Source: Verrucosispora sp. NA02020 (GTDB lineage Bacteria > Actinomycetota > Actinomycetes > Mycobacteriales > Micromonosporaceae). Taken from it: DNA of 64,000 bases. Below the pieces are notes generated by a model that worked only from the letters and a program-made list of their open reading frames with translations, had not been told where the DNA came from and made no database searches. The translations under genes were made by a program, and so were the position numbers. Location: assembly GCF_013364215.1 (NCBI RefSeq), contig NZ_CP054923.1, forward strand, positions 4,216,001 through 4,280,000. Reading direction: 5' to 3'. Shown one piece after another: positions 1 through 64,000 of this stretch (positions are counted from its first letter, which is position 1; each line of letters starts with the position of its first letter).

Positions 1-1378
1 ACACCGGGTGGGTGAGGACCTCGTCGGTACGCCGCAACGCGTCCGGTAGCGCCGCCGTCACCGCGCCGTCGACACCGTCGACGCCGAACGCCGCCCACAC
101 CGCCGCCACGTGCTCCCGCGTGGTGGTCTCGTCGCACGAGATCCCCACCCGGTCGTCGTCGACCAGCCGCAGGTTCACCCCGCGCGCCGCCGCGTCGGCC
201 ACCACCTGAGCGGCGCGCCCCGGCACCGTCGCCGTGACCGTGTCGAAGAACGGCACGTCGGCCACGTCCACACCACCGGCCCGCAGGCCCGCGGCCAGCC
301 GCACCGCCGTCTCGTGGGTGCGCGTCGCGATCGCCCGCAACCCGTCCGGACCGTGGTAGACGGCGTACATGCCGGCCATCACCGCCAGCAGCACCTGCGC
401 GGTGCAGATGTTGCTGGTCGCCTTCTCCCGCCGGATGTGCTGCTCACGGGTCTGCAACGCCAACCGGTACGCCGGGTCGCCGGCGGTGTCGCGGGACACC
501 CCGACCAGCCGGCCGGGCAGCATCCGCTCCAACCCGGCCCGCACCGCCAGGTAGCCGGCGTGCGGCCCCCCGAAACCCATCGGCACCCCGAACCGTTGGG
601 TGGTGCCGGCGGCGATGTCCGCGCCGATCTGCCCCGGCGACCGCAGCAGCGTCAACGCCAGCAGGTCCGCCGCCACCGTCACCAACGCGCCGACCTCGTG
701 CGCCGCCGCCGCCAGCGGCGCCTGGTCGTGGACCGCCCCGGACGCCCCCGGGTACTGCAGGTGCAGGCCGAAGAACTCCGCCGGCAACTCCTGCACGGTC
801 AGGTCCAGCACCCGCACCTCGATGCCGAGCGGCTCGGCCCGACCGGCGATCACCGCGATGGTCTGCGGCAGGGCGTCGGCGTCGACCACGTACACCGGGC
901 TGCTGCTCTTCGACGCCCGCCGCGCCAACGTCATCGCCTCGGCCGCGGCGGTACCCTCGTCGAGCATCGACGCGTTCGCGGTCGCCAGACCGGTCAGGTC
1001 CGACACCATGGTCTGGAAGTTCAGCAGCGCCTCCAACCGGCCCTGGCTGATCTCCGGCTGGTACGGCGTGTACGCCGTGTACCAGGCCGGGTTCTCCAGC
1101 ACGTTACGGCGGATCACCGCCGGGGTGTACGTGCCGTGGTAGCCGAGACCGATCATCGACACGGCGACGGTGTTGCGGGCGGCGAGGGCCCGCAACTCGG
1201 TCAGGGTCTCGTGCTCACCGGTGGGCTCCGGCAGGTCCAGGCGACCGTGCCAGCGGATCACCTCGGGGATCGCCGCGTCCATCAGCTCGTCGATCGAGGC
1301 GTACCCGACCGTGGCCAACATCCGGCGTTCGTCGTCCGGGCCGGGACCGATGTGACGGTCGGCGAACTCTGAGGTCAT
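1..1378 (-). CDS. gcvP: Glycine dehydrogenase (P-protein), N-terminal half, cut by window edge
   Basis: Glycine cleavage system P-protein, the PLP enzyme that decarboxylates glycine and passes the aminomethyl group to lipoyl-GcvH. The ATG at 1378 opens a frame running off the left edge; about 459 of the roughly 950 residues usual for the family are present. The N-terminus ([12 protein letters not shown]) and internal blocks such as [32 protein letters not shown] and [10 protein letters not shown] are typical of GcvP. The PLP lysine lies in the missing C-terminal half. A glycine riboswitch sits in the leader, so expression should rise with glycine. gcvH is about 7 kb away in another transcription unit, unlike the gcvTHP operons of many bacteria. 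Confidence 0.97.
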
Positions 1379-1447
1379 GAGGGGCGCTCCTGCGGGGCGG
1401 GGTCGACAGGTCGGCCCTCCCCCTCTGTCACACCCACGGGCGCTCCA

Positions 1448-1560
1448 CAGTGCCTGACCCACGCGGTCCTTTTGCCTGAGAGGTTCCGGGGAGGATTTGC
1501 CCCTTCGGCGCCGCCCCGGCTGCCGCCAGGCGGTCTCTCCCACGCGGGTGCTACCGGCAC
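1448..1560 (-). promoter_or_regulatory. Glycine riboswitch (gcvT element) in the gcvP leader
   Basis: Read on the minus strand, the leader carries the conserved glycine aptamer parts in order: GGGAGAGAC at about 1540, GGCGCCGAAGGGGCAA at 1513-1498, and CCTCTCAGGCAAAAGGAC at 1484-1467. They lie 70 to 180 nt upstream of the gcvP start. One aptamer is visible; I see no convincing second one. Known elements of this type switch on glycine catabolism when glycine binds. Confidence 0.93.
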
Positions 1561-1613
1561 GATCAACGCTACCAGCGTCCCCGACGGCCCACACCGAAGC
1601 CCCGGCCCCCTGC

Positions 1614-2480
1614 TCAGGAGGCGACGGTCACCACCGGATCCGCGCCGGCCGGGCAGAGCCGGTCGGCCAGCGCCGGCACCAGACGGCCCAGCGGGGCGTC
1701 GACGCGCAGCCGCGCGTACCCGTCACCGCGCGTGGCCCCCTGATTGACGATCACCACCGGCACGTCCTGCCGGGCCGCCGCCGACACGAACCGCCGCCCC
1801 GACATCACCGTCAGCGACGACCCCAGCACCAGCAGCAGCCGCGCCTGCCGCACCATCGCGTAACACCGCGCCACCCGGGGCGCCGGCACCGTCTCGCCGA
1901 AGAACACCACGTCCGGTTTGAGCATCCCGCCGCACGCCCCGCAGTCGACCACCCGGAACCCGGCCACCTGGTCGTCGTCGAGATCCACGTCACCGTCCGG
2001 GTTGATCGCGACGGCGTGCGCGTCGAACCCCGGGTTGGCCCGCCGCAGCCGCCCGTCCAGGTCCTCCCGCGTCGTCCGCCGACCGCAGCCCAGACACACC
2101 ACCTCGTCGAGGCGGCCGTGCAACTCCACCACCCCGGCGCTGCCGGCGGCCGTGTGCAGCCCGTCCACGTTCTGCGTAATGATCCCCGTCACCACACCGG
2201 CCCGCTGCAACCGGGCCACCGCCCGATGCCCGTCGTTGGGGTCCGCCCGCGCGATCCACCGCCACCCCAGGTGGCTGCGCGCCCAGTAGCGGCGACGGGC
2301 CGCCACGTCACCGGTGAACGTCTGGTACGTCATGGGGGTGTGCCGGCGCGCCACCCCGCTGGGCCCCCGATAGTCGGGGATACCCGACTCGGTGGACAGG
2401 CCGGCGCCGCTGAGCACCACCACCGCACCACCGGCGGCCAAACCCGCCACCTGCTCGATCACGTCCTCCACCCGCACCAT
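1614..2480 (-). CDS. Sir2-family NAD-dependent protein deacylase
   Basis: 288-residue sirtuin that removes acyl groups from lysines using NAD+. Visible motifs: the NAD-binding [15 protein letters not shown] near residue 25, TQNVDGLH, the catalytic His in VELHGR, two zinc Cys pairs (CLGC and CGAC), and VVFFGE and GSSLTV further on. The length fits bacterial class II/III-like sirtuins. ATG 2480 is chosen because homology begins there; the frame stays open far upstream into the next gene, but that part is not sirtuin-like. It follows the DivIVA-like gene by 83 nt on the same strand and may be the last gene of the globin operon. Its substrates are unknown. Confidence 0.93.
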
Positions 2481-2563
2481 GCTGCCCCAACCGGCGGCCG
2501 TCGGCGAGCCAGCGGCGGACGCGACAACCCCGCACCGGCCCGACCGGCCGCCCCGCAGCACCG

Positions 2564-3274
2564 TCAGGGTTGCTGGCGACGCGGCAACGACCGGTCCGCC
2601 GCCGCGTTCACCTCCACCGGCCCACCGATGCGCTCCATCGTGCGGGCCAACTGCGCGCGACCGTCGTCGAGATGCCGCGCCGCCGCCTGCATGTGCGAGA
2701 TCATCATCTCGCCGTAGATCCGCAGCGCCTCCCGCGCGGCCACCCCGTCGTCGAAGGTGGGCCCCGCCGACGCCCGGTAGTCCTGCACCGCCCGCTCCGC
2801 CTGCTGCCGGGCCTCCTCCACCGCCGCCCGCACGTAACTCTCGTACTGGGTCCGGGCGTACTCGGCGACCCGCCGCGCGTAGTCGTGCGCCTGCGCGATG
2901 ATCTGCTCGGCCTCCCGCTGCGCCGCCGACAGCAGGTTCACCTCCTTGGCCGCCGGGGCCTGCGGCGTCGGACCCGAAGTCGGGAACACCCCGTGCCGGT
3001 GCAACTCCACATGGCCGGTGAGCATCTCGTTCTCCGCCCGCAGGTCCGCCACCCGCGTCGAGAGCCGATCCAACTCGTCGGCCACCTGCATCCGGAACCG
3101 GTCCACCCCGGACTGGTCGTAGCCACGCCGGGCGAACGACGCCGACCCGAACTCCCACCGCCGCACCCGGTCGGCGGTCAACCGCACCGGCACCCCACCG
3201 GACACCGGGGTGCCGTCGTACCGGCCGATCGGGGCCGTACCCAGCGAACCGGCCCGCCACTGGTCATCACTCAC
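2564..3274 (-). CDS. DivIVA-like coiled-coil protein
   Basis: 236-residue soluble protein. After a variable N-terminus (about residues 1-45) comes the DivIVA-type coiled coil: a segment rich in LSTRVADLRAENEML near residues 60-80, then a long Ala/Glu/Arg/Gln-rich helix from about 110 to 170. Such proteins mark poles or curved membrane, or act as scaffolds. This one lacks the canonical N-terminal membrane-binding start of DivIVA/Wag31, so it is a related family member rather than the polar growth protein. The GTG start at 3274 overlaps the stop of the flavohemoprotein gene (GTGA), indicating translational coupling. Its role beside two globins is unknown. Confidence 0.75.
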   Translation of the reverse strand: MSDDQWRAGSLGTAPIGRYDGTPVSGGVPVRLTADRVRRWEFGSASFARRGYDQSGVDRFRMQVADELDRLSTRVADLRAENEMLTGHVELHRHGVFPTSGPTPQAPAAKEVNLLSAAQREAEQIIAQAHDYARRVAEYARTQYESYVRAAVEEARQQAERAVQDYRASAGPTFDDGVAAREALRIYGEMMISHMQAAARHLDDGRAQLARTMERIGGPVEVNAAADRSLPRRQQP

Positions 3275-4449
3275 CGGACACCTCCGGAATCGTCGGGGAC
3301 GGAAGGACTCTGCATCGCCGTACGCCACGCGGGGCCGTACCACTGCGCAGCCGGACCCTCGTGGTGCACCCGCCCGGGATGGAAACCGGCGCGGGTCAAC
3401 GCCGTCACCGCGTACGTCACCATGTCGTCGGACCCGCACACGTACACGTGACGGGACCGCCAGTCGCCGTCGGCCAGCGCCCGATCCACCGGATGCACGA
3501 ACTCCCCCGGCCGGTCCAGGTCCACCCCCACCACCTGGGTCACCCGCAACCACGGATACGACGACGCCCACTTCTCCAGCAGGTCACCGTCGTAGAACTC
3601 GGTCCGCGACCGCGCCCCCACGTACAGGTCGACCTGCCGACCCGACCCCTCCGCGGACACCTGCTCCACCAACGCCCGCACCGGCGCCCACCCGGTCCCA
3701 CCGGCCAGCAGCAACAGATCCGCCGACCCGGACGACCGCAACGTCAACGACTCCCCCACCGCCGCCGACAGGTGCAGCTGATCGCCCACCGCGCACCCGT
3801 ACACCAGCCGCGACGACACCGCGCCACCCGGCGCCGCCCGCACGTGCAACTCCAGAGTGCCGTCCTGACGGGGCGCGTTCGCCGGCGAGTAGTACCGCCA
3901 CGCCCGCACCGCCGGATGCGACACCCCGATCGACTGCCCCGCCGTGAACGGCAGAAGATACTGCGGACGCACCGTCAGCACCGCCACGTCGAAACCCCGC
4001 CGCTCATGGCCGACGATCTCCGCCACCCACCACGGTGGATTCACCGCCTCGGCGGCCTGCGCCGCCTCGACCATCACCTGCGCCACCAACCCGTACGCCG
4101 CCGCCCAGTCCTGCGCCAGCTCCTCGGTCCACTGGTCACCGAGGAAGTGCCGCAGCGTCGCCAGCAACGCCTCACCCACCGCCGGATAGTGCTCCGCGCG
4201 CACCGCGAACTTGCGATGGTCGGCACCGAGGTCCTGCAGGAAACCCACCAGCCGGTCCACCTGGTCCACCTGGGACACGATGTGACCGAGCGCGGTCACC
4301 AGCCGGTCCCGCTGCCCCGCCATGTTCGTCGGGAACATCTGCCGGGTCTCGGGATGCGCCAGGAACAACGTCGAGTAGAAGTACAGCGGAACCTGGTCAC
4401 CGTGCGCGGCGACCGACGCCCAACTCCGCTTCAGACGAGAGACGTCCAC
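3271..4449 (-). CDS. Flavohemoprotein-like globin with FAD/NAD reductase domain
   Basis: 392 residues: an N-terminal globin (about 1-135, proximal His likely in RAEHYP), then a ferredoxin-NADP+ reductase-type FAD domain (RYYSPAN near 190) and an NAD domain (LAGGTGWAPVRAL and a late YVCGSDDM). Flavohemoglobins turn NO into nitrate using O2 and NAD(P)H. The FAD-binding motif is RxYS as in Hmp-type reductases, but overall this is the actinobacterial globin-reductase form, so a role in NO or electron transfer is inferred. GTG start at 4449, three bases after the truncated hemoglobin gene; the downstream DivIVA-like gene overlaps by 4 bases. Confidence 0.9.
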   Translation of the reverse strand: MDVSRLKRSWASVAAHGDQVPLYFYSTLFLAHPETRQMFPTNMAGQRDRLVTALGHIVSQVDQVDRLVGFLQDLGADHRKFAVRAEHYPAVGEALLATLRHFLGDQWTEELAQDWAAAYGLVAQVMVEAAQAAEAVNPPWWVAEIVGHERRGFDVAVLTVRPQYLLPFTAGQSIGVSHPAVRAWRYYSPANAPRQDGTLELHVRAAPGGAVSSRLVYGCAVGDQLHLSAAVGESLTLRSSGSADLLLLAGGTGWAPVRALVEQVSAEGSGRQVDLYVGARSRTEFYDGDLLEKWASSYPWLRVTQVVGVDLDRPGEFVHPVDRALADGDWRSRHVYVCGSDDMVTYAVTALTRAGFHPGRVHHEGPAAQWYGPAWRTAMQSPSVPDDSGGVR

Positions 4450-4452
4450 AGC

Positions 4453-4851
4453 TCAGGCGTCCGCCCGGCCGTCGCCGGCCACCACCTGGTCCTGCACCGC
4501 CGCCAGCACCGCCTGCACGTCGGTGATGGCGTCGCCGGGCACCCCCAACTGCGTCAACGTCGCCGTCAGGTGCTCACCCACCCGCACGTAGTGCGCCACC
4601 GGGATCTGCAACGGCCGGTGCGCGGTAGCCAGGTCCCGGCCCGCGTACTCGTTCGGGCCACCCAGCACCACGGTCAGCATCAACGCCATGTGGCGACGCT
4701 GGACCGCCATGTCCACCTCGGTGAAGTAGCCGGCCAGCTCCGCGTCGGCCAACACCCGGTCGTAGAACAGCTCGACGGCGGCCCGCACCGCGGCGGCCCC
4801 GCCGATCCGCTCGAAGTGCGACACGGGGATGGTCTCGTCGGTGACCGTCAC
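4453..4851 (-). CDS. Group I truncated hemoglobin (TrHbN-like)
   Basis: 132-residue 2-on-2 globin. The glycine pair (RIGG) near the start, FYDRVLAD with the B10 Tyr, LAGYF, and the proximal His in TAHRPLQI all fit TrHbN. In mycobacteria TrHbN dioxygenates NO and needs a reductase partner. Here a globin-reductase gene follows directly with 3 nt between them, so the two probably work together in NO or O2 chemistry (inference). It is the first gene of a four-gene minus-strand run (trHb, flavohemoprotein, DivIVA-like, possibly Sir2). Confidence 0.92.
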   Translation of the reverse strand: MTVTDETIPVSHFERIGGAAAVRAAVELFYDRVLADAELAGYFTEVDMAVQRRHMALMLTVVLGGPNEYAGRDLATAHRPLQIPVAHYVRVGEHLTATLTQLGVPGDAITDVQAVLAAVQDQVVAGDGRADA

Positions 4852-5250
4852 AGGTCAGTCCTTCCGCAGGGGAGAGAGTGCACAGACGCGCGGCAATCGG
4901 CGCGACGCCCGCCACCGGCACCCCCCGCCGTCGCGGCGAGGTGTCAGGCGGACCGGATCGGACGATAGCGTGCCGCGCCGCGCCCGTCTGTCCCGCACGG
5001 ATCTCCACCGCCAGCACGCGGACACACACCGTGACAGATCAGAGGAAGATGACCACACATCGTAGCGGCGTAATCACCGACGGCGATCGAGGCGAGCCGT
5101 ACACGCGTCACCGCACACGCTGCTCAGCGGGCACTGGTGTCGGCCCCGCCGCACCGCACCACCGCTACACCCACGACCCGACCCGAGACACAGCGTGATC
5201 GACAAAAACGTCCGCAGAAAACCACGCCCACACCGGCGGGCGGACGACCC
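4852..5250. other. Intergenic region, 399 bp
   Basis: Lies between the start of the truncated hemoglobin gene and the stop of the MerR gene, both on the minus strand, so it should hold the globin operon promoter and the MerR terminator. I see no convincing hexamers, long hairpin or homologous ORF. Short ORFs on both strands here have the composition of noncoding frames. Confidence 0.5.
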
Positions 5251-5844
5251 TCAGCCGGCCCGCCGCCGCGCCCGACGCGCCGCCAACTCGTCACCCAGAT
5301 CCCCGCCCGCGGGAACCTCCGGCTCCGGCTCCACCACGCCCCCCACCGGCTCCGCCGGCAGATGCGACAACGACCCCTGGATCTCCTTGAACGCGCCACC
5401 GATCGCGATACCGAACACCCCCTGGCCGCCCTGCAACAGGTCGACCACCTCCTCCGGGGAACGACACTCGTACACCGTCGTCCCGTCGGAGATCAGCGTG
5501 ATGCCCGCCAGATCCTCCACCCCACGCGACCGCAACGCCTCGATCGCCTTACGGATGTTCTGCAACGACACCCCGGCGTCCAGCAACCGCTTCACGACCT
5601 TCAACACCACCAGGTCCCGGAACGAGTACAACCGCTGCGTACCCGAACCCGAAGCGTCCCGCACACTCGGCACCACCAGCGCCGTCCGCGCCCAGTAGTC
5701 CAACTGGCGGTAACTGATCCCCACCGCATGGCAGGCCGTCACACCCCGGTACCCCACCGCACCGTCACCGTCAGTCGCCGAACCAGGCATCCCACCCGAC
5801 TCGTCCCACCCCGTAACCGGATCGGAATCTCGCGGCTCGTGCAT
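5251..5844 (-). CDS. MerR-family transcriptional regulator (Rv1830-like)
   Basis: 197-residue regulator with a MerR winged helix at about residues 30-100 (GYRGVTACHAVGISYRQLDY, then RLYSFRDLVVLKVVKRLLDAG) and a conserved C-terminal region carrying TLISDGTTVYECRSPEEV. The order MerR / bifunctional nuclease / MerR / FHA / gcvH matches M. tuberculosis Rv1830-Rv1826, which supports orthology. ATG 5844 has GGGAGG eight bases upstream; an in-frame extension to 5910 is less likely. The C-terminus is acidic, then Arg/Ala-rich. Target genes cannot be read from the sequence. Confidence 0.92.
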   Translation of the reverse strand: MHEPRDSDPVTGWDESGGMPGSATDGDGAVGYRGVTACHAVGISYRQLDYWARTALVVPSVRDASGSGTQRLYSFRDLVVLKVVKRLLDAGVSLQNIRKAIEALRSRGVEDLAGITLISDGTTVYECRSPEEVVDLLQGGQGVFGIAIGGAFKEIQGSLSHLPAEPVGGVVEPEPEVPAGGDLGDELAARRARRRAG

Positions 5845-6058
5845 CCGGACAACCTCCCCGTCAGTGCGGTGACACGTCGCTTCCGGGACGCGTACCCCTC
5901 GACACGGCAACCCTATAGCGACCGCCCAGGGTTACCACGGAGAAACCGCCGCGACACGCCGCGCATCGACAGCGACGACCATCACCATCACCGACCGTAA
6001 CGCCACGATGGTGGTCCGCACCCGCACACCGGCCCGGGCCCACAGCCCGGACCACCGA

Positions 6059-6523
6059 TCAACCGGCGAAGTCCTCCGGCCGCACCTGCTCCAGGAACTC
6101 CCGGAACTTCTCCACCTCGTCCTCCTGCTCATCGGGAATCACGATCCCCGCCTCACTGAGGACCTGCTCGGCACAACGAATCGGCGCACCGACCCGCAAC
6201 GCCAACGCGATCGAATCACTCGGCCGCGCCGAGACCCGCACCCCGTCACCGATCAACAGATCGGCGAAGAACACGTTCTCCTTCAGCTCGGTGATCTCCA
6301 CCGCCCGCAACGGCGCCTTCAACGCCGCCAACACATCCCGCAGAAGATCATGGGTCAACGGCCGGGCCGGCTTGACACCCTGCTGCTCGTAAGCGATCGC
6401 CGTCGCCTCGACCGCGCCGATCCAAATCGGCAGATAGCGGTCACCCTCGACCTCCCTGAGCAGGACGATCGGCTGGTTACTGGGCAACTCCACCCGAACC
6501 CCGACCACGCTCAGCTCGCGCAC
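6059..6523 (-). CDS. Bifunctional nuclease family protein (DUF151, Rv1829-like)
   Basis: 154 residues, almost entirely the bifunctional nuclease (BFN, PF02577) domain: LPIWIGAVEATAIAYEQQG near 30-50, RPLTHDLL, and ARPSDSIALALR near 98-110. Plant members have DNase/RNase activity; the bacterial role is not settled. GTG start at 6523. It lies between two MerR genes in a block with the same order as in mycobacteria. The acidic C-terminal tail (EDEVEKFREFLEQV) is usual for actinobacterial members. Confidence 0.93.
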   Translation of the reverse strand: MRELSVVGVRVELPSNQPIVLLREVEGDRYLPIWIGAVEATAIAYEQQGVKPARPLTHDLLRDVLAALKAPLRAVEITELKENVFFADLLIGDGVRVSARPSDSIALALRVGAPIRCAEQVLSEAGIVIPDEQEDEVEKFREFLEQVRPEDFAG

Positions 6524-6694
6524 CGCCGCCTCCGTGTCGTTGTCACCTACGCCGCACCGCGCCCTTCACTGCACGGTACACGGACCGCGACACGGCCATC
6601 TCACGCGCTCCGCGCACCACGCCCGTGCCCAGAAGGGGTTACCCCCGCAAGCCTACGCCACTCACCAACCCGCCGATCAGCGCGCACACGCACC

Positions 6695-7450
6695 TCACCG
6701 ACCCAACGTCGACCGCAACCCCACCCGCACCAACGCCGCATGCAACTGCTGCGACAACGCCACCAACTCCCGCGCCGTCTCCGCCGCCCGCGCCCGCGCC
6801 GCCGGATCACTCTGCCGCGCCAACGGCGCCACCAACTGCGCGAACAGACCCACCTCCCGATCCGCCGCCGTCCGGTAACCCCGCAGATGCCGAGGCTGGA
6901 ACCCGTACGCCGCCAGACCGGCCACCGCCTTCGCGATGATCAACGCATCGCCGTCGTACCAGCCCGGCGGATCCGACACCACCAACCCGAGCCGCTCCAA
7001 CTCGCCCAACGTCGACTCGTCCAGCCCACTGCGCGCCACCAACTGCGTACGATCCAGCCGCACCTGACCCGACTCGACCGACGACGCCGCACCACGCCCC
7101 GGCACCTCACCGTCCGGGCCCACCGCCACCAACGCCGGCCGCGACCGCTCCGGCGCCGCACCGTCGGCATCCCACTGCGCCAACTGCTCACGAATCACCC
7201 GCAACGGCAGATACTGATCCCGCTGCGCAGTCAACACGAACCGCAACCGCGACACATCGTCCCAGCTGTACTTCCGATAACCAGCCGCCGTGCGCTGCGG
7301 CTCCACCAGACCCTCGGCCTCGAGGAACCGCAGCTTCGAAATCGTCACGTCAGGAAAATCCACCCGCAACTGGGCCAGCACCTCGCCGATACTCATCAAC
7401 GGCTGGGCGCGACCCACCCCGGACGGCGGAGAAGCCGCAGGCTCGTTCAC
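6695..7450 (-). CDS. ftsR: MerR-family regulator of cell division type (FtsR / Rv1828-like)
   Basis: 251 residues. The N-terminal MerR winged helix (SIGEVLAQL, then ISKLRFLEAEGLVEPQRT and YRKYSWDDVSRLRFVL at about 20-75) is followed by a linker and a second conserved region (LDRTQLVARSGLDESTLGELERLGL, about 130-160) that resembles a second wHTH, as in FtsR. Corynebacterium FtsR activates ftsZ. The GTG start at 7450 overlaps the stop of the FHA gene by 4 bases, so the two are cotranslated, as Rv1827-Rv1828 are adjacent in M. tuberculosis. The gene symbol rests on this synteny and domain layout. Confidence 0.9.
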   Translation of the reverse strand: MNEPAASPPSGVGRAQPLMSIGEVLAQLRVDFPDVTISKLRFLEAEGLVEPQRTAAGYRKYSWDDVSRLRFVLTAQRDQYLPLRVIREQLAQWDADGAAPERSRPALVAVGPDGEVPGRGAASSVESGQVRLDRTQLVARSGLDESTLGELERLGLVVSDPPGWYDGDALIIAKAVAGLAAYGFQPRHLRGYRTAADREVGLFAQLVAPLARQSDPAARARAAETARELVALSQQLHAALVRVGLRSTLGR

Positions 7451-7899
7451 CCCCGGCCGGCCTCCCCCTCCGGGCGCGGACCGGCGATGAACACGACCCG
7501 GAACTTACCGATCTGCACCTCGTCACCATTGCTCAACGTGGCGGCCTCGACCCGCTCCCGATTCACGTACGTGCCGTTCAAACTGCCCACGTCACGCACC
7601 GTGAACGTCCCACCGTCCCGGTGGAACTCCGCGTGCCGACGCGACACCGTCACGTCGTCGAGGAAGATGTCACTGTCCGGATGCCGCCCACTGGTTGTCA
7701 CGTCGTGATCCAGCAGGAACCGCGCACCCGCGTTCGGACCCCGACGAACCACCAGCAGCGCCATCCCCGGCGGCAGCGAACCGGACATCCGGCTCGGCAC
7801 CACATCGGTGTCCGGCCCCTCCAGCGCTTCCTCGAGCGAACCGAGATTGAGCGTCGACGTGACGTCGAGCGGGGGGAACTCGTCGCCTGGGCGAGTCAT
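7447..7899 (-). CDS. garA: FHA-domain metabolic regulator GarA/OdhI
   Basis: 150 residues with an FHA domain at about 60-135 that keeps the phosphothreonine-binding residues: GRHPDSD, TVSRRHAE and GSLNGTYVN. GarA/OdhI inhibits 2-oxoglutarate dehydrogenase and tunes glutamate metabolism until kinases such as PknB or PknG phosphorylate an N-terminal Thr motif. Here the matching segment is DVTSTLNLGS near residue 15, with two Thr, so similar control is likely. ATG 7899 has GAGGTGG upstream. It sits between gcvH and ftsR as in mycobacteria. A promoter is visible about 145-175 nt upstream. Confidence 0.95.
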   Translation of the reverse strand: MTRPGDEFPPLDVTSTLNLGSLEEALEGPDTDVVPSRMSGSLPPGMALLVVRRGPNAGARFLLDHDVTTSGRHPDSDIFLDDVTVSRRHAEFHRDGGTFTVRDVGSLNGTYVNRERVEAATLSNGDEVQIGKFRVVFIAGPRPEGEAGRG

Positions 7900-8044
7900 G
7901 GGGACCACCTCACGGATCTGTTTCGGTCGGCGTCGGGAGACGGCGGGTCCGGCCGCCGGGTACACATCACCCGGCGGCTGGCTCTCCGTGCCCGGAAAGG
8001 CTGTCCGCGACGCACAACTAATTGGGTTCTCGGTCGACTGGGCG

Positions 8045-8073
8045 AGCCTAGCCAGCGCCGAAAAACAGGGCAA
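8045..8073 (-). promoter_or_regulatory. Housekeeping-type promoter for garA-ftsR
   Basis: On the minus strand, TTGCCC (8073-8068), a 17-nt spacer and TAGGCT (8050-8045) fit the actinobacterial HrdB/SigA consensus. It implies a start near 8038 and a leader of about 140 nt before garA at 7899. It lies in the gcvH-garA gap, so garA-ftsR can be transcribed apart from gcvH. Confidence 0.6.
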
Positions 8074-8117
8074 CCGGACGCGCGGCACACACACCGACCG
8101 CCCGCCCGGAAAACGAA

Positions 8118-8498
8118 TCAGCTCTCGGTCAACTCGCGATACGCGTCCGCCGACAGCAAACCCTCCACCGCCGCCGGATCCGCCGGAGAGATCTCCACCA
8201 ACCAACCCGCACCGTACGGGTCCGTGTTGATCACCTCAGGCGTGTCGACCAGCGCCTCGTTGCGCGCCGACACCGTACCGCCCACCGGGGCGTAGATCTC
8301 CGACACACTCTTGGTCGACTCGATCTCACCCAACGACTCACCAGCCGCCACCACCGCACCGGACTCCGGCAACTGCACATACACGATGTCGCCCAACGCG
8401 TCCTGCGCGAAATGAGTGATGCCCACCCGCACGGCACCACCGTCGACAGGCGCCACCCACTCGTGCTCAGCGGAGTACCGCAGTTCCTCAGGAATCAC
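8118..8498 (-). CDS. gcvH: Glycine cleavage system H protein
   Basis: 126-residue lipoyl carrier that shuttles the aminomethyl group from GcvP. The lipoylation Lys is in GEIESTKSVSEIYAP (about 55-70), and LRYSAEHEWV and NTDPYGAGWLVEI are family hallmarks. I place the start at GTG 8498 (VIPEELRY), matching the usual family N-terminus, with GAGGA upstream; ATG 8513 would add five residues but lacks a ribosome site. Its neighbours are garA downstream and the DUF881 cell-division cluster upstream, as in mycobacteria. No glycine riboswitch is seen here. Confidence 0.95.
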   Translation of the reverse strand: MIPEELRYSAEHEWVAPVDGGAVRVGITHFAQDALGDIVYVQLPESGAVVAAGESLGEIESTKSVSEIYAPVGGTVSARNEALVDTPEVINTDPYGAGWLVEISPADPAAVEGLLSADAYRELTES

Positions 8499-8521
8499 CA
8501 GCAGCGTCCTCATCCATCGGT

Positions 8522-8542
8522 GGCACCGGTCCGACCGGTGCC
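8522..8542 (-). terminator. Hairpin between DUF881 gene and gcvH
   Basis: Perfect 9-bp inverted repeat (GGCACCGGT / ACCGGTGCC) with a 3-nt loop, 14 nt after the DUF881 stop and just upstream of gcvH. It has no U-tract, as is common in actinobacteria. It could end or weaken transcription from the DUF881 operon, or act as a processing site. Confidence 0.55.
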
Positions 8543-8556
8543 GGCCCCACCCGGCC

Positions 8557-9525
8557 TCACGAGACCGGACGGGCGTGTTCCAGCGTGCTCGGCACGTGCA
8601 GCGCCGAAACCTCGGCAACCTCACGATCCTCAACGATCACGTTACCGCCGTTGCCCGCCACCACCGCCACCACCCCGCCAGGAATGTTGAGCGCCGTACG
8701 CATCGTCGCCGGATCCCCGATCACCGTGATCGTGAACGGACCCGTCAACCGACGCCCGTCCACGATCAACGACCCGTTCTCCCCGTCCAGGAAATACGTC
8801 GACGCCACGACCCGCACCGACGCGCGGTCACCACCGGAGATCTGCATCGCCTCCGCCCCCGCACCCCGCAACTCCTGCACCGCGTCCAGCACCCCGCTCG
8901 CCGAGATCGGCTTCGACCGCCCCGCCTCGAACCGCACCGCCAACCCCGGACCCCGCGCCGGCAACGTACCCGCCAGAATGCCCAACTCGTCCGCCCGCCG
9001 GGTCGCCTCCTCCAACGCCGCCTGGCGCCCCTGCTCACCCGACCGCAACTGGCGCTGGCTCTCCTCCAACGTGGTGATGTCCTGCCGCAGACGCGACTCC
9101 CGCGCCTCCAGGTCGTACAGGATCCGGACCAGGTCCTCCTGCCGCGCCGCCGCCAACGACGAATCCGTCGACGTCGTCTTCAACTGCACCGCCAGCGTGA
9201 ACCCCAACAACACCAGCAGCACACCGATCATCACCGCCGCCGAACTGAACCGCCGCAACGGACTGACCGCTCCCGCCGCAGGCGCGCTCCCCGCCGACTC
9301 GTCCTCGGTGCGCCCACCGGAACCCGCACGCTCGCCGGAACCGTCAGGGTCGACGACCGGCTCACCGTCACCCGGCTCCGGACGCCCCTGCGGCGACAAC
9401 GGACTCAACTCGTCGGGATCCGGCGCGTCCGGACGCGGATCCGGCTCCCCCGCCGGCCCACCCGGCCGGGCCGGACCCGCCGGCTTCGGCCACCCCGTAC
9501 CCGTCTCGGTGTGCTCGTCACTCAC
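8557..9525 (-). CDS. DUF881 membrane protein (Rv1825-like)
   Basis: 322 residues. A disordered Pro/Gly/Asp-rich cytoplasmic N-terminus (about 1-90) precedes one membrane segment (SSAAVMIGVLLVLLGFTLAV, about 93-113), a coiled coil (about 125-185) and the DUF881 fold (ARGPGLAVRF, AVQELRGAGAEAMQI, GPFTITVIGDPATM). DUF881 proteins come in pairs flanking a small basic membrane protein near division or lipid genes; the molecular role is unknown. GTG start at 9525. Ten bases separate it from the small basic protein gene. Confidence 0.9.
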   Translation of the reverse strand: MSDEHTETGTGWPKPAGPARPGGPAGEPDPRPDAPDPDELSPLSPQGRPEPGDGEPVVDPDGSGERAGSGGRTEDESAGSAPAAGAVSPLRRFSSAAVMIGVLLVLLGFTLAVQLKTTSTDSSLAAARQEDLVRILYDLEARESRLRQDITTLEESQRQLRSGEQGRQAALEEATRRADELGILAGTLPARGPGLAVRFEAGRSKPISASGVLDAVQELRGAGAEAMQISGGDRASVRVVASTYFLDGENGSLIVDGRRLTGPFTITVIGDPATMRTALNIPGGVVAVVAGNGGNVIVEDREVAEVSALHVPSTLEHARPVS

Positions 9526-9534
9526 GACACCAAC

Positions 9535-9867
9535 CTACGCCCGGAACAGGTGCCGGCGGATCGCCGCCACATTGCCGAAGATGCGGACCCCCAACACGAC
9601 CACCACACCGGTGGACAACTGACCACCCACACCCAACTGGTCACCCAGATACACGATCAAGGCCGCGACCAGCACGTTCGAGATGAACGACACGACGAAC
9701 TGCTTGTCGTCGAAGATCCGGTCCAACTTGGCCCGCACCCCACCGAAGACCGCGTCCAACGCCGCCACCACCGCGATCGGCAGGTACGGCTGCAACGCCG
9801 CCGGCACCGTCGGATCCAGCCACAACCCGAGCACCACACCGGCCAGCAGAGCCAGCACCGCGATCAT
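9535..9867 (-). CDS. sbp: Small basic protein Sbp (DUF1290)
   Basis: 110 residues with about three membrane helices and the conserved core LPIAVVAALDAVFGGVRAKL near 29-48. This is the Sbp/DUF1290 family found in dcw clusters of Gram-positives and in the Rv1823-Rv1825 cluster. Its stop is followed within 10 nt by a DUF881 gene, and its start overlaps the other DUF881 gene by 4 bases, so the three are one operon and may form one membrane complex (inference). Confidence 0.93.
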   Translation of the reverse strand: MIAVLALLAGVVLGLWLDPTVPAALQPYLPIAVVAALDAVFGGVRAKLDRIFDDKQFVVSFISNVLVAALIVYLGDQLGVGGQLSTGVVVVLGVRIFGNVAAIRRHLFRA

Positions 9868-10763
9868 CGACCACCTCCGGAAGGGCTGGGTGACGTACCC
9901 GAGTCGGACGACTCGTCACCGCCCGACGGCGACGCACTCGGACTCACCGCGGGCTCCGCGTAGCGTAGCCGCGACTCCGGCGCCGCCGGCAACGTGAGGC
10001 GGTCCGCGTCGCGCACCTCGAACGACAACCCGTTCACCTGCGACACCCGGCGCATCGTCAATGCACTCCGGCTGCCCTCGTACGCCTCACGCATCGATCC
10101 CGGACCGATCGCCGACACCTCGTACGGCCCGGTCACCGGCCGGAAGTCCACCAGGATCGCCTCACCCGCCGACCGGATCGTCGACGTCGCCGTCAACCGC
10201 TGGCCGTTGATCGCCACCGCCTCCGCCCCCGCACCCCACAGGTCGTTCGCCACCGCCTGCAGGTCGCTGTAGAGCACCCACGACGGACCCGCCTTCGTCC
10301 CGCCCAACTGCTCCCCCGCCTTCGGACCGTCCGCCAACCGCACCACCACACCGTCACCGCGCACGCGACCCAGCCCCGTCCGCGCCTCCAGGTCCCGCAA
10401 CCGCGCCGCCTGCGAACCACCCAACGCGGCCTCCCGCTGCCGGGTCACCTCCTCGCGCAACTGGTCGGCGCGCACGGACAGGTTGTCCGTCTCACCCTGC
10501 CGCTGCTTGATCTGCCCGACCAGCCCCGACCGGGCCTGCGCGCGCCCCGGCTCCTCGGCCATCGTCTGCCGGTACGCCACCGCGCAGAGGAAACCCAGAA
10601 GCAACACGACCACCACCGTGACCGGTCCCACCGACCATCCCGGACGCGCCGGCTTCCCGTTCCTCGCCCGACGGGCCGCCGCGTCGGCGTACCCCGGATC
10701 CAGCGGGTTCTGGAACAGCTCGGTGAGGAAGTCCGGGGTGAACCCCCGGTTCCGCTCGCTCAT
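9864..10763 (-). CDS. DUF881 membrane protein (Rv1823-like)
   Basis: 299 residues: short cytoplasmic head, one membrane helix (GPVTVVVVLLLGFLCAVAY, about 46-64), a coiled coil (about 80-125), then DUF881 (GDGVVVRLADGP, DLQAVANDLWGAGAEAVAINGQRL, GPYEVSAIGPGSM) and a Ser/Pro/Gly-rich tail. Its domain architecture matches the second DUF881 protein two genes downstream. ATG 10763; its end overlaps sbp by 4 bases. A 67-nt gap separates it from the phosphatidyltransferase gene. Confidence 0.9.
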   Translation of the reverse strand: MSERNRGFTPDFLTELFQNPLDPGYADAAARRARNGKPARPGWSVGPVTVVVVLLLGFLCAVAYRQTMAEEPGRAQARSGLVGQIKQRQGETDNLSVRADQLREEVTRQREAALGGSQAARLRDLEARTGLGRVRGDGVVVRLADGPKAGEQLGGTKAGPSWVLYSDLQAVANDLWGAGAEAVAINGQRLTATSTIRSAGEAILVDFRPVTGPYEVSAIGPGSMREAYEGSRSALTMRRVSQVNGLSFEVRDADRLTLPAAPESRLRYAEPAVSPSASPSGGDESSDSGTSPSPSGGGR

Positions 10764-10830
10764 GCCGACACTCCGCTTCGCTGCGCGCCGGCATCACCAC
10801 GGCACCGCTGACTCGCTCGCCGACGCTCGC

Positions 10831-11466
10831 TCATGCCGTCTCTCCTCGACCAGCCGCCCGGACCAGGTGACGCGCCTGGACCACGTAGAGCGCCCCGGCC
10901 ACCCAGTAGAGCACCAGCCCCCACCAGGCCAGCGCCCAGCCCACCGCACCGGCCACCGCCGACGCGGCCGGCACCGAGGCGGCCACCAGCAACGTCGGGA
11001 ACGCCGCCAGCAGCAGGAACGTGGCCGTCTTGCCGACGTAGTGCACCGGCGGCGGTCCGTAGCCGTAGCGGCGTAGCACCACCAGCGAACCGGCCAGCAG
11101 CAGCTCCCGGGCCAGTAGCGCGGCGGTGAACTGCCACGGCACCACGTCGCGCGCGGTGAACGCCACCAGCGTGGCGAGGATGTAGAGCCGGTCGGCGAGC
11201 GGGTCGAGCAACTCGCCGAGGCGACTGACCTGACGCAGCCGTCGGGCGATCCACCCGTCCACCCAGTCGCTGGTGCCGCCGACAGCGAGCACCACGATCG
11301 CGGCCACGTCGGCGCGGGCCACGAGGAACAGGTACAGGAAGACCGGAACGCCCAGCAGTCGGACGAAGCTGATCAGGTTCGGCAGGGTGAGGACCCGGTC
11401 GCCGGCACCTCGCGCGTCGACCTCGGGGGCCTGTGGTTGCTCTGCCCGAGCCGGTCGACGCGCCAC
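10831..11466 (-). CDS. CDP-alcohol phosphatidyltransferase (Rv1822/PgsA2-like)
   Basis: 211-residue integral membrane enzyme that transfers a phosphatidyl group from CDP-diacylglycerol to an alcohol. The signature D-x2-D-G-x2-A-R-x8-G-x3-D-x3-D is complete in DWVDGWIARR...GELLDPLAD (about 62-87). Five to six membrane helices are evident. Which alcohol it uses (glycerol phosphate or glycerophospholipid head) is not decided by the sequence. GTG 11466 has GGAGGAGG four bases upstream, which settles the start against a longer open frame. First gene of the DUF881-sbp-DUF881 run. Confidence 0.9.
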   Translation of the reverse strand: MARRPARAEQPQAPEVDARGAGDRVLTLPNLISFVRLLGVPVFLYLFLVARADVAAIVVLAVGGTSDWVDGWIARRLRQVSRLGELLDPLADRLYILATLVAFTARDVVPWQFTAALLARELLLAGSLVVLRRYGYGPPPVHYVGKTATFLLLAAFPTLLVAASVPAASAVAGAVGWALAWWGLVLYWVAGALYVVQARHLVRAAGRGETA

Positions 11467-11731
11467 CGAACCTCCTCCGCGGCACGCGACCCACCTCGGC
11501 CCCTGGGTCCGCCATGGAACGCCGTGCGCGCTGTCGTGCCGGCTGGCGCCGGCACCCCCCTGTGATCCCGATCCGGGATCTCCCCTGGCCCACCGCCCAC
11601 CGTTGATGATCACAGGTCGGTCGGATGCGCTGCCACTATAGCGGGCTGTCGTCGCGCCCAGCCCCGCTCGACCGGTGTCGTCGGTGGTGTTCGTGCGGTA
11701 CTGGTGTGAGGACCGTCACCACCGCTAAGGC

Positions 11732-11761
11732 ATCCTAGGATGACAGGTGGGCGGGGGGTCA
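11732..11761 (-). promoter_or_regulatory. Candidate promoter upstream of the phosphatidyltransferase operon, with shared downstream box
   Basis: Minus strand: TGACCC (11761-11756), 18 nt, TAGGAT (11737-11732). The bases after the -10 (GCCTTAGCGGTGGTGACGG, down to about 11713) recur almost unchanged after the TAGGAT at 29683-29678. The -35 TGA is also the stop codon of the MarR gene. The shared stretch across the start site may be an operator. Confidence 0.5.
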
Positions 11762-12214
11762 GGCGCTGCGGGCCGAGGAGTCCGGCGGCTGCGCCGTCGC
11801 GGCCTGACCGAAGGCCTTCAGCGCCCGCAGCAGGTCCTGCTGCACCCGCGCCGGCATCCGCTCCAGGACCGTCCGCACGGCGTCGTGACGGCGCGACCGC
11901 ACCTCCCCCAGCAGGACCTCCGCCGCGGCCGTGGGCGTCAGGCGGACCTCACGCCGATCCCTCGGGTCGGTCTCCCGGCGCACCAGGCCGATCGCCTCCA
12001 GCCGGTCGCAGAGCCGACTGGCCGAGGAGGGTACGACGTCCAGCAGCTCCGCCAGGCCGTTGATGTTGGTCTCCGGCCGGCTGCTGAGCAGCGACAGCAC
12101 CCGTAACTGGGTGGGCGAGACGGCCATCCGGTGCCGGACGGCGGCCGAGTCGAGCACACCCACCAACGACTCAGCGGCTGCGTCGATCGCCGCGGCGAGA
12201 TTCGGTCGCTCCAC
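11759..12214 (-). CDS. MarR-family transcriptional regulator
   Basis: 151 residues with a MarR winged helix: VSPTQLRVLSLLSSRPETNINGLAELL, then the recognition helix PSSASRLCDRLEAIGLVRRE and the wing DPRDRREVRLT (about 35-105). I choose GTG 12214 (VERPNLAAA), with AGGGGA about 12 nt upstream; the frame is open to 12286. It lies 43 nt after the PP2C phosphatase gene on the same strand and probably shares its transcript. No ligand or target can be read from the sequence. Confidence 0.88.
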   Translation of the reverse strand: MERPNLAAAIDAAAESLVGVLDSAAVRHRMAVSPTQLRVLSLLSSRPETNINGLAELLDVVPSSASRLCDRLEAIGLVRRETDPRDRREVRLTPTAAAEVLLGEVRSRRHDAVRTVLERMPARVQQDLLRALKAFGQAATAQPPDSSARSA

Positions 12215-12257
12215 CCGATGTCCCCTGCGATTGTCCCGCTCATACCACCCGAGGCCG

Positions 12258-13436
12258 TCAGTCCTGCGTCCGGCCGTCGGCACCACGCCAGTCCAGGCAG
12301 ACCACCACGGCGTCGTCGCGGAGGTCGGCGTCCGCGTGGAATGCCTGCAACTCGCGCATCACCGTACCAACCGCCTCCGGCGGTGGCTGCAACCGCGTGG
12401 CCCGCATGGACCGTGCCATCGCCCGTTCCCCGTACGTCTCGCGTCCGCTGGGATCCGCGCCCCACACCCCGTCGGAGACCACGAACAACCGGTCCCCCGG
12501 GTCCAGGTCGAACTCCTGGAGCGCGTACCGGGTCTCGGCGAACATGCCCAACGGCAGCTGCTGCTCCAACGGAACCCGGGACACGGTGCCGCCGCGCAGC
12601 CGCAGCAGGTGCGGTGACCCGGCGTCCACCGCCTGCACCCGGCCGGTGGCGCAGTCCAGTTCAAGCAGGACAGTGGCCACGTGCCGGTGACCCCGGTGCT
12701 GGTAGTAGACCGTGTCGGAGGCCAGCTCGGCCTGCTCCACCAGGCCGCCGCCGGACCGGCGGGCGTTGCGCATCGCGTTCACCGTCACCGCCGTCAGCAG
12801 GGCGGCGGTGAGCCCGATCCCGTCGCCGTTGAGCACGGTCACGGTGAGCCGGCCGTCATCCACCGACCAGTCGAAGTGGTCACCACCCACCGTGTACGCC
12901 GGCTCCAGCTGACCGGCCAACTGGAACGAGCCGTGGCTGACACTGCGCCCCGGGAGCAGCTCCCACTGCAACTCGGCGGCCATGCTCAGGCGTTCCTGCC
13001 GACGCGCCCGCCGGTAACGGTCGGTCTCCCGGTCGGCGGCGTGCATCGCCAGCGCGACCTCACCGGCGATGTCCGCGGCGAGGCGCACCACGCTCTCCGA
13101 CGGCTCCTCGGGCATCTCCACCATCAGCACACCGAGCCGCTCGCCCCACACCGACAACGGCAGATAGAGCTGGCACCGGCCGTCGGTCCCGCCGGCCCGG
13201 ACCGGTTGCTGACTGCTGAAGCAGCGTTGCAGCGATCCCTGGAGGGCGTGGGCGGCGGCGTCCGGCCGCCGCGCGTCGAGCACCGGCCACAGGCCGCTGA
13301 TCCGGTAGTCGGCGACGAACACGACGGTGCCCGACGCTCCCAGGACCGACTGGATGGCCCGGTCGGCGGCCTCGACCACGCGATCGGGCGGGGCCTCGCG
13401 CAGGGCGCGCGAAACCCCCGTGGGCCCATCCGGCAT
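12258..13436 (-). CDS. GAF-type sensor with PP2C/SpoIIE phosphatase domain
   Basis: 392 residues. An N-terminal GAF-like region (about 15-150) precedes a SpoIIE/RsbU-type PP2C domain (about 175-385). Metal-binding acidic residues are kept: AYTVGGDHFDW, NGDGIGLTAAL, VVSDGVWG and DDAVVV. Such enzymes usually dephosphorylate anti-sigma antagonists in partner-switching systems; no such partner is nearby. ATG 13436 has GGAGGAG four bases upstream. Cytoplasmic; the GAF ligand is unknown. Confidence 0.9.
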   Translation of the reverse strand: MPDGPTGVSRALREAPPDRVVEAADRAIQSVLGASGTVVFVADYRISGLWPVLDARRPDAAAHALQGSLQRCFSSQQPVRAGGTDGRCQLYLPLSVWGERLGVLMVEMPEEPSESVVRLAADIAGEVALAMHAADRETDRYRRARRQERLSMAAELQWELLPGRSVSHGSFQLAGQLEPAYTVGGDHFDWSVDDGRLTVTVLNGDGIGLTAALLTAVTVNAMRNARRSGGGLVEQAELASDTVYYQHRGHRHVATVLLELDCATGRVQAVDAGSPHLLRLRGGTVSRVPLEQQLPLGMFAETRYALQEFDLDPGDRLFVVSDGVWGADPSGRETYGERAMARSMRATRLQPPPEAVGTVMRELQAFHADADLRDDAVVVCLDWRGADGRTQD

Positions 13437-13498
13437 GTCGCTCCTCCGAAGATACTTGCTCTGGGGCAAGCATCATACGGAGGCGGTTCCATTCATGG

Positions 13499-14245
13499 TC
13501 ACCCGGCCGACCGCACCGCCACCGCGCCGTGGAACGCGTCCGGCACCGCCTCCGGCGGGCCCTGCGGCCGCCAGTGGGTCACCGGCACGATGCCGTCCTC
13601 GGTCGGCGTCCAACGCCCCAGCAGCGGCCCGAACGCCGCCGGCGCCCGCATCCGGAACGCCGGACCCATCATGGCCAGCGCCTCCGGATGACCGGCGAGC
13701 TCCTCGGTGTCGAAGTCGATCGCCAGGTGGCTGCCGGGTGCGGCAGCCGTGTAGAGCTCGTCGAGGGTCCGGGCGAGCGTCTCGTCGTCGAGGAAGGCGG
13801 CGAGGCCGAGGAACACCACCCCCACCGGCCGCCGGCCCCACCCGGGCACGAACCGGTGCAGCAACGCCGGATCGATCGTGCCGACGTCCGTGGCGTCACC
13901 GAAGCCGTACCCGGCCCGGTCGCTGCCGGCCAGGATCTGCTGCCCCGACCGGATGGTCACCGGGTCCACGTCGGTGTAGAGGACGGTGGCGTCGGGCGCG
14001 GCCTCGTGCACGTTGCCCATCGTCGGCACACCGGCACCGAAGACCAGGAAGCCGTCCACACCGGCGGCGGCGATCGCGCGGACCGAGCGGCCCAGGAAGG
14101 CGCGCAGCGCCCGGAAGACCGGGGCACAGGGCCCGTACGCCTGCTCGAAGGCGCGGGCGGCCGCCACGTCGACCGGGTGGTGGTGCTCCCCGCCGAGCCA
14201 GAAATCGATCATCCGTGCGGTGCTCGGCTGGTCGGGCTCCACCAT
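13499..14245 (-). CDS. SAM-dependent methyltransferase (DUF574/PF04672)
   Basis: 248 residues typical of the actinobacterial S-adenosyl methyltransferase family: PSTARMIDFWLGGEHHHPVD at the start, FLVFGAGVPTMGNVHEAA (SAM site), VLYTDVDPV (acidic ribose contact), and the SHLAIDFDTEEL region. Many paralogues occur in actinomycetes, with unknown acceptors. ATG 14245 follows GGAG by 8 nt. It is divergent from the universal stress protein gene. Confidence 0.88.
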   Translation of the reverse strand: MVEPDQPSTARMIDFWLGGEHHHPVDVAAARAFEQAYGPCAPVFRALRAFLGRSVRAIAAAGVDGFLVFGAGVPTMGNVHEAAPDATVLYTDVDPVTIRSGQQILAGSDRAGYGFGDATDVGTIDPALLHRFVPGWGRRPVGVVFLGLAAFLDDETLARTLDELYTAAAPGSHLAIDFDTEELAGHPEALAMMGPAFRMRAPAAFGPLLGRWTPTEDGIVPVTHWRPQGPPEAVPDAFHGAVAVRSAG

Positions 14246-14375
14246 CGACGACGCTCCCTCCCCGGCAGTCGCCGTCAGCGTACCGACCCGGTGCCGCTCA
14301 CCGGTATCGCCCCGCCGGGCCCGCCACGGCCGCGATACTTGGCTCCGGACGACGACCGGCGGCGGGAAGGTGCTC

Positions 14376-15278
14376 GTGGACCCGATCAACGGCGCGGCGG
14401 TGGTGGTCGGTGTGGACGGCTCCGAGCCGGCCCGCGCCGCGATCCGGCTCGCCGCCACCGAGGCGGCCCGACAGGACCTGCCGCTGCGGGTCCGGCACGC
14501 CTTCATCTGGCCGCTGCTGCGGACGCCGGTCACCGCGGTCACCGACGACCGACCCGGCACCGGACTGCGGGAGCAGGCCGAGCAGGTGGTGGCCGACGCG
14601 GTCGACGAGGCCGGCGCGGTCGCGCCCGGCCTGCGGGTCACCGGCGAGATCGTCGACGGCGAGGCCGCCGCGGTGCTGCTGGACGCCGCCCCCACCGCCG
14701 CGATGATCGTCCTCGGCCATCAGGGCCTCGGTGGGCTCGGCGCCCTCGTGGTGGGCTCCGTCACGGCCACGGTGGCCGCGTCGGCCGGCTGCCCGGTGCT
14801 GGTGGCCCGCGGCACCGCGCAGACCGACGGGCCGGTCGTGGTCGGCGTGGACGGCACCGGGGCGTCCCGGACCGCGATCGAGTTCGCGGTCCGGACCGCC
14901 GCCCTGCGCGGCGCCTCCGTCGTCGCAACCCACGCCTACCGGCATCCGGTCTCCACCGGCCCCGGTGACATGCAGCCGCTGGTGTACGACGAGTCCGAAC
15001 TGCGCGCCGACGAGGACCGGCTGCTCGCCGAGTCGCTCGCCGGTCTGGCCGAGCGGTACCCGGAGGTGCCGGTCACCCGAGAGTCGGTACGCGGACGGGC
15101 CGGCACCGTGCTCACCGACGCCTCCCGCCGCGCCCAGCTGCTCGTCGTCGGCGGCACCGGTCACGGTCCGGTCGGCGGCCTGCTGCGCGGTTCCGTGAGC
15201 CAGGCGGCGCTGCGCCACAGCCACTGCCCGGTCGCGGTGGTCCACACGCCGGGGGTTGGCGGCGGTCCACGCGGGTAG
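14376..15278 (+). CDS. Tandem universal stress protein (two UspA domains)
   Basis: 300 residues made of two UspA domains (about 5-145 and 150-290). Both keep the ATP-binding elements: VVVGVDGSEPAR and VVVGVDGTGASR near their starts, and GHQGLGGLGALVVGSVT and GTGHGPVGGLLRGSVS near their ends (G-x2-G-x9-G-S/T). Tandem Usp proteins of this kind belong to hypoxia and stress regulons in actinobacteria. GTG 14376 is best placed after GGGAAGG; GTG 14370 is possible. Divergent from the methyltransferase gene with about 130 nt between. Confidence 0.93.
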   Translation: MDPINGAAVVVGVDGSEPARAAIRLAATEAARQDLPLRVRHAFIWPLLRTPVTAVTDDRPGTGLREQAEQVVADAVDEAGAVAPGLRVTGEIVDGEAAAVLLDAAPTAAMIVLGHQGLGGLGALVVGSVTATVAASAGCPVLVARGTAQTDGPVVVGVDGTGASRTAIEFAVRTAALRGASVVATHAYRHPVSTGPGDMQPLVYDESELRADEDRLLAESLAGLAERYPEVPVTRESVRGRAGTVLTDASRRAQLLVVGGTGHGPVGGLLRGSVSQAALRHSHCPVAVVHTPGVGGGPRG

Positions 15279-15318
15279 ACGGGCGCGTCCGTCACCGTGA
15301 CGACCGGAGGAGACAGCG

Positions 15319-15534
15319 ATGCCAGGACCGCGTCCGGGTAGCAACGCCTACGACAAGCAGCGCGCCCGCATCCGCAACGCCGTCGACGACTCGGGTCGGC
15401 GCACCTCGGACGAGAAGGCCGACGAGACCGCCAACCGGATCCTCCAGGAGGATCGGGGACAACGCGGCGTGGTCCGGGGTGACCGCACCTACGGTCCGAA
15501 GGGCAACCGCGAACCGGGCGACCCGAAGAAGTGA
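15319..15534 (+). CDS. Small hydrophilic conserved protein
   Basis: 71 residues, highly charged (MPGPRPGSNAYDKQRARIRN..., ending NREPGDPKK), without membrane segments. I do not recognise a named domain; proteins of this look are common as uncharacterised short actinobacterial genes. The ATG has GGAGGAGACAGCG directly upstream, a strong ribosome site. Its stop overlaps the GTG of the next membrane protein gene by 4 bases, so the two are coupled. Confidence 0.75.
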   Translation: MPGPRPGSNAYDKQRARIRNAVDDSGRRTSDEKADETANRILQEDRGQRGVVRGDRTYGPKGNREPGDPKK

Positions 15535-15995
15535 GGGGCGGGTACCTCGCCGACGGGCTCATCGCCGGGGCGGTCGGCACGCTGGCGCTGAACACGGTGA
15601 CCTACCTGGACATCGTGGTGCGGGCCCGGGCGGCCAGCCAGACCCCGGAGGAGAGCGCCGGCAGGGTGGCCGACGCGGCCCACCTGGACCTGGGCGCGCC
15701 GCCGCAGGCCGCCCACCGGCGCGCCGGGCTCGGCGCGTTGATGGGGTACGGGCTCGGGGTGGCCGCCGCCGTCGGCTTCGCCGCGCTGACCCGTGGGCGG
15801 CGGCAGCCGATCCTGCGCGCCGCCGCGCTGCTCGGCGGCGGGGCGATGACGCTCTCCGACGGGTCGTTGACGCTGCTCGGTGTCACCGACCCGCGCACCT
15901 GGCGGCGCGTCGACTGGCTGGCCGACCTCGTGCCGCACCTCGCGTACGGGGTGACGGCCGCCGCCACGTGGAACCGGCTGCGGCGATCGGGCTAG
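15531..15995 (+). CDS. Small integral membrane protein, unknown function
   Basis: 154 residues with about three to four hydrophobic segments (LIAGAVGTLALNTVTYLDIV, ALMGYGLGVAAAVGFAALT, AALLGGGAMTLSDGSLTLLG, LVPHLAYGVTAA). I do not recognise the family. The GTG at 15531 overlaps the stop of the 71-residue gene. It has the usual high-GC third-position pattern of a real gene. Confidence 0.75.
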   Translation: MRGGYLADGLIAGAVGTLALNTVTYLDIVVRARAASQTPEESAGRVADAAHLDLGAPPQAAHRRAGLGALMGYGLGVAAAVGFAALTRGRRQPILRAAALLGGGAMTLSDGSLTLLGVTDPRTWRRVDWLADLVPHLAYGVTAAATWNRLRRSG

Positions 15996-16023
15996 TCCGG
16001 GCCACAACGGGTACTCCCGCGAG

Positions 16024-16671
16024 ATGGGCGATCACCGCGAGATGGCACGGGCCCTGCTCACCCGGCGCACGTACGCCGAGGAGGCGGGGATCACCCTCGC
16101 CGACCGGCCCGCGCCGCTGTACCAGCTGCTGGTGCTCGTCACGCTGTTGAGCACCCGGATCCGGGCCGGTGTGGCGGTGGCGGCGGCCCGGGAACTCTTC
16201 GCCGCCGGCTACCGCACCCCGCAGGCGATGGAGGCGGCGCGGTGGCAGCAGCGCGTCGACGCGCTCGGGCGGGGCCACTACCGCCGCTACGACGAGCGGA
16301 CCGCGACGATGCTCGGCACCGGCGCCCGGCTCTGCCTGGACCGGTGGCACGGCGACCTGCGACGGCTGCACCGGGAGGCCGACGGTGACCCGACGGCGCT
16401 GCGGCGGCTGCTCACCGAGTTCCCCGGCATCGGGCCCACCGGGGCGGACATCTTCCTGCGCGAGGTGCAGAGTGTCTGGCCGGAGCTGCGCCCGTACGCC
16501 GACCGGCGGGCGGTCGCCGGGGCCAAGCGGCTCGGGTTGCCGGCCACCCCCGACCGGCTGGCCGGGCTGGTCGACGACGACGACTTCGGCCGGTTCGCCT
16601 CGGCGCTGGTGCGGGTGGCGCTCGGCGAGGAGTCGGTGGGGCAGCTCAACCGGAGCGTGGCGGCCCGCTGA
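16024..16671 (+). CDS. HhH-GPD endonuclease III-like protein without the lyase lysine
   Basis: 215 residues. An endonuclease III-like helical fold with the helix-hairpin-helix LLTEFPGIGPTGADIFLREV (about 132-151), followed by a region with an Asp where the catalytic Asp is expected (PYADRRAVAGAKRLGL). In bifunctional EndoIII the hairpin carries a catalytic Lys (LPGVGRKTA); here that place is Thr. There is no C-terminal iron-sulfur Cys cluster. It may be a monofunctional glycosylase or a non-enzymatic relative. ATG 16024; a second in-frame Met follows six codons later. Confidence 0.8.
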   Translation: MGDHREMARALLTRRTYAEEAGITLADRPAPLYQLLVLVTLLSTRIRAGVAVAAARELFAAGYRTPQAMEAARWQQRVDALGRGHYRRYDERTATMLGTGARLCLDRWHGDLRRLHREADGDPTALRRLLTEFPGIGPTGADIFLREVQSVWPELRPYADRRAVAGAKRLGLPATPDRLAGLVDDDDFGRFASALVRVALGEESVGQLNRSVAAR

Positions 16672-16680
16672 CCGGCGTGA

Positions 16681-16857
16681 CTAGGCGTCGCCGGGTTTGG
16701 TCAGGTGCCACACCAGCAGGGCGGCGAGCAGAGCCAGCACCACCAGTCCCCCGGAGATCCCGCTGCCTTCGGTCTCCGATCGGCCGGTGGTGCCGAAGTA
16801 GATCACCGCGAGGCCGGCCAGCACCGCGACGACCTTGCGGATGCCTCGGTCCTTCAT
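16681..16857 (-). CDS. Small two-helix membrane protein
   Basis: 58 residues with two hydrophobic stretches (VVAVLAGLAVIYFG and GLVVLALLAALLVWHL) around a short polar loop. No known domain. ATG 16857 is used; GTG 16866 would add three residues, and neither has a clear ribosome site. It converges on the glycosylase-like gene, nine bases apart. Confidence 0.55.
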   Translation of the reverse strand: MKDRGIRKVVAVLAGLAVIYFGTTGRSETEGSGISGGLVVLALLAALLVWHLTKPGDA

Positions 16858-16925
16858 CCGTCGCACGATAGAGCCGAACAGGCTTGGATGCCGGTTTTCG
16901 TCCGGTCTGTCCCCCTACTGGGCGA

Positions 16926-17123
16926 TCAGTCGGTCTCCAGGTCGTCCAGTGAGATCTTGTGGCTCATCAGCCAGCGGGCCAGCGCCGACATCCCGAACAA
17001 CCACAGCGGCGCCGACTCGGTGGTGCCGTTGGTGGCAAAGATGGCGAACCTCAGGTCCGGTGCCCGGTACGCCTCGATCCGCCAGCGGTGCTGCCGGTCC
17101 CGCCAGACCGCGGAGGGGTCCAT
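16926..17123 (-). CDS. Small conserved hypothetical protein downstream of selB
   Basis: 65 residues (MDPSAVWRDRQHRWRIEAYR..., ending KISLDDLETD), soluble, rich in Trp and Arg at the start. The ATG at 17123 lies 4 bases past the selB stop, so it is read on the same message. I do not recognise a family. The open frame upstream of this ATG overlaps selB out of frame and is not coding. Confidence 0.6.
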   Translation of the reverse strand: MDPSAVWRDRQHRWRIEAYRAPDLRFAIFATNGTTESAPLWLFGMSALARWLMSHKISLDDLETD

Positions 17124-17127
17124 GGCG

Positions 17128-18930
17128 TCACGGTAGGCGTCCGGGACGCCCGGCTGCCGGCCGATCGGTGGAATCCGCGTCGACCACCGTCCGGGCGTCG
17201 TCCGGCAACCGGCGGGTCCGGCCCTGCCGGTCCAGCAGCTCCAGCAGCGGCACCGCCACCCGGCGGGTGGTGTCCAGGGCCTGCCGGGCGGCACTGAGCG
17301 TGAACGGCTGCGGCAACGCGGCGAGCACCCGCACCGCCTGCTGCGGCGCGCCGGGCAGCAGCAGCACGTTGCCGGTCAGGCGCAGCAGCGCGCCGGCCCG
17401 TACCGCCGCGCCGATCTCGCGGACCCCGAGCCCGACGGCGGCCAGCCGGTCGGCGTCCGGAGCCCGGAACGGGTACGCCGCGAAGTCGTCGCGGACCAAC
17501 GCCACCGCGCGGGCCACCGGCTCCGGCAGCGGATCAGCCCCGGCCGCGCCGACCCGACCGGCGGCCAGCCGCAGCGGCGCCCGCACCAGCGCCTCGACCA
17601 GCACCCGGTCGGGCAGGTCGAGCTGCCGGCGCAGCACCTCCACCGGGGCGCCCGCCTCCAGGGGATGCTCCCGGGAGTACCGGGTCACCGCCTCGGTGAG
17701 CCGCGCGGTCAGCCGCGCCCAGTGCTCCGGATCGGCCAGCCAGTCCCCCGCCACCGGGGCGACGTGCACCGGCACACCCGCGCGGGCCAGGTCCCCGGCC
17801 CGCACCAGGCCGCGTCGCCGCAGTTCACCGGCGAGGTCCGGCCGACCGTCCAGGGTGGCCAACACCGCCGCCCGGGCCGCCGCCGCGCCCCGCCGCCGCA
17901 ACGGCGGCGGCAGCACGTCCAGGACGGTCACCCCACCGACGACGTGGTGGCGGCCCGGGTCGCGCAGCAACGCCCGGTCGCCGACGAGCAGCGGCACCGG
18001 ACGCCCCAACCGCAACCGGACGGTGTCGCCGCCCAGCGGACGCACCCGCACCGGCACGGCCGCCGCACCCACGTGCAGGGTCAGCGTGGCCGGCAGCTCG
18101 GCCACCGGGTCGCCGGCCAGCCGCACGTCGACCAGGTCGGTGGACCGGAACCGACCCGGGGTGAGCAACGCGTCGCCGCGCGCGACCCGGTCCCGGGACA
18201 CCCCGCGCAGGTTGACCGCCACCCGGGCCACCGGGTCGACGGCGTCGCGGGCCTCGCCCAGGCGGTGCAGGCCCCGTACCCGCACCAGGTCACCGGTGCC
18301 GGCCAGTTCCAGCTCGTCACCGACCCGCAACCGGCCCACGCCGAGGGTGCCGGTGACCACCGTGCCGCTGCCGCGCACCGTGAAATGACGGTCGACCCAG
18401 AGCCGCACCGGCGCCGCGTGGTCGGCGGACGGCACGCGGGCAGCCAACCGGTCCAACGCGGCACGCAGCTCGGGCAGGCCGACACCGGTGACCCCGCTGA
18501 CCACCACCGACTCCACCGCGCCCAGGGTGGTGGAGGCCAGCTCGGCCCGGGCGCGCGCCAGCGCCGGACCCGGATCGGCCAGGTCCGCGCGGGTCACCAC
18601 GAGCAGGCCGTACGCGACGCCGAGCGCGTCCAGGGCGGCCAGGTGCTCGGCGGACTGGGGCATCCAACCCTCGTCGGCGGCGACGACCATCACGGCGGCG
18701 GGCACCGGGCCCACCCCGGCCAGCATGTTCGGCACGAACCGTTCGTGCCCGGGTACGTCCACGAAGGCGACGACGGCCCCGGACGGCAACGTGGTCCAGG
18801 CGAAGCCCAGGTCGATGGTCATGCCCCGACGGCGTTCCTCCGCCCACCGGTCCGGTTCCATCCCGGTCAACGCCCGCACCAGCGTCGACTTGCCGTGGTC
18901 GACGTGCCCGGCGGTGGCCACCACCAGCAT
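17128..18930 (-). CDS. selB: Selenocysteine-specific elongation factor SelB
   Basis: 600-residue GTPase that delivers Sec-tRNA(Sec) to the ribosome at UGA codons marked by a SECIS hairpin. GTPase motifs are complete: GHVDHGKST (about 7-15), DVPGHERF, and TRAD as the NKxD equivalent. EF-Tu-like beta domains follow (VRLWVDRHFTVRGSGTVVTG), and the C-terminal third is the winged-helix SECIS-binding region. ATG 18930 is two bases after the selA stop. It serves the Sec codon of fdhA in the same cluster. The last two hundred residues are Ala/Arg/Leu-rich, typical of actinobacterial SelB. Confidence 0.96.
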   Translation of the reverse strand: MLVVATAGHVDHGKSTLVRALTGMEPDRWAEERRRGMTIDLGFAWTTLPSGAVVAFVDVPGHERFVPNMLAGVGPVPAAVMVVAADEGWMPQSAEHLAALDALGVAYGLLVVTRADLADPGPALARARAELASTTLGAVESVVVSGVTGVGLPELRAALDRLAARVPSADHAAPVRLWVDRHFTVRGSGTVVTGTLGVGRLRVGDELELAGTGDLVRVRGLHRLGEARDAVDPVARVAVNLRGVSRDRVARGDALLTPGRFRSTDLVDVRLAGDPVAELPATLTLHVGAAAVPVRVRPLGGDTVRLRLGRPVPLLVGDRALLRDPGRHHVVGGVTVLDVLPPPLRRRGAAAARAAVLATLDGRPDLAGELRRRGLVRAGDLARAGVPVHVAPVAGDWLADPEHWARLTARLTEAVTRYSREHPLEAGAPVEVLRRQLDLPDRVLVEALVRAPLRLAAGRVGAAGADPLPEPVARAVALVRDDFAAYPFRAPDADRLAAVGLGVREIGAAVRAGALLRLTGNVLLLPGAPQQAVRVLAALPQPFTLSAARQALDTTRRVAVPLLELLDRQGRTRRLPDDARTVVDADSTDRPAAGRPGRLP

Positions 18931-18932
18931 GG

Positions 18933-20237
18933 TCAGTCGCCGCCCGGGACGGCGAGCACGGCGGCGCGGACCGTCGGGTCGGCGTGCTCCGGCACGCACC
19001 GCAGGTCCAACAGCAGCCGGCCCCGCGCCACCCGGCCGAGCACCGGCGGCTCACCGGTGCGCAGCGGTGCGGCGTAGCGCTCCGGCAGGCTCAACGCCCA
19101 CGAGTCCAGCTCCACGCCGGGAGCACCGCCACCGCCCACCACCGCCGCCGACGGCACCACGTCGGCCTTACGACCCTCGGCGGCCAGGGCGTCCCGCAGC
19201 CGCTCGGTCCGGGCCCGCAGCAGCGCCGCGTCGGCGTGCAGGGCCGTCCGGGTGGGCGTGGCCGGATCGCCGAGGGTGGCGGCGAGCGCGGCCAGCGTCA
19301 GCTTGTCCACCCGCAGCGCCCGGGCCAGCGGAGACCGCCGCAGCCGCTCCACCAGTGCGGCCGAGCCCAGCAGCAGCCCGGCCTGCGGGCCACCCAGCAG
19401 CTTGTCGCCGCTGGCGGTGACCAGGTCCGCCCCGGCCCGCAGGGTCGTCGCCGCGTCCGGCTCGTCGGGCAGCAGCGGGTCGGGCGCGAGCAGCCCCGAC
19501 CCGATGTCCACCACCACCGGTACGCCGAGCGCGGCCAACCGCCGGACCGGCACCGCCGACGTGAAACCGGTGACCCGGAAGTTCGACGGGTGCACCTTGA
19601 GCACGAAACCGGTGCGGGGACCGATCGCGGCGGCGTAGTCGGCCGGCGTGGTGCGGTTGGTGGTGCCGACCTCCCGTAGCCGCGCCCCGGTGCTGGTCAA
19701 CAGGTCCGGCAGGCGGAACCCGTCCCCGATCTCGACCAGCTCGCCCCGGCTCACCACGATCTCGGCGTCGGCGGCCAGCACGGTGGCGGCCAGCACCAGA
19801 GCGGCGGCACCGTTGTTGACCACGTGCACCGCCTCGGCCTCCGGCACGGCGGCGGCGAGCGCGTCGACGGCGTCGCGACCCCGCCGGGCACGTCGGCCCG
19901 TACCCAGATCCATCTCGACGTCGGTGTGCCCGGCGGCGGCGACCACGGCGGCCACCGCCGCGTCGGAGAGGGCGGCCCGCCCGAGGTTGGTGTGCAGCAG
20001 CACACCGGTGGCGTTGAGCACGGCACGCGGGGCCGCCGACGGCAGCGCGGCCAGCGCCTCGACGGCGACCGCCTCGGGGGTGATCTCACCGCGCCGGGCC
20101 CGGTCCTGCGCCTGCCGGACGGCGACCTTCACCCGCTCCCGACCCAGGGCGGCGGCGGCCACGACCAGCCGGGGATCGGCCAGCAGCGCGTCGGTACGCG
20201 GCACCCGGCGGCGCGGGTCGGCGACGCCGTCGCCCAT
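18933..20237 (-). CDS. selA: L-seryl-tRNA(Sec) selenium transferase
   Basis: 434-residue PLP enzyme that converts Ser-tRNA(Sec) to Sec-tRNA(Sec) with selenophosphate. Typical blocks: NATGVLLHTNLGRAALS, VVNNGAAALVLA, RGELVEIGDGFRLP, and the PLP Lys in TASGDKLLGGPQAGLLLG (about 285-302). Normal length. ATG 20237 lies just downstream of tRNA-Sec. selD (selenophosphate synthase) is not in this window and must lie elsewhere. Confidence 0.97.
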   Translation of the reverse strand: MGDGVADPRRRVPRTDALLADPRLVVAAAALGRERVKVAVRQAQDRARRGEITPEAVAVEALAALPSAAPRAVLNATGVLLHTNLGRAALSDAAVAAVVAAAGHTDVEMDLGTGRRARRGRDAVDALAAAVPEAEAVHVVNNGAAALVLAATVLAADAEIVVSRGELVEIGDGFRLPDLLTSTGARLREVGTTNRTTPADYAAAIGPRTGFVLKVHPSNFRVTGFTSAVPVRRLAALGVPVVVDIGSGLLAPDPLLPDEPDAATTLRAGADLVTASGDKLLGGPQAGLLLGSAALVERLRRSPLARALRVDKLTLAALAATLGDPATPTRTALHADAALLRARTERLRDALAAEGRKADVVPSAAVVGGGGAPGVELDSWALSLPERYAAPLRTGEPPVLGRVARGRLLLDLRCVPEHADPTVRAAVLAVPGGD

Positions 20238-20257
20238 CGCGTCATCTCCTCACCGTG

Positions 20258-20353
20258 TGGCGGAGACGGACGGGAATCGAACCCGCCTGGCCCGGATCCC
20301 GGACCACACCGGTGTTGAAGACCGGGAGGGGCACCAGCCGCCTGAACGCCTCC
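20258..20353 (-). tRNA. selC: tRNA-Sec (anticodon UCA)
   Basis: 96 nt including the encoded CCA. The 5' strand GGAGGCG (20353-20347) pairs with CGTCTCC near 20268-20262, then discriminator G and CCA (20260-20258). The anticodon arm is CCGGTC-TTCAA-CACCGG, giving UCA; the long variable arm and the T-arm GGCGGGTTCGATTCCCGTC are clear. It lies between selA and the formate dehydrogenase gamma gene, on the same strand, and is probably cut out of a longer transcript. Confidence 0.95.
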
Positions 20354-20407
20354 ACCCAGCATTGGATCACAGCACCCACCCGGCCGTACGGCCGAGTCGG
20401 CACCCGA

Positions 20408-21478
20408 TCACCGCCCGGCCGTCGCCTCACCGGCGCGCCGTGCCAGACGCTCCCGCTGCGGCAGCACCGTGTACTTCGGATCCCGGGCCGAGGCCACCCC
20501 CGCGTGGAACACCCCGAAGCGGGTCGCCACCGACGCGGCCAGCAACGCCGCGCCGGAGGCCGCCGACAGCACCCGGCTGCGGGCACCCACCAGCGCCCCG
20601 GCCACCCCGGCCACGGTCAACGCCCGCCCGACCCGCAGCAACCGGCCGCCGCGACCCGTGCGGTACGGCTCGCCGAGCAACCCCGACCGGGTCTCCAACC
20701 GGTGCGCGCCGACCAACTCCAGAGCGGCACCGGCCACCGCCATCCGCCGCGCCGGACCCGCCTGCGCGGGCGGCACGGCGAGCAGCCCCACCCCGGCACC
20801 GCTGGCCAGGGCGCTGCCGGCGAAGACGAACGGCAGGTGCGGGTACGCCTCGTGCCACGACGGCACGGCCGTGTCCGCCAGCAGCACCGCCGTGTACGTG
20901 CCCAGGGCCGGTGCGGTCGCCGCGGCGGCCAGCCCGGCGGCGTGCCCCACCGGCGGCAGCACCCGACGGACCAGCCCCAGCGGACCGCGCTCGGGCAGCA
21001 GCGGTGCCGCCTCGGCGATCGCGGCCAACCCGGCGGCCGGACCGTACGCGCTCAGGATCCAGGTCCCCACCGACATCGGCGACGTCGGCTTCGCCACCCG
21101 CAGCATGTGGTGGAACCGCTCCGGCCGTCCCAGGTCCTTGACCAGCAGGCCCGCGCTGGCGGTGACCGCGACCAGCGCGGCGACCCGGCCGACGCGCCGC
21201 AGCGCCGGCCGACCGGTCACCTGCCCGCCCGCCGCCAGCAGCGACGAACCGGCGGCCAGCCCACCGGTGAACAGGTACGCGGCGATCTCCCAGGTCCACA
21301 CCGGCGGTTTCAGGATCGGTCGGCCGTAGTAGGAGCGGAACTCCGCCCGGGGCACCGCCAACTCCTCGCCGCCACGTCCGCCGCGGCGACCGCCGGTGCG
21401 GTCGTCGGTGCGGCCGTCGGCCGCCTGGTCGCGGAAGCGACGGAACCGGTCACCCACCTCCGGCTCGCGGGGGGTCAC
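20408..21478 (-). CDS. Formate dehydrogenase membrane subunit (NrfD/PsrC-like)
   Basis: 356 residues with eight or so membrane helices, of the NrfD/polysulfide reductase type (PVWTWEIAAYLFTGGLAAGSSLL near 70-92, then KDLGRPERFHHMLRVAKPTSPMSVGTW). These subunits carry electrons from the iron-sulfur subunit to quinone. The GTG at 21478 overlaps the stop of the iron-sulfur subunit gene (GTGA). The N-terminal 55 residues are Arg/Gly/Asp-rich and cytoplasmic. Its family is NrfD rather than the cytochrome b of E. coli FdnI. Confidence 0.92.
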   Translation of the reverse strand: MTPREPEVGDRFRRFRDQAADGRTDDRTGGRRGGRGGEELAVPRAEFRSYYGRPILKPPVWTWEIAAYLFTGGLAAGSSLLAAGGQVTGRPALRRVGRVAALVAVTASAGLLVKDLGRPERFHHMLRVAKPTSPMSVGTWILSAYGPAAGLAAIAEAAPLLPERGPLGLVRRVLPPVGHAAGLAAAATAPALGTYTAVLLADTAVPSWHEAYPHLPFVFAGSALASGAGVGLLAVPPAQAGPARRMAVAGAALELVGAHRLETRSGLLGEPYRTGRGGRLLRVGRALTVAGVAGALVGARSRVLSAASGAALLAASVATRFGVFHAGVASARDPKYTVLPQRERLARRAGEATAGR

Positions 21479-22548
21479 CGCCGACCACCGAGGAACGCGC
21501 CCACCGCCACCGCCGCCATCGCCAGCGCGGCGACCCCGGCACGCTGCCACATTCTCGGCAGATCCCGGGTCGTGACCTGCGGATCCGGTGGCAGGCCGTA
21601 CACCTCCGGTTCGTCCAGAAGCAGGAAGAACGCGCCGTCACCACCGACGCCGTCGGCCGGGTCGTGACCGTAGAGCCGTGCCTCGGGAGTCCCCCGCTCG
21701 TGCAGCGTGGCGACCCGGGCGGCGGCCCGTTCCCGCAACTCGTCGAGCGGACCGTACTGGATCGACTCCGTCGGGCACGCCTGCGCGCAGGCCGGTGTCA
21801 GGCCGGCACCGATCCGGTCGTAGCACAGCGTGCACTTCCACACCCGGCCGTCGTCGACCCGCCGGTCGATGACGCCGTACGGGCAGGCCGAGACGCAGTA
21901 CCCGCAGCCGTTGCAGATGTCCTCCTGGACCACCACCGTGCCGAACTCGGTGCGGAACAGCGACCCGGTCGGACAGACGTCCAGGCAGGCCGCGTGGGTG
22001 CAGTGCTTGCACACGTCGGACATCATCAGCCAGCGGAAGTCCGACCGGCCCTCCGCACTGCCGGTACGCCCCGGCGGCCCGGCGGCGGGCATGCCCAGGA
22101 ACTCGGTCATCCGGGCGGCGACCGCCGGATCACCCGGCGGCAGCCCCGGATCGGTGCCGGTCGCGTGGCTCGTGTCGGTCGGGCTGCCGGTGCCGGCGGC
22201 GGTCGCCGCCGAGGCGGCGCTGACCGGGTCGCCGGTCGGCGTGCCGGCGAAGGGCGCGTCGTGGTGCCCGGCCGGACGAGGCTGCTCCACGAAGGCCACG
22301 TGCCGCCAGGAGTTCGCGGTCAACGCGCCGGTGTTGTCGTAGGACATGCCGAGCAGGTCCAGGCCGGAGGCCGGCACCCCGTTCCACTCCTTGCAGGCCA
22401 CCTCGCACGCCTTGCAGCCGATGCAGACGCTGGTGTCGGTGAAGAAACCCATCCGTGGGGGCGCGTCGACCCAGCCGGACGCCGACGCCGGCTGGTACTC
22501 CTGCCCCGACGTCGCGGACGGGCCCGCCCGGTGCTGCGGGTCGACCAT
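21475..22548 (-). CDS. Formate dehydrogenase iron-sulfur subunit
   Basis: 357 residues with four 4Fe-4S motifs: CIGCKACEVAC, CKHCTHAACLDVCP, CNGCGYCVSACP, and CTLCYDRIG...CAQACP. One hydrophobic helix near the C-terminus (GVAALAMAAVAVGAFLGG) anchors it. A Ala/Gly/Thr/Pro-rich insert of about 65 residues (about 95-160) separates the first motif from the rest, longer than in E. coli FdnH. The ATG overlaps the fdhA stop (TGATG). It links the molybdopterin subunit to the NrfD-like quinone site. Confidence 0.95.
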   Translation of the reverse strand: MVDPQHRAGPSATSGQEYQPASASGWVDAPPRMGFFTDTSVCIGCKACEVACKEWNGVPASGLDLLGMSYDNTGALTANSWRHVAFVEQPRPAGHHDAPFAGTPTGDPVSAASAATAAGTGSPTDTSHATGTDPGLPPGDPAVAARMTEFLGMPAAGPPGRTGSAEGRSDFRWLMMSDVCKHCTHAACLDVCPTGSLFRTEFGTVVVQEDICNGCGYCVSACPYGVIDRRVDDGRVWKCTLCYDRIGAGLTPACAQACPTESIQYGPLDELRERAAARVATLHERGTPEARLYGHDPADGVGGDGAFFLLLDEPEVYGLPPDPQVTTRDLPRMWQRAGVAALAMAAVAVGAFLGGRR

Positions 22549-25500
22549 CAGTGCGTCCCCTCCTCGTCGTCGGCCCCGGCGGACGTGGTCGGCACGCCGG
22601 GGGTGACCGCCGGCGGGGTACGGCCCGGCACGATGCCGGCCCGGTCACCGTAGTCGCGGACCAGCTCGCGCAGGGCCGCTCCGGTGGGACGCCGCCCCGG
22701 ACGCACGTCACACGTGCCGATCTTGCTCTCCTGGATCAGCACGTTCGGGTCCAGGGTGATGCCGAACAGGTCGTTGGCCGAGTCCCCGGTGACCAGCCCC
22801 TCGTACCCGAAGTGGTACGGCAGCCAGAGCTGGTGGATCACCCGCCCGTCCACCCGCAACGGCACGATGCGGTCGGTGACCAGCACCTTCGCCTCGATCA
22901 CCGCACGGGAGGTGACCAGGTGCGCCCACCCCAGATGGGTCAGCCCGACCAGGTCGGCCAACTCCGGCGACACCTCCACGAACATCTCCGGCTGCAACTC
23001 CGCAAGCGGCCGTACGGTGCGGCTCATCCCACCCGCCGTGTGGTGCTCGGTCAGCCGGCTGACCGTGAACACGTACGGGAAGACCTGACTGTGCGGCGCG
23101 GGTGGACTCGGGTTCGTCGGGTTGACCGGATGCGCGTACGTCTTGCGGGTCGGGTTGGCCTGCTGCGCGTAGAGCGGATTACGCACCGGCGACTCGGCCG
23201 GCTCGTAGTGGGTCGGCAACGGCCCGTCCAGCACACCGCTCGGCGCGTACAACCAGCCCTTCCCGTCGGACTGCATGACGAACGGGTCGTCCCCGGCCAA
23301 CGCCTCCGGACCGGTGGCGCCCTCCGGCGGCTGGTACGACGGCGGTTTCGTCACCTCGAAGTCCGGCACGTCGCGACCGGTCCAGCGGCCCGCCTCGGCG
23401 TCCCACCACACGTAGCGCTTCCGCTCGCTCCACGGTCGCCCCTGCGGATCCGCCGACGCCCGGTTGTAGAGCAGACGCCGGTTCGCCGGCCACGCCCACC
23501 CCCACTCGGCGGCCACCCAGTCCTGCTCGTGACCGGGCCGCCGCCGCGCCGCCTGGTTCACCCCGTCGGCGTACACACCGGTGTAGATCCAACAGCCCAC
23601 CGCGGTCGTACCGTCGTCGCGGGCCTCGGTGAACGCGGACAGCGGGCGGCCCGTCGTGGTGTCGTACCCGTTGATCTCCCGCAGCACCGCCTCGGCGTCC
23701 GGCTCGTCGCGCGGGCCGTGCGTGGGGTAGTCCCACGCCAGGTCCAGCAGCGCCCGGTCGCGCGGCAACGACGACCCGGCCAGCTTCTCCCGCAACCGAC
23801 GCCCCAGGTGATAGAAGAACCACAGCTCGGAGCGGGCGTCGTCGGGCGGCTCGACCGCCTTTTCCCGCCACTGCACCAGCCGCTGGGTCTGGGTGAACGT
23901 GCCCTCCTTCTCCACGTGCGAGGCGGCGGGCAGGAAGAACACCTCGGTGCGGCACTCCTGCGGCACGATCTCCCCGGTGGCGACCTCCGGACCCCGCTGC
24001 CAGAAGGTCGCACTCTCGATCATGAAGAGGTCGCGGACCACCAGCCAGTCCAGGTTCGCCATGCCGAGCCGCTGCGCCCGCCCGTGTGCCGACCCGACCG
24101 CCGGGTTCTGCCCGAGCAGGAAGTACCCCTTGATCTTGCCGTCGATCATGTCGAGCACCTGCTGGTAGGTGCCGTGGTCCCCGGTCAGCCGAGGCAGGTA
24201 GCCGTAACAGAAGTCGTTCTCCGGCGTCGCCGCGTCCCCCCAGTACGCCTTCAGCAGACTCGCCGCGTACGCGCGGGCGTTGCCCCAGAAGCCCTTCTGC
24301 CCCGGATGCCGGATGCCGTCCACCCAGTCGTCGAACGTCACGTGCTTGGCGTGGTGCGGCATCGGCAGATAGCCCGGCAGCAGGTTGAACAACGTCGGGA
24401 TGTCCGTCGACCCCTGGATGCTGGCGTGCCCACGCAACGCCAGCACCCCGCCGCCTGGACGGCCCACGTTGCCCAGCAGCAACTGGATGATCGCCCCGGT
24501 GCGGATGTACTGCACGCCGACGGTGTGCTGGGTCCACCCCACCGAGTAGATCAGGCACCCGGTCCGCTCCCGGCCCGAGTTCTCCGTCCACGCCCGCGCC
24601 AACTCCAGGAACCTCTCCCGGGGCAGGCCACACACCCGCTCCACCATCTCCGGGGTGTATCGGGCGAAGTGCCGCCTGAGGATCTGGTAGACGCAGCGCG
24701 GATGACGCAACGTCTCGTCCCGCTCCGACCGACCCGCCACCGGCGCACCGTGCGACTCGTGGCGCAGGCCGGCGGCGGTGTCCCGCTCGTCGGCGGTGCC
24801 GCCGCTGCCCGAGTCCTGCTCGTGGCCCGCGTACTGCCAACTGTCCTGCACGTAGCTGCCGCTCTCCGGGTCCCACCCGGAGAACAACCCCTCGGCGTCC
24901 TCGGCGTCGACGAAGTCGTCACTGACGATCGTCGCCGCGTTGGTGTACGCCAGCACGTACTCCCGGAAGTCCAACTCGTTGGCGAGGATGTGGTTGACCA
25001 CCGCACCCAGCAGCACGATGTCCGTACCCGCCCGGATCGGCAGGTACGCGTCGGCCACCGCGCTGGTCCGGGTGAACCGAGGATCGACGTGGAAGACCTT
25101 CGCCCCGCGCTTCTTCGCCTCCATCACCCACTGGAAGCCCACCGGATGGGCCTCGGCCATGTTCGAGCCCTGGATGACGATGACGTCAGCGTTCGCCACG
25201 TCCTGTTGGAAGACCGTCGCACCACCGCGACCGAAACTGGCCCCCAGACCGGGGACCGTGGCGGAGTGTCAAATCCGGGCCTGGTTCTCGATCTGCAACG
25301 CGCCCGCCGCGGTGAACAACTTCTTGATGAGGTAGTTCTCCTCGTTGTCCAACGTCGCCCCACCCAGGCTGGCGAAGCCCAGTGTGCGGTTCAACGGACG
25401 CCCCTGCGGGTCGACGTCCTCCCACGTCTGCGCCCGCGCCGCCAACACCCGGTCGGCGATCATGTCCAGCGCGGTGTCGAGGTCCAGGTCCTCCCACTCG

Positions 25501-25838
25501 GTCCCGTACGGCCGGCGGTACCGCACCGTCGTCTGCCGCAGCGGACTGGTCACCAGGCTCTTGCTGGCCGCGCCCTTCGGACAGAGCCGCCCCCGGGAGA
25601 TCGGGCTGTCCGGGTCGCCCTCGATCTGCGTCACCCGGCCGTCACGGACGAAGACACGCTGACCACACCCCACCGCGCAGTACGGGCAGACCGACCTGGC
25701 CACCTCGTCGGCGTCCTCGGTGCGGGCGGTGAGCCCGGCGCTGCGCGCCGACTGGGCGGCGGCACCACGGCCCAGCGGGTCGGTGCCGGTGAGCTGCCGG
25801 AACACCGGCCACCCCAGCAACACGTCCCGCAGTCCCAC
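22548..25838 (-). CDS. fdhA: Formate dehydrogenase catalytic subunit, selenocysteine-containing
   Basis: 1096 residues, oxidising formate to CO2 at a bis-MGD molybdenum or tungsten centre. Near the N-terminus a 4Fe-4S motif reads CPYCAVGCGQ...GRLCPKGA (about 51-90). The frame meets TGA at 25271-25269 (residue 190) in the context ENQARI-U-HSATV, exactly where Sec coordinates the metal, and a SECIS hairpin follows. Downstream the molybdopterin regions continue without a break (VIVIQGSNMAEAHPV, GHASIQGSTD, MPHHAKHVTFDDWVDG). There is no Tat signal, so it should face the cytoplasm. GTG 25838 has GAGGAGG upstream. Standard gene calling would split this into two genes. Confidence 0.97.
25239..25271 (-). 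promoter_or_regulatory. Bacterial SECIS element with Sec codon in fdhA
   Basis: The Sec TGA is at 25271-25269. Eleven nt later a hairpin starts: GGTCCCC (25257-25251), loop GGTCT (25250-25246), GGGGGCC (25245-25239), seven pairs with one G-T. Both the spacing and the GGUCU apical loop are those of the E. coli fdhF minimal SECIS recognised by SelB. It lies inside the coding sequence, so it is under codon and RNA constraint together. Confidence 0.93.
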
Positions 25839-25925
25839 GTCCGCCTCCTCGGTGCCCGCTCAGTCCTGACCTTAGGGCAGCGCCGGCGGGGCGGCGAGCG
25901 GGGCGGCAGAACCGGCCCGAACGGA

Positions 25926-25960
25926 CGCCGCCCCCGGCCCGTCACGGGCCGGGGGCGGCG
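25926..25960 (-). terminator. Strong hairpin upstream of fdhA
   Basis: Perfect 16-bp GC-only inverted repeat with loop TCA (arms 25926-25941 and 25945-25960). It lies about 90 nt upstream of the fdhA start, downstream of the lysozyme-like gene on the same strand. It is the last of three hairpins that should insulate the fdh promoter from that gene. Confidence 0.75.
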
Positions 25961-26136
25961 GTGGGTGTCGGTGTGCAGGTCGCCTCTCGGCGAGTGGCGC
26001 GACGCGGCTCCAGCCGAACGGTATTCCGCGACGGCATTTTAGGTGAGGCCCGGGGACACTGGATCACACCGACGCTCGGTACAACCGACCCACACCCTCC
26101 CTTGTTCCCCCTCCCCCACATCCCAACCCTGCTGTG

Positions 26137-26196
26137 TGTGTAAGGAAGGGCCCCCTGCTATCGCCTGGTGTATAGGAAGGGTCCCTTCCTCACATC
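26137..26196. repeat. Palindromic intergenic element, copy A
   Basis: Arms TGTGTAAGGAAGGG and CCCTTCCTCACA enclose about 32 nt; the 3' half also holds AGGAAGGG-T-CCCTTCCT, a palindrome by itself. The inner text CCTGCTATCGCCTGGTGTATAGGA is shared with copies C and D. It lies downstream of a lysozyme-like gene and upstream of fdh, where it can stop transcription on both strands. Confidence 0.8.
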
Positions 26197-26215
26197 TCTT
26201 CACGGAGAAGACGCT

Positions 26216-26248
26216 GCCGGCCGGTACCCGTGGTGGGTACCGGCCGGC
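26216..26248 (-). terminator. Terminator hairpin of the 26.3 kb lysozyme-like gene
   Basis: Perfect 14-bp stem, GCCGGCCGGTACCC / GGGTACCGGCCGGC, with loop GTGGT. It begins about 48 nt past the stop codon of the minus-strand gene. The same hairpin follows the paralogues at 32.9 kb (18 bp) and 56.7 kb (with one mismatch). Confidence 0.8.
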
Positions 26249-26295
26249 GGCGTTCTTGCTCCCCCTTGTGCGAGGAAAGTCTGTTCGGTGTGGGG

Positions 26296-26883
26296 TCAGC
26301 TGTTCCAGTGCTCGGCGACCAGATCAGCGGCCTGCTGCTCCCACTGGGCGTAGTGATCCGGGAACGCCGACACCTGCACCGTCTGGGCGGCGACGGTCAA
26401 CGGCATGTCCTCCCAGCCGTCGACCTGCTTCAAACCCTTCAGAAACGCCAGGGTCGAGTACTCGGGGTCGGTGATCTGCTCCACCGTGCCCCAACCACTG
26501 GACGGACGCTGCTGGAACAAACCCTGCGAATCATGATCGTTGCGGTCACCCAGATGACCCAGGTTCTCCAACTTCGACTCCTGAAACGCCGTACCGATCG
26601 CGATCACCGCGGCACGCTCGTCCATACCAGCCTTCTTCGTCGCCGCGATGATCGCCTTCGCGTTGCCGACCTGCTCATCGTCCAGATCGATACGCGACTG
26701 GGCACCCTGCACACCATGCGGAATCAGCTTGCCGCTGTCGGGCTTGTCCGCCTGCACCGCCACCAACGAACCAGCCGTGACGGGGGTGGCGTCCACCTGC
26801 CCGATCGGACCAGCGAACACACCACCGGCAAACGCGAGACCGGCAACACCGAGAACACTCTTACGCAACAGCTTCGAGTTCAT
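26296..26883 (-). CDS. Secreted lysozyme-fold (transglycosylase-like) protein, copy 1
   Basis: 195 residues: signal peptide (MNSKLLRKSVLGVAGLAFAG, cleavage near 25), a short spacer, then a lysozyme-like domain (about 60-195). Glu102 in GTAFQESKLENLGHLG sits where lytic transglycosylases keep the catalytic acid, followed by NDHDSQGLFQQRPSSGWGT (about 115-133). A role in peptidoglycan turnover is inferred; activity is not proven by sequence. ATG 26883 follows GGAGCTTGTG. Four ECF-type promoters lie upstream and three hairpins downstream. The protein is identical to the copy at 56699-57286. Confidence 0.85.
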   Translation of the reverse strand: MNSKLLRKSVLGVAGLAFAGGVFAGPIGQVDATPVTAGSLVAVQADKPDSGKLIPHGVQGAQSRIDLDDEQVGNAKAIIAATKKAGMDERAAVIAIGTAFQESKLENLGHLGDRNDHDSQGLFQQRPSSGWGTVEQITDPEYSTLAFLKGLKQVDGWEDMPLTVAAQTVQVSAFPDHYAQWEQQAADLVAEHWNS

Positions 26884-27028
26884 CACAAGCTCCATTCGGG
26901 GGTAGACGCCACCCACAGGGGGATCGAGAGTGACGCGAACGCCGTCAGGCGCTAGAAGAAAGGGGAACCGACGCACCAGATCCGAGGGGGATTCACCGGA
27001 CCAGGCTCACGGCGCCGGGTCGATACAC

Positions 27029-27271
27029 AACCACCTGCGGAGCCGGACCATTCCCGGGGGGCGTATCCGGGAGGACCTCGCGGCGTCGGGATCACAACCA
27101 CCGACCCGGCCGCATCATTCCCGGGGATGTCCGCGAGCCTCGCGGCGCCGGGACCAGATACAACGACCGACCGAGCCAGGACATTCCGGCATCCGCCCGC
27201 CACCCGCGACGGGGTGGGATCCTGCTCTGTCAGCCAGCGGGTTACAACGCCACCGGCCCCACCCCGATTCC
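27029..27271 (-). promoter_or_regulatory. Array of four ECF-type promoters (GGAAT-N18-GTT)
   Basis: On the minus strand, four exact GGAAT-18 nt-GTT motifs: 27271-27246, 27187-27162, 27121-27096 and 27054-27029. The inner ones lie on a direct repeat of about 66 bp that also carries CGCCGCGAGG-like text after the -10. The consensus and spacing are those of the Streptomyces SigR / mycobacterial SigH family. The nearest one gives a leader of about 140 nt before the gene start at 26883. Together with the leader this explains the gene-free stretch from 26884 to 27468. Confidence 0.8.
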
Positions 27272-27468
27272 GCCCAGGCGTACCCGATATTCAGACATTC
27301 TGCGCGCCCTGGCTGAGATTGGCACACCGAGCAACGGCCTGCGTACCGCCTTGCCGCCCGTACACCTGGCTTTCTTGAGTGCGCCGCGCGGGCCGGGTGA
27401 GCGGCGTTGCGGCAGGTGGACGAAAGTCGCGGGTCCGGTATGGGATGGGCTGGGGTTACCCTGACAGC

Positions 27469-27810
27469 ATGCAGGCGGTCTCCCCCACCACGTCCGGCGT
27501 GGCCTTTCTGGCCCGACCCGGGCGCCCCACGCTGGTGACCGGGACGTTGACCGAGCTGCGCGGGCCCACCCGGGGCGTGGTCGAGCTACCGGTACGCCTG
27601 ATGTGGTGCGCCGACCGCGCCTTCGACCTGGCCGACCCCGACCAGGTGCTCTGGATGTACGAGAACGTCCTGCGGGAGACCACCAACGTCGACGACCTGC
27701 GCAGTCTCGTCGACGGCCGGACGTTGCGGCGCGTGTGGCGACAGTTGAACCTGCCACGGGGCGTACGGCTGGCCTGGGAGACCCGGCATCGAGGTCTCCG
27801 ATCGGCGTGA
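27469..27810 (+). CDS. Conserved protein coupled to an AbiEii-like nucleotidyltransferase
   Basis: 113 residues. It begins MQAVSPTTSGVAFLARPGRP and carries a helical C-terminal half (LADPDQVLWMYENVLRETTNVDDLRSLV). I do not recognise the family. Its stop overlaps the GTG of the nucleotidyltransferase gene (GTGA), so the two proteins are made together. By position it could be the partner or antidote of the transferase, but it does not show the winged helix of AbiEi. No strong ribosome site precedes the ATG. Confidence 0.7.
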   Translation: MQAVSPTTSGVAFLARPGRPTLVTGTLTELRGPTRGVVELPVRLMWCADRAFDLADPDQVLWMYENVLRETTNVDDLRSLVDGRTLRRVWRQLNLPRGVRLAWETRHRGLRSA

Positions 27811-28466
27811 CCGGCCCGCACCCGCACGAGTTCTATCGCGAGGTGGCCCGGGTGGCGCTGGACGTAGCCGGGCCGCACCGCTTCGTCCTCGGCGGCGGGG
27901 TCGCGTGGGCGGCGTACGGGCTGGTCACCCGACCCACCGAGGACGTCGACCTGTTCGCGGACGTGGAGGGCGCGGCGGCGGCGGCTGCGGCCGGGGTACG
28001 GGCGGCGCTGGAGGCGGCCGGGTTCGAGGTGGTCGACGCGGACCCGGACAGTGACCTCGGCGGCCTTTTCGAGGGCTTCGACCGGGACATGCGGGACTTC
28101 GTGGTCGCCCGGGACGGCCGGCAGATCCGGCTCAGCCTGGCCCGGCTGGACCGGCACCGCAGTCCGGTGGTGATGGAGTTCGGGCCGGTGATGGACGTGC
28201 GCGATCTGATCGCCAACAAGACCGCCGCCCTGGTCAACCGGCGGGAGGTACGCGACTACATCGACGTCGCCTCCGCGTTGGAGCACCGGTCCGTCGGCGA
28301 ACTGTTGGCGTTGGCCCGGCAACTCGACCCGGCCCTCGACGACGAGGACGTACGCGAGGCCGGGCACTACCTCGACCGGATCCCGGACGGGCGGTTCGCC
28401 CGGTACGGGCTCGGCCCGGCCGACATCGCCCGGATCCGCCGACACCTGGCCGCCTGGCCCCGCTGA
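27807..28466 (+). CDS. AbiEii-like nucleotidyltransferase
   Basis: 219 residues with a minimal nucleotidyltransferase fold: FVLGGGVAWAAYGLVTRPTEDVDLFADV (about 24-51) gives the Gly-rich motif and the D-x-D metal site, as in AbiEii/AbiGii toxins. A later helical region includes IANKTAALVNRREVRDYIDV, also usual in this family. AbiE systems are type IV-like toxin-antitoxin or phage abortive systems in which the transferase is the toxin. GTG 27807 overlaps the preceding gene. A perfect terminator hairpin follows 100 nt downstream. Confidence 0.85.
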   Translation: MTGPHPHEFYREVARVALDVAGPHRFVLGGGVAWAAYGLVTRPTEDVDLFADVEGAAAAAAAGVRAALEAAGFEVVDADPDSDLGGLFEGFDRDMRDFVVARDGRQIRLSLARLDRHRSPVVMEFGPVMDVRDLIANKTAALVNRREVRDYIDVASALEHRSVGELLALARQLDPALDDEDVREAGHYLDRIPDGRFARYGLGPADIARIRRHLAAWPR

Positions 28467-28565
28467 CCCACCCGGCGGCGGCGCGCCCACGCCCAGCGGG
28501 GCGGACGGGCGGGCACCGCCGCGCGACCGTGCCAGCGGGGCGACGGCGCCGGCGGCTTGTGCGTT

Positions 28566-28613
28566 AGGAAGGGTCCCCTGCTATGCACGAGGCGTTAGCA
28601 GGGGACCCTTCCT
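28566..28613. terminator. Bidirectional terminator, palindromic element copy B
   Basis: Perfect 18-bp inverted repeat (AGGAAGGGTCCCCTGCTA and its complement) with a 12-nt loop. It lies between the convergent nucleotidyltransferase and SDR genes, 8 nt from the SDR stop. It shares the GGAAGGG and CCTGCTA text of copies A, C and D but has a different loop. Confidence 0.88.
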
Positions 28614-28620
28614 TGCGTCC

Positions 28621-29523
28621 TCACTTGGTGAAGCGACCACCCGTGACGCCGAGGATCTCGCCGGTGACGTAGCTCGACTCCTGCGAGGCGAAGAAGACGA
28701 ACGCGGGCGCCAACTCGGCGGGCTGACCGGCCCGGCCGACCGGCGTGTCCTGACCGAACTGCTCCACCTTCTCCTTCGGCATGGTCGCCGGGATCAACGG
28801 GGTCCAGATCGGGCCCGGCGCGACCGCGTTTACCCGGATGCCCCGGTCCACCACGTCGGCGGCGAGCGCCTTGGTGAAGTTCGCGATCGCCGCCTTGGTG
28901 GTGGCGTAGTCCAGCAACTGCGGCGACGGGTCGAACGCCTGGATCGACGAGGTGTTGATGATCGTCGCGCCGTCGCCCATGTGCGGCAGGGCCGCCTTGC
29001 ACAGCCAGAACATCGCGTACACGTTGGTCTTGAAGACCCGGTCGAACTGCTCGGTGCTGATGCCCGCGATGCCCTTCTCCTGGGCCATCTGGTACGCCGC
29101 GTTGTTGACCAGGATGTCGATGCCGCCGAGGTCGCTCACCGCCCGCTCGATCAACGTCTCGCAGTTGCGTTCGTCGGCGATGTCGCCGCGGATCGCGATC
29201 CCCCTCCGGCCGGCGGCCTCGATCAGCCGTACGGTCTCCTGCGCGTCGGCGTCCTCCTCCTCGCCGAGGTACGAGATCAGCACGTCCGCGCCCTCCCGGG
29301 CGTAGGCGATCGCCACCGCTCGGCCGATGCCGGAGTCACCGCCGGTGATCAGCGCCTTCTTGCCGTCGAGCTTGCCGGTCCCCCGGTACGTCTTCTCGCC
29401 GTGGTCCGGCTCGGGGGCCATGTCGTCGGTCCGCCCCGGCGGCGACTGCTGCTGGCGTGGCTGACCCGACTGCTGGCCGTACTGCTCGGTCGGGTCCTGC
29501 GGGGTGTGCTGGTTCTCGCTCAC
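28621..29523 (-). CDS. Short-chain dehydrogenase of the general-stress YhdF/YdaD type
   Basis: 300 residues. A hydrophilic Gln/Pro/Asp-rich leader (about 1-50) precedes a classical SDR domain: ITGGDSGIGRAVA (NAD(P) site, about 60), DILVNNAAYQ, SS and YATTKAA (catalytic Ser-Tyr-Lys, about 200-210), and APGPIWTPLIP. Long-headed SDRs of this type are stress-induced in Bacillus and actinobacteria; the substrate is unknown. GTG 29523 has GAGGAG upstream. A promoter with a box shared with the 11.7 kb promoter lies about 155 nt upstream. Confidence 0.93.
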   Translation of the reverse strand: MSENQHTPQDPTEQYGQQSGQPRQQQSPPGRTDDMAPEPDHGEKTYRGTGKLDGKKALITGGDSGIGRAVAIAYAREGADVLISYLGEEEDADAQETVRLIEAAGRRGIAIRGDIADERNCETLIERAVSDLGGIDILVNNAAYQMAQEKGIAGISTEQFDRVFKTNVYAMFWLCKAALPHMGDGATIINTSSIQAFDPSPQLLDYATTKAAIANFTKALAADVVDRGIRVNAVAPGPIWTPLIPATMPKEKVEQFGQDTPVGRAGQPAELAPAFVFFASQESSYVTGEILGVTGGRFTK

Positions 29524-29677
29524 GGGTGTCTCCTCGGTGCGCCGGCTGTTGTCCTCACCGATCGCCCTACCCGCCGTCGGTGGCCGGAAACAGCCGCGCA
29601 CTGATGAGACTGCTGTGCCTCCCGATGGCCCCTGGGGCGTCGCTTCGGTCGGTGGTGGCCGTCACCACGGCTAGAGC

Positions 29678-29706
29678 ATCCTAGGATCCTGGTAGAAAGG
29701 GGATCA
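29678..29706 (-). promoter_or_regulatory. Candidate promoter of the SDR gene, with shared downstream box
   Basis: Minus strand: TGATCC (29706-29701), 17 nt, TAGGAT (29683-29678), then GCTCTAGCCGTGGTGACGG, nearly the same as downstream of the promoter at 11732-11761. The -35 again overlaps the stop codon of the upstream gene. The ATCCTAGGAT palindrome spans the -10. Confidence 0.5.
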
Positions 29707-30846
29707 GGGGGACGTGCGCGGACGGGGCAGCCGGGCGGCTACCGCCAGGGCCACCCGCACCGGCTTCTGGGCCACCAGCTCGTCGAAACCGGCCCCGCCC
29801 CGGCAGAACCGGGTGAACGCCCGCCAGCCGGGCGGCGTCGCGATCGCCGCGTGCAGGATCTCCGGACGTCGGGCGAACGCGGCGAGCAGGCGGTACCCGG
29901 CCCGCATCGACGGCACCAGCCGCTGCGTCACCGCCCGCTCGTAGCCGGCCAGATCGTCGTCGGCGACCGCGTCACCGGCCAGCTCACCGGAGCGCAGGGC
30001 GTAGCTGATCCCCTCCCGGGTCCAGGGTTCCAGCAGCCCGGCGGCGTCCCCGGCGACCAGCACCCGATCCCGCCGCAGCGGCGAGTCCTCCGCCCGGCAC
30101 CGCGTCAGGTGCCCCGAGTCGTGCGCCGGACGGATCCCGGCCAGGCCCAGCCGGTCCACGAACCGGCGCAGGTACTCGCGGGTGCGGTCCCCCTCGCCCC
30201 GCCCCGCGATCACCCCGACCGTCAACCGGTCGCCTTTGGGGAAGAGCCAGCCGTACGACCCCGGCAGCGGACCCCAGTCGAGCAGCACCCGGTGTCGCCA
30301 CCGCTCCTGCTCCGTCGGCGGCACCGGCAACTCCACCTCCAACCCGAGATCCACCTGCCGGTACCGCACCCCGACATGTCGGCCACTGACCCCCGAGGAG
30401 CCGTCGGCACCGACCACGGTCCGGGCCAGCACCGTGTCGCCGTCGGCCAGCCGCAGGCGTACGACCTCGGGGGTCTGGTCGAGCGCGCGGACCGCGACCC
30501 GCTCGCGGACCTCGGCGCCGGCGGCCACCGCGGCGGCCCGCAACCGGTCGTCGAACTCCTCCCGCCGCACCATGCTCACCAGCGGACCGTCCCGGTGCCG
30601 GCGGGTGAGCGCGCGTCGCCCGTCCAGGGTGAAGGTGACCCGGTCGACGGCGTCGTGGGCGGGCACCTCGATCCGACCGGCCACGGCGGCGAGCGAGACG
30701 CCCGTGAGGCCACCGCCGCACGTCTTGTACCGGGGGTGCGCAGCGCGTTCGAGGACCAGCGTGCGGACCCCTCGCCGGGCGGCGGTGTAGGCGGCGGAGA
30801 GGCCGGCGGGACCGCCGCCGATCACCACGAGTTCCCAGACGGTCAC
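29704..30846 (-). CDS. Geranylgeranyl reductase-family FAD oxidoreductase
   Basis: 380 residues. An N-terminal FAD-binding dinucleotide fold (ELVVIGGGPAGLSAAYTAARRG, then VLERAAHPRYKTCGGGLTG) and a late RVLVAGDAAGLLEPWTREGISYALRSG (about 262-288) define the GGR/digeranylgeranylglycerophospholipid reductase family. Members reduce prenyl chains of menaquinone, chlorophyll or lipids; which one here is open. GTG 30846; no strong ribosome site is seen. The gene stands alone, divergent from the small winged-helix gene. Confidence 0.9.
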   Translation of the reverse strand: MTVWELVVIGGGPAGLSAAYTAARRGVRTLVLERAAHPRYKTCGGGLTGVSLAAVAGRIEVPAHDAVDRVTFTLDGRRALTRRHRDGPLVSMVRREEFDDRLRAAAVAAGAEVRERVAVRALDQTPEVVRLRLADGDTVLARTVVGADGSSGVSGRHVGVRYRQVDLGLEVELPVPPTEQERWRHRVLLDWGPLPGSYGWLFPKGDRLTVGVIAGRGEGDRTREYLRRFVDRLGLAGIRPAHDSGHLTRCRAEDSPLRRDRVLVAGDAAGLLEPWTREGISYALRSGELAGDAVADDDLAGYERAVTQRLVPSMRAGYRLLAAFARRPEILHAAIATPPGWRAFTRFCRGGAGFDELVAQKPVRVALAVAARLPRPRTSP

Positions 30847-30985
30847 GGCAGCAGCCTAGGTGAGCCGCCGCGTCGCCAGGGGGCGGCGCGCCACCGGCCG
30901 ACCGGGGCGCATCTTCGGCGCCGCGCCGGGTAAGCGCGCCCGGCAGACCGCCCACGACCGGCGGTCGGAGCCCAAGGAGGAAACC

Positions 30986-31222
30986 ATGCAGGAGGTCCAG
31001 CTGTCGGACGTCGAGGCTCGGGTGTACGACGCGGTGGCGGCCCTGGAGGTACGCGGACAGGTCCCCTACCCCGACCTGATCGCCCAGGAGTGCGGCCTGA
31101 CCGAGGAGGAGTTGCAGACCACGCTGCACCTGCTCACCGAGAAGAACCTGCTCCACCGGGAGGACTCGCCGATGGCCGGGCTCGACTTCGGCCCGCGCTT
31201 CTGCGCCCAGCAGCTCACCTGA
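30986..31222 (+). CDS. Small winged-helix-like protein
   Basis: 78 residues: LSDVEARVYDAVAALEVRGQVPYPDLIAQECGLTEEELQTTLHLLTEKNLLHRE reads as a compact winged helix, with no other domain. It could be a small DNA-binding protein or an antagonist. ATG 30986 has a perfect AAGGAGG, so it is well translated. The drug-exporter gene starts 36 nt after its stop on the same strand, so it may regulate or be cotranscribed with it (inference). Confidence 0.8.
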   Translation: MQEVQLSDVEARVYDAVAALEVRGQVPYPDLIAQECGLTEEELQTTLHLLTEKNLLHREDSPMAGLDFGPRFCAQQLT

Positions 31223-31258
31223 CGGCGTGGCTCCCGCACCGGGCGCGACAGGGGGGCG

Positions 31259-32689
31259 ATGAGCGCCACCGGCACCGACACGTACGACGACCGGCGACGG
31301 TGGCAGGCCCTGGGCGTCGGGCTGGTCGCGGCGTTCATGACGCTGCTCGACATCAGCATCGTCAACGTGGCCATCCCCTCGTTGGACCGGGCCCTGGGCG
31401 CCGGGCCGAGCGACCTGCAGTGGGTGCTCTCCGGGTACGCGTTGACCTTCGGCCTGGTGCTGGTGCCGGCCGGTCGGTTCGGCGACGTGCACGGCCGACG
31501 CAACGCCTTCGTGTTCGGCATCGCCCTGTTCACCGTGACCAGCGCCGTCGCCGGACTCGCCCAGTCACCCGGCTGGCTGGTCGCCGCCCGACTGCTCCAG
31601 GGTGCCGCCGCCGGTCTGGTGAACCCGCAGGTGACCGGCCTCATCCAGCAGCTGTTCCAGGGTCCGGAACGGGCCCGGCCGTTCGGGCTGCTCGGCGCCA
31701 CCATCGGCATCTCCACCGCGGTCGGCCCGTTGCTCGGCGGCCTGCTGATCGCCGCCGGTGGCCCCGAACACGGCTGGCGGTGGGTCTTCTTCGTCAACGT
31801 GCCGGTCGGCATCGTCGCGGTGATCCTCGGCTGGCGGCTGCTGCCCCGCCACCCGATCGGTCAGGTGGTACGCCGTCGCGCCGACCCGATCGGCGTGGTG
31901 CTGCTCGGTGTCGGCGTGACCCTGGTGCTGCTGCCGCTGGTCCAGCGGGAACAGTGGCACGGCCCGGCCAAGTGGCTACTGCTCCCCGCCGGCCTGGTCA
32001 CCCTGGTCGGCTTCGCGCTCTGGGAGCGGCGGTACGCACGCCAGGGTCCACCCCTGTTCGACATCCGCCTCTTCACCCGCCAGTCGTACGCGCTGGGTTC
32101 CCTGATCGCGTTGATCTACTTCGGTGGCTTCACCGCGATCTTCTTCATCTTCACGCTGTACCTGCAGAACGGACGCGGCTACAGTGCGCTGGTCGCCGGA
32201 CTGGCGATCACACCGTTCGCCCTCGGGTCGGCCGTCGCCTCGGCCGTCGGCGGGCGGATCGTCAACCGCTACGGTCGGCCGCTGGTCGCCGTCGGGCTGC
32301 TCGCCGTGGTGGTCGGCCTCGGCCTGGTAGCGCTCGCCATCGAGCTGGCGCCGCACGCGCCCGTCCCCTGGGTGACCGCCGCACCGCTGCTGCTGGCCGG
32401 GCTGGGCAGCGGCCTGGTGATCGCCCCGAACCAGACACTGACCCTGGCGCAGGTGCCGGTGCCGCAGGCGGGCAGCGGTGCGGGGATGCTCCAGACCGGT
32501 CAGCGCATCGGCTCGGCGGCCGGGATCGCCGCCGTCGGCGCGGTCTTCTTCTCGGTCGTGGCCAGCGGGGACAACGCCTGGTCGAAAGCCTTCGAGCGGT
32601 CCCTGCTCGTGTCCGCCGGCATCATCGCCCTGGCACTGCTCGTAGCCCTCGTCGACATCGCCCGTCATCATCGCCGTGGTCGGATGTAA
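31259..32689 (+). CDS. MFS drug exporter, DHA2 (EmrB/QacA) family
   Basis: 476 residues, 14 predicted membrane helices. Early motif DISIVNVAIPSLDRAL (motif D1-like), GRFGDVHGRRNAFVFG (motif A, about 73-88), and AARLLQGAAAGLVNPQVTGLI (motif B/C) are DHA2 signatures. Exports drugs or metabolites with protons; the substrate is unknown. ATG 31259 follows GGGGGC. Its stop codon (32687-32689) lies inside the first arm of palindromic element copy C. Confidence 0.92.
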   Translation: MSATGTDTYDDRRRWQALGVGLVAAFMTLLDISIVNVAIPSLDRALGAGPSDLQWVLSGYALTFGLVLVPAGRFGDVHGRRNAFVFGIALFTVTSAVAGLAQSPGWLVAARLLQGAAAGLVNPQVTGLIQQLFQGPERARPFGLLGATIGISTAVGPLLGGLLIAAGGPEHGWRWVFFVNVPVGIVAVILGWRLLPRHPIGQVVRRRADPIGVVLLGVGVTLVLLPLVQREQWHGPAKWLLLPAGLVTLVGFALWERRYARQGPPLFDIRLFTRQSYALGSLIALIYFGGFTAIFFIFTLYLQNGRGYSALVAGLAITPFALGSAVASAVGGRIVNRYGRPLVAVGLLAVVVGLGLVALAIELAPHAPVPWVTAAPLLLAGLGSGLVIAPNQTLTLAQVPVPQAGSGAGMLQTGQRIGSAAGIAAVGAVFFSVVASGDNAWSKAFERSLLVSAGIIALALLVALVDIARHHRRGRM

Positions 32690-32742
32690 GCAGGGGTCCC
32701 CTGCTATCGCCTGGTGTATAGGAAGGACCCCTGCTTACATCC
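32682..32742. repeat. Palindromic intergenic element, copy C
   Basis: Perfect 18-bp arms (GGATGTAAGCAGGGGTCC at 32682-32699 and its complement at 32725-32742) with a 25-nt loop that carries the family text CCTGCTATCGCCTGGTGTATAGGA. The TAA stop of the exporter gene is in the left arm. It sits between convergent genes and should terminate both. Confidence 0.85.
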
Positions 32743-32792
32743 CACCCCGCTGTACACCGCAAGTCGTGCGGGGATCCGGGGTGCGGGACAGA

Positions 32793-32833
32793 CGCTGCCG
32801 GCCGGTACCCGTGGTGGGTACCGGCCGGCAGCG
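32793..32833 (-). terminator. Terminator hairpin of the 32.9 kb lysozyme-like gene
   Basis: Perfect 18-bp stem (arms 32793-32810 and 32816-32833) with loop GTGGT, same core as at 26216-26248. It lies about 44 nt past the gene's stop codon. Confidence 0.8.
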
Positions 32834-32876
32834 TTCTTGCTCCCCCTTGTGCGAGGAAAGTCTGTTCGGTGTGGGG

Positions 32877-33461
32877 TCAGCTGTTCCAGTGCTCGGCGAC
32901 GAGGTCGGCGGCCTGCTGCTCCCACTGGGCGTAGTGATCCGGGAACGCCGACACCTGCACCGTCTGCGCCGCCACCGTCAACGGCATGTCCTGCCAGCCG
33001 TCGACCTGCTTCAGGCCCTTCAGGAAGGCGAGGGTGGAGTACTCGGGGTCGGTGATCTGCTCCACCGTGCCCCAACCAGACGACGGACGCTGCTGGAACA
33101 AGCCCTGCGAATCATGATCGTTACGGTCACCCAGATGACCCAGGTTCTCCAACTTCGACTCCTGAAACGCCGTACCGATCGCGATCACCGCGGCACGCTC
33201 GTCCATACCAGCCTTCTTCGTCGCCGCGATGATCGCCTTCGCGTTGCCGACCTGCTCATCGTCCAGATCGATACGCGACTGGGCACCCTGCACACCATGC
33301 GGAATCAACCTGCCGGAGTCCGGCTTGTCCGCCTGCACCGCCACCAACGAGGTGGGCACGGGGGTGGCGTCAGCCTGCCCGATCGGACCAGCGAACACAC
33401 CACCAGCAAACGCCAGACCAGCAACACCAAGAACACTCTTACGCAACAGCTTCGAGTTCAT
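32877..33461 (-). CDS. Secreted lysozyme-fold (transglycosylase-like) protein, copy 2
   Basis: 194 residues, nearly the same as copy 1. Differences are in the spacer after the signal peptide (ADATPVPTSLVAV against VDATPVTAGSLVAV), SGRLIPH for SGKLIPH, and DGWQDM for DGWEDM. The signal peptide, the putative catalytic Glu in AFQESKL and NDHDSQGLFQQRPS are intact. ATG 33461 follows GGAGCTTGTG. Three ECF-type promoters lie upstream. It lies next to copy 3 on the same strand, about 600 nt away. Confidence 0.85.
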   Translation of the reverse strand: MNSKLLRKSVLGVAGLAFAGGVFAGPIGQADATPVPTSLVAVQADKPDSGRLIPHGVQGAQSRIDLDDEQVGNAKAIIAATKKAGMDERAAVIAIGTAFQESKLENLGHLGDRNDHDSQGLFQQRPSSGWGTVEQITDPEYSTLAFLKGLKQVDGWQDMPLTVAAQTVQVSAFPDHYAQWEQQAADLVAEHWNS

Positions 33462-33614
33462 CACAAGCTCCATTCGGGGGAAGACGCCACCCACCAGGGG
33501 GATTGAGAGTGACGCAAACGCCGTCAGGCGCTAGAAGAAGAGGAAATCCGACGGCAACACGGGCCCGAGAAGGGGAATCACCGGACCAGGTCTTACGGCG
33601 TCGGGTCAATACAC

Positions 33615-33775
33615 AACCACCTGGCAGCCCGCATCATTCCCCGGCCACCCGGAAGCCTGACCCGGCACCGGAACCAGGCATAACCACCGACCAGGCGGGG
33701 TCATTCCAGCCCGCCACCCACCAGCCTGCGCGGTCAGCCACCCGACTACAACGCCCCGACCCCACCCCGCATTCC
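33615..33775 (-). promoter_or_regulatory. Array of three ECF-type promoters (GGAAT-N18-GTT)
   Basis: Exact motifs on the minus strand at 33775-33750, 33707-33682 and 33640-33615, spaced 68 and 67 bp. The nearest gives a leader of about 145 nt. Leader and promoters are close in sequence to those of the 56.7 kb copy, and less so to those of the 26.3 kb copy. Confidence 0.8.
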
Positions 33776-33872
33776 ACCCAACCCCCACCCACGGGCCACC
33801 AGCGAACCGAACATTCGGCGCAAACAGCGCGCCAGCCCATCTCCGCCGTCGCCCGCCTTGCGCGCCAACTCC

Positions 33873-33933
33873 GTTGATCAAGAAGTTTTGGTGCAAGCGC
33901 GACAGGAATCGCGATGCAAACCTCTTGATCAAC
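33873..33933. repeat. Long imperfect inverted repeat with TTGATCAA arms
   Basis: Arms GTTGATCAAGAAGTTT (33873-33888) and AAACCTCTTGATCAAC (33918-33933), one mismatch. The same element, with perfect arms, lies upstream of the promoters at 57777-57836, and the text before both is nearly the same. It lies between copy 3 and the promoters of copy 2, where it may be a terminator or a mobile palindromic repeat. Confidence 0.75.
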
Positions 33934-34022
33934 GCGATCAAAGCGATCTGCGCGGTGCGGCGGAGGGGGCACCGCTCGCCGACCAGGCCGCGCGGAGGGC
34001 GACACCGGGTGGGGGGACGGGA

Positions 34023-34051
34023 ACGGCCGGCCCCGGATCGGGGCCGGCCGT
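34023..34051 (-). terminator. Terminator hairpin of the 34.1 kb lysozyme-like gene
   Basis: Perfect 13-bp inverted repeat ACGGCCGGCCCCG / CGGGGCCGGCCGT with loop GAT, starting 14 nt past the stop codon. Different sequence from the terminators of the other copies. Confidence 0.8.
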
Positions 34052-34065
34052 GGTGGCGAAGCGGG

Positions 34066-34764
34066 TCACCAGAGCTGGGTGACGATGTCCGCCGACTGCT
34101 CCTCCCACTGGGCGTAGTGGAACGGGTACGCCGAGACCTGCACCGTCTGTGCGGCCGTGGTCAACGGCAGGTCCTGCCAGCCGCCGACGTTCTTGAGGGC
34201 CTCGAAGAACACCGTCGAGGAGTACTCGGGGTCGGTGATCTGGTCCACGCTGCCCCAGCCGGTCGACGGGCGCTGCTGGAACAGGCCCTGGGAGTCGTGG
34301 TCGTTGTACGCGCCCAGGTGGCCGAGGTTGTAGAGCTTCGACTCCTGCAGTGCGGTGGCGATGCCGATCACCGCGCCTCGCTCGCCGACGCCGGTGTCCT
34401 TGGCGACCTCGATGATGGTCTTGGCGTTCTGACGCTGCGCGTTGTCGAGGGGTACCCGCGACTGGGCACCCTGCACACCGTGCGGGATCAGGTCGTCGCG
34501 GCTCGGCTTGCCGGGGCGGGGCTTGTCGGTGGTGCCGCCGGTGGTCAGGCCGGACTCGACCGTGGCGCCGGTGGAGTGGCGACCGGTGGCCTTGTCGATG
34601 GCGGCGACGGCGCCCTGGTGCGGGCCGGTGGTGATCGGCGCGGCCACGGCGGTGGGGCCGAGGGCCAGCCCGGTGAGGGCGGTCACGCCCACCACGCTGA
34701 GGGTGGTCTTCCGGTTCGGTTTCGTCGCGATGGCCGGGAGCCATCGAGTGAAGTCCAGCTTCAC
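34066..34764 (-). CDS. Secreted lysozyme-fold (transglycosylase-like) protein, divergent copy 3
   Basis: 232 residues. The signal region is longer (VKLDFTRWLPAIATKPNRKTTLSVVGVTALTG...), followed by a Gly/Thr-rich spacer of about 70 residues and the same domain: GVQGAQSRVPLDNAQ, TALQESKLYNLGHLG and NDHDSQGLFQQRPSTGWGS, ending IVTQLW. It is clearly paralogous to copies 1, 2 and 4 but diverged. GTG 34764 has AAGGG upstream; the frame is open further but shows no signal peptide there. One ECF-type promoter is present. Confidence 0.85.
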   Translation of the reverse strand: MKLDFTRWLPAIATKPNRKTTLSVVGVTALTGLALGPTAVAAPITTGPHQGAVAAIDKATGRHSTGATVESGLTTGGTTDKPRPGKPSRDDLIPHGVQGAQSRVPLDNAQRQNAKTIIEVAKDTGVGERGAVIGIATALQESKLYNLGHLGAYNDHDSQGLFQQRPSTGWGSVDQITDPEYSSTVFFEALKNVGGWQDLPLTTAAQTVQVSAYPFHYAQWEEQSADIVTQLW

Positions 34765-34863
34765 GATGGTTGCCCTTTCAATCGTGCGAGCCGCTCGGGG
34801 TGAGCCGCTCTCGGGGGAAACTGCCGCCGGTCGGGGTGTGGGTGCCGGCGCTATGGGGAACAC

Positions 34864-34889
34864 AACCCGCCCGACGTGTCGGTCATTCC
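34864..34889 (-). promoter_or_regulatory. ECF-type promoter (GGAAT-N18-GTT) of the 34.1 kb gene
   Basis: Exact GGAAT (34889-34885), 18 nt, GTT (34866-34864) on the minus strand, about 100 nt before the start at 34764. Single copy, against three or four at the related genes. Confidence 0.75.
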
Positions 34890-34969
34890 AGGCATGCCCG
34901 ACTTGCCCCGCACCGTGGCCCAGGTCACCTATCGCGCCAGGACCTCAGGTGCCGGAGCGGACGGAGGAC

Positions 34970-36079
34970 TCAGACGTCGTACGGGGTGCCGAAGCGGACC
35001 AGGACGTGCCAGAGCTGCTTGAGGTGTTGCAGCGTCTCGGCCGTGGACCCGCGATCGGCCCAGCGGCCGGGGTCGGTGACCACCGAGGCGGCGGCCCGTC
35101 CGATCAGCGCGGCGTGCACCGGCTCCCCCGACCCGGCGAACTCGGCGTGCACGCGGGCGGCCAACGGCGGGATCACCGGCCCACGGAACTCGGCGTCGAC
35201 CTGGTCCACCGGCAGCGCGAACCCAGCGTGCCAGCGCAGCGGGAAACCGTACCGCTCGGCGGCGACCGCGAGGGTGACGCCGGTGGCGGTGCCACGGAAC
35301 GAGGGGTCGACCACCAGTTCGCACACTTCCCGGGCCAGCGTGACCGGCCCGTGGACCTGCGCCTCGACGTAGTCGTCCAGCGCCCGGCCGGCGGTGCGGG
35401 GCACGGTGTCGACGTGCGCGCGTCGGCGCAGCAGCTCCTCGACGAGGGTCGACACGTCCGTGCCCGGCCGCCCCAGCGTGCTGCCGGTGTCTGCGGTCGT
35501 GGCGAGCAGCGCCGCCAGCACCGGTTCGACCACGTCGACGGTGCCGACGTCCCGTGGGCCGAGGTGGCTGTCGCCGACACAGAAGGTGGTGCGGGTCAGC
35601 ACCTCGGGGCGCAGCCGCAGGTGGCAGGAGCCGAAGCGCGGGCACGCGCCGTCCGGGTGGTCCAGCAGGTTCAGGCCGCCGTACTTCGGGCGGTCCCCCG
35701 GGCGCACACCCCGTCGCTGGTACGCGCCGCCGAAGAGTCGCCGTTCCCAGCGGTCCCGGTCGCCGCCCGGGTACGCGCTGAGCCCGCCGTTTGAGATGCC
35801 CGTCTCGAACTGGCTGCGGTAGACGCCCTCGGTGGCGAGCGCCTCGGCCACCGTGCGCCCGTCGGCGAGCAGCCGGTCGGGATGGAAGTTGAGCGTCACG
35901 CGCCCGCCTCGGCCGAACGCGGCGACCAGTCGTTCCGGATCGTGCCGGACGCCGCTGCCGGCCAGCGCCCGACCGATCCGGGCCAGCGCGGCGGGACGGT
36001 CATCCAGCGCCACCTGCCGGACGTGGCGCACCGCCGCGCGCTGGGCGGCGGTCAGCGCGGCGCGGGGGACGGACGGCAT
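34970..36079 (-). CDS. DUF3626 family protein
   Basis: 369 residues that match the DUF3626 family in their core: RVTLNFHPDRLLADGRTVAEALATEGVYRSQFETGISNGGLSAYPGGDRDRWERRLFGGAYQ (read in parts, about 85-145), then KYGGLNL and SFRGTATGVTLAVAAERYGFPLRWHAGF. The function is unknown; some members sit near toxin-like genes. ATG 36079 is chosen; a TTG extension to 36115 is possible. It stands alone between the copy 3 promoter and the formaldehyde operon. Confidence 0.8.
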   Translation of the reverse strand: MPSVPRAALTAAQRAAVRHVRQVALDDRPAALARIGRALAGSGVRHDPERLVAAFGRGGRVTLNFHPDRLLADGRTVAEALATEGVYRSQFETGISNGGLSAYPGGDRDRWERRLFGGAYQRRGVRPGDRPKYGGLNLLDHPDGACPRFGSCHLRLRPEVLTRTTFCVGDSHLGPRDVGTVDVVEPVLAALLATTADTGSTLGRPGTDVSTLVEELLRRRAHVDTVPRTAGRALDDYVEAQVHGPVTLAREVCELVVDPSFRGTATGVTLAVAAERYGFPLRWHAGFALPVDQVDAEFRGPVIPPLAARVHAEFAGSGEPVHAALIGRAAASVVTDPGRWADRGSTAETLQHLKQLWHVLVRFGTPYDV

Positions 36080-36163
36080 CCGCCGAGTGTGGCCAGGACG
36101 ACGGGTCGACGCCAACCCGTAACCGGCCGCAGGGGCAGCGAGGCCACCCCTGCGGCCGTCAGG

Positions 36164-36793
36164 TCAGTGGCCCCGGGCCAGCCACTCGGGGAGCTGCGGA
36201 GCCTCCGCGCCGATGGTGGTGCTGTCGCCGTGACCGGTGTGCACGACGGTCTGCGGCGGCAGCGTGAGCAGCCGGTCCCGGATCGAGTCGACGATGGTGC
36301 CGAAGTCGCTGTACGAGCGGCCGGTGGCGCCCGGTCCGCCGGCGAAGAGGGTGTCGCCGGTGAACACCACGTCGAGGTCGGCGGCGTACAGGCAGCAGGC
36401 GCCGGGACTGTGTCCGGGGGTGTGCAGCACGGTCAGCGGGGTGCCGGCCACCGTGATCGTCTCGCCGTCGGCGAGCGCACCGGCGGGCGGCTCGTCGGGG
36501 TGCACCATGTCCCAGAGCACCCGGTCGGCGGGGTGCAGCAGCACGGGCGCACCGGTGACGCGGGAGAGTTCCGGGGCCACGCGGACGTGGTCGTCGTGGG
36601 CGTGGGTGGCGACGATCGCGGTGACCCGGCGGCCGGCGACCACGGCGAGGATCGCCTCCACGTCGTGCGGGGCGTCGACGACGACGCATTCGGTGTCGTC
36701 GCCGATCACCCAGACGTTGTTGTCGACGTCGAAGGTCTGCCCGTCCAGGGAGAAGGTGCCGGAGGTGACAGTGTGGTCGATGCGGGCGGCCAT
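36164..36793 (-). CDS. Metallo-beta-lactamase fold hydrolase, probable S-formylmycothiol hydrolase
   Basis: 209 residues with the full MBL metal set: THAHDDH (about 63-69), HTPGHSPGA (His about 124), FTGDTLF (Asp) and HTGHGDST (His). The gene overlaps the end of mscR (TGATG). In mycobacteria and relatives the MBL protein next to the mycothiol-dependent formaldehyde dehydrogenase is thought to act as the thioesterase that frees formate from S-formylmycothiol. The assignment here rests on this coupling; the fold alone gives only hydrolase. Confidence 0.85.
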   Translation of the reverse strand: MAARIDHTVTSGTFSLDGQTFDVDNNVWVIGDDTECVVVDAPHDVEAILAVVAGRRVTAIVATHAHDDHVRVAPELSRVTGAPVLLHPADRVLWDMVHPDEPPAGALADGETITVAGTPLTVLHTPGHSPGACCLYAADLDVVFTGDTLFAGGPGATGRSYSDFGTIVDSIRDRLLTLPPQTVVHTGHGDSTTIGAEAPQLPEWLARGH

Positions 36794-37878
36794 CAGAAGA
36801 CCACCACCGAGCGGAGCACGTCGCCGCGGTGCATCCGGGCGAACGCCTCCTCGACGCCGTCGAGCGGGATCTCCTCGGTGACGAAGGCGTCGAGGTCGAG
36901 GCGGCCCTGGAGGTAGAGCTCGGTCAGCATCGGGAAGTCGCGGCTGGGCAGGCAGTCGCCGTACCAGCTGGACTTGAGCGCCCCGCCTCGGCCGAAGACG
37001 TCCAGCAGCGGCAGTTCGACCCGCATGTCGGGCGTGGGTACGCCGACCAGCACGACGGTGCCGGCCAGGTCACGGGCGTAGAAGGCCTGCTTCCAGGTCT
37101 CCGGCCGACCGACGGCGTCGATCACCACGTCGGCGCCGAAGCCGCCGGTGGCGGCCTGGATCTCGGCCACCGGGTCGGTCTCGGAGGCGTTGACGGTGTG
37201 GGTGGCGCCGAAGCGGCGGGCCCAGTCGAGCTTGCGGGAGTCGGTGTCCACCGCGATGATCGTGGTCGCTCCGGCCAGGGCGGCACCGACGACGGCCGCG
37301 TCCCCGACGCCCCCGCAGCCGATCACGGCCACCGAGTCGCCCCGGGTCACGTTGCCGGTGTTCATGGCCGCGCCGAGACCGGCCATCACACCGCAGCCGA
37401 GCAGCCCGACGGCGGCCGGGCGGGCCGCCGGGTCCACCTTGGTGCACTGGCCGGCGTGCACCAGCGTCTTCTCGGCGAACGCGCCGATGCCCAGGGCCGG
37501 GGCGAGTTCGGTGCCGTCGACCAGGGTCATCTTCTGTGCGGCGTTGTGGGTGGCGAAGCAGTACCAGGGGCGACCCCGCCGGCAGGCCCGGCAGACGCCG
37601 CAGACGGCCCGCCAGTTGAGGATCACGAAATCGCCGGGGGCGACCGCGTCGACTCCGGCACCGACCTGTTCGACGATGCCCGCCGCCTCGTGGCCGAGCA
37701 GGAACGGGTAGTCGTCGTTGATGCCGCCCTCGCGGTAGTGCAGGTCGGTGTGGCAGACCCCGCAGGACTGCACGCGTACCACCGCCTCGCCGGGCCCGGG
37801 GTCGGGCACGACGATGTCGGTGACCTCGACGGGCGCGCCCTTGCTCCGCGAGATGACTCCCTTGACCTGCTGGCTCAC
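36793..37878 (-). CDS. mscR: S-(hydroxymethyl)mycothiol dehydrogenase
   Basis: 361-residue zinc alcohol dehydrogenase of the class III-like MSH-dependent type: [14 protein letters not shown] and GHEAAGIVE (catalytic zinc), [15 protein letters not shown] (structural zinc, four Cys), and [16 protein letters not shown] (NAD). Oxidises the formaldehyde adduct of mycothiol, so it detoxifies formaldehyde and can reduce S-nitrosomycothiol. ATG 37878; it overlaps the MFS gene upstream by 4 bases and the hydrolase gene downstream by 1. Confidence 0.95.
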
Positions 37879-39287
37879 GCTTTCCTCCTCGTCCGCACCG
37901 ACGCGAAGCGCCGCCGCCGTTGCGCCGCGACGTCGCCGGTGGGGCGGCGACGCGCGCGGTCACTCCCGCTGGCGAACCTACCTGCGGGCGGGCGGCTGGG
38001 CACAGCTTCGGCGCGGCTTGCCGCCGGTCGGTGCCCGCCCTGGTCGCGGCGGGCGGCGTTGCGCCAGCGCAGCACCTGCACCACGCCGACGGCCCAGAGC
38101 ACGTACTGCACCGAGAAGGCCCAGCGGTACGCGGTCAGGTCGGGGGCGGCCCGGCCCGCCGGGGTGACCAGGTCCAGCACCACGCCGATGGTGAGCACCA
38201 GGGTGATCGAGGCGACGAAACCGCCGACGTTGACGATGCCGGCGGCGCTGCCGAGGCGGCTGACCGGGTTGAAGGTCCGGGCGTAGTCGAGACCGATCAT
38301 CGAGCCGGGGCCGCTGAGGGCCAGCACCAGCACCAGCGTGACCAGCAGCCAGCCGGGTGCCCGTCCCGGCCAGGCGAGCAGCACCGTCCAGACGGTGGCG
38401 GTGACGCCGACGACGGCGAAGACCAGCACCGAACGGTGGTGCGGGTGGCGGGCGCACAGATGCGCGACCAGCGGCGCGGTCAGCAGCATCCCCAACGTCA
38501 GGACGGTGAGCAGGGAGGCGGCGGTGGTCGGGCTGAGGCCCTGCCCCTGCACCAGGAACGGGAAGCCCCAGAGCAACGCGAAGACGGTGCCGGAGAACTG
38601 CGTGACGAAGTGGGTCCAGAGCCCGAGCCGGGTGCCCGGGTGCGCCCAGGCGGCGGCGAGCCGCCCGCCGACCGGGGCGGGGGTGGACACGGCGGGCCGA
38701 TGCGGGGTGTCCCGGACGGCGGCGACCACCACCAGCAGCACGGCCGCGCCACCGCCGGCGGCGGTCAGGAAGGCGGTGGTCCAGCCGGTGTGGTGCAGCA
38801 GCGTCACCAGCGGTACGGCGGCCAGCACCGCACCGAGTTGGCCGAGTGTGCCGGTCAACTGGATCAGCAGCGGGTTGCGGCGGCCCGGGAACCAGAACGC
38901 GACCAGGCGCAGCACGCTGATGAAGCTCATCGCGTCGCCGAGACCGATCAGGACGCGGGCGGCCACCGCGAGGCGTACGTCGGCGACCAGGGCGAAGGCG
39001 AGTTGACCGGCGACCATCAGAAGACCGCCGGTGATCAGGAGCCGGCGCGAGCCGTACCGGTCGAGGAGCATCCCGACCGGCACCTGCATCACCGCGTACA
39101 CGGCGAGTTGCGCGACGGTGAGGGTGGCCAGCGTGGCGGCGCTGATGTCGAAGCGTTGCGCCGCCTCCACGCCGGTCACGCCGAGGGAGGTGCGATGGAA
39201 GATCGCCGCGACGTACGCGCTGAGCGCCGCACCCCAGACGAGCAGGGCCCGGCCGGGCGGTGCCGGGAGCGGGGCCGGGGCGCTCAC
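37875..39287 (-). CDS. MFS transporter in the formaldehyde operon
   Basis: 470 residues, 12 membrane helices, of the NNP/ACS-like MFS type ([20 protein letters not shown] is motif A, about 72-91). The last 60 residues are a basic, Arg/Ala-rich cytoplasmic tail ([16 protein letters not shown]..., ending RTRRKA) that overlaps mscR by 4 bases. GTG 39287. The substrate is unknown; the operon suggests a methylated or C1-releasing compound, which would explain the formaldehyde enzymes (inference). Confidence 0.85.
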
Positions 39288-39315
39288 GAGGGGGTGCCGG
39301 GGTGCGAAGCGGTGG

Positions 39316-39987
39316 TCACACGCTCACCGGGGATCCCAGGAACACGCGTGCGGAGGTGTCGATGTGCGCGGCCACGGCGGCGAGCCAGGCCTGCGGGTCG
39401 TCGCCGTCGAGGGCGGCGAGTTGTGCGGCGTGCTCGGTCAGGGCCGCCTCGGCCCAGCGGGGCGAGAGCCGGAAGCTCGCCTCGCCCATCCGGACCTGCC
39501 GGTCCCGTAGCCGTTGGTACAGCTCGGCGAGGATCTCGTTGCCGGCGGCGTCGACCACGGTGGCGTGGAACGCCCGGTCGGCGGCCATCAGGGCGGTCAG
39601 GTCACCGGCGGCGTGTGCGGCGCGCATCTCGGCGAGCCGCTCGGCCAACCGGTCACGGATCTCGGCGCGGCGGGGCCAGATGCGCTCGGCGGCGTGCACC
39701 TCGACGAGTCGGCGGGCCTCCACCACGTCGGCGATCTCGCGGGCGGACACCGGCAGGATCAGTGCGCCCCGCTTGGGATAGAGGCGGACCAGTCCCTCGG
39801 TCTCCAGGCGCAGCAGCGCCTCCCGGACCGGGGTCCGCGAGACGCCGGTCGCCTCGGCGATCTCGCCCTCGCTGACCAGGGCGCCGCCCGCGTACAGCTG
39901 CTCCAGGATGGCGCGTTTGAGGTGGTGGTAGGCCCGTTCGGCGGCGGAGGGCACGGCGACTCGACCGGCCACCGAGGGATGCGTCAT
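39316..39987 (-). CDS. GntR-family regulator (FadR subfamily)
   Basis: 223 residues: N-terminal GntR winged helix (AERAYHHLKRAILEQLYAGG, then SEGEIAEATGVSRTPVREALLRLETEGLV, about 15-75) and a FadR-type all-helical FCD ligand domain (AADRAFHATVVDAAGNEIL, about 140-158, with metal/ligand His). First gene before the MFS, mscR and hydrolase genes, 28 nt apart, so it likely controls its own operon. A TCCGT-N6-ACGGA dyad at 39999-40014, just before the start, is a possible operator. Ligand unknown. Confidence 0.9.
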   Translation of the reverse strand: MTHPSVAGRVAVPSAAERAYHHLKRAILEQLYAGGALVSEGEIAEATGVSRTPVREALLRLETEGLVRLYPKRGALILPVSAREIADVVEARRLVEVHAAERIWPRRAEIRDRLAERLAEMRAAHAAGDLTALMAADRAFHATVVDAAGNEILAELYQRLRDRQVRMGEASFRLSPRWAEAALTEHAAQLAALDGDDPQAWLAAVAAHIDTSARVFLGSPVSV

Positions 39988-40051
39988 GTATCTATCATCC
40001 GTCCGACAACGGACGTCGATGCGACCGGGGTGACCGGCGCGGACGCCCGCA

Positions 40052-40897
40052 CTAGTGCGGGCGGCGCACCCGGCCCCGGTTGCCGACGGCGGTCAGCAGG
40101 CGGCCGTGACCGACCGGCGCGACCCGGGCCATCAGGTCCGGCAGCCGGGCCGACCAGCCGATCAGGACCCGTCCCCGGCGGCGGGCCACCCCGCGCAGCA
40201 CCGCCTCGGCAGCGGTCCTCGGGTCGATGGTGAGCAGCCGCTCGAACCGCTGCCGGCCCACCTCGTACTCGGCCTCGTCCACGCCGCTGCCCACGCGGGC
40301 GTCGCGGGCGATGCGGGTCCGGATGCCGCCGGGGTGCACGCAGGTCACGCCGACGCCGTCGGCGGCGAGCTCGTGTCGCAGCGCCTCGGTGAAGCCACGG
40401 ACGGCGAACTTGCTGGCCGCGTAGGCGACCTGCCCGGGCGGGGCGATCAGACCGAAGAGGCTGGAGACGGTGACCAGGTGCGCCCCGGGCGCGGCCTTCA
40501 GCGCCGGCAGCAGGGCGTGGGTCAGCTGCGCCACAGCCCGGAAGTTGACCTCCATCACCCAGCTGAACTCGTCGAACGTCACCTCGTCGAAACGCCCGCC
40601 GAGCGCCACCCCGGCGTTGTTGACCAGCAGCCGGATGACCGGATGCCGGTCCCGGACCTGCCCGGCGACCGCCCCGGTGGCCGCCGCGTCGGCCAGGTCG
40701 ACCACGCACGTGTCGACCGCCCGGCCGGGGTGTGCGGCGCGGACGGCGTCGGCCACCGCGTCGAGCCCGGCGGCGTCGCGGTCCAGCAGGACCAGTGCCG
40801 CGCCGCGTCGGGCCAGGCCGTGTGCCAGGGCCGCCCCGATGCCACCGGCCGCGCCGGTCACCACCGCGGTGCCGTCGGTGAAGTCGAACCTACGCAT
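40052..40897 (-). CDS. Short-chain dehydrogenase
   Basis: 281 residues: TGAAGGIGAALAHGLARRG (NAD(P) site, about 15), LLVNNAGVALGG, VSSLFGLIAPPGQVAYAASKFA (Ser, Tyr, Lys near 143-160) and HPGGIRTRIA. C-terminal extension of about 60 residues, as in SDRs linked to Baeyer-Villiger type flavoproteins. The start overlaps the flavoprotein monooxygenase gene by 8 bases, so the two enzymes act in one pathway, probably on an alcohol/ketone pair (inference). Confidence 0.92.
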   Translation of the reverse strand: MRRFDFTDGTAVVTGAAGGIGAALAHGLARRGAALVLLDRDAAGLDAVADAVRAAHPGRAVDTCVVDLADAAATGAVAGQVRDRHPVIRLLVNNAGVALGGRFDEVTFDEFSWVMEVNFRAVAQLTHALLPALKAAPGAHLVTVSSLFGLIAPPGQVAYAASKFAVRGFTEALRHELAADGVGVTCVHPGGIRTRIARDARVGSGVDEAEYEVGRQRFERLLTIDPRTAAEAVLRGVARRRGRVLIGWSARLPDLMARVAPVGHGRLLTAVGNRGRVRRPH

Positions 40898-42371
40898 CGA
40901 CAGCGCTCCCTCGTGGCGTGCCGGCCGCGTCGAAGCGGACCCCGGCGTCGGTGACCCGCCCGTAGCGCAGCATCAGCAGGTCACGCGGATAGTTCTGGTG
41001 CAGACGCCAGGGCGGGCGGTGGCCCTGCGACGGCAGGTGCGCCAGGCCACGGCGGACGTACCCGGAGGTCAGGTCGATCAGCGGCGCCCGCCGCCCGTCG
41101 GGCGGGGCGAGCGGGGTGACCACCCGGGTCCCGGTGCGGTCCAGGTGGCGCAGCAGCCGGCACACGTACTCGGCGACCAGGTCGGACTTCAGCGTCCAGG
41201 AGGCGTTGGTGTAGCCCAGCGTCATGGCGAAGTTCGGCACGCCGGAGAGCATCATGCCCTTGTAGGCGACCGTCCCGGGCAGGTCCACGTCGACGCCGTC
41301 CACCCGCAGCGTCATGCCGCCGAGCGCGAGCAGGTCGAGCCCGGTGGCGGTGACCACCACGTCGGCCGGCAGTTCCGCGCCGCCGGTGAGCCGGACGCCG
41401 TGCGCGGTGAACGTCTCGACGGTGTCGGTCACCACGCTGGCCCGCCCGGCGGAGAGGGCGTCGAACAGGTCACCGTCGGGCACCACGCAGAGCCGCTGGT
41501 CCCACGGGTCGTAGCTCGGCGTGAAGTGGCGGTCGACGTCGTACCCGGCCGGCAGCCGCCGGGTCACGGCCCGCCGCAGCAACGCCCGGACCAGCCCGGG
41601 CGCCCGCCGGCTGAGCTGGTAGGTGGCGGCCGTGGCCAGCACGTTCTTCGACCGGATCAGCGGGTACGCCAGCCGAGCCGGCAGGCGCCGCCGCAGCGTG
41701 TCGGCGACCGCGTCCCGGGCGGGCAGCGCCAGCACGTACGTCGGGGACCGTTGCAGCATGGTCACGTGGGCGGCGCGCCGTGCCAGTGCCGGGACCAGCG
41801 TGACGGCGGTGGCACCGCTGCCGATCACCACCACGGTACGACCCGAGTGGTCGAGGTCGGCCGGCCAGTGCTGCGGGTGCACGATCCGCCCGGTGAACCG
41901 CTCCTGCCCGGGAAAGTGCGGCGTGTGCCCGGCGTCGTAGCGGTAGTAGCCGGTGCAGGCGTACAGGAAGTCGCAGGTGAGCACCACGGTGTCGGCGGTG
42001 TCGGCACGGTGCACGTGCACCGTCCAGCGGGCCCGTTCGCTGTCCCACTCGGCACGGACGACCCGGTGCCGGAAACGGATGTGCCGGGTCACGTCGTACG
42101 CGTCGGCGGTGCGTCGCAGGTAGTCGAGGATCGTGCCGCCCTCGGCGATCGCCGTCGGCGCGGTCCACGGCGCGAAGGAGTAGCCGAGGGTGAACATGTC
42201 GGAGTCCGAGCGCACCCCGGGGTAACGGAACAGGTCCCAGGTGCCGCCGAGGTCGTCGCGGGCCTCCAGCACGGCGTACGTCTTGTCGGGGCAGCGGCGA
42301 CGCAGGTGGCAGGCGGCGCCGATACCGGAGAGCCCGGCACCCACGATGAGCACGTCGACATGGTCGGACAT
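40890..42371 (-). CDS. Flavin-containing monooxygenase (EthA/Baeyer-Villiger type)
   Basis: 493 residues: FAD site DVLIVGAGLSGIGAACHL (about 5-22), the fingerprint-like region FPGQERFTGRIVHPQHW (BVMO-type FxGxxxHxxxW variant, about 152-168), NADPH site VVIGSGATAVTLVPAL, and a late ATGLDLL. The family includes EthA, which activates ethionamide. Converts ketones to esters or oxidises S/N. ATG 42371 follows GGGAGG; the frame extends further upstream but that part is not homologous. Upstream of the SDR gene and coupled to it. Confidence 0.9.
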   Translation of the reverse strand: MSDHVDVLIVGAGLSGIGAACHLRRRCPDKTYAVLEARDDLGGTWDLFRYPGVRSDSDMFTLGYSFAPWTAPTAIAEGGTILDYLRRTADAYDVTRHIRFRHRVVRAEWDSERARWTVHVHRADTADTVVLTCDFLYACTGYYRYDAGHTPHFPGQERFTGRIVHPQHWPADLDHSGRTVVVIGSGATAVTLVPALARRAAHVTMLQRSPTYVLALPARDAVADTLRRRLPARLAYPLIRSKNVLATAATYQLSRRAPGLVRALLRRAVTRRLPAGYDVDRHFTPSYDPWDQRLCVVPDGDLFDALSAGRASVVTDTVETFTAHGVRLTGGAELPADVVVTATGLDLLALGGMTLRVDGVDVDLPGTVAYKGMMLSGVPNFAMTLGYTNASWTLKSDLVAEYVCRLLRHLDRTGTRVVTPLAPPDGRRAPLIDLTSGYVRRGLAHLPSQGHRPPWRLHQNYPRDLLMLRYGRVTDAGVRFDAAGTPRGSAVDA

Positions 42372-42468
42372 CGGCTCGCCTCCCGCTCCCCTGCTGGTGC
42401 CCCGGACCCTACCCAGCCCCGCCGGGCGGCCTACCCCACCCCGGCGCGCCCATCCGCCGCGCGGTGCG

Positions 42469-43128
42469 CTACTCCCCGGCGGCGGTGACCAGTGTCGCGG
42501 CCGGGACCAGCAGGGCGCGTTCGTCGGCGCTCTGGGCGGGGTCGGCGCGGCGTCGCGCCACGGCCGCGTCGACCAGGGGTACGGCGTGACCACGGATCGC
42601 CCGCAGGTAGGCGCGCATCAGCTCCCCCGCCTCGGCCGCCATCGGCTGGTCCCGGTCCACGGCGACCTGGGCGAGGATGAGGGCGGTCATCGCCACGTCC
42701 AGCCCCGGTGCGCCGTGCCGCACGTTGTGCCAGTCGATCAGCACCGGCCCGGGCGGTTCGAGGACGACGTTGTCCGGGTGCAGGTCCAGGTGCAGGATCC
42801 GCTCGCCGTCTGCCGCGTCGGGCAGCGGTGCGACGGCGTGCAGGCGGCGGTGCAGGTCGGCCAGGACCGCGGCGGCCGCCTCGACGTCGATTCCACCGGT
42901 GAGCAGCGCGTGCAGCATGGTCGGGCCGGACAGCCGCCGCATCACCAGATCCGTGCCGTCGGCGTGGTGCACCCGGGGCACCGGGTAGCCGACGGCGTGC
43001 AGGTGGGCCATGAAACGGGCCTCGACGGCCACGTCGCCGCCGGCCCGGTAGCGGCGTAGGACCCGCTCGCCGTCCAGCGCGTACACGTCGGCTTCCCGGC
43101 CGGAGGCCAGGGGGATCGGGTCCGTCAC
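42469..43128 (-). CDS. Aminoglycoside phosphotransferase-family kinase
   Basis: 219 residues with an APH/choline kinase-like fold: GREADVYALDGERVLRRYR (nucleotide loop and Lys-equivalent Arg), LHLDLHPDNVVL (H-x-D-x4-N, about 115-126) and VLIDWHNVRHGAPGLDVA (metal Asp). Targets of stand-alone members are unknown; resistance should not be assumed. GTG 43128 is chosen at the start of homology. Divergent from the pseudo-ABC operon, with about 110 nt between. Confidence 0.85.
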   Translation of the reverse strand: MTDPIPLASGREADVYALDGERVLRRYRAGGDVAVEARFMAHLHAVGYPVPRVHHADGTDLVMRRLSGPTMLHALLTGGIDVEAAAAVLADLHRRLHAVAPLPDAADGERILHLDLHPDNVVLEPPGPVLIDWHNVRHGAPGLDVAMTALILAQVAVDRDQPMAAEAGELMRAYLRAIRGHAVPLVDAAVARRRADPAQSADERALLVPAATLVTAAGE

Positions 43129-43236
43129 GACAGCGACGGTAGCCCGTCGACGCGCGGTTCCACGGTGGACTTCGGGGGGACACTGTGCGTGGTCGACCTG
43201 TGCCACTCTGAACGACGGGGTCGGTCGCTGGAGGTG

Positions 43237-43860
43237 ATGGTCACGCTACGCACGCAGCAACTCGTCGCCGTGCCGGACGTCCCACCGCTCGACGTCGACG
43301 TGCCCGTCGGGGCGACGGCGGCACTGGTCGCCGAACCCGGCGTGGGCACCTCCGTGGTCCGGGTGGTGGTCGGGTTGGTCGCGCCGGTCAGCGGCCGGAT
43401 CCTGGTCGGCGAGCGGGACGTCACCGACCTGCCGCCACCGCGTCGGCGCATCGGGTACGTGCCGGCCGGAGGTGCCCTGCTGCCGCACCTGACCGTCGGC
43501 CGCAACATCTCCTACGGCCAGCGCCGCCGCCAGCGGGTCCACGACGTCGCCGACGACTGGGCGTCCACCCTGGTCGACCGGCTCGAACTCTCCCCGACCC
43601 TGGGGCTCCGGCCGCACCAGATCTCGGAGGCGCAGCGGTTCCGGGTCGCCCTCGCGCGGGCCATGGCGTGCCTGCCCGAGGTGCTGGTGGTCGACCTGCC
43701 CACCCCGGTCGACGGGGTGCGCCTCACCCCGCTGCTGGACCGGCTGTCCCCACCGGATTCCCCCCGTGTCACCGTGCTGATCGGCTCGGGGCACCCCGAG
43801 GTGCTGGCCGAGGTGCCCACGCAGGTTCCGGTACGGGCCGCCGACGGGGCGACGGCGTGA
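43237..43860 (+). CDS. Degenerate ABC-transporter nucleotide-binding protein (pseudo-ATPase)
   Basis: 207 residues with the overall ABC layout but its active site lost. Walker A reads AEPGVGTSV (32-40): Lys is replaced by Thr. The Q-loop reads GYVPAGGALLPH, without Gln. The signature is ISEAQRFRVALARAM in place of LSGGQ. Walker B is VLVVDLP, with Leu for the catalytic Glu. Only an H-loop-like His (GSGHPE) remains. The MalK regulatory C-terminus is missing. ATP hydrolysis is unlikely. The start is uncertain: ATG 43237 or GTG 43234, with GGAGG unusually close. It overlaps the next gene by GTGA. It may be a structural partner or sensor of the permease. Confidence 0.8.
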   Translation: MVTLRTQQLVAVPDVPPLDVDVPVGATAALVAEPGVGTSVVRVVVGLVAPVSGRILVGERDVTDLPPPRRRIGYVPAGGALLPHLTVGRNISYGQRRRQRVHDVADDWASTLVDRLELSPTLGLRPHQISEAQRFRVALARAMACLPEVLVVDLPTPVDGVRLTPLLDRLSPPDSPRVTVLIGSGHPEVLAEVPTQVPVRAADGATA

Positions 43861-45134
43861 CCGCGGCCGGGCGACTGCGCCGTCGTACCCTGCTGCGGTC
43901 CGCCGTGGCGACGACCGTGGCCGGGGCCGCCGGCTGCGCGCGGGGTCCCCGCCCGGTGCAGGTGGCGGTGGTGTGGAGCGGCGCCGAGCTGACCCGGTTC
44001 CGGGAGGTGGTCGCCGGCTTCCCCGACGTCCGGGTGATCGGCGTGGGCAACGACATCGACGCCTTCCTGACCGCGCGGATGCTCGCCGGCACCAGCCCGG
44101 ACGTGGCGATCCTGCCGCGACCGGGGCTGATCGTCGAGTACGCCCGTCGGGGCTGGCTCGACCGGGTCGCCCCGGCCAGCAGCTACCTGGCGCCGGCCGG
44201 GATGGCCGACCTGCTCACCGTCGACGGGCACCGGTACGGCCTGTGGATCAAGGCGGCGCACAAGTCGCTGTTCTGGCACTTCCCGTCCATGCTCGCGGAG
44301 CCGCCCCGCACCTGGGACGCGCTGGTCGAGACGACCCGCCGCCTCGGGGCACGCCACCGGGCGGGCGAGGGCCCGGCGCCGTTGGCGGTCGGTGCCGCCG
44401 ACGGGTGGGTGCTCACCGACTGGTTCGAGAACGTGCTCGCCGACATCGCCCGTCCCGGGGGGTACGAGGCGCTGGCCCGGGGCGAGGCCGACTGGCAGGG
44501 CCCGCCGGTACGCGACGCCCTCGACCGGCTCGCCGAGCTCTGGAGCATCGACGGCGCGTTCCCCGGCGGCGGTCAACGTGCCCTGCTCACCCAGTTCGAG
44601 GAGTCGGTGATCCAGGTGGCGCACCACCGGTCCGCCGTCATGGTGTTCGAGGCCGACTTCGTCGACGGCGTGGCCGCCCGCTTCCGGCGCGGCACCGAGC
44701 CGCTGGTGACCTTCCGGTTTCCCGGTTCACGGGTGGCCGACCAGCCGTTGGTCGTCGGCGGCGACGCGGCGGTCGCCTTCACCGGCTCCGCCGCCGGGGT
44801 GGAGCTGGTGCGCTGGCTCAGCGACGCGGCGGCGTTCCGCCCCTGGTTGGAGGCGGGCGGCTACCTCTCCCCCAACCTCGTGGTGCCGGTGAACAACTAC
44901 CGTGACCCGCTGCGTCGACGGCTGGCGGCGGAGTTCCGGGCCGTCGAGGCGCTGCGCTACGACCTGTCGGACCGCCTGCCGGGCACCTTCACCGGCACCG
45001 ACGGGGTGGGGATCTGGCGCATCATGCAGGACTTCTTCATGGACGTGACCGACGGGGTGGCCGCCCGGGAGGCGGTCCGGCGGGCCACCGGGCAGCTCGC
45101 CGAGGCGGCCCGGGCGGCGGGGAGCGGACGATGA
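43857..45134 (+). CDS. Lipoprotein substrate-binding protein of a sugar-type ABC system
   Basis: 425 residues. The N-terminus RLRRRTLLRSAVATTVAGAAGC has a Tat-like Arg run and a lipobox with Cys27. The rest is an extracellular solute-binding protein family 1 fold: VWSGAELTRFREVVAGF, TSPDVAILPRPGLIVEYARRGWL, VDGHRYGLWIKAAHKSLFWH, and EFEESVIQVAHHRSAVMVFEADF (in parts). Family 1 proteins bind oligosaccharides or polyols. GTG 43857 overlaps the pseudo-ATPase stop, and its end overlaps the permease by 4. Confidence 0.9.
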   Translation: MTAAGRLRRRTLLRSAVATTVAGAAGCARGPRPVQVAVVWSGAELTRFREVVAGFPDVRVIGVGNDIDAFLTARMLAGTSPDVAILPRPGLIVEYARRGWLDRVAPASSYLAPAGMADLLTVDGHRYGLWIKAAHKSLFWHFPSMLAEPPRTWDALVETTRRLGARHRAGEGPAPLAVGAADGWVLTDWFENVLADIARPGGYEALARGEADWQGPPVRDALDRLAELWSIDGAFPGGGQRALLTQFEESVIQVAHHRSAVMVFEADFVDGVAARFRRGTEPLVTFRFPGSRVADQPLVVGGDAAVAFTGSAAGVELVRWLSDAAAFRPWLEAGGYLSPNLVVPVNNYRDPLRRRLAAEFRAVEALRYDLSDRLPGTFTGTDGVGIWRIMQDFFMDVTDGVAAREAVRRATGQLAEAARAAGSGR

Positions 45135-46888
45135 GGCGCGACCCCGTGCTCGGGCAACTCGCCCTGCTCGACGACGTGGGGCCGCCCCGGCGCGGGCGCG
45201 CGTACCCGGCGACCGGCGCCACCTGGGCGTTGCTCGCCCCGGCCGCGCTCCTGCTCGGTGGGTTGCTGGCCTGGCCGGTGCTGCGGACGGTGCAGGCCAG
45301 CGTCACCACCGACGGGCGGTGGGTGGGCGCCGAGCACTACCGGGCCGCCCTGACCTCGCCCGGCGCCGGTGCCGCGGTGGGCCGGACCGTGCTCTGGGCG
45401 CTGCTGGTGCCGACCGTGGTCACCGTCCTGGGGTATCTGCTCGCCGCCGCCTCGCGCCGGTCCCAGGAGGGCTGGCTGGTCCGGTTCATCCTGGTGGTGC
45501 CGACCGCGTTGCCGCTGGTGGTCACCGGGGTCACGTTCCGGCTGCTCTACGACCCGGACCCGCAGCGGGGCCCGGTGACCCTGCTGCTGGCCTGGTTGAC
45601 CGGCACACCCGAGCGGGTGCCGCACCTGCTCGGGCCACGGCTGGTGACGGTGGCGGTGATGTCGGCGTTCGTGTGGGCCTGGGTCGGGCTGGCCGTGCTG
45701 GTGTTCCGGGCCGCACTCGACACCGTGCCCGCCGATCTGGTCGACGCGGTACGCGCCTTCGGCGGCTCCCGTCGCGACGTGTTCTGGGACGCCCAGTGGC
45801 GACCGTTGATGCTGCGTACGGTGGCGGTGGTCTTCGCCCTGGTCGCGGTCGGCACCAGCCGCACCTTCGACCTGATCCTGGTGATGACGCCCGGCTCGGT
45901 ACGCGACGAGGCGTCGGTGCTGGCGCTGCGGATCTGGCAGACGTCCGGGGCGACGACCACCGGGCAGGGCGCGGCCCTGGGCGTGATCTGGCTGGTCGCG
46001 GTGACCGCCGGCATGCTCGTGGTGTCGATGTTCATCCGGCAGGCGTGGCCGCCGCCACCGCCACGGGCCGTGCCCGCTTCCGCGCCACCGCCGCGACGAC
46101 TGGTCCGGCTGCTCGCCGCAGCGGCCGCCGTGGCGTGGCTGCTGCCGCTCGGGGTGCTCGCGGCCACCTCGTCGCAGAGTCCGGTGCGGGCGGCCACCGC
46201 CGCCTGGTGGTCCGGGCCACCGGGTCTCGACTCGTACCGGGCGGTGCTCGGCGGGACGGGCCTGTGGCGCAGTCTGGGCTTCACGCTGCTGCTGGCCCTG
46301 GTCGTCACCGCCGTCGTGCTCTGCGTGGCGCTGCTCGCCGCGTACCCGTTGGCCTGGCTGACCGGGCCACCCGCCCAGGCCGTCGGGCTGGCCCTGCTGG
46401 CCGCCGCGGTGGTCCCGGTGCAGGTCGTCGCGGGGCCGATCAACGAGGTGCTCGGCCTGGCGCTCTCTTCCGGCACCGCGCGCGGGCTGGCGCTGGTGCA
46501 CATCGCGCTGGGGATCCCGTTCGCCGTGCTGGTGCTGCGCAACGCCTTCGCCGACCTGCCCGCCGACCAGGTCCGGGCCGCCCGCCTCGGTGAGCGGCAC
46601 CTGTGGGACACCCTGCGACGGCTGGTCCGCCACCACCGCACCGCCGTGGTGGCGGTGGCCGTGCTGGAGTTCGTCCAGGTGTGGAACGACCTGGTGGTGG
46701 GTCTGCTGTTCAGCGGCCCGGACGCCGCCCCGCTCGGTTGGTTCCTGGCCGAGCAGACACGGGGTTTCGTGACCGGCAGCGGCACGCTCGCGGCCGGATC
46801 GGTGCTCGCCTCGATCCTGCCGGTGCTGGTGTTCGTGCTGGGCCGCCGACAGATCGTCGCCGGGCTGGTCGCCGGGGGCGTACGGTGA
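45131..46888 (+). CDS. Fused ABC permease (MalF-like and MalG-like halves in one chain)
   Basis: 585 residues with about 12 membrane helices. Both halves have an EAA-type cytoplasmic loop, the contact point of the ATPase: DAVRAFGGSRRDVFWDAQW (about 198-216) and VRAARLGERHLWDTLRRLV (about 476-494). In most sugar importers these are two proteins. A Pro-rich linker (WPPPPPRAVPASAPPPRR, about 305-325) joins them. ATG 45131 overlaps the binding protein gene; its stop overlaps the STAND gene (GTGA). With a dead ATPase as neighbour, it either borrows another ATPase or does not transport. Confidence 0.9.
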   Translation: MRRDPVLGQLALLDDVGPPRRGRAYPATGATWALLAPAALLLGGLLAWPVLRTVQASVTTDGRWVGAEHYRAALTSPGAGAAVGRTVLWALLVPTVVTVLGYLLAAASRRSQEGWLVRFILVVPTALPLVVTGVTFRLLYDPDPQRGPVTLLLAWLTGTPERVPHLLGPRLVTVAVMSAFVWAWVGLAVLVFRAALDTVPADLVDAVRAFGGSRRDVFWDAQWRPLMLRTVAVVFALVAVGTSRTFDLILVMTPGSVRDEASVLALRIWQTSGATTTGQGAALGVIWLVAVTAGMLVVSMFIRQAWPPPPPRAVPASAPPPRRLVRLLAAAAAVAWLLPLGVLAATSSQSPVRAATAAWWSGPPGLDSYRAVLGGTGLWRSLGFTLLLALVVTAVVLCVALLAAYPLAWLTGPPAQAVGLALLAAAVVPVQVVAGPINEVLGLALSSGTARGLALVHIALGIPFAVLVLRNAFADLPADQVRAARLGERHLWDTLRRLVRHHRTAVVAVAVLEFVQVWNDLVVGLLFSGPDAAPLGWFLAEQTRGFVTGSGTLAAGSVLASILPVLVFVLGRRQIVAGLVAGGVR

Positions 46889-49260
46889 CCGGCCCGCGCC
46901 GGCCCACCCGGCGACCTCGCCTGCTCAGCGTGCTGCTGGCGCTCGGCGGTGTCCTCAGCGCCGGAGTCAGCGCGCTGCTGGGCAACATCACCGGCAACCT
47001 GGTCTCCGACCTGTCCGTGACCGCCCTCGGCTCGGCCAGCCTGGGCCTGGCGGCACTCGGTGTGGCCGCCTCCTTCCTGGTGGAGTGGCGACGCCGGCAA
47101 CGGACTCCGGTGCCCGCCGACGACCACGCCGTCCCCTCGGCGACCGTCAACGCCCCCACGCTGCCCAGGTCGGGCGGGTTCACCGGACGCCCCGGACAGG
47201 CGGAGGAGGTGGTGGAGCTTCTCGACCCGGAGCACGCCGTGGCGGTGGTGGGTCGACGGGGCATCGGCACCTCCTGGTGCGCTATCAAGGCCGCCGACCT
47301 GTGCAAGGACCGGTTCCCCGACGGGCAGTACTACCTCGACCTGCGCCGAGGCGGTCGGGCGCTCTCGCCCCGGGAGGTCCTCACCGCGCTGGCCCGCATC
47401 CTCGGCACCACCCCGCCGTACTCGGGACGCGCCGACGACCTCGCCGACGCCGCGGACGCGCTGCGCGGCCAGGTCGACGGCCGCAGAGTCCTGCTGGTGC
47501 TGGACAACGTGGACGACCCCGCCCAGGTCCGCACGCTGCTGCCACCGACCACCCGGGTCTGCCAGCTACTCCTGGCCGGCACCGGACGGCTCGGTGCGCT
47601 CAACGGAGTGCAGCCCTACGGGCTGGCGGAGCCGACCACGAAGGACGCGGTGGAGATGTTCGCCGTCGCCGCCGCCGGGGGACGTCGTCCGCCGCGCGAC
47701 GACCCGCGTCTGGACCCCGACGCCGAGACGATCGTGGAGCTGTGTGGCCGCCAACCCCGTGCCGTGACCGCGCTGGGCCGGCAGACGACCACACACGGCT
47801 GGCGACACGCCGACGTGCTGCACGCACTGCGTCGGGCCGCCGACACACCACCGCACCAGCGGGTCGACTTCTCGCCGATGGCCGAGCTGGTCGTCGCGCA
47901 GGACACCGCGTACCACGCCCTCGGTGCCGAGGCGCGGAGACTGTGGCGGCTGATGGCGCTCAGCCCGGTGCCGCTGGACCGGCCGAGCATCGCCGCGCTG
48001 GCCCGACGCCGCCCGGATCGCGTCGCCGCGCTCATCGACGAGCTGGCCGACGGCGCCTTCGTGAAAGCCGAGACCGGCGACCGGTACGAGATCAGAGAAC
48101 CTCTCGCCCCGTACGCGCGGATGCACCTCCGGGCGACCGTGCCGGTGCGCCGCCGGGTGAACGCCCAGGCGCGGCTGACCCGGCACCTGGCCCGCCGGGC
48201 CGAACGGCAGGTGACCGGGCTGACGGCGCCCGGTCCGCCGGGGACCGACCAGCGACTACCGACCGACGACCCGTACGACTGGTTCACCCTGCACCAGGAC
48301 CTGCTGCTGGCCGTGGTCAAGGTGCCGGCCGGCGCGGTGCAGGCGCTGCCCCGGCGGGTACGGGGTTGGTGGTTCCGGTTGGCGGTGGCGTCGTGCGGGT
48401 GGCTCGCCCACGCCGAGCGGCGCGACGCGTGGGAGGACCTCTGCCGGACGGTGCTGGCCAACCCGACCACCCAGCAGCGGCCGGAGATCGCCGGGTGGGC
48501 GCACAACCAGTTGGGCGTGGTGCTGCGGCACCGCCACGACCCGCACGGCGCGATGGCCGAGCTGAGCCTGGCGGTGACCGCGCAGGGACGCCGGGGCACC
48601 GCCCAGGCCCGGATGAACCTCGGGCTGGCCCTGCTCGACCTGGGGCGGCTGGACGAGGCGGTGGCCCACCTGGAGTTGTCCCGTCGGCACCGGGCCGGCG
48701 GCGACCGCGCCGGGCAGGCCCTCAGCGACCTGGGACTGGGCGCGGCACGGCTGGCGCGCGGCGACCGGGAGGCCGCCCACGACCTGCTGGTGCGGGCGGC
48801 GAACACGTTCCGTTCGCTGGGCGACTCGCGTGGCTACGCGGCGGCGCTGACCAATCTCGTCCTGGTGCACGTCGCGATGGGTGAGTACCTCGACGCGGCC
48901 CAGGCGTGGCGGGCCGCGCTGCGCGAGTACGAGACGGTGGTCGATCCGACCAACCGGGCGGTGGCGCTGCTCAACGCGGGGGCGGCGCTGCTCGGCACGG
49001 CGCCGGGCCAGGCCGACCAGGCGTCGGCGTGGCTGACCGAGAGCCTGCGGCTGCGGGCGGGCGGTCGGGCCGACGCGGGGCTGGGTAGGACGCTGTTGCA
49101 CCTGGGCGACTCGGAAGCCGCCCGGGAGCGCCACGACCTCGCCCGCCGACACTGGATCGACGCCTCGGCGGTCTGCGAGTCGGTCGGCGACGAGGAGGGT
49201 CAGCGGGCGGCCGACGACCGCCTGGCCGACATGCGGTCCGTGGAGCCGACGTCGGGGTGA
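46885..49260 (+). CDS. Membrane-anchored STAND (NB-ARC-like) NTPase-TPR protein with altered P-loop
   Basis: 791 residues. Two membrane helices (about 12-34 and 44-67), a nucleotide-binding domain (about 95-370), and a helical repeat region with TPR units in the last 300 residues (WAHNQLGVVLRHRHDPHGAM, MNLGLALLDLGRLDEAVAHL, ALTNLVLVHVAMGEYLDAAQAW). Walker A is VVGRRGIGTSW (122-131): Thr stands in for Lys. Walker B VLLVLDNVDD (202-211) is intact. STAND proteins act as switches that sense a signal and recruit effectors; here the membrane helices suggest contact with the permease. GTG 46885 overlaps the permease stop. Confidence 0.85.
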   Translation: MTGPRRPTRRPRLLSVLLALGGVLSAGVSALLGNITGNLVSDLSVTALGSASLGLAALGVAASFLVEWRRRQRTPVPADDHAVPSATVNAPTLPRSGGFTGRPGQAEEVVELLDPEHAVAVVGRRGIGTSWCAIKAADLCKDRFPDGQYYLDLRRGGRALSPREVLTALARILGTTPPYSGRADDLADAADALRGQVDGRRVLLVLDNVDDPAQVRTLLPPTTRVCQLLLAGTGRLGALNGVQPYGLAEPTTKDAVEMFAVAAAGGRRPPRDDPRLDPDAETIVELCGRQPRAVTALGRQTTTHGWRHADVLHALRRAADTPPHQRVDFSPMAELVVAQDTAYHALGAEARRLWRLMALSPVPLDRPSIAALARRRPDRVAALIDELADGAFVKAETGDRYEIREPLAPYARMHLRATVPVRRRVNAQARLTRHLARRAERQVTGLTAPGPPGTDQRLPTDDPYDWFTLHQDLLLAVVKVPAGAVQALPRRVRGWWFRLAVASCGWLAHAERRDAWEDLCRTVLANPTTQQRPEIAGWAHNQLGVVLRHRHDPHGAMAELSLAVTAQGRRGTAQARMNLGLALLDLGRLDEAVAHLELSRRHRAGGDRAGQALSDLGLGAARLARGDREAAHDLLVRAANTFRSLGDSRGYAAALTNLVLVHVAMGEYLDAAQAWRAALREYETVVDPTNRAVALLNAGAALLGTAPGQADQASAWLTESLRLRAGGRADAGLGRTLLHLGDSEAARERHDLARRHWIDASAVCESVGDEEGQRAADDRLADMRSVEPTSG

Positions 49261-49297
49261 TCCGACGCCTCGCGGGCCGCGTGCCCGGTGCCGACGG

Positions 49298-49900
49298 TCA
49301 GAGGGTCTCGCCGGGGGTGAGATACCGGTAGCCGGGGACGGTCTCGCCGAACCAGCCGTTGACGCTGGCCAGGCCACGTTCGTTGAGCTGCGCGTCGTGG
49401 ATCGCGACGACCCGCTCCGCCTCGGCTGCGACGGCGAAGTCGACGGCCTCGGTCAGCTTCAGCCAGGACGCCTGCGCCGGGACCAGGAGGGTCCGTATCG
49501 GTCGGCCGGGTGGATGCAGTGAGTCGCCCGGGTGGTAGACGTCGTCCCCGACCAGGTAACCGAGGTTGGCGCAGTCGGGCTGACCACCGTGGATGGTGGC
49601 GTGTCGTCCACCGACCGCGGTCACCTCGAGACCGGCGGCGGTGAACCGGTCGCCGGCCCGCACCCGGGTCACCGGCAGGGGTGCCAGGTCCGGCAACACG
49701 GCGCCCTCCGGCGCGAAGACCGGCACGCCGAGGCCGGCCAGCCGCAGGACGTCGATGTGGTCGGTGTGCTCGTGGCTGACCAGCACGGCGTCCGCGCCGA
49801 CCAGTGCGCGCGGCTCGCTCCAGGTGCCGGGGTCGATGACGAGGACACCGCCGTCCTGTTCGAGCCGTACGCAGGAGTGGGTGTACTTGGTGATCCGCAT
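49298..49900 (-). CDS. Metallo-beta-lactamase fold hydrolase (UlaG-like)
   Basis: 200 residues: KYTHSCVRLE at the start, LVSHEHTDHIDVLR (HxHxDH, about 41-54), GGRHATIHGG, YHPGDSLHPPG and IHDAQLNERG. This is the small RomA/UlaG-like branch that acts on phosphate esters or lactones; the substrate is not known. ATG 49900, with the MarR gene stop 10 nt upstream, so the two are cotranscribed. Confidence 0.87.
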   Translation of the reverse strand: MRITKYTHSCVRLEQDGGVLVIDPGTWSEPRALVGADAVLVSHEHTDHIDVLRLAGLGVPVFAPEGAVLPDLAPLPVTRVRAGDRFTAAGLEVTAVGGRHATIHGGQPDCANLGYLVGDDVYHPGDSLHPPGRPIRTLLVPAQASWLKLTEAVDFAVAAEAERVVAIHDAQLNERGLASVNGWFGETVPGYRYLTPGETL

Positions 49901-49909
49901 GGCGCGACG

Positions 49910-50467
49910 CTAGGTCAGTCGGCCGCCGGGCGTGGTCCCGCGACGGCGGCGGCGGACGGGCGGTTCGTCGGCTGCCGCCGCCACCGCCTGGCACAGGTCC
50001 ACGAGTGGGTCGTCGGCCTGAGCCGCGCAGGCGACCTGTCTCAGCAGGTCCCGCAGCTCGCCGCGCTGGGCGGGGGTGAGCGTCCGGAGCAGTCGGGTCT
50101 CGACGCCCGCCAGTGCCTCGCGGCGGCGTCGGGCCGCGTCGCGGCCGGCGTCGGTGAGCGTGACCAGGCGGCTGCGCCGGTCGACGGGATCGGGACGGCG
50201 TACCACCAGCCCGTCGCGCTCCAGGTCGTCGATCAGGTATGTCAGGACGGTGCGGTCGATCCCCAACTCCTCGGCGACCGCGCCCTGGTTGCGGGCGGGC
50301 TCCCGGTCGGCCGCGACGAGCACCTGGTAGCCGCGCGGGCCGCCGGGCAGGTCGCCGGCGACGTGGTCGGCCGCGCGGATGTAGGACCGGAAGACGACGC
50401 CGAGCATCCACCCGAGGTCGTCGGTGATCGGGTCGGTGCGGGGATCACTGTCCTGCGGACCGGTCAT
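49910..50467 (-). CDS. MarR-family transcriptional regulator
   Basis: 185 residues with a MarR fold: GYQVLVAADREPARNQGAVAEELGI, then DRTVLTYLIDDLERDGLVVRRPDPVDRRSRLVTLT (about 48-105). ATG 50467; GTG 50473 would add two residues. It faces the luciferase-hemerythrin fusion gene, with a 107-bp shared region holding dyads that include CACAGATT/AGATGTT boxes, so it probably controls itself, the MBL gene and the fusion gene. Basic C-terminal tail (VRRRRRGTTPGG). Confidence 0.9.
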   Translation of the reverse strand: MTGPQDSDPRTDPITDDLGWMLGVVFRSYIRAADHVAGDLPGGPRGYQVLVAADREPARNQGAVAEELGIDRTVLTYLIDDLERDGLVVRRPDPVDRRSRLVTLTDAGRDAARRRREALAGVETRLLRTLTPAQRGELRDLLRQVACAAQADDPLVDLCQAVAAAADEPPVRRRRRGTTPGGRLT

Positions 50468-50470
50468 CCT

Positions 50471-50531
50471 CACAGATTAACCCAGATCACAGATTTTATT
50501 GGGCGAAGATGTTCTGTCCGCAATAACATCT
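50471..50531. promoter_or_regulatory. Likely MarR operator region between divergent genes
   Basis: Two direct CACAGATT boxes (50471-50478 and 50488-50495) and an inverted repeat AGATGTT (50507-50513) / AACATCT (50525-50531). The stretch is far more AT-rich than its surroundings. Sites of this kind between a marR gene and its target are usual; which boxes are bound is not known. Confidence 0.6.
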
Positions 50532-50574
50532 GTGGTGCGGGGTGATCACCCCGAGAACGGGAAGGAACGCAGAC

Positions 50575-52182
50575 ATGAGCGACTACGGGCACTCCCTGAC
50601 CTTCGGGTCGTTCCTGACGCCCGGCAACGCCGACCCGGCCGGGCCGGTCGGCCTGGCCATGCTCTCCGAGCAGGTCGGGCTCGACCTGGTCACCTTCCAG
50701 GACCACCCCTACCAGCCGGCCTTCCTGGACACCTGGACGCTGCTCAGCTTCGTCGCCGCACGCACCGAGCGGGTACGGCTGGCCGCCAACGTGACGAACC
50801 TGCCGCTGCGACCGCCCGCCGTGCTCGCCCGCAGTGTCGCCAGCCTCGACCTGCTCAGCTCCGGTCGGATCGAACTCGGACTGGGCGCCGGGGCGTTCTG
50901 GGACGCCATCGAGGCGATGGGCGGTCGACGCCTCACCCCCGGCCAGGGCGTACGGGCCCTGGAGGAGGCAATCGAGATCATCCGCGAGATCTGGGACGCC
51001 GAGGCGCGGGGCGGCGTCCGGGTGGACGGCGAGTTCCACCGGGCGCTCGGCGCCAAACGCGGTCCGGCGCCCGCCCACGACGTCGGCATCTGGCTCGGCG
51101 CGTACAAGCCCCGGATGCTCGCGCTGACCGGACGGCGGGCCGACGGCTGGCTGCCGTCGCTGGCCTACCTGCAACCCGGCGACCTGGCCAAGGGGAACAC
51201 GATCATCGACGACGCGGCCACCGAGGCCGGCCGGTCGCCGGAGGACGTCCGACGGCTGCTCAACGTCAACGGGCGGTTCACGGCGACCGGTCGCGGGCCG
51301 CTGGACGGTCCGGCCGAGCAGTGGGCCGAGGAACTGGCCGACCTCGCCCTGACCGACGGCGTCAGCACCTTCATCCTCGGCACCGACGACCCGGACGACC
51401 TGCGGCGCTTCGCCGCCGAGGTGGCTCCGGCCACCCGGGAGCTGGTCGCCTCCGAACGCGCCTCCGGTCGCGGCGGTGGCACGCCCACGCCGACCGACCG
51501 GGCCGAACCGTCCCCTGGCCCGACCTCGGCCGCCGCCGGTCGGACCGCCCGACCGGCGCGCCCCCGGGCCGAGCTCGGGTCGAGCGCCTTCGCCGTGGTG
51601 CCGACGCCCGACGACGGCGTACGCCGCAGCGACGTCCGGGTGTGGGACGAGTCGGCCCGGCCCAGCGGCCCGGCACCGGACCCGACGCGCACCTACACCA
51701 CACACGAGCAGGCCGGCGCCCAACACCTGATCGACGTCCACGACGGCCTGCGCAGCGAGCTGGCCCAGATCCAGGACCTGATCGAGCAGGTCGCGGCCGG
51801 GCTGGTCGACGTCGGCACCGCCCGATCCCACATCAACACGATGACCATGCGGCAGAACAAGTGGACGCTGGGCACCTACTGCGAGTCCTACTGCCGGGTG
51901 GTGACCACGCACCACACCATCGAGGACCGCTCGCTCTTCCCGCACCTGCGCCGCACCGACCCGCGCCTCACGCCGGTGATCGACCGGCTGGAGGCGGAGC
52001 ACCACGCCATCCACGACGTGCTGGAAGGCGTCGACCGGGCACTGGTCGCGTTCGTCGCCACCCCGGACGGCACCGCCGAGCTGCGGGCCGCCGTGGACCT
52101 GCTCAGCGACACGCTGCTGTCACATCTGGCGTACGAGGAGCGTGAGCTGGTGGAACCGATCGCCCGCCTGGGCGCGCACTGA
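50575..52182 (+). CDS. Luciferase-like monooxygenase fused to a hemerythrin-like domain
   Basis: 535 residues. An N-terminal bacterial luciferase-like (LLM, F420 or FMN) TIM barrel (about 1-300: LTFGSFLTP, VTFQDHPYQPAFLDTWT, LGLGAGAFWDAIEAMGG, GIWLGAYKPRMLALTGRRADGWLPS), a disordered Pro/Thr/Ala linker (about 300-385), and a hemerythrin HHE domain (about 390-530) with HDGL, TTHHTIEDRSLFPHL, EAEHHAIHDVLE and HLAYEERELV supplying the di-iron ligands. An oxygenase and an O2/di-iron sensor in one chain is unusual. ATG 50575 follows GGGAAGGAACG. Confidence 0.88.
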   Translation: MSDYGHSLTFGSFLTPGNADPAGPVGLAMLSEQVGLDLVTFQDHPYQPAFLDTWTLLSFVAARTERVRLAANVTNLPLRPPAVLARSVASLDLLSSGRIELGLGAGAFWDAIEAMGGRRLTPGQGVRALEEAIEIIREIWDAEARGGVRVDGEFHRALGAKRGPAPAHDVGIWLGAYKPRMLALTGRRADGWLPSLAYLQPGDLAKGNTIIDDAATEAGRSPEDVRRLLNVNGRFTATGRGPLDGPAEQWAEELADLALTDGVSTFILGTDDPDDLRRFAAEVAPATRELVASERASGRGGGTPTPTDRAEPSPGPTSAAAGRTARPARPRAELGSSAFAVVPTPDDGVRRSDVRVWDESARPSGPAPDPTRTYTTHEQAGAQHLIDVHDGLRSELAQIQDLIEQVAAGLVDVGTARSHINTMTMRQNKWTLGTYCESYCRVVTTHHTIEDRSLFPHLRRTDPRLTPVIDRLEAEHHAIHDVLEGVDRALVAFVATPDGTAELRAAVDLLSDTLLSHLAYEERELVEPIARLGAH

Positions 52183-52264
52183 CCACCGGCGAGCCGCCAT
52201 GCGGTGACGGAGCGACCGACGGGGGCGGGGACAATCGTGCTGTCGGACGAGGTGGGGAGGTCGG

Positions 52265-53155
52265 GTGTCACAGTCCACGGGCGCGGAGTCGCACCGCAAC
52301 GGCACGGACGACAGCCGGTTGCGGGCCGACTGTGGGCGGTGCTTCGGGCTCTGCTGCGTCGCCCCGGCGTTCTCGGCGTCGGCCGACTTCGCGGTCGACA
52401 AGCCCGCCGGGCAGCCCTGCCGCCACCTGCGCACCGACTTCGCCTGCGGCATCCACGTCGACCTGCGTGATCGCGGCTTCCCGGGTTGCACCGTCTTCGA
52501 CTGTCACGGGGCCGGTCAGCGCGTCGCACAGGAGACCTTCGGCGGGCGGGACTGGCGGGCCGCGCCGGAGACCGCATCGCTGATGTTCGACGTCTTCGCG
52601 GTGATGCGTCCCCTGCACGAGCTGCTCTGGTATCTGACCGAGGCGCTCACCCTCCACCCGCCCGACGCGCTGCGCGCGGACCTGGGCGCCGCGCTCGCCG
52701 AGACGGAACGGCTGGCCGGGGGCAGCCCGCAGGACCTGCTGGCCCTCGACGTCGAGGCGTACCGGGGGGAGGTCAACCGGCTGCTGTCGCGTACCGGCGA
52801 CCTGGCCCGGGCCCGTGGCGGCCCGCCGGGCGCGGACCGGCGCGGCACCCTGCTGGTCGGTCGGGACCTGCGCCGGACCGACCTACGGGGGGCGAACCTG
52901 CGCGGCGCGGTGTTGATCGGCGCCGACCTGCGCGGGGTGGATCTGGCCCGGGCCGACCTGACCGGCGCGGACCTGCGCGGGGCGGCGCTGGACGGGGCCG
53001 ATCTGACCGCCGCGTTGTTCCTGCACCAGTCGCAGGTCGACGCCGCGCGCGGCGACCGGCGGACCCGACTGCCGGACCGGGTAACCCGACCCGCGCACTG
53101 GTCGGCGCTGCCGCTGACTTCCCGTCCGGCGGGCCGTCGGCCGAGGCGACGCTAG
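52265..53155 (+). CDS. Cys-rich N-terminal domain plus pentapeptide repeat protein
   Basis: 296 residues. The first 90 residues are Cys/His-rich ([35 protein letters not shown]), suggesting metal binding. Residues about 195-260 form pentapeptide repeats of the A(D/N)LxG type ([20 protein letters not shown], then [20 protein letters not shown]). Pentapeptide proteins can mimic DNA or act as scaffolds; the Cys-rich head is seen in related actinobacterial proteins. GTG start at 52265. Its stop overlaps the convergent rnhA gene by 4 bases. Confidence 0.82.
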
Positions 53156-53631
53156 CGGCGGGTCGAGGCGACGGCCGCCCGCGCCTCGCTCATCCCCTGG
53201 TTGGCCAACGCGTCCGCCCGCTCGTTCTCCGGGTGCCCGTTGTGGCCCTTGACCCACAGCCAGGTGACCTGGTGCCGGGCGCAGGCCGCCTCCAGCCGCT
53301 GCCACAGGTCGGCGTTCTTCACCGGTTGCTTCGCCGCGGTCCGCCAACCGTTGCGCTTCCACGAGGCCAGCCAACTGGTGATGCCGTTGCGGACGTACGT
53401 GCTGTCGGTGTGCAGCTCGACGGTGACCGGCCGGGTCAGGCTCTCCAGGGCCTCGATGGCGGCCATCAGCTCCATCCGGTTGTTGGTGGTCGGTGTCGCC
53501 TCACCACCACACAGCTCCCGCTCGTGGGAGCCGTACCGCAGCAGGACACCCCAGCCGCCCGGGCCGGGATTGCCGCTGCACGCACCGTCGGTCCAGATCC
53601 GCACCACCCGACCGGCCGCCTCGTCCACCAT
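53152..53631 (-). CDS. rnhA: Ribonuclease HI
   Basis: 159 residues, complete DEDD active site: [17 protein letters not shown] (Asp about 14), [10 protein letters not shown] (Glu), [12 protein letters not shown] (Asp), and [10 protein letters not shown] (Asp). Cleaves RNA in RNA-DNA hybrids. [16 protein letters not shown] is classical. Normal length. ATG 53631. Convergent with, and overlapping, the pentapeptide gene. Confidence 0.96.
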
Positions 53632-53694
53632 GGGGCAAACCTACCGAAGGCTCCCCCGACGGCCGGGCCCGGCACCCCGGTGCGACCGGGCGGG

Positions 53695-54939
53695 TCAGCG
53701 GGGCGGGGCGTCCGCGTCCGACGGGGCGACCACGGCGGGCGGGACGGTCCAGGGCGGACGGCGGCCCGGCGCGATCCGGTCGCGGAGCCGACCGGCCGCG
53801 TCGGCCACACCGGCGGTCACCATCGGCAGCATCCGGGTGGAGCGCATCACCGCCAGGTCCTCGGCGCGGGTGGTGCCGCCGTCGAGGAACCGCAGCACCC
53901 GCGACGGCGGGTTGCGGTCGAACAGCCGACCGAAGAACTCCGGACCGCCGACCAGGTCCCGGTCCAGGGCCCGCAACGCCACCGCGTCCATCCAGCGGTG
54001 CCGAGGCGGGTACGCCGACGCCGGCACCGGGTCCCGACCGGCGGCCACCTCCCGGGCCACCTGCTCGGCCTGGCGGTGCATCGCCGAGAACGTGAAGCCG
54101 GTCGACGGGCGGGTGGCGCCGCCGGCCGTGCCGAGACGGACCACCCGGGGCGACGGTCGGGCCACGAACGGCCCGTCGGTCATCGGGATGACGCCGTTCT
54201 CCACCTCGGTCACCGTGAGCCGGGCCGGATCGAGCCCGAGCAGGTCCCGGTAGCCGGCCAGGGCCGCGTCGTACGCCGCCGAGGTGAGCAGGTCCGGTCC
54301 GAACTCGGTGTACTCGACCAGGGCGTACCGGCTGTCGACCGGTAACACGTAGCCGAACGAGACGCCCCGGACCGGTTGCGGGGTGCGGAAGTCCATCAGC
54401 ACGGCCCGTTCCGGGTCGAACACCGGCCGGTCCGCCGCCAGCCACCAGCCACGGAAGTGCTGCAACCAGTTCGTCCGGCCGGGTCGACGCGGTGGCCGGG
54501 GCCGGGAGTCCAGCACCCAGGCGGCACGCAGGGGGCCGTCGCCGGTACGCACCACCACCCGGTCGCCCTCGTCGTGCACCTCCTCGGCACCGGCGACGAT
54601 CCGCCGTACCCCGAGACGCCGTTCCGCCTCGGCGGCCCGGTCGTAGATCGGGCCGGAGCGCAGCATCGCGTACCGCAGGGGGTTCAGGTCCAGGGTGCGG
54701 TGCGTGCCGGGCGTCACCACCTCGACCTGCGTCCAGCTCGCGACGAGCAGCTCGTCCAGGTCGTTGCCGGGCTCGTCCCAGAACGCCCACGTGCGGTCCT
54801 GGCCACGCCGGTGCACCGGGTCGACGACCGCGATCCGCAGGTCGCGTACGCCGTGCCGGGCCAACGCGGCCAGCACCAGCGAGGCGGCACCACCCCCGCC
54901 GACCAGGGCGAGATCGACGTCGACCGGCGCGGAACTCAT
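53695..54939 (-). CDS. Lycopene beta-cyclase (CrtY/CrtL type)
   Basis: 414 residues: VDLALVGGGGAASLVLAAL (dinucleotide fold), DRTWAFWDEPG near 45, PQPVRGVSFGYVLPVDSRYALVEYTEF (about 184-210), MTDGPFVARPSPRVVRLGTAGGATRPSTGFTFSAM (in parts, about 250-285), and a late FFGRLFDRNPPSRVLRFLDGGT. These mark the CrtY-type cyclase that forms beta-rings on lycopene. No other carotenoid gene is in the window. ATG 54939; GTG 54957 would add six residues. Confidence 0.92.
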   Translation of the reverse strand: MSSAPVDVDLALVGGGGAASLVLAALARHGVRDLRIAVVDPVHRRGQDRTWAFWDEPGNDLDELLVASWTQVEVVTPGTHRTLDLNPLRYAMLRSGPIYDRAAEAERRLGVRRIVAGAEEVHDEGDRVVVRTGDGPLRAAWVLDSRPRPPRRPGRTNWLQHFRGWWLAADRPVFDPERAVLMDFRTPQPVRGVSFGYVLPVDSRYALVEYTEFGPDLLTSAAYDAALAGYRDLLGLDPARLTVTEVENGVIPMTDGPFVARPSPRVVRLGTAGGATRPSTGFTFSAMHRQAEQVAREVAAGRDPVPASAYPPRHRWMDAVALRALDRDLVGGPEFFGRLFDRNPPSRVLRFLDGGTTRAEDLAVMRSTRMLPMVTAGVADAAGRLRDRIAPGRRPPWTVPPAVVAPSDADAPPR

Positions 54940-55063
54940 CCGGTCACGCTGCCACACCGGCCCCGCCGTCGTGGTGTCAGGCCCCGATCAGGGTCGGCGC
55001 GACGGTCGATAGGGTCACCGCACCGGCGCGTCGCCGTGCCGCGTGCCGCCACCGGAGGACGTC

Positions 55064-56179
55064 ATGACCACCCGCGCCGCGAACACGCTCACCGCCCGCT
55101 GGGCCGCGACCCTCGACGACGAGGCCACCGTGCTCTCCGGCGCGGGCGTCTATCCGCTGCTGGCGCTGCTCGCCCGGTACGCGGACGGTCCGGCCCGGGA
55201 CGAACTGTCGGCCGTGGTCGGTGACCCGACGGGCGTGGACCTCACCGACTCCCCCACCACCCGGATGGCGCTCGGCTTCTGGGCACGGCGTGGCCTGCCG
55301 CTGTCCGAGCGGTGGCGCACCGAGATACCGGCCGCCCTGCGCGGCGAACTCACCGGGGACGAGGCCGTCGACCAGGCAGCGTTGGACGCGTGGGCGGCCG
55401 CGCGGACCGACGGACGGATCACCGCCATGCCGGTACGCGCCACCAGCGGGACGGCGATGGTCCTGGCCAGCGCGCTGTCGGTGCTCACCACCTGGAAGAA
55501 GCCCTTCGACAACACGCGGTGCCGGCCCACCGACGGTCCCTGGGCCGGACAGGATCTCGCCGGCCTGCGCCGACGCGGCCGCGACCTGGACGCCCTGCGG
55601 GTGGTCGACGCCGTCGGCGGGCCGGTGAGCCTGCTGACGGTCGAGGGCACCGAGGACGTCGACGTCCTCCTCGCCCTGGGTCCCGCCGGACACGGTCCCG
55701 CCGAGGTGCTGCCCGCCGCGATCGGCGTACTCGACGGGGACGCCCCCGCCCTGCCGCTCACCGCCGGGCCGGGCGTGACCGAGCAGATCGTCGACGCCTC
55801 GGACGCCACCCCCGAGTTGACGGTCTCCACCGTCGCGTTCACCGTCGACGCCTCCCACGACCTGCTGCGGCAGCCCGGTCTGTTCGGGCTGACGGCCGCG
55901 ACCGACGCCACCGGGGATCACTTCCCCGGAATCACCGCGCGGCTGTCCGTCACGCAGGCCGTGCAGAACGCCACCGCCACCTTCCACGCCACCGGCTTCT
56001 CCGCCGCCGTGGTGACGGCCTTCGCGATGCGGGCCGGTGCGATGCGCCCACGGGCCACCGCACGCAAGCGGCTGGTCGAGTTGACCGTCGACCGGCCGTT
56101 CGGCTTCGTCGCCGTACACCGACCGACGAACCTGGTCCTCGTAGCCGGCTGGGTCACCCACCCCGCCGTCGTCGTGTAA
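55064..56179 (+). CDS. Serpin-family protein
   Basis: 371 residues with the serpin ends: ANTLTARWAATLDDEATVLSGAGVYPLLALLA at the start (in parts), TVSTVAFTVDASHDLL, and the C-terminal DRPFGFVAVHRPTNLVLVAGWVTHP. The reactive loop should be in TGFSAAVVTAFAMRAGAM (about 318-335). No signal peptide, so the protein should be cytoplasmic. Bacterial serpins inhibit proteases irreversibly; the target is unknown. ATG 55064 has GGAGG six bases upstream. Its stop lies in palindromic element copy D. Confidence 0.88.
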   Translation: MTTRAANTLTARWAATLDDEATVLSGAGVYPLLALLARYADGPARDELSAVVGDPTGVDLTDSPTTRMALGFWARRGLPLSERWRTEIPAALRGELTGDEAVDQAALDAWAAARTDGRITAMPVRATSGTAMVLASALSVLTTWKKPFDNTRCRPTDGPWAGQDLAGLRRRGRDLDALRVVDAVGGPVSLLTVEGTEDVDVLLALGPAGHGPAEVLPAAIGVLDGDAPALPLTAGPGVTEQIVDASDATPELTVSTVAFTVDASHDLLRQPGLFGLTAATDATGDHFPGITARLSVTQAVQNATATFHATGFSAAVVTAFAMRAGAMRPRATARKRLVELTVDRPFGFVAVHRPTNLVLVAGWVTHPAVVV

Positions 56180-56230
56180 GGAAGGGCCCCCTGCTAACGC
56201 CTGGTGTATAGGAAGGGACCCCTCCTAACA
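56175..56230. repeat. Palindromic intergenic element, copy D
   Basis: Arms TGTAAGGAAGGGCCCC and AGGAAGGGACCCCTCCTAACA pair with a few G-T and mismatched positions. The inner text CCTGCTAACGCCTGGTGTATAGGA is that of copies A and C. The serpin stop codon (56177-56179) is in the left arm, as the exporter stop is in copy C. Confidence 0.8.
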
Positions 56231-56256
56231 TCTCCGCCACGGCAGACGCAGACGCC

Positions 56257-56294
56257 GCCGGCCGGCACCCCGGGTTGCGGGTACCGGCCGGCAG
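56257..56294 (-). terminator. Terminator hairpin of the 56.3/56.7 kb lysozyme-like units
   Basis: Same core as at 26216 and 32793 (GCCGGCCGGCACCC / GGGTACCGGCCGGC) but with one mismatch and an 8-nt loop. Confidence 0.7.
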
Positions 56295-56300
56295 CGTTCT

Positions 56301-57018
56301 TGCTCCCCCTTGTGCGAGGAAAGTCTGTTCGGTGTGGGGTCAGCTGTTCCAGTGCTCGGCGACCAGATCAGCGGCCTGCTGCTCCCACTGGGCGTAGTGA
56401 TCCGGGAACGCCGACACCTGCACCGTCTGGGCGGCGACGGTCAACGGCATGTCCTCCCAGCCGTCGACCTGCTTCAAACCCTTCAGAAACGCCAGGGTCG
56501 AGTACTCGGGGTCGGTGATCTGCTCCACCGTGCCCCAACCACTGGACGGACGCTGCTGGAACAAACCCTGCGAATCATGATCGTTGCGGTCACCCAGATG
56601 ACCCAGGTTCTCCAACTTCGACTCCTGAAACGCCGTACCGATCGCGATCACCGCGGCACTGCTCCCCCTTGTGCGAGGAAAGTCTGTTCGGTGTGGGGTC
56701 AGCTGTTCCAGTGCTCGGCGACCAGATCAGCGGCCTGCTGCTCCCACTGGGCGTAGTGATCCGGGAACGCCGACACCTGCACCGTCTGGGCGGCGACGGT
56801 CAACGGCATGTCCTCCCAGCCGTCGACCTGCTTCAAACCCTTCAGAAACGCCAGGGTCGAGTACTCGGGGTCGGTGATCTGCTCCACCGTGCCCCAACCA
56901 CTGGACGGACGCTGCTGGAACAAACCCTGCGAATCATGATCGTTGCGGTCACCCAGATGACCCAGGTTCTCCAACTTCGACTCCTGAAACGCCGTACCGA
57001 TCGCGATCACCGCGGCAC
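56301..57018. repeat. Tandem direct duplication, 2 x 359 bp
   Basis: 56301-56659 and 56660-57018 appear identical base for base. Each unit runs from TGCTCCCCCTTGTGCGAGG to ...CCGCGGCAC. The second unit is the 3' two-thirds of copy 4 plus its downstream region; the first is the extra unit that forms a truncated gene. No insertion sequence is at the joint. Perfect identity points to a very recent event or an assembly error. Confidence 0.9.
56340..56657 (-). pseudogene. Truncated lysozyme-like gene (C-terminal fragment)
   Basis: About 105 codons, identical to residues 91-195 of copy 4 (VIAIGTAFQESKLENLGHLG to AEHWNS), without signal peptide, start or promoter of its own. It arose from the 359-bp tandem duplication. 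It lies just downstream of the intact gene on the same strand. A GTG at 56651 could start translation, but a signal-less secreted domain would not be functional. Confidence 0.85.
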
Positions 57019-57286
57019 GCTCGTCCATACCAGCCTTCTTCGTCGCCGCGATGATCGCCTTCGCGTTGCCGACCTGCTCATCGTCCAGATCGATACGCGA
57101 CTGGGCACCCTGCACACCATGCGGAATCAGCTTGCCGCTGTCGGGCTTGTCCGCCTGCACCGCCACCAACGAACCAGCCGTGACGGGGGTGGCGTCCACC
57201 TGCCCGATCGGACCAGCGAACACACCACCGGCAAACGCGAGACCGGCAACACCGAGAACACTCTTACGCAACAGCTTCGAGTTCAT
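56699..57286 (-). CDS. Secreted lysozyme-fold (transglycosylase-like) protein, copy 4
   Basis: 195 residues, the same protein as copy 1 at 26296-26883 (no difference seen): signal peptide, spacer, putative catalytic Glu102 and NDHDSQGLFQQRPSSGWGT. Yet its promoter region matches copy 2 rather than copy 1. ATG 57286 follows GGAGCTTGTG. Three ECF-type promoters lie upstream; downstream come the truncated tandem copy and the terminator. Confidence 0.87.
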   Translation of the reverse strand: MNSKLLRKSVLGVAGLAFAGGVFAGPIGQVDATPVTAGSLVAVQADKPDSGKLIPHGVQGAQSRIDLDDEQVGNAKAIIAATKKAGMDERAAVIAIGTAFQESKLENLGHLGDRNDHDSQGLFQQRPSSGWGTVEQITDPEYSTLAFLKGLKQVDGWEDMPLTVAAQTVQVSAFPDHYAQWEQQAADLVAEHWNS

Positions 57287-57439
57287 CACAAGCTCCATTC
57301 GGGGGTAGACGCCACCCACAGGGGGATCGAGAGTGACGCAAACGCCGTCAGGCGCTAGAAGAAAGGGGAAATCCGACGGCACCACGGGCCCGAGAAGGGG
57401 AATCAGCGGATCCGGCTTTGCGGCGTCGGGTCAATACAC

Positions 57440-57680
57440 AACCACCTGGCAGCCCGCATCATTCCCAGGCCATCCACCAGCCTGACGCGGCGCCGGGACC
57501 AGGTATAACCACCGACCGGGCCAGGTCATTCCGACACCCGCCCGCCACCAATCCGGCGCAGCGAGAATCCGTCGGCCACCCTACGCGGGAGCGAGAATCC
57601 GTCGGCCACCAGCCTGCGCGGGGTGAGGTCCTGCGCGGTCAGCCACCCGATTACAACGCCCCGACCCCACCCCGGATTCC
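57440..57680 (-). promoter_or_regulatory. Array of three ECF-type promoters (GGAAT-N18-GTT)
   Basis: Exact motifs on the minus strand at 57680-57655, 57532-57507 and 57465-57440. The nearest gives a leader of about 150 nt before copy 4. The gap between the two distal motifs is longer here because it holds the 20-bp repeat at 57561-57610. With the inverted repeat at 57777-57836 this accounts for much of the gene-free stretch 57287-58229; the remaining 57840-58100 is a G-rich run in which I see nothing. Confidence 0.8.
57561..57610. repeat. Short tandem direct repeat inside the promoter array
   Basis: GCGAGAATCCGTCGGCCACC occurs at 57561-57580 and again at 57591-57610, period 30 bp. It widens the space between two ECF promoters relative to the copy 2 array. 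Confidence 0.7.
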
Positions 57681-57776
57681 ACCCAACCCCCACCCACCCG
57701 CATCCGACAAACGGACATTCGGCGTGAAAAGCGCGTCAGCCCATCTCCGCCGCCGCCCGCCTTGCGCGCCAACCCC

Positions 57777-57836
57777 GTTGATCAAGAAGTTTGGGGCGGA
57801 TAGCAGAGGATCCGCGACTTAAACTTCTTGATCAAC
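57777..57836. repeat. Perfect inverted repeat with TTGATCAA arms
   Basis: Outer arms GTTGATCAAGAAGTTT (57777-57792) and complement (57821-57836) are perfect, 16 bp; an inner stem GCGGAT / ATCCGC (57796-57801 and 57810-57815) lies in the loop. Partner of the element at 33873-33933, with shared flanking text on the left. Confidence 0.8.
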
Positions 57837-58229
57837 TCATCCAGGGCGGGCGGCCGGGCGGCCGGGCGGGGCCGGGGCTGGGGCGGGGCCGGGCGCGCTG
57901 GGGCGGGGGGACTTGGGGGAATTGGGTGGTGGGAACGGGACGGCTGCCACGATCGGCGCGACTCCGTGTCGACCTCGCCTTCCGCCCACCGGTCCCACTG
58001 CGCGGCAGGCCGACATCGACCGGATGCGCCGGACCGCCGGGCCCGTGGCGGGACCTTCCGCGACGCCCGAGGCGGTCGGGCGGACACGTGACGGCAACGA
58101 AGATTTCTCATTTTCACCGGATCGGGTCCCAAGCCCACCTAGTGTTGGGCACACCGGTGCTAGTCGCGGAGTTGGCCACCCGAACGACGTCCCACGCAGT
58201 CAGCGGACGAAAAGTGAGGGAAGACGCGT

Positions 58230-58721
58230 ATGAAGGCAACCAGAGTTCTCGTACCGGCTGCGGGCAGCATCGCCTTGGGCGCGCTGCTCATGCCCGGAGT
58301 CGCCTGGGCGGACACCACGGTGTCACCGGCGACGACCCCGGTCGGGGGGACGGTCGTGCTCACCGCGACCACCTGCAACCCGAGCACCGGAGACGCGCTG
58401 TTCCGCGTCACCGGACCCGATCGGGACCAGAACGTACGCTCCACCACCGCCGCAGCCGGCGGCGGCCTGAGCGCCGAACTGTTCACCGCAGGTTTCACCC
58501 TCGGCACCTACACGGTGGCCGCCACCTGCGGAGACGGCACCTCGGACGGCAGCACCACGTTCACGGTCACCCCGATCGGTGGCGCCCAGGCCGGGGGCCG
58601 CACGAGCGACGACGGGCTCGGCACCCTGACCACCGGGGCGACCCTGATCGCCACCGCACTCGGTGGCGGCGTCATCCTGGCCCGCCGCCGCCGGCACGCC
58701 GAGGCCGCCGCGCGTCTCTGA
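58230..58721 (+). CDS. Secreted, C-terminally anchored protein next to a sortase
   Basis: 163 residues: signal peptide (MKATRVLVPAAGSIALGALL, cleavage after AWA near 27), a beta-rich Ig-like middle (TTVSPATTPVGGTVVLTATTCN, and TYTVAATCGDGTSDGSTTFTV; two Cys may form a disulfide), then GTLTTGATLIATALGGGVILARRRRH at the end: a short polar motif, hydrophobic helix and Arg cluster. This is the layout of a sortase substrate, but LTTG is not LPxTG. ATG 58230 has a GAGGGAAG upstream. The sortase gene starts 125 nt downstream. Confidence 0.82.
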   Translation: MKATRVLVPAAGSIALGALLMPGVAWADTTVSPATTPVGGTVVLTATTCNPSTGDALFRVTGPDRDQNVRSTTAAAGGGLSAELFTAGFTLGTYTVAATCGDGTSDGSTTFTVTPIGGAQAGGRTSDDGLGTLTTGATLIATALGGGVILARRRRHAEAAARL

Positions 58722-58846
58722 CGCGCCGGCACACCCCATCCATCCTGCGACGGGTGCCCGCGCCGTACGCCACGGTGCGGGCACCCGAGGGATACCGCAC
58801 GGCAGGTGTCCCGACAGCCGTCTGACTCTCGCGATCGGAGGTGACC

Positions 58847-59455
58847 GTGCGGGCATACCACGGGGGGCGCGTGCTGCTCACGCTGGTCGCGGCCGTCGGA
58901 GTAGCGCTGGTGGGCGCGGGGATCGGGCGGCTGCCGGCCGGGCCGCCGCAGCCCGACGGCGCTCCGCACCGGGCCGGCACCGCGCCGAGCCTGCCGCCGC
59001 TGCCGCGCGCCGACCCCGTCGAGGTGCGGATCGAGGCCATCGGCGTACGCGCTCCGCTGGTGCCGGTCGCCGCCGACGCCTCGGGCGCGCTGGAGGTGCC
59101 GTCGCTGGACCGGCCGCAGGTCGCCGGGTGGTACCGACCCGGTGCCAGCCCGGGTGAGATCGGCAACGCGGTCCTGGTGGGCCACGTCGACTCCGGGGAC
59201 GGCCCGGCCGTCTTCTTCGAGTTGGGGCGGCTGCGCCCCGGCGACACCGTCCACATCACCCGGGTCGATGCCACGGTGGCCCGTTTCACCGTGGACGCGG
59301 TCGAGGCGTACCCGAAGGAGCGGTTCCCCACCGACCTGGTCTACGGTCCCGGCGGCCTGGCCGGGCTACGGCTGATCACCTGCGGCGGCCGGTTCGATCC
59401 GGCACGCGGCGAGTACGCCGACAACGTGATCGTCTTCGCGACCCGCACGGCGTGA
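58847..59455 (+). CDS. Class F sortase
   Basis: 202 residues: N-terminal membrane helix (VLLTLVAAVGVALVGAGIG, about 8-26), a Pro-rich spacer, then the sortase barrel with VRIEAIGVRAPLVPV, catalytic His in NAVLVGHVDSGDGPAVFF (about 110-127), catalytic Cys in LRLITCGGRFD (about 178) and the Arg that follows. Class F sortases are typical of actinobacteria and join proteins to the cell wall. GTG 58847 has GGAGG at the right distance; GTG 58841 would put the site too close. Confidence 0.9.
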   Translation: MRAYHGGRVLLTLVAAVGVALVGAGIGRLPAGPPQPDGAPHRAGTAPSLPPLPRADPVEVRIEAIGVRAPLVPVAADASGALEVPSLDRPQVAGWYRPGASPGEIGNAVLVGHVDSGDGPAVFFELGRLRPGDTVHITRVDATVARFTVDAVEAYPKERFPTDLVYGPGGLAGLRLITCGGRFDPARGEYADNVIVFATRTA

Positions 59456-59595
59456 ACCCGCACGTCCGAACCCCCGCAGCGTGAACCCGCACAGTGCGAA
59501 CCCGTCCGAGGTGAGCCCGCGCGGCCGGTGGCGTGCGTTCGACCATCCCGACGCCGGGAAGACCCGAGCGTCCACGGCAGACCCGAGGAGCAACG

Positions 59596-60141
59596 ATGGC
59601 CCAGGCAGCGATCAGGAAGAACACCGGAGCGGCCACGGCCGCGTCGTCGCGCACCACGACCAAGCGGAGCAGCCCGGCGACCAAGCGGTCTCCCGGGACG
59701 GCGGCCGCCACGAAGACGACCGGCAAGGCAGCCACCAGCAAGGCGGCGACCAGCAAGGCGGCCGGCAGGTCCACGAGCAGGAAGGCCACGGCCGGTACGG
59801 CAGCGGCGACCTCCGCCCGGACGGCGCGGAAGAAGGCCGTCTCCGCCACCGCGAGCCCGACCCGGCGTCCCACCGCCAAGGCGACCGCCGCGAAGAAGAC
59901 CGCTGTCGCGAAGAAGGCGCCTGCGGCGAAGAGGACGGCGGCGAAGACGGCACCGGCGGGCAAGGCCACCGGTGGCCGGGCGCCGGCCACGAAGACCACT
60001 ACGAAGAAGGCGGCGACCCGGAAGACGTCGGCCACCCAGGCCACCGCCGCGCGGTCCCGGGCGGCCGGAGCACCGAGGCCGGCGCGGAAGGCGACCACGA
60101 TGGAGTCTTTCGGCAGTCGGCGCGGCGCACGGACCCGCTGA
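59596..60141 (+). CDS. Histone H1-like Lys/Ala/Thr-rich protein
   Basis: 181 residues of low complexity, dominated by Lys, Ala, Thr, Arg and Ser, with many AAKKT, AAKRT and ATKTT-type repeats and a short C-terminus (TTMESFGSRRGARTR). Resembles the tails of HupB/Lsr2-type and histone H1-like proteins, which bind DNA without a fixed fold. ATG 59596 follows GAGGAG. No globular DNA-binding domain is present. It could compact DNA or bind nucleic acid; that is inferred from composition only. Confidence 0.75.
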   Translation: MAQAAIRKNTGAATAASSRTTTKRSSPATKRSPGTAAATKTTGKAATSKAATSKAAGRSTSRKATAGTAAATSARTARKKAVSATASPTRRPTAKATAAKKTAVAKKAPAAKRTAAKTAPAGKATGGRAPATKTTTKKAATRKTSATQATAARSRAAGAPRPARKATTMESFGSRRGARTR

Positions 60142-60344
60142 CCGGGGCGCTACCCGTCGGACAACCGGTGGAGGAAGCCCCGGGCCCGCTCGGTGATCTC
60201 CGGGCCGGAGCGCGATGGGCGCGGCACACCGTCCACCGCCTCCGATGTCCGGGGGCGCGCCACGCCCCCGGCGTCAGCCGTCGGGTCCGGTGTCGAGAGG
60301 ATGTCGAGGTGGCGAAGCGAGACAGGCGGACCGAGGTGACCGGG

Positions 60345-60716
60345 ATGTGCCCCTGCGGGCAGGGCATGCCGTACGCGGACTGCTGCGGGCGACTGCACCG
60401 TGGCGAGGCGGACGCGCCGACGGCCGAGGCGCTGATGCGCTCCCGGTACGCGGCCTTCGCCGTCGGCGACCACGCCTACCTGATGCGCAGCTGGCACTCC
60501 CGGACCCGTCCACCTCGCCTGCACCTCGACCCCGCCCAGCGGTGGACCGGGCTGGAGGTCGTCGGCACCGACGGGGGCGGGCTGTTCGACAGCACCGGGA
60601 CCGTGGAGTTCCGCGCCCACTACCGGGAGGGCCGCGATCCGGGCACGGTGACCGAACGCAGCCGCTTCGGCCGGGAGGACGGTCGCTGGGTCTACCTGGA
60701 TGCCGAGCGGCCCTGA
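60345..60716 (+). CDS. YchJ/UPF0225 family protein
   Basis: 123 residues. The N-terminus MCPCGQGMPYADCCGRLHRGE is a SEC-C-like zinc motif; the rest (TAEALMRSRYAAFAVGDHAYLMRSWHSRTRPP, then GTVEFRAHYREG and ERSRFGREDGRWVYLD) is the NTF2-like YchJ core. The molecular role is unknown. The start could be ATG 60345 or GTG 60336 or 60309; ATG has GAGG eight bases before. It converges on the MFS gene, 11 nt apart. Confidence 0.88.
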   Translation: MCPCGQGMPYADCCGRLHRGEADAPTAEALMRSRYAAFAVGDHAYLMRSWHSRTRPPRLHLDPAQRWTGLEVVGTDGGGLFDSTGTVEFRAHYREGRDPGTVTERSRFGREDGRWVYLDAERP

Positions 60717-60727
60717 GCCGGGCGGGG

Positions 60728-61975
60728 TCACGCGTCGATCCGGGCGGTCGGCGCGTCGACCGGTCCTCGTCGGATCCGGCCCGCCCGGAGCACCTGCGCC
60801 GCCGCGATCAGCAGGTACGGCACGACGGCCAGGGCGAACGCCCACGCGGTGTCCGTCGCCGTGGCGAGCAGGCCGAACCCGGCGTACACCGCGATCGTGG
60901 TCAGGTCGGTGAGCGTGCCCGCCAGCGAGGTGACGGTGGCCCGGGCCGGGCCGCTGATCCGGGCCTGAAGGCGGACGTCGGCCAGCACCGAGGCGAGTTG
61001 GAAGCCGGCGAACGCCGCCGCGACCAGCAGGAACCCCACCGGCTTGCGCAGCAGCACCCCCACCGCCAGGGCCACCGCCGAGGCGGCCAGCAGCAGGGCG
61101 TACCCGCCGGTGCGAAGCCGCTGCCCGGCCGGGGCGAGCAGCCCGCCGGCCATCTGGCCGAGGGTCACCACCAGCAGCAGCAACGGCACGGTGGTCAGGG
61201 CGACGCCGGTGTCCCGGGCCAGCAGCGGGAGGTACTCCTCCAGCGCGCCCCAGATCGCGCTCACCACCGCCACCAGCAGCACCGCCACGCGGACGGATCG
61301 ACTGCCGCGCGCCTCGGCCACGCCGAGCCGTAGCCCCTGCCACCAGCCCGGCTCGTCGGGTGCGGTGGACGGCGCGGCGGCGGGGTGGTGGTGGCGGCGG
61401 TGTTCCGGGAGGCGGGTCGCGACGGCGGCGGCCAGCAGACAGGCCGCGACGCTGGCCGTCCCGACCATCGGGTAGCCGCCGAGCCCGAGCACCGGCCCGG
61501 CGAGCAGGATCGACCCGAGCACCCCGGCAGTGCCGGCGGTGCGGGCACGGCCGATGGTCCGGGCGTACCGGTCGGCGGCGCCCACGTGGTCGAGTTCGTC
61601 GAAGACCAGCGCCTCCAGCGCGCCGGAGGCGAGTGCACCGCCGGCTCCCCAGAGCACGAACCCGACGGCGAACGCCGGATAGGACGGCAGGAGCGTCCAC
61701 AGACCGAAACCGAGGGCGCTGCACAGCGGCGCCAGGGCGAGCACCAGACGCCGGGAGGTGGCGTCGGCCCAGGCACCGGCGGGCACCTCCAGTACCAGAC
61801 CGGCCAGCGACCAGATCACGAACAGCGAGGAGATCTGCCCGACCGACAGCCCGGTGTCGGAGAAGAGCAGCACGTACACCGGGTAGAGCAGGACCAGGTC
61901 GGTGAGGAACGTGTACGCGTAGAGAGTGGCCGCCAGGCGACGGCCGGCGGCGCAAGCGAGGGTCATCGAGGCCAT
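60728..61975 (-). CDS. MFS transporter
   Basis: 415 residues, 12 membrane helices: TLYAYTFLTDLVLLYPVYVLLF, VPAGAWADATSRRLVLALAP (motif A, about 64-83), and ALEALVFDELDHVGAADRYA, an intracellular loop seen in multidrug/metabolite MFS of actinobacteria. Substrate unknown. ATG 61975; ATG 61966 three codons later is possible. No partner gene is adjacent. Confidence 0.87.
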   Translation of the reverse strand: MASMTLACAAGRRLAATLYAYTFLTDLVLLYPVYVLLFSDTGLSVGQISSLFVIWSLAGLVLEVPAGAWADATSRRLVLALAPLCSALGFGLWTLLPSYPAFAVGFVLWGAGGALASGALEALVFDELDHVGAADRYARTIGRARTAGTAGVLGSILLAGPVLGLGGYPMVGTASVAACLLAAAVATRLPEHRRHHHPAAAPSTAPDEPGWWQGLRLGVAEARGSRSVRVAVLLVAVVSAIWGALEEYLPLLARDTGVALTTVPLLLLVVTLGQMAGGLLAPAGQRLRTGGYALLLAASAVALAVGVLLRKPVGFLLVAAAFAGFQLASVLADVRLQARISGPARATVTSLAGTLTDLTTIAVYAGFGLLATATDTAWAFALAVVPYLLIAAAQVLRAGRIRRGPVDAPTARIDA

Positions 61976-62209
61976 CCGGACGGGTGGGGAGCGATTACGG
62001 ACACCGTGTGTACGGCGTCCGAGGGCGGCCCCCGGCCTCGGTCAAGGCATCAATGTCGCCAGGTCATGCGGTGATCGTAGGCGCCGGCACCACCTGGTGC
62101 CACCCCGTTGCGGCTCGGGCGGACGACGGCGTCGCGGCAGACGACGTCTGCCGGACGCGTCGCGGGACGGAACCGTACGGTCCCGTCCCGCGAGGTGACG
62201 CCGTCTGGG

Positions 62210-63529
62210 TCAGCGACCGGACGGGCCGTCGTTCTTCGGCAGGATGATCGTCGACTCGCTGTCGTCGGCAGCGGTCCGCGGCGACGGCACGTCCGGTCCG
62301 GTCGACGTGACCTGGGTGGTGTCCGGGTCGTCGGTCGTCGCGGCGGACTGGCGCGGCAACGCGGTCGTGGTGTCGGAGTCGTCGTCGACCGGCTGCTGGC
62401 GCGGGAACGCCGTGGTGGCCTCCGGGTCGTCGGAGTCCGCCACCGACTGACGCGGGAACGCCGTGGTGGCCTCCGGGTCGTCGGAGTCGGCCGTCGACTG
62501 GCGCGGGAGCAGCGTGGTCGGGTCTGAGTCGACGTGGGGCGGGGTGACGACCTGGGTCGCCTCCGGGTCGTCGGCCACCGGCACACCCGACGAGGTCCCG
62601 GTCGCGAACACCGGCGTGGCGGGCGGCGGGTCGGCGGCCGGCGCGCCGAAGGTCGCCCCACCGGGCGGTACGGGTGCCGCCGCCGACTCGGCCAGCCGAC
62701 GCTCGGCGGCGGTCCGCTGCTCCTCCCGCTCGCGGGCGGCCTGTGCCTCGCGCTCCCGGGCGGCCTCCGCCTCCCGCTCGCGGGCCGCCTGCTCCTCACG
62801 GTCCCGGGCCGCCTGCTCCTCGCGCTCGCGGCGGGTGGCGGAGTAGGCCCGAGCGTGCTCGGCGATGGTGCGCGACTCCGCCTCGGCGCGGGACAGCCAC
62901 GACTCCCAGCGGTTCTGCATCGGGCGGATCAGCCCGCCACCCACACCGACGACGAGGATGCCGCCGACGGTGGCGAGCACCGCGATCAGCACCGGGGTGG
63001 TGACGGCGGTGGCCACACCGATCTGGTTCAACGCCGCGATGACGCCGAGACCGAGAATGAACGCCGAGGCGATGGTGGCCAGCAGCCGGCCGTAGGACAG
63101 CCCGCCGAGCGCGCCCGAGATCAGGTCCTTGACGGCGCTGGCGATGGCGGCGGCGACCACCACGATGACGATGGCGACGAAGGCCCTCGGCAGCCAGGCG
63201 ATGACACCGGCGATCAGGTCCGAGATCGGGTTCGGCCCCCAGATACCGAACGCCAGATAGAGGGTGAGCAGCAGGATCCCGTAGTACGCGAGCTTCGCCA
63301 CGACGTCACTGGCGTCGTACCGGGAGCGGGCCAACGCCCGACGGATACCGCCGCGTTCGACCGCCCGGTCGAAACCGACGCGTTCCAGCAGCCGGCCGAC
63401 GAGTTTCAGCACCGCCTTGGCGATCAGCCAGCCGGCCACCAGGATCGCCACGAAGGCGACGGCCTTGGGTAGGAAGAGGAGTATGCCACGGAGGGTGTCC
63501 CCTACCGCGTCGCCGAAGTTGTCTCGCAT
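62210..63529 (-). CDS. CmpX-like / TM-helix repeat membrane protein with long disordered tail
   Basis: 439 residues. About five membrane helices in the first 215 residues carry the TM-helix repeat of CmpX/MscS-related proteins (FLPKAVAFVAILVAGWLIAKAVLKLVGRLLERVGFD, in parts, and LPRAFVAIVIVVVAAAIASAVKDLISGAL). Then a charged ERE/QAARE coiled coil (about 225-285) and a disordered acidic tail with repeats of DDPEATTAFPRQ type (about 330-400). The family includes putative small-solute or mechanosensitive channels. ATG 63529. The tail repeats are encoded by a 51-bp tandem repeat. Confidence 0.85.
   Translation of the reverse strand: MRDNFGDAVGDTLRGILLFLPKAVAFVAILVAGWLIAKAVLKLVGRLLERVGFDRAVERGGIRRALARSRYDASDVVAKLAYYGILLLTLYLAFGIWGPNPISDLIAGVIAWLPRAFVAIVIVVVAAAIASAVKDLISGALGGLSYGRLLATIASAFILGLGVIAALNQIGVATAVTTPVLIAVLATVGGILVVGVGGGLIRPMQNRWESWLSRAEAESRTIAEHARAYSATRREREEQAARDREEQAAREREAEAAREREAQAAREREEQRTAAERRLAESAAAPVPPGGATFGAPAADPPPATPVFATGTSSGVPVADDPEATQVVTPPHVDSDPTTLLPRQSTADSDDPEATTAFPRQSVADSDDPEATTAFPRQQPVDDDSDTTTALPRQSAATTDDPDTTQVTSTGPDVPSPRTAADDSESTIILPKNDGPSGR
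62401..62490 (-). repeat. 51-bp tandem repeat in the membrane protein tail
   Basis: The stretch 62401-62439 recurs at 62452-62490 (period 51 bp, 17 codons) with no difference seen; more degenerate copies lie on both sides. It encodes DDPEATTAFPRQSVADS-like units. It lies in a disordered region, so length changes are likely tolerated. Confidence 0.75.
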
Positions 63530-63615
63530 CCGTTGGTCCTTTGCAGGGGCGGTCGGTTCGTCCGGCCCGACCTACCCACGGGCGCTGCGCGAGAAACGTC
63601 GCGAGTGTCCGGCCG

Positions 63616-64000
63616 TCAGCCCGGACAGGAGTACGCGACCTCGGTGGCCGCCTGCGCCGACGACGGCGAGACGACGTTCACCGTGGCCGTCTCGGTGGTG
63701 CTGCCGACCCCGCTGAACGTCCACCGGAGGGTCAGCTCCACGGTCCGCTGCCCCGGACCGACCCGCTCGGTCAGCAGGGCACCCGGTGCGCTCCCGGACC
63801 GCAGCCACTGGTACTCGACGGTGCCGGGGCGGCCGTTGGTGCGTACCGTGGCGACGACGTCGACGGTGACGTCGCACCGCTGTCCCGCCGGGTGGGGCAC
63901 CGCGACGCTCACCCCGCTGATCTCCATCGGGTTCAGCCGCTGCCAGATCCAGAAGCCGACCGCGGCCAGCAGCACGAGGGTGAGCAGAGTGGACAGCACC
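63616..64000 (-). CDS. Membrane-anchored protein, unknown function, perhaps cut by window edge
   Basis: At least 127 residues. One membrane helix (LSTLLTLVLLAAVGFWIWQRL) is followed by a beta-rich domain (SGVSVAVPHPAGQRCDVTVDVVATVRTNG, ..., TVEYQWLRSG) with two Cys (about 42 and 125) that may pair. A GTG at 63999 could be the start, but the frame is open to the edge and the gene may be longer. It looks like the C-terminal extracellular part of a larger protein, for instance the tail of a Ser/Thr kinase; that is a guess. Confidence 0.6.
   Translation of the reverse strand, partial: VLSTLLTLVLLAAVGFWIWQRLNPMEISGVSVAVPHPAGQRCDVTVDVVATVRTNGRPGTVEYQWLRSGSAPGALLTERVGPGQRTVELTLRWTFSGVGSTTETATVNVVSPSSAQAATEVAYSCPG

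Follow-up and report, generated by a model that had tools for sequence, protein, structure and literature searches.

A four-gene actinobacterial operon combines importer-like proteins with a membrane-anchored STAND protein, and both of its P-loops lack lysine

Introduction

MalFGK2 and MalT of Escherichia coli bring together a sugar ABC importer and a STAND protein with a TPR-type sensor, as described in excerpts of PMC10427625 and PMC6468293. According to the former excerpt, MalT is held at MalFGK2 through MalK when no sugar is transported; according to the latter, the MalK surface for MalT lies in the MalK C-terminal domain. Other STAND proteins are the tTPR-STAND protein PH0952 (PDB 6mfv), which binds ADP (excerpt of PMC6468293), the mycobacterial protein IniR (excerpt of PMC5760070), and AfsR (PDB 8k60, 8jke), which is its closest solved sequence relative (E-value 6.4e-57 over NB-ARC and TPR).

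The operon analyzed in this study likewise combines the parts of a sugar ABC importer with a STAND protein that has a TPR arm; however, MalT is a transcription activator that alternates between an ADP-bound and an ATP-bound state, whereas the STAND protein of the operon has lost three of the nucleotide contacts tested. A preliminary description of this DNA had stated that no system of this build was known, and a limited literature search, which is a weak test of absence in print, agreed.

Results

The window is a stretch of 64,000 nucleotides from Verrucosispora sp. NA02020. On re-reading, it contains the four co-directional genes previously described at positions 43237-49260 (Table 1), joined in order by GTGA (ABC/SBP), ATGA (SBP/permease) and GTGA (permease/STAND) overlaps. 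Pfam analysis of the protein products identified ABC_tran, SBP_bac_1, BPD_transp_1 and TPR_12, with AAA_22 falling under its cut-off.

Table 1. Positions of the four genes and of selected motifs within the window.
Feature	Position	Strand	Description or basis
Pseudo-ABC ATPase	43237..43860	+	207 aa, ATG start; CUT1/MalK-like NBD without C-terminal regulatory domain
Degenerate Walker A of ABC (AEPGVGTS)	43330..43353	+	Sequence reading and alignment of relatives
Sugar-type solute-binding lipoprotein (SBP)	43857..45134	+	425 aa, GTG start
Presumed lipobox Cys27 of SBP	43935..43937
Fused two-domain permease	45131..46888	+	585 aa, ATG start; degenerate EAA loops, conserved VLEFVQVWND block
Membrane-anchored pseudo-STAND	46885..49260	+	791 aa, GTG start; hydrophobic hairpin, NB-ARC without nucleotide contacts, TPR repeats
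N-terminal hydrophobic hairpin of STAND	46915..47088	+	Approximately residues 11-68, followed by an Arg-rich stretch; hydropathy
STAND P-loop (GRRGIGTS)	47251..47274	+	G-x4-G-T-S invariant in 23 diverse relatives
Intact STAND Walker B (LVLDNVDD)	47494..47517	+	Sequence reading and alignment

The gene set is tightly linked within the genus. We fetched 62 of 63 other loci; the permease and STAND genes were present in all 62, and the ABC and SBP genes were each present in 61. The single locus lacking ABC and SBP lies at a contig edge. Four-base overlaps occurred at the three junctions in 61, 59 and 54 of the 62 loci, respectively, and the pairwise divergence of the four proteins was correlated (0.81-0.91; 14 loci, 91 pairs). 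Median dN/dS values (NG86; 1703-1882 pairs with dS of 0.1-1, highest counted pair ≤0.73) were 0.395 for ABC, 0.403 for SBP, 0.260 for the permease and 0.342 for STAND; because dS is likely saturated in such GC-rich genes, we take these as upper values. Each gene family outside the operon was limited to at most 3 of 15 diverse loci; the set therefore seems self-contained, and its neighbors suggest no target gene. A few loci gave partial matches in one frame (SBP in L084; STAND in L039, L067 and L097), and the ABC match in L124 is split over two reading frames; decay or sequencing error is possible at each of these loci.

Beyond these loci, we searched for the operon at several taxonomic levels, and the resulting figures are a lower bound on its distribution. 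A permease match was found in 64 of 151 sampled genomes of the genus (E≤1e-60). At the family level, 18 of 150 genomes and 13 of 44 genera matched the permease at E≤1e-40, with 3 of the 18 genomes belonging to the window's own genus, and all four genes were present in 13 of 15 further family loci that we read. Locus L130 ends at a contig end inside the permease. At the class level, a search of 394 genomes (1e-45; three candidates scored per genome) identified only G748 besides the window genome, and a search of 246 genomes (1e-60) identified 19 others, in which all matches were half-length or had a stop between the halves; these look like ordinary two-gene permeases. A search at the phylum level (n=296, 1e-30; four candidates scored per genome) found the window genome alone. 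In a pattern scan of species genomes, 165 stretches matched, of which 96 were relatives and 80 were kept as 73 loci; these loci include Micromonospora, Actinoplanes, Rugosimonospora, Actinocatenispora, Umezawaea, Lentzea and Nocardia. The four-gene set recurs in other Micromonosporaceae and in Pseudonocardiaceae, and its genes stay linked in many soil actinobacteria.

The ABC protein departs from a CUT1 ATPase in having lost the Walker A Lys, Q-loop Gln, signature, Walker B Glu and H-loop His. Across 84 aligned ABC proteins (62 from the genus, with the window counted, and 22 from elsewhere), not one carried the Walker A Lys, Walker B Glu, H-loop His or first signature Gly, and the Q-loop Gln was missing wherever that column was filled. 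The motif features previously described in the window were all confirmed (AEPGVGTS, YVPAGG without a Q-loop Gln, ISEAQRFRV and VVDLPT in ABC; GRRGIGTS and the Walker B LVLDNVDD in STAND). However, the earlier emphasis on G-x-G-T-S in both P-loops holds for STAND, in which the motif is conserved, and not for ABC, in which relatives have RFGTA, RPATA, FGGTT or no recognizable loop and share only the missing Lys. Three loci (L131-L133) were gapped at Walker A in the main alignment and read GETGFGGT separately. Whether the Lys appears replaced or deleted depends on the alignment. In the window ABC protein, a His immediately follows the H-loop position (GSGHPE); most of the relatives shown lack it. 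As a control, we examined paralogs in the same genome: GxxxxGK[ST] was present in all 30 ABC_tran loci examined, which were the 30 best of 150 matches scored, and in 7/7 NB-ARC paralogs examined, indicating that the loss of Lys in the operon is not due to chance.

In the STAND protein, residues G123, G128, T129 and S130 and the Walker B D207 were invariant in 23 diverse sequences. Among 84 family proteins, the P-loop Lys position is occupied by Thr (81), Ala (2) or Ser (1) and never by Lys; the WHD His position is Arg in 79 and His in none; and the sensor-1 Arg is missing in 83, the exception being P0093, a fragment that seems to be out of frame at this position. The Walker B Asp is kept in 83/84. 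By contrast, all three contacts (K, R and H) are kept in 33/33 next-nearest STAND proteins, the majority of which are of the AfsR/SARP type and mostly have a SARP or HTH domain listed. With the P-loop Lys, sensor-1 Arg and WHD His lost, a classical ADP/ATP switch is unlikely; thus, the preliminary description of a STAND switch needs to be changed.

An NB-ARC fold with a TPR arm was supported by an AfsR profile match, the predicted structure (pLDDT 85, with residues 1-52 at low model confidence) and Foldseek, which placed 6mfv first and also returned Apaf-1 and CED-4, albeit with low global TM-scores (0.36-0.44 for 6mfv, a poor global superposition). In NCBIfam, the nearest families were AfsR and the HaaT TPR protein (NF041717; second-best match, residues 46-785), both far under their cut-offs; membership in HaaT was rejected at 115.3 bits against a cut-off of 1125. 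Unlike AfsR-type proteins, the operon protein has a membrane hairpin and none of the three nucleotide contacts, and Pfam and NCBIfam gave no HTH or SARP match for this protein. Among 120 listed of 277 matches in a wider STAND search, no further family members appeared before AfsR-type proteins, apart from P0245. The latter is a partial Micromonospora protein (64%). One relative, P0090, a single metagenome protein without context, carries an XRE HTH in place of the membrane hairpin, which hints that the module can serve transcription control.

The SBP, a predicted extracellular sugar SBP of the CUT1 type, matched SBP_bac_1 over the cut-off, and its predicted structure (pLDDT 88) matched sugar SBPs such as 2b3b and 8xba, with 11-19% identity among the 50 matches listed. 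A motif conserved in the family, GAADGWVLTDWFENV, suggests from sequence that a predicted ligand pocket has been retained. The permease contains two BPD_transp_1 stretches fused in one protein, giving the two domains of a CUT1 permease; however, the EAA coupling loops lack their Glu in both halves and are otherwise degenerate (18 family sequences shown). The three Nocardia permeases among them have scrambled EAA loops and keep the VWND block. We considered a permease-STAND fusion, P0058, as evidence of contact and rejected it; its permease homology does not extend beyond residue 442 of 585, and a frameshift seems to have created the joint.

In 20 Nocardia-type loci (16 from the pattern scan and four much like them, g63), the SBP and permease genes are followed by a gene for a TPR protein that lacks an NB-ARC and has no P-loop of either the GK[ST] or the GTS kind. 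In the 16 loci from the pattern scan, this protein is 549-608 aa long as aligned and has a hydrophobic N-terminus. Neither BLAST nor a profile of the family's ABC proteins matched an ABC gene in these loci; because L230 has just 264 bases upstream of SBP, this absence rests on the 19 of 20 loci that could be tested upstream. In the SBP tree, five Nocardia SBPs nest with Umezawaea, Lentzea, G748 and G306 inside the four-gene clade (support 96/97), so the simplest account of the Nocardia form is that it derives from the four-gene set by reduction. Since it keeps the SBP, permease and TPR protein, neither ATPase seems to be needed for whatever is selected.

The parent of the operon resembles, based on sequence, an ordinary CUT1 importer with a normal ATPase. 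Two alpha-glucoside/AglEFG-like CUT1 importers (L166 and L167) share with the operon the order ABC-SBP-permease-permease, an SBP that is 33-38% identical to the family SBP with a common DGWTLTDWFENV motif, and the permease VWND block. These importers differ from the operon in that their ATPase is long and carries GPSGCGKTT, LSGGQ, DEP and H-loop, their two permeases are separate proteins whose EAA loops are intact, and the locus read gave no STAND match. The SBP tree, in which one ordinary sequence has a very long branch, separates the three ordinary importers (98/97) from the STAND-linked and Nocardia systems. Within the family, UniRef names some SBPs (P0138, P0154, P0170 and P0173) as alpha-glucoside transport proteins. 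Elsewhere, the window genome carries a related ordinary SBP with two permeases.

Discussion

Because both energy-using proteins lack ATP-handling parts, the set is probably a sensor or scaffold and not a pump. The preliminary judgment that this is not a normal importer is strongly supported by the loss of the ABC catalytic motifs, the degenerate EAA loops and the lack of an ABC gene with the Nocardia form. We favor, with a probability of roughly 0.55, the explanation that a CUT1 (alpha-glucoside-like) importer has turned into a single ATPase-free membrane complex that no longer pumps and serves in sugar-responsive signaling or as a scaffold. In such a complex, the lipoprotein would bind an extracellular sugar or glycan and dock on the fused permease; the pseudo-ABC protein, still recognizable as an NBD, would act as a cytoplasmic adaptor in place of the motor; and a conformational change would be passed to the membrane-anchored pseudo-STAND protein, whose TPR arm may bind or release a cytoplasmic partner. 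Neither partner should cycle nucleotide, and we therefore propose a mechanical route from sugar binding to the TPR arm. The computation establishes the gene set, linkage, co-divergence, catalytic-residue loss, homologies and nested Nocardia form; we infer the formation of the complex, its ligand class, the direction of the signal and the regulatory nature of its output.

In favor of this explanation, we counted gene order, overlaps, co-divergence, dN/dS, residue loss, the Nocardia form, the sugar-SBP model, P0090 and the MalFGK2-MalT precedent; against it, we counted the absence of a MalK-type C-terminal domain, the lack of a recurrent flanking family, the partial or split genes, and the status of P0090 as a lone protein. 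The anchoring of MalT by MalFGK2, as given in the excerpts cited above, is a precedent for an importer speaking to a STAND protein, and the earlier idea that an extracellular ligand is sensed and a signal passed to a membrane-bound STAND protein would fit this precedent together with gene order and co-divergence. However, the operon ABC protein ends at 207 aa and the MalK C-terminal domain that these excerpts identify as binding MalT is absent, so the contact between transporter and STAND protein must differ.

Another, though unlikely, role is that of an envelope scaffold: a structural or glycan-handling platform built from the SBP, permease and TPR protein, where sugar binding localizes enzymes without classical signaling. 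These three parts are kept in the four-gene and Nocardia forms alike, and the window STAND protein has no DNA-binding domain match; however, flanking gene families, whether envelope-related or not, were each limited to at most 3 of the 15 diverse loci, and the ligand pocket suggested by GAADGWVLTDWFENV would be needless for a pure scaffold. We give still less credence to an importer that draws its power in trans from a shared MsiK-like ATPase, with the pseudo-ABC protein as a vestige and STAND as a regulator. The SBP and permease are of the CUT1 type, CUT1 permeases can share an ATPase, and the genome contains at least 150 ABC_tran matches. This reading is at odds with the missing EAA Glu in both permease halves and the scrambled loops in the three aligned Nocardia permeases, and with a pseudo-ABC protein whose dN/dS is like that of its neighbors and which would occupy the docking site.

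A gated channel or facilitator that passes a small sugar independently of ATP would account for the SBP and permease that the Nocardia form keeps without a linked ATPase, but it would leave the linkage to the STAND/TPR protein unexplained, and we regard it as improbable. One might suspect that a normal transporter and its STAND partner have decayed locally, given the catalytic residues missing in the window and the few loci with partial or split genes. The relatives were checked for normal GKS/T P-loops, which the preliminary description had named as the sign of such decay. None was found; Lys is missing from both P-loops in every readable relative across genera, down to ~25% identity, the STAND replacements are near-fixed, and dN/dS is <1, and we therefore rejected local decay.

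We tentatively suggest, at somewhat less than even odds, that the operon represents a class of receptors widespread among actinobacteria, which evolved when a sugar importer and its partner STAND protein were both disabled, the former in its motor. The ligand signal would travel mechanically via the transporter fold to a pseudo-STAND protein fixed in a nucleotide-free state (P-loop Lys replaced by Thr and WHD His by Arg); this protein would serve as an ATP-independent TPR platform, and the Nocardia SBP, permease and TPR arm would be its stripped-down end state. In MalK-MalT both partners use ATP; in the present operon both appear to have lost ATP handling, yet the set has been maintained across genera. 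The system thus makes it possible to ask directly if a transporter fold can signal once its motor is gone and if a STAND/NLR fold can function in the absence of nucleotide switching, with the Nocardia form as a minimal natural comparison. Some actinobacterial annotations as "ABC transporter" or "TPR protein" may hide this system.

Genes flanking the operon

In the comparison of 15 diverse loci, the widest recurrence outside the operon was that of two genes, one common to L134, L225 and L227 (64-84% identity) and another common to L123, L124 and L128. A gene resembling flavin monooxygenases lies close to the operon, at varying distance, in 47 of the 62 genus loci fetched; it had no match in 15 loci from outside the genus. 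At L229 and L235, which carry the Nocardia three-gene form (SBP, permease, TPR protein), the divergent neighboring gene encodes a stand-alone class II aminoacyl-tRNA-synthetase-like protein.

The block CTGTGnCAnnCT upstream of the ABC gene is conserved across 13 aligned upstream regions and may be a promoter or operator.

Features beside the operon and at related loci
Feature	Position	Strand	Remarks
Flavin-monooxygenase-like gene	window 40890-42377	-	opposite to operon; named by eye
Block CTGTGnCAnnCT	window 43198-43209		~28-40 bases upstream of ABC start
Gene divergent from adjoining Nocardia three-gene form	L229:3887-5221; L235:4032-5333	-	tRNA-synt_2b + HGTP_anticodon
Related ordinary SBP and two permeases (L297)	window genome C1:5925000-5937000
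First permease, ordinary sister importer	L167:3523-4953

Related importers and pseudo-STAND proteins

Within the 12-kb stretch L297, no ORF combined GK[ST] with LSGGQ. The first permease of the ordinary CUT1 importer at L167, sister to the STAND-linked systems, carries an insert of ~100 residues whose sequence, on visual inspection, resembles that of a beta domain on the extracellular side.

Two GTS-type pseudo-STAND relatives, P0090 and P0084, lack the usual membrane hairpin; P0090 carries HTH_3/HTH_31 N-terminally, and P0084 has an N-terminal extension with no Pfam match there.
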